Shown here: piece after piece, positions 1 through 9,438 of the stretch
Position numbering within the stretch: position 1 is the stretch's first letter
Layout of the letters: each line of letters starts with the position of its first letter
Source: Deltaproteobacteria bacterium
GTDB taxonomy: Bacteria; JAUYMQ01
Assembly: GCA_030698575.1 (NCBI GenBank)
Contig: JAUYMQ010000430.1
Location: 1-9,438, forward strand
Direction of reading: 5' to 3'
Length of the DNA: 9,438 bases
Notes under the pieces: model-generated
Told to the model about the DNA's origin: nothing
The model's database searches: none
Seen by the model: only the letters and a program-made list of their open reading frames with translations
Made by a program: the position numbers and the translations under genes

Positions 1-231
1 TACCCGCCCGATCGGGTGATCGCCGAGTTGCGGAGATGCGCCGGGACGCAGTTCGATCCGGAAGTCGTGGCCTGCGCGATCGCACTCCTGGAGGAAGGCG
101 GCGAGGATTTCCTCCTCTCGCCGCCCCGGGACAATCTCTTCCAGTCCGATTCTGATTTCGAGGCGCTGCTGGTCGAGGCGCGCGCGGGGCACGACGTGGA
201 TCCACGAGCGGAGTGGCGCCAGGTCCGCTAG
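1..231 (+). CDS. HD-GYP domain protein, C-terminal end (partial, 5' end outside window)
   Basis: The reading frame is open from the first base and ends at TAG 229-231, giving 76 visible residues. The stretch RRCAGTQFDPEVV (about residues 11-23) matches the conserved end of HD-GYP domains, where a Ser/Cys-Gly-x-Gln-Phe-Asp-Pro segment closes the helical bundle. These domains are usually cyclic-di-GMP phosphodiesterases and often the output domain of response regulators. The catalytic HD and GYP motifs would lie upstream and are not visible, so neither activity nor any receiver domain can be judged. After the domain a 50-residue acidic tail continues to the stop. The gene converges on the next one, and the two stop codons share the palindrome CTAG. 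Family assignment is fairly safe; enzymatic function is inferred. Confidence 0.75.
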   Translation, partial: YPPDRVIAELRRCAGTQFDPEVVACAIALLEEGGEDFLLSPPRDNLFQSDSDFEALLVEARAGHDVDPRAEWRQVR

Positions 232-1478
232 CGGTACCGTCGAAGGTAGGAGAGATCCCGATCCTGGGTGTTCTTCGCGCCGACGAGGATGACGCGGTAG
301 CGCCCGCCTTCGGCCTGGCAGCAGTAGATCCTCCCCTTCCCGGCAAATCCAAGCTCGAAGATGTTTCCGTGCTCCAGCCCCCCGACCTTTCGCCGCATCG
401 GAAGGTTGTCATCGCGGTCGTTCAGGCGCTTCAAGACCTCCTCCGCCCGCAGCATGGCGTCGTCGTCGCCCAGGTTGATGATATCCGAAACCACCCTGCT
501 CTCGAATTCGAGATTCTTGTAGAGGGTCCGAAGGCGCCTGTCGAGGAGTTCGGCGTCCCGCGCTCGTCCCTTGGGAACCGGCTTGCCCTCCCGGCGCTGG
601 ATGCTCGCGCTGAGCTCCTCGATCTTCGCCTCGTGGATTTTCTTGTCCGCCCTTGCATCTTCCAGCTTCTGCTCGAGCCGTTCGAGCTCCTTTTCGAGCT
701 CGCCCGCGTCTTCCCAGGTCCAGCCGCCCAGGCGCTGCTCGAGCCGGGCCTTCTCACTTTCGAGCGCGCGGATCTGCGTGACACGCTCGCTTGCGTGCCG
801 CGACGCCTCGTCGAGCTTCGTTGTGACGCGCTTGAGCTCCGTCTCGATTCGCGCGACTCGTTCGGCGCTCTCACGATCGAGGCGCTCGGCGATCTCGAGC
901 TTTTCCTGTTCCGTGCGAAGAACGAACCGCCTGGCGTGGACCCAAAGGATCTGCAGGAGCAGGAAGAGGTAGATGACGAGGATTCCGTTGGCGAGCCAGG
1001 TGTTGTTTCGGATCGAGACCCAGGTATCGACCGTGAGCCCCTCGCGCAGAATCTCGTAGTTCTCCCTGGCGACCTCCGCGCGGGGACGCGGGTGAAGGGC
1101 CGCGGGCGGCAGCGCCGAAGGGGCGGCCCGGGGATCGGCGAGGGGATCGGCGAGGCCGTTCGGGGGAAACCATTCCCGGAGTCTGGGGTAGATCGTGACC
1201 CCGCCGGTGGTCTGAACGGTCACGCGCAGTTCGAGGCCGAGCCCCACAAGCCTCCGGATCCAGCCCTGATCTAATGCGAGCTTGGTCCGCGCGTTGACGA
1301 GCTCAGTGTAACTTGCCTCCCCTGAAAGCAATTCTTCCGGATCGACGAGGATTGCCTGCCGGACGTCGACGGACACCTCACGGGTGATCAGGGCTTCGCC
1401 GCCCTTCAGGCTGAAGATGTAGAGGAAGACGAACGCCAGGATGGCGCCGGTGATGAAGCGGAAGGAGAACTCTCTCAT
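228..1478 (-). CDS. Two-pass membrane protein with long coiled coil and RelE/ParE-like C-terminal segment
   Basis: 416 residues from ATG at 1476-1478; no clear Shine-Dalgarno sequence precedes it. Visible order: hydrophobic segment at about 7-24, a predicted extracytoplasmic region 25-160 with a proline/alanine-rich stretch at 105-133, a second hydrophobic segment at about 162-181, then a highly charged heptad-rich coiled coil at about 185-295. The last 100 residues (about 312-416) look globular. Their end has the look of RelE/ParE/HigB-type folds: a Gly-Leu-Glu-His-Gly-Asn-Ile-Phe-Glu-Leu strand (367-376), an alternating strand with Tyr-Arg-Val-Ile-Leu-Val (394-399), then Lys-Asn-Thr-Gln-Asp-Arg (402-407), resembling the toxin 'KKTQ' tail. 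I do not recognise the whole protein. No antitoxin gene adjoins it, so a stand-alone toxin is unlikely. A membrane-tethered RNA- or ribosome-binding role is only a guess. Topology (both termini cytoplasmic) is inferred. Confidence 0.8.
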   Translation of the reverse strand: MREFSFRFITGAILAFVFLYIFSLKGGEALITREVSVDVRQAILVDPEELLSGEASYTELVNARTKLALDQGWIRRLVGLGLELRVTVQTTGGVTIYPRLREWFPPNGLADPLADPRAAPSALPPAALHPRPRAEVARENYEILREGLTVDTWVSIRNNTWLANGILVIYLFLLLQILWVHARRFVLRTEQEKLEIAERLDRESAERVARIETELKRVTTKLDEASRHASERVTQIRALESEKARLEQRLGGWTWEDAGELEKELERLEQKLEDARADKKIHEAKIEELSASIQRREGKPVPKGRARDAELLDRRLRTLYKNLEFESRVVSDIINLGDDDAMLRAEEVLKRLNDRDDNLPMRRKVGGLEHGNIFELGFAGKGRIYCCQAEGGRYRVILVGAKNTQDRDLSYLRRYR

Positions 1479-1546
1479 CGATGCGCCGCCGTCGGTGTCT
1501 CGCCGCTGCGATGGGGCAAAATGCCCTCTGCCGGAACGAGTCCTTC

Positions 1547-1575
1547 ATGATAAAACGCTTGACTTAGTTTCACCA
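1547..1575 (-). promoter_or_regulatory. Candidate promoter of the minus-strand membrane protein gene
   Basis: On the minus strand a TATCAT hexamer (1552 down to 1547) matches the sigma-70 -10 consensus at five of six positions. A weak -35, TGGTGA, lies 17 bases upstream (1575 to 1570). It would give a leader of about 60 nt before the ATG at 1478. It overlaps the better plus-strand promoter at 1559-1586, so the two would compete. Support rests only on hexamer match and spacing. Confidence 0.3.
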
Positions 1576-1586
1576 TCCCGTAACAT
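1559..1586 (+). promoter_or_regulatory. Candidate sigma-70 promoter for the cold-shock gene
   Basis: TTGACT (1559-1564) and TAACAT (1581-1586) are separated by 16 bases, a good housekeeping-type promoter in a locally AT-richer island. Transcription would start near 1592-1594, leaving a leader of about 205 nt before the cold-shock start codon. Just after the predicted start lies a 12-bp palindrome, GAAACTCGTTTC (1598-1609), which could be an operator. I saw no convincing second promoter between here and the gene. Confidence 0.5.
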
Positions 1587-1645
1587 CGGTGCTATCAGAA
1601 ACTCGTTTCAAGGTTTGATCTCCCCATGTGTATCAGTGTGCTATA

Positions 1646-1684
1646 AAAGGCCGTTCTCCGAAGCTCTTTTCGGGGGCGGCCTTT
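1646..1684 (+). promoter_or_regulatory. Long hairpin in the cold-shock leader (terminator- or attenuator-like)
   Basis: AAAGGCCG (1646-1653) pairs perfectly with CGGCCTTT (1677-1684). After a single bulged base the stem continues with 1655-1662 against 1669-1676, including two G-U pairs and closing on the six-base loop GCTCTT. On the plus strand the stem runs into TTTATGTTT, a poor but present T-rich tail; on the minus strand it runs into TTTTATAG. It could terminate either strand. Alternatively it is a structural element of the cspA-type 5' leader, since the gene downstream has no other visible promoter. Confidence 0.55.
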
Positions 1685-1799
1685 ATGTTTCTGCAGCCAG
1701 GTGAGCGAGACGGAAGTTGCACGTGGGTTGGCATGGGGACCCGGAGGGGTAGGGGCGAGCGCGTCGCCGCCTAGGGACACTGAAGAAGGAGAAATTTTT

Positions 1800-2000
1800 A
1801 TGCCGAACGGTACCGTGAAGTGGTTCAACGAGAAGAAGGGCTATGGCTTCATTACGCAGGAGTCGGGCGAGGACGTCTTCGTTCACTTCACTGCGATAGC
1901 CGCCGAAGGATTCAAGACCCTTGCTGAGGGAGATAGTGTCCAGTTCGACGTCATTCAGGGGTCGAAGGGGCCCCAGGCGGCGAACGTTTCGAAGGTCTGA
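1800..2000 (+). CDS. csp: Cold-shock protein, CspA family
   Basis: 66 residues, the usual length for a single cold-shock domain, a five-stranded beta barrel that binds single-stranded RNA and DNA and melts RNA structure as an RNA chaperone in the cytoplasm. Both nucleic-acid motifs are present: RNP1 KGYGFI at 13-18 and RNP2 VFVHF at 26-30, with Trp8, Phe17, Phe27, His29 and Phe30 of the aromatic binding face. The start is ATG 1800-1802, chosen because the domain begins there ([10 protein letters not shown]) and AAGGAG (1786-1791) lies 8 bases before it. The same frame is open back to an ATG at 1701, but that 33-residue extension is not family-like and has no ribosome-binding site. The gene stands alone between a long structured leader and a strong terminator. 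Cold induction is plausible but not shown; many paralogues are constitutive. Confidence 0.97.
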
Positions 2001-2028
2001 TCTCGTTCGGATTGAAACCATTATTTTC

Positions 2029-2056
2029 GAACGCGGCGCTCCTCGGCGCGGCGTTC
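2029..2056 (+). repeat. Inverted repeat upstream of the cold-shock terminator
   Basis: GAACGCGGCGC (2029-2039) pairs with GCGCGGCGTTC (2046-2056) with one G-G mismatch and a six-base loop. No T-run follows on either strand, so it is not itself a standard terminator. It sits 6 bases ahead of the terminator hairpin and could protect the mRNA 3' end or assist pausing. Confidence 0.5.
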
Positions 2057-2062
2057 ATCTCC

Positions 2063-2089
2063 GCCCCGGCTTCGCCGGGGCTTTTTTTT
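2063..2089 (+). terminator. Rho-independent terminator of the cold-shock gene
   Basis: GCCCCGGC (2063-2070) and GCCGGGGC (2074-2081) form a perfect 8-bp GC-rich stem with a TTC loop, followed at once by eight T residues (2082-2089). It lies 62 bases after the stop codon. On the minus strand the stem has no T tail, so it should not end the rqcH-like transcript, whose stop codon is only 11 bases away. Confidence 0.93.
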
Positions 2090-2099
2090 CCTCAACGAA

Positions 2100-3908
2100 T
2101 CAGGCGACGGGATCTTCCGCGTCTCCCGAAAATTCTTCCAGTTCCTCCGGAAGCGTCGCTGGAACCCGGAGCGTGCGGCCTTCGCGCGCGACTACCTGGC
2201 CTGGAGGCGCCCCGTGGAGCTTGCGGACGTGGCTCAGGCGCGTGACCGTCACATCGGCCTGCCGTTCATCTCTCGCGCCGCTGAAATAGGCGGCAGCGCG
2301 CGCCGCCGCCGCCAGGATCCGCTCGGGCGGCTCCGTCGATCGCGCGCAACGAAGGAGCACGTGCGCGCCGGGCACGCTACGCGCGTGCAGCCAGATATCC
2401 GAGGGCTTTCCAATCCGCGTGACCAGCCGGTCGTTGTCGCGGCCGTGCCGGCCTACGAGCATCTCCCAACCCTCGAGCATGAAGCGGCGCGGTTTCGGAT
2501 CCGGCGGAATCCGCCCCTTGGCGGGATTCCGTCCGGGGCGAATCTGTTTTTCGGGGCGTCCGGTCCTCGCCTTCGCGGAAATGCTCTCGCTGATCGCTTC
2601 CAGCGTCTCCACCTCCCCCGCCTGCGCGGCCTGGAGCGCCTGCTCCCGGAGAAATCGCATTTCGATCTCGCCCCGCGCAATCAAGCCCTCGATGATGGAG
2701 ACGGCCCGCTTCGCCTTGCGGGCACGTAGATAGAGCCGTTCGGCGTTCGCTGCAAGACTGCGCGCGGGGTCGAGTTCGATCCGCAGGGTGGCGCCCCCGG
2801 CATCGAAGGCGTCCACGACTTCGATTGCCTCGAGGCCGCGGCGGCGGGCGTCCGGTTGGGTGAGCAGGAGATCAGCCTGCCGGCGCCACCGTTCGCCTCG
2901 CTTCGCCTCGGCCAGATCCGATCGTTGGCGGTCGAGCTTCAGCTCGCGGTGATCGATGAGCCGCGTGAGCGCCCGTAAGGTGCGCCCGCGATGCGTTTCG
3001 AGCGCCTGCGCCGCGCCCTCTGAGCCGGCGAGATCGTCGAGGGCGCCGGATAGACTCTTGACGGGTGATCCTTCCTGGCCGGTGGCGGGGAGGGGGAAGG
3101 GAAGAAGCACGGCCGGGGCGCCGTCTGCGGCGCCCGGGAGCAGGCGCGGGTTGCAGGGCCGGGCGAGCAGGGCGCGGAAGGCCGTGAGGAGCGCTTCCGC
3201 ACCGGCCTCGTCGACCCCACCAGCCAGCGACTCCGCCGGCAAGCCTGACTGCGCGATGGCTTCCGCGGCAAGGTGGCGACCGACGCCCTCGAAAAGCCGT
3301 GAGAGGAGGCGCCCCGGATCCCGGACTGCCCGGCGGCCGTCGGATGCGCCAAGGCGCTCGATGCCGCTGATGACTTCGTCCGCCGAGGCGCGCTCGGGAT
3401 CGAGGCGCCCATCGAGCCGGGGGAGGCGGTAGGCCGCTCCCGTGGTCAGATCGCGGCGCGCGGCAGGCAGCGGGCGAAGGACGCCGAGGATTCGCGTTTC
3501 GTCACCGTTCTCCGCGCAGAGAATCACGGTTGAGGCGTGGCCGGTCAGCTCGACGGCGAGGACAGCTCGGTCGGTCTTCGCCCCGCGCCGCGCCCCGAAC
3601 CGGAGGTGAACCACCGGGACGTCATGTTCCGCGACCGCTTCCTCGAATGCGCGCCCCTCGAGATGCTTGCGCGCGAGCATGCAAAAGGGGGGCGGGAAGG
3701 CCGGGTTCTGATCCCGTCGTGTGGTGAGGTGAACGCGCGCGTTCCGTGCGCCGGCGCTTGCCAGCAGCCGCTGCTCGCCCGCCGTACCGCGAAGGATCAG
3801 AACCAGCGTGTCGGGATGGGGCAGGTGAACTCGCCGGACGATCGCGCCGTGAAGCGCCCCGGTGATCTCTCGCGCGATCTCGTGTCGCAGCGGCCGGTCG
3901 AGAATCAC
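2100..3908 (-). CDS. rqcH: NFACT family protein, RqcH-like ribosome quality-control factor
   Basis: 602 residues. RqcH binds 50S subunits carrying stalled peptidyl-tRNA and recruits tRNA-Ala to add a C-terminal alanine tail that marks the chain for proteolysis. Order seen: NFACT-N at about 1-165, with Asp4 and the family signature CMLARKHLEGR (76-86); a helix-hairpin-helix-like stretch at about 175-225; the coiled-coil arm at about 300-450; and NFACT-R at about 476-592, with GRHGRDNDRL (486-495), DIWLHARSVPGAHV (504-517) and VRKLHGAPPG (561-570). No long NFACT-C region follows. The start is GTG 3906-3908, with GGAG 6 bases upstream (complement of 3915-3918) and the expected family N-terminus. 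Oddity: the Asp-Arg pair of NFACT-N (Asp97/Arg98 in B. subtilis) aligns here with Asp96-Val97. The family call is strong; full alanine-tailing activity is therefore uncertain. The gene is alone on its strand. Confidence 0.9.
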   Translation of the reverse strand: MILDRPLRHEIAREITGALHGAIVRRVHLPHPDTLVLILRGTAGEQRLLASAGARNARVHLTTRRDQNPAFPPPFCMLARKHLEGRAFEEAVAEHDVPVVHLRFGARRGAKTDRAVLAVELTGHASTVILCAENGDETRILGVLRPLPAARRDLTTGAAYRLPRLDGRLDPERASADEVISGIERLGASDGRRAVRDPGRLLSRLFEGVGRHLAAEAIAQSGLPAESLAGGVDEAGAEALLTAFRALLARPCNPRLLPGAADGAPAVLLPFPLPATGQEGSPVKSLSGALDDLAGSEGAAQALETHRGRTLRALTRLIDHRELKLDRQRSDLAEAKRGERWRRQADLLLTQPDARRRGLEAIEVVDAFDAGGATLRIELDPARSLAANAERLYLRARKAKRAVSIIEGLIARGEIEMRFLREQALQAAQAGEVETLEAISESISAKARTGRPEKQIRPGRNPAKGRIPPDPKPRRFMLEGWEMLVGRHGRDNDRLVTRIGKPSDIWLHARSVPGAHVLLRCARSTEPPERILAAAARAAAYFSGARDERQADVTVTRLSHVRKLHGAPPGQVVAREGRTLRVPATLPEELEEFSGDAEDPVA

Positions 3909-3926
3909 GTGAAGCTCCGCAACTTG

Positions 3927-3940
3927 CTCCTCCGGAGGAG
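3927..3940. repeat. Perfect 14-bp palindrome between divergent genes
   Basis: CTCCTCCGGAGGAG is self-complementary and lies in the 107-base gap between the divergent rqcH-like and glycosyltransferase genes. It could be an operator serving both. Because it contains GGAGGAG on both strands it may instead be coincidental purine-rich leader sequence. No strong -10 hexamer is visible in the gap; the best plus-strand candidate is TTGCTC (3924-3929) with TTAATC (3947-3952). Confidence 0.35.
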
Positions 3941-4003
3941 GCGCTGTTAATCTCCGCGGTTCCGGCCGTGGCGCTCATGGGGCGCCGCGGGCTCGGGATA
4001 TTC

Positions 4004-4009
4004 GGAGGT
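4004..4009 (+). promoter_or_regulatory. Ribosome-binding site that sets a TTG start
   Basis: GGAGGT lies 6 bases before TTG 4016-4018. The two in-frame upstream alternatives, GTG 3968 and ATG 3977, lack such a site and would add 13-16 residues in front of the conserved first beta strand. The TTG is therefore preferred. Confidence 0.8.
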
Positions 4010-4015
4010 CCGCGT

Positions 4016-5122
4016 TTGACAATCGTCTTCTACGTGAGCGGCCACGGCTTCGGCCACGCGGTGCGTATCGCCGAGGTGATTCGCACCATCCTTGCACGAG
4101 AGCCGCGGGCGCGCATTCACGTCCGGAGCAGCGCGCCCGGCTGGCTCTTTCCCGTTGACGAGCGCCTGAGCCGGGCCGACGTCCGGCTCGATGTCGGCGT
4201 GGTGCAGCAGAACAGCCTGACGCTCGATCCCGCGGCCACGCTCGCCGGGATGAGCGCCATACTCGGGGACACCGAATCGATCCTCGCGCGGGAGTCCGCC
4301 GCGCTCCGCGACCTTGATTGCCGGGCCGTCGTGGGCGACATTCCGCCGCTCGCCTTCGCGGCGGCCGCGCGCGCGTCAGTGCCCTCGGCGGCGATCGCCA
4401 ACTTCTCCTGGGACTGGATCTACCGCGCCTACCTGCCCGCCGCACCCGCCTTCGGGTCGTTGATCGAAACGATGGCGCGCCAGTACGGGCAGGCTTCCAT
4501 TCTCCTGAGACTCCCGTTTCACGGCGATCTCTCGGCCTTTTCCCGGCATCGCGACATCCCCCTCATCGCCCGCCGCGCCGCGCTGCCGAAGGCGGAACTG
4601 CGGCGGGGGCTTGCGCTCGACGATCGGCCGGCCGCGCTCCTCTCCTTTGGCGGCTTCGGCCTGGCCGATCTTCCCGTGGCCCGAATGGCGCGCGAGAGCC
4701 CCGGCTGGCAGTTCCTGGCGCCCTGGAGGCCCGATGGGGAACTTCCGGCGAACCTGCGCTGCCTCGACGGGCGGAAGGTGAACCACGAGGACCTCGTGGC
4801 CGCTGTCGACGTGGTGGTGACGAAGCCGGGCTACGGGATCGTGGCGGAGTGCCTCGCCAACGGCGCCCGGGTTCTTTATACGTCGCGAGGGGATTTTCCG
4901 GAGTACCCCGTGCTCGTCGGGGCGCTGGAGCGCCACGCAACCGCGCGCTACGTGGCGCCGGAGGCATTGCTCGGGGGGCGCATCAGCGGGGAGCTTGACG
5001 CGCTGCTGGCGGCTGGGGAGCGCGCCGCGCCGCTGGACCCGGGCGCCTTCGAGGGGGCGCGGGTCGCGGCGGAGATCATCCTGGAGATGGCCGGCGGGTC
5101 ACTCAGCGCTTCCGGGCCGTGA
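4016..5122 (+). CDS. GT-B glycosyltransferase-like protein related to the L-arabinokinase N-terminal domain
   Basis: 368 residues from TTG 4016-4018. The fold looks like a two-domain GT-B enzyme of the GT28/MurG type. The N-terminal half starts with a beta strand and GHGFGH (9-14), the glycine-rich loop of this group. It carries NFSWDWIY (129-136), closely matching the NFSWDFIY motif in the N-terminal half of plant L-arabinokinase, and LLRLPF (163-168). The C-terminal half has FGGFG (211-215) and TKPGYGIVAECLA (269-281), the expected donor-nucleotide binding region. Plant arabinokinases fuse this domain to a GHMP sugar kinase; here it is alone, with no kinase next to it. No signal peptide or membrane segment is evident, so it is probably cytosolic or peripheral. 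Donor and acceptor cannot be read from the sequence. It is divergent from the rqcH-like gene and its end overlaps the mini-secretin gene by 20 bases. Confidence 0.88.
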   Translation: MTIVFYVSGHGFGHAVRIAEVIRTILAREPRARIHVRSSAPGWLFPVDERLSRADVRLDVGVVQQNSLTLDPAATLAGMSAILGDTESILARESAALRDLDCRAVVGDIPPLAFAAAARASVPSAAIANFSWDWIYRAYLPAAPAFGSLIETMARQYGQASILLRLPFHGDLSAFSRHRDIPLIARRAALPKAELRRGLALDDRPAALLSFGGFGLADLPVARMARESPGWQFLAPWRPDGELPANLRCLDGRKVNHEDLVAAVDVVVTKPGYGIVAECLANGARVLYTSRGDFPEYPVLVGALERHATARYVAPEALLGGRISGELDALLAAGERAAPLDPGAFEGARVAAEIILEMAGGSLSASGP

Positions 5123-5966
5123 CGACCAGGTAGGTGCTCTCCGCCTTTCGCGCGCGGGCGCCGCCGCGCAGGATTTCCCTGAGCGCGGTGTTCTTGCTTT
5201 CTGAAGTGCTTCCGAGAATGACCGACTCGCCGTCGCGGACCTCGATCTGCGTGGTGGCCTCCGTGAAGCGGATGCTCGCGCCATGCTCGCCGAGGTTGCG
5301 CATCCACGGCGTGATCTCGAGAAGGATGCGATCCTCGCCGATGGTTCGCGGATGCACGGCGAGGCCGGTGTCGACCGAGACCCATTCGGTCGAGACGATG
5401 GTGTGGCCGTGGCCCGCCGCGTAGTGATGGAACGCGTTCGTGAAGGGAATTTCCTGTCCGGTCGAGATCTCGGCCGTACCGTCGTTCATCACGAGAACCG
5501 TCTGTCGGGTGGTTCCCTGTTCCCGCCGATCCGTCGCGCCCGCCGTGGCGAGCGCAGTGAGCCCGCTGCCGGGGACTGGGGCCGGGATCGTCCCGATCTG
5601 CCAGCCCGAATCACGGTAGGCCCAGTCCACTCGCGCGTGTATCGCGCGCAGATCACGATCGGTCATGCTCTCGACGGTTACCTCGATGTTGCTCTGGCGG
5701 ACGTCCTGGGAAGCCAGCACGGATTTTGCCTGGGAGATCCCTTCGGCATTGTCGATGATGACGATCGAGTTGGTTCGTGAGTCGACCGATGCGCGCCCCT
5801 CCGGCGAGAGGGCGGCCGTGACGGAAGGGAGAAGTTCTTCGGCCACACGGCTCTTCATCTTGTAGATGAAGACTTCGCGGTCGCCGGCAGCCAGAGCGTC
5901 GATGGCAGCGAGGCAGAGAATGAGACCCAGGGCCGCCGAAAGCCCGGTTCGTGCGTTGATCTTCAT
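5103..5966 (-). CDS. Exported miniature secretin-domain protein
   Basis: 287 residues from ATG 5964-5966, with GGGAGG 6 bases upstream; the same frame is open to 6113, but that extension is not signal-like. Residues 1-27 form a signal peptide with likely cleavage after Ala-Leu-Ala. Residues 31-95 resemble the short secretin N1/NolW domain: a VFIYKMKSR strand, then RTNSIVIID. From about 93 on it follows the secretin core: NIEVTVESMTD, TVLVMNDGTAEISTGQEIPF (156-175), LAVHPRTIGEDRILLEITP (202-220), VRDGESVILG (243-252) and a final STYLVVTAR strand. The gate region between 125 and 155 is very short, and the usual VPxLxxIPxxG lip motif is absent. Full secretins are about 400-700 residues, so it may not form a gated pore. 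It starts 2 bases after the GH84-like stop, so the two are surely co-transcribed. Confidence 0.82.
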   Translation of the reverse strand: MKINARTGLSAALGLILCLAAIDALAAGDREVFIYKMKSRVAEELLPSVTAALSPEGRASVDSRTNSIVIIDNAEGISQAKSVLASQDVRQSNIEVTVESMTDRDLRAIHARVDWAYRDSGWQIGTIPAPVPGSGLTALATAGATDRREQGTTRQTVLVMNDGTAEISTGQEIPFTNAFHHYAAGHGHTIVSTEWVSVDTGLAVHPRTIGEDRILLEITPWMRNLGEHGASIRFTEATTQIEVRDGESVILGSTSESKNTALREILRGGARARKAESTYLVVTARKR

Positions 5967-5968
5967 GA

Positions 5969-8383
5969 CTATCCTCCCGAGGGGCCAGAGGTTCGCGCGG
6001 GCTTCATGATCCTCGCCTCCGCGAATCGCGCCGCCTGCTCCTTTACCCATCCTTCGAGCTCCCGGATGAGCTCGTGGTCTTTCCCGACGAGGGCCGCTCG
6101 AAGCGCGCGCCATCGCTCGGCGGACGTCGCCCGGGCGCCCTCCAGGTCCCTGAGCAATCCCGACTCCGGGGCGCCGTCCACGGCCGCGAGCCGGTTGATC
6201 CAGAGCCGCTCCTTCCAGTAGGCCGAATCCCAGTCGAGGATCAAGCCCGCCGTTTCAGCTCCCCAGCGGCGCACCATCGCCCGCCACATCGACCGGTCAG
6301 CGTCGTAGGCCTCCGGATTCCAGAGGTAGTCGGCGAGGGTCATCGCCTTGGCCAGAAAGCGCCCTCCGGTCGAGCCGTTGAAATAGAACTCCCCTTCGAA
6401 GCTCGAGGCGGGCAAATCTTCAGCCTCGATGAAAAAAGGTTCGAAAAGGCTGGCCTTCGCGGCGCGGTCTGGGCTCCCCGCATAGTGAGGGCTCAGCTCC
6501 AGCTCCCAGACGGAATTGTCCCAGAGAATGAGCGGCCGCCCGCCGACCGTGTCGGCGAAGCCCGCGGCGCTCGTCCCGTCGACGATGCGGGATCGCACGG
6601 TCGGCCCGGTCCAGGCCAGGACCACGTCCGGGGGGAGTTCCCGCCCGAGCGCCGTCATGTAGGCGTCCGCTTCAGCGCCCCCCCTCTCGCGGAATTGGTC
6701 ATTGTACCAGGGGGGAACGATCACCAGCATCGCGCCCTGGCTGGCGCGGACCCTCTGCCGGACCTGATCGATGAGCCAGAGGTGCGCCGCTGCGAGCGAA
6801 GGAAAGCGCGCGCGATCATGGGCATCGTCGAGATGGTAGGCGAAGGGGTTCTCGACGGTCGCGGGGAGGAAATCGTCGAGGCAGAGCATGACGATGCGTG
6901 CTCCCGCCTCGAGGCTCTGATCGATTTCAGACAGGAGAATGTCCACGTCCTCCTTCCGGCTGATCTGGAAGGTGTCGGTGATCCCGGACTCGGAGCGCTG
7001 GGCGTAGGGGTTCAGAAGTATGCCGAGCTGGTAGAGCTGTGTCTCCATCGCCCGCTCGCCGATATCCTCGAGAAGCGCGCGGTAGAGTCGGGGGGGCTCC
7101 CACCAGCGCGGCGTGCGCAGCGGGTAGTTCAGGTAGAGGCGATTGAGCTTCAGGCCCACCATCCAGCGAGAGGCGCTGAGAATCGAGCGTGCGCCGAGTA
7201 TCCCGGGCTCCCAGGCGGCGAGCGAGCGGCCCCTGAAGGCCGGCCAGTCGGTTCCGTCCACGGCGCGAAGCGCGGCGCCGCCTTCATCCGCCGGGCGCAG
7301 GAGCTGTCGCAGGGTCTCGAGCGCGTAGATCGCACCGGGGCCGTCGGCGCCGGCGGCCTCGATGGACAGGCCGCGCGGTTCGAGGGTGCGCGATCGCAAG
7401 GCATAGCCTTCCGGCCCCAGCCGGAGCGCCGCGGCGGCCGTGGCAGCCAGCACCGCCGGGACTTTCCCGTCGGCCCGGGCGAACCTGAGCGTTGCGTCGC
7501 AGCCGGCAGGCGCCTCTCCTTTGCTGCCGGGCGTGATCAGCACGGCGCCGAGCTCGCGAAGCCTCTCTTCGAACTCCGCGACGCGCGCGGCGAAGCCGGC
7601 CGGCGGGGGTTCGGGTGCGTGAAGGCAGAGTCGCCTGATGGCGAGCGACGGCCCGTGCTCGGCAAGATTCCGGGGAGTCGGCACGACACGGCCCAGCGCG
7701 TCGTCGTCAAGTGCGCGATAAGGCGCGATGCGCTCTTCGAGCGTGAGGTTGCGGGCGCTATAGCTGAAGCGGACATCGTCGATCTCTACGATGCCCGGGC
7801 CGGCAAGCGTGAAGCGCACGCGGGCGAAAGTCGCGCCGGACGGCGCCTCATCGCCGGCGGGGTTCTCGTAGCTCGAGACGAATCCGGCCCGGCGCCAGGC
7901 GGATGTGCCCGCGCTCTTCAGAAAAGCGAGCGGGTAGGGGCGATCTCCGGACAGGCCGGCGATCGGCCGGCGTTGCGCGTCGAGCCACTCGACGCGCACG
8001 CGAAAGCGCTCCGCCATCGTTCCGCTCGCGGGGCGAGGCGTGGTGGTGAATCGCAGCGCGGCCGAAAGCTCGTGGAGGCCGGGAAGCACCGGCACCTCGG
8101 TCGCGGCCTCGGCGTGGCCGCCGGCGTGGGCAGCCAGGCGCAGCGCGAATTGCCCCGCATGGGCTTCACGGTCGCTCACCCGCGCGCCCTCGATCCGCCA
8201 GCCCCGCGCACCGGCCTCGAAGCTTCCGTTGGCAAGAAGATTTCCGCGCTCGAAAGCCGCGCGCCGGAGGGCCAGAGAGGGTTCATCGCCGGTGTCGGCC
8301 GCCGCCGGCCGCTGCAGCGCGGCCGGTGCGAGACCGATCACCAGGAGCGCCAGGACGATGCGGCGCGGAATTCGGAATGTCAT
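5969..8383 (-). CDS. Exported GH84-like beta-N-acetylglucosaminidase
   Basis: 804 residues from ATG 8381-8383, with GAGAGGG just upstream; an in-frame GTG at 8411 lies ahead of that site. Residues 1-29 look like a signal peptide ending in AAA. Next comes a jelly-roll, CBM-like module (about 47-210), beginning NLLANGSFEAGARGW. Residues 230-375 resemble the N-terminal domain of GH20/GH84 enzymes (VVPTPRNL; GPGAIYALETLRQLL). The TIM barrel follows: RGRSLAAWEPG (384-394), MLCLDDF (499-505) with the catalytic Asp pair 503-504, VIVPPWYND (554-562), WTGPTVRSRI (591-600) and LILWDN (618-623). These match GH84 order, where enzymes remove terminal beta-GlcNAc by substrate-assisted catalysis. Departures: no GFYG/PW motif at the barrel start, and WDN is followed by SVWELE instead of the usual Asn-Asp-Tyr. 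The substrate may therefore be unusual. It is the first gene of an operon with the mini-secretin. Confidence 0.85.
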   Translation of the reverse strand: MTFRIPRRIVLALLVIGLAPAALQRPAAADTGDEPSLALRRAAFERGNLLANGSFEAGARGWRIEGARVSDREAHAGQFALRLAAHAGGHAEAATEVPVLPGLHELSAALRFTTTPRPASGTMAERFRVRVEWLDAQRRPIAGLSGDRPYPLAFLKSAGTSAWRRAGFVSSYENPAGDEAPSGATFARVRFTLAGPGIVEIDDVRFSYSARNLTLEERIAPYRALDDDALGRVVPTPRNLAEHGPSLAIRRLCLHAPEPPPAGFAARVAEFEERLRELGAVLITPGSKGEAPAGCDATLRFARADGKVPAVLAATAAAALRLGPEGYALRSRTLEPRGLSIEAAGADGPGAIYALETLRQLLRPADEGGAALRAVDGTDWPAFRGRSLAAWEPGILGARSILSASRWMVGLKLNRLYLNYPLRTPRWWEPPRLYRALLEDIGERAMETQLYQLGILLNPYAQRSESGITDTFQISRKEDVDILLSEIDQSLEAGARIVMLCLDDFLPATVENPFAYHLDDAHDRARFPSLAAAHLWLIDQVRQRVRASQGAMLVIVPPWYNDQFRERGGAEADAYMTALGRELPPDVVLAWTGPTVRSRIVDGTSAAGFADTVGGRPLILWDNSVWELELSPHYAGSPDRAAKASLFEPFFIEAEDLPASSFEGEFYFNGSTGGRFLAKAMTLADYLWNPEAYDADRSMWRAMVRRWGAETAGLILDWDSAYWKERLWINRLAAVDGAPESGLLRDLEGARATSAERWRALRAALVGKDHELIRELEGWVKEQAARFAEARIMKPARTSGPSGG

Positions 8384-8445
8384 GTCGGCCCTCTCTCCTC
8401 GAGCGGGTGTCACGGTTACTTCGGGCGCAAGAAGATGGATCGGCC

Positions 8446-8478
8446 ATTAAAGCCGGCGACTTGACCTGGCCGCCGGCT
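8446..8478 (-). promoter_or_regulatory. Inverted repeat and TTTAAT box upstream of the GH84 operon
   Basis: AGCCGGCG (8451-8458) and CGCCGGCT (8471-8478) form a perfect 8-bp stem with a 12-base loop. On the minus strand the stem runs directly into TTTAAT (8451 to 8446). That hexamer could be the -10 of the GH84 operon, with no good -35, in which case the repeat is an operator. Alternatively it is a weak terminator-like tail. The operon start codon lies about 60 bases further on. Confidence 0.35.
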
Positions 8479-8498
8479 GCGAAGAACCGGCAGATTCC

Positions 8499-8528
8499 TT
8501 GACGCTCGCGCGCGGGCGGTGCTAGGGT
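8499..8528 (+). promoter_or_regulatory. Candidate sigma-70 promoter for the TolB/FlgO-like gene
   Basis: TTGACG (8499-8504) is followed after 18 bases by TAGGGT (8523-8528), a form common in GC-rich genomes. Transcription would begin near 8535, reading through the anmK remnant to the gene at 8765, with a leader of about 230 nt. The -10 lies in the loop of the inverted repeat 8508-8540. Confidence 0.5.
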
Positions 8529-8540
8529 CCGCCTGCGCGC
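8508..8540 (+). repeat. 12-bp inverted repeat bracketing a -10 element (possible operator)
   Basis: GCGCGCGGGCGG (8508-8519) is complementary to CCGCCTGCGCGC (8529-8540) with one G-T wobble, around a nine-base centre TGCTAGGGT that contains the proposed -10. A repressor dimer on this repeat would occlude the promoter; as RNA or cruciform it would be a strong hairpin. GC bias raises the chance of accidental pairing, but 11 of 12 Watson-Crick matches is high. Confidence 0.5.
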
Positions 8541-8545
8541 CCGCC

Positions 8546-8707
8546 GTGCTGAACCTCGGCGGCATCGCCAAGCTCACCTACCTTCCCGCCGGGAAGAGGC
8601 CGGAGGCCGTGATCACCTTCGATGTGGGGCCTGCCAACATGGTGATCGACGGCGTCGTCGAGCGGATCACCGCCGGGCGCGATCCGGGCGGTCGTTATGG
8701 GAAAGAT
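8546..8707 (+). pseudogene. anmK: Internal fragment of anhydro-N-acetylmuramic acid kinase
   Basis: About 54 codons closely follow the middle of AnmK, a roughly 370-residue ASKHA-fold kinase that converts 1,6-anhydro-MurNAc to MurNAc-6-phosphate in peptidoglycan recycling. Seen are VLNLGGIAKLTYLPAG, for the family's VLNIGGIANLTYLP, then FDVGPANMVIDGVVERIT, for FDTGPGNMLID, then a decayed Tyr-x-x-Asp. The fragment has no N-terminal catalytic half and no C-terminal domain, and conserved Thr and Gly of the FDTGPGN loop are Val and Ala, so it cannot be active. Homology fades after about 8707, though the frame stays open into the next gene. The flanking sequence shows no transposon ends. It is a deletion remnant, or a fragment left by rearrangement. 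Confidence 0.8.
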
Positions 8708-8752
8708 CGTCCCGGGCGGGCGAGGAGTTCCGCGGGCCTGACGCACCGCGGG

Positions 8753-8758
8753 GGAGGT
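8753..8758 (+). promoter_or_regulatory. Ribosome-binding site that sets a TTG start
   Basis: GGAGGT lies 6 bases before TTG 8765-8767, the same arrangement as at 4004-4018. It separates the exported protein from the in-frame anmK remnant upstream. Confidence 0.75.
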
Positions 8759-8764
8759 GCACCC

Positions 8765-9319
8765 TTGAATCGATCATCGAAACGCTTCGCGCGGCATGCG
8801 GGCGCAGGGCGCGGCGCCCTGTTCCTGATTGCCGCCGCAATGTTGCTCGGGACGCCGTCGGGCGGCCTGATGGCGCAGGCGCCGGATGTCGCCGACATTC
8901 GACTTGCGCTGCTTCCCTTCGCGGTCTCCGGCGCCCTCGAGTACGAGGGCGTGGGGCCGCTCGTTCCCGAGATGCTGGCTTCGCGGATGACGGACATGGG
9001 GCCTTTCCGGTTCATGGACACGGTTGCGATGCGAAAGGAGGGCGCCGCCAAGTCGGGAGCGCTCTCGCCTGACGATGCGGCGCGTTTGGCCAACCGCTTC
9101 GACGCCGACTTCGTCATCGCCGGCGCGATACGCCGGAGCGGAGGCGTCACGGTCCTGAGCGCGCAGCCCTACGCGCGGGACGGATCCGCTGCGGGCGAGC
9201 GGGTTGTGGTGCCGGTCATAACCGTCGAAGATGTCCTGTCGAAGATGGAGCCGCTTGCTGAGGGGCTGTCGGCGCGTCTCCGCCCCTCCCCGGACGAAGC
9301 CAAGCCTCCCAATCCCTGA
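8765..9319 (+). CDS. Small exported TolB/FlgO-like N-terminal domain protein
   Basis: 184 residues from TTG 8765-8767. The N-terminus is basic (RSSKRFARH), then hydrophobic (about 18-30), ending near Leu-Met-Ala-Gln-Ala, a likely signal peptide; there is no lipobox cysteine. The mature part begins IRLALLPFAVSG (about 45-56) and continues with PEMLASRM, then ARLANRFDADFVIAGAIRR (about 107-125) and a VTVLSAQPY strand. This is the layout of TolB N-terminal/FlgO/CsgG-like periplasmic domains: beta strand ending in PF, helix with LASRL, helix with GADYVI. Such domains often precede beta-propeller repeats in larger outer-membrane-associated proteins; here the protein stops after one domain with a proline-rich tail. 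The same frame is open upstream to 8519 through the anmK remnant, but the ribosome-binding site and signal peptide argue for the TTG. Function unknown. Confidence 0.75.
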   Translation: MNRSSKRFARHAGAGRGALFLIAAAMLLGTPSGGLMAQAPDVADIRLALLPFAVSGALEYEGVGPLVPEMLASRMTDMGPFRFMDTVAMRKEGAAKSGALSPDDAARLANRFDADFVIAGAIRRSGGVTVLSAQPYARDGSAAGERVVVPVITVEDVLSKMEPLAEGLSARLRPSPDEAKPPNP

Positions 9320-9362
9320 AATGATCGATCAGGCGGAAGTTGAGATCCCGGACGGCCCCCGG

Positions 9363-9391
9363 TTGTTGACAAGGGCCGGGAGAGGTATAGT
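9363..9391 (+). promoter_or_regulatory. Candidate promoter near the right edge
   Basis: TATAGT (9386-9391) is a strong -10. The perfect -35 TTGACA (9366-9371) is only 14 bases upstream, shorter than usual. TTGTTG (9363-9368) has ideal 17-base spacing but a poorer match. A partial inverted repeat (GGCCC 9354-9358 with GGGCC 9373-9377) encloses the -35. It would drive a gene running out of the window. Confidence 0.45.
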
Positions 9392-9432
9392 CAGCCGGCG
9401 ATCGACGACAATTCCGTCCACGGGGGAGCAGG

Positions 9433-9438
9433 GTGTCG
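9433..9438 (+). CDS. Possible start of a further gene (GTG), truncated by the window
   Basis: GTG at 9433-9435 follows the purine run GGGGGAG (9422-9428) by 4 bases and lies about 35 bases after the predicted transcription start of the candidate promoter at 9363-9391. Only two codons are visible, so nothing can be said about the product. Confidence 0.25.

Follow-up and report, generated by a model that had tools for sequence, protein, structure and literature searches.

A lipless mini-secretin encoded directly downstream of a GH84-like glycosidase in a Deltaproteobacteria bacterium

The usual picture of a secretin is that of a large outer-membrane gate made of several domains. The secretins of type II secretion systems and type IV pili (GspD and PilQ, recognized by PF00263 together with PF03958) have roughly 430-900 residues, a VPxLGDIPxLGxLF lip and a secretion or pilus operon around them. 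The secretin pIV of filamentous phages (7ofh; phrog_1012) is also small; it is longer than the protein described here, with an additional N-domain, and serves the export of phage. On the enzyme side, the closest described proteins are the GH84 enzymes of the NagJ, BT_4395 and OiOGA type, in which a GH20b domain precedes a catalytic barrel with an Asp-Asp pair and the motifs WTG and WDN, the sugar-binding Asp of GH84 proteins normally following WDN by five residues.

The window, that is the whole stretch of 9,438 nucleotides analysed here, spans contig C346 from end to end; the genome it belongs to, probably metagenome-assembled, totals 4.13 Mb in 653 contigs. Its central part holds a pair of genes with the following features:

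5969..8383, minus strand: GH84-type β-N-acetylglucosaminidase, exported, 804 aa (Pfam, PDB matches, motif alignment)
5103..5966, minus strand: mini-secretin, exported, 287 aa (PF00263, PF03958, AF2 model, Foldseek/VIA, family alignments, lip test)
5973..5978, minus strand: Shine-Dalgarno sequence GGGAGG of the mini-secretin gene (direct sequence reading)
8384..8518, minus strand: 5′ region of the operon, with the ribosome-binding site GAGGAGAGAGGG ahead of the ATG at 8383
Regions of the GH84 protein: signal peptide; carbohydrate-binding-like N-terminal region at ~45-215 (weak); GH20b domain, 233-380; catalytic barrel, ~385-720; C-terminal tail
Regions of the mini-secretin: signal peptide, 1-~27; N1-type domain, ~30-92; secretin core, 93-287; central gate, ~170-200; last strand, 278-286

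The GH84 gene is the first of the pair and the mini-secretin gene the second, directly downstream. Reading the stop and start codons from the sequence (TAG at 5971-5969, ATG at 5966-5964) leaves 2 nt between them, as the original prediction had it for these two ORFs on the minus strand. A strong Shine-Dalgarno sequence (GGGAGG, 5978-5973) lies within the final codons of the GH84 gene, a position that makes translational coupling likely, and the pair is probably transcribed as a single unit. Both N-termini, which the original prediction took to carry signal peptides, look like Sec signal peptides when read by eye. A consensus scan found no sigma-70-like promoter upstream of the operon, and searches of the window against Rfam and for plasmids gave no match. 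A 796-aa ORF antisense to the GH84 gene (6074-8464, plus strand) was rejected as a high-GC artefact, the tested Pfam matches falling in the GH84 frame instead.

The assignment of the first protein to an exported GH84-like family stands up well: PF07555 matches with E=3.6e-16 (59.8 bits against a gathering threshold of 25) and the GH20b domain PF02838 with E=1.5e-6, likewise above gathering, while the N-terminal region gives only a weak NTTRR-F1 match (1.7e-3, below cutoff). The sequence matches in the PDB are O-GlcNAcases and hyaluronidases. The catalytic pair Asp503-Asp504 aligns with the DD pair of other GH84 proteins, as do the WTG, WDN and ADYLWNPE motifs. The Asp-Asp pair, WTG, WDN and the GH20b domain ahead of the barrel are all shared with NagJ, BT_4395 and OiOGA-type enzymes, although overall identity to these is low. 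N623 is kept in the sugar-binding WDNxxxxD motif; the Asp is absent from the aligned place, with an insertion nearby. Since the Asp of this WDNxxxxD or (V)ND motif is out of place, the substrate of the enzyme is uncertain. The source genome contains no second PF07555 match, and at 49-60 bits the window enzyme matches this profile more weakly than do the GH84 proteins found in other genomes with a mini-secretin (173-242 bits).

The second protein is a lipless variant of the secretin superfamily. PF00263 matches over profile positions 11-125 of 169 (E=1.2e-11, 45 bits against a cutoff of 27.5), and the ring-building N-domain PF03958 matches with E=4.7e-8 (33.6 bits against 28.2). The NCBIfam equivalogs for PilQ, GspD, SctC and HofQ score far under their cutoffs, the best reaching 56.6 bits against 284 (PilQ) and 48.7 against 351 (GspD). 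An AF2 monomer model, built from three sequences only, is of moderate confidence (mean pLDDT 66, pTM 0.56), with most blocks of the N-domain and core at pLDDT ~60-87. In a Foldseek search all 31 matches at E<=1e-3 were secretins or chains of secretin-bearing complexes, with E down to 1e-8 for PilQ. VIA-align superposed the model on the XcpQ N-domain (Z 9.2, 2.5 Å, 64 residues) and on GspD (Z 8.6) and pIV (Z 8.3, 172 residues for 7ofh), aligning 160-176 residues of the latter two, last strand included; the large rmsd of the GspD and pIV superpositions (~8 Å) makes the placement of the domains in the model uncertain. Residues 27-260 also match the PHROG family phrog_1012 (3.3e-14); the window itself shows no phage genes. 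The presence of an N1-type domain and secretin core strands in so small a protein, which had been proposed from the sequence, is thus borne out by Pfam and by the model, and the predicted fold is that of secretins rather than one lacking their topology.

What the protein shares with GspD and PilQ is the N-domain, the order of the core strands, the pivot glycine, a gate of ordinary length and the last C-terminal strand; it differs in its 287 residues, its single N-domain, the missing lip and the lack of a secretion or pilus operon around it. The pivot glycine, G170, is invariant in an alignment of ten family members. From G170 to about residue 200 the central gate spans ~31 residues, which equals the gate segment of XcpD, residues 466-496 (PMC10550240), and the gate is therefore not minimal as had been thought. 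The absence of a lip, on the other hand, was correctly foreseen. The C-terminal motif VPxLxxIPxxGxLF, common yet not universal in secretins, was present in 72 of 77 long secretins and in none of the 24 members of the mini-secretin family. With the lip regarded as one of the main determinants of membrane insertion (PMC7545093), an outer-membrane location of the mini-secretin is uncertain.

A first contig scan with the window protein as single query found no relative. Relatives were then looked for in a sample of 386 genomes spread over the domain and in two phyla, and full-profile relatives of ~260-300 aa came to light in 23 other genomes from at least four further lineages. Fifteen of these belong to the phylum of genome G335, in which 24 genomes were searched (G335, G062 and 13 others), and 6 of 7 genomes in the phylum of G315 contain one (G315, G180 and four others), with further single relatives in G217 and G087; two family members come from 'Nitrospirae bacterium' MAGs. 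The short full-profile form occurs in only 7 of the 386 genomes of the broad sample, and an E-value gap (4e-48 to 1e-34) sets it apart from ordinary secretins. Within two genera dN/dS is ~0.1-0.2, and together with the shared size and the consistent absence of the lip this shows that the family is real, lipless and under purifying selection. Our literature search found nothing on short lipless secretins. The G315 phylum also encodes more short proteins (L133, L137, L140, L142-L144, L146; ~200-410 aa) whose matches fall mainly in the secretin N-domain and which have no lip motif; they may represent another family of short secretin-like proteins.

The neighbours of the mini-secretin gene differ between clades. 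In the 'Nitrospirae' clade they are minor pilins, DUF2111 and an epimerase, and in other clades a xanthine/uracil permease or a divergent DUF4388 protein. The DUF2111 gene lies immediately upstream of the mini-secretin gene in the 'Nitrospirae' MAGs (L149:3442-3765, L077:9703-10035); Pfam describes this domain as conserved in archaea. The conserved adjacency of the two families that would be expected of a dedicated pair was not found: a relative of the window GH84 gene is present at 0/23 other mini-secretin loci, and a mini-secretin gene at 0/21 other GH84 loci, where the stretches mostly covered several kb on each side and a few of the matches were weak or GH20-like rather than clear GH84. 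At the genome level, 19 of the 23 other genomes with a mini-secretin lack PF07555, and in the remaining 4 it lies on a different contig. Tested in both directions, at loci and in genomes, the pairing is lineage-specific as far as visible. The literature, as searched here, likewise yielded nothing on GH84-secretin pairs.

We consider it probable that the locus is a lineage-specific operon for two separately exported proteins, the mini-secretin having an envelope role independent of GH84 and probably forming a ring; lineage specificity is judged here from a set in which the source genome is the sole representative of its phylum. The two genes would be co-transcribed with coupled translation and their products exported, the GH84-type β-N-acetylglucosaminidase then acting in the periplasm or outside. 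Judging from the fold, the mini-secretin would most likely form a small homomeric ring built on its N1-type domain and core; this ring might sit at or under the outer membrane and serve the envelope independently of the glycosidase. The pairing would then have arisen as a local operon and would not mark a machine. A broader proposal, which we hold to be possible if tentative, is that lipless mini-secretins constitute a separate functional class that forgoes the usual lip insertion, acting in several phyla as periplasmic collars, caps or modulators, and that one of them was recruited here beside a glycosidase.

A serious rival, though we judge it unlikely, is that one of the cell's full-length secretins, of the type IV pilus or type II system (PilQ, GspD or Tad-like), is the true partner: the mini-secretin would co-assemble with it, plug it or regulate it, and GH84 would be a mere operon neighbour. 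Three such secretins are encoded in the source genome, one PilQ-like (C299), one GspD-like (C571) and one CpaC-like (C503); the gene adjoins a block of minor pilins in the 'Nitrospirae' clade, and the N1-type domain and core might pile onto a larger ring or be mixed into it. Against this, the source genome has no pilus genes beside the mini-secretin gene, and in other clades the neighbour is a permease or a DUF4388 protein.

The original prediction went further and saw in the small secretin an outer-membrane ring, plug or scaffold dedicated to the glycosidase. The 2-nt spacing, the Shine-Dalgarno sequence overlapping the end of the GH84 gene and the export of both products would suit such an arrangement, but the homologues were adjacent at none of the other loci examined, in either direction (0/23 and 0/21 loci), with GH84 either absent (19/23) or on another contig (4/23). 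The idea of a dedicated GH84-secretin machine is therefore unsupported and was rejected as improbable. Decay of a full-length secretin into a fragment, as the missing lip and extra N-terminal domains and the nearby anmK fragment might suggest, is a hardly credible origin for the mini-secretin and was rejected: 23 other genomes, from several lineages, encode proteins of matching size and domain order with signal peptides of their own, and dN/dS is ~0.1-0.2.

The GH84 pairing looks like a local operon and establishes no new machine. With ~260-300 residues, one N-domain and no lip, the conserved family would rank among the smallest natural secretins, and mini-secretins offer a tractable way to separate the parts needed for ring assembly from those needed for membrane insertion.

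The remaining genes of the window surround this pair. The anmK remnant that had been taken as a hint of cell-wall or amino-sugar processing is present; it lies on the opposite strand, upstream of the operon, and forms no part of the unit. In this gene (8519-9319, plus strand) the first ~43-60 codons correspond to no more than a central part of AnmK (profile positions 158-200 of 367) and run in frame into what is probably a separate exported protein, weakly DUF2380-like. On the other side, a convergent gene (3968-5122, plus strand) overlaps the 3′ end of the mini-secretin gene by 20 nt and encodes a 384-aa protein weakly resembling family-1 glycosyltransferases (E 0.05). Further along lie a 416-aa coiled-coil protein of no clear family with hydrophobic segments at its N-terminus (228-1478, minus strand) and an RqcH/NFACT-type ribosome rescue protein (2100-3908, minus strand; PF05833, 1.4e-60).
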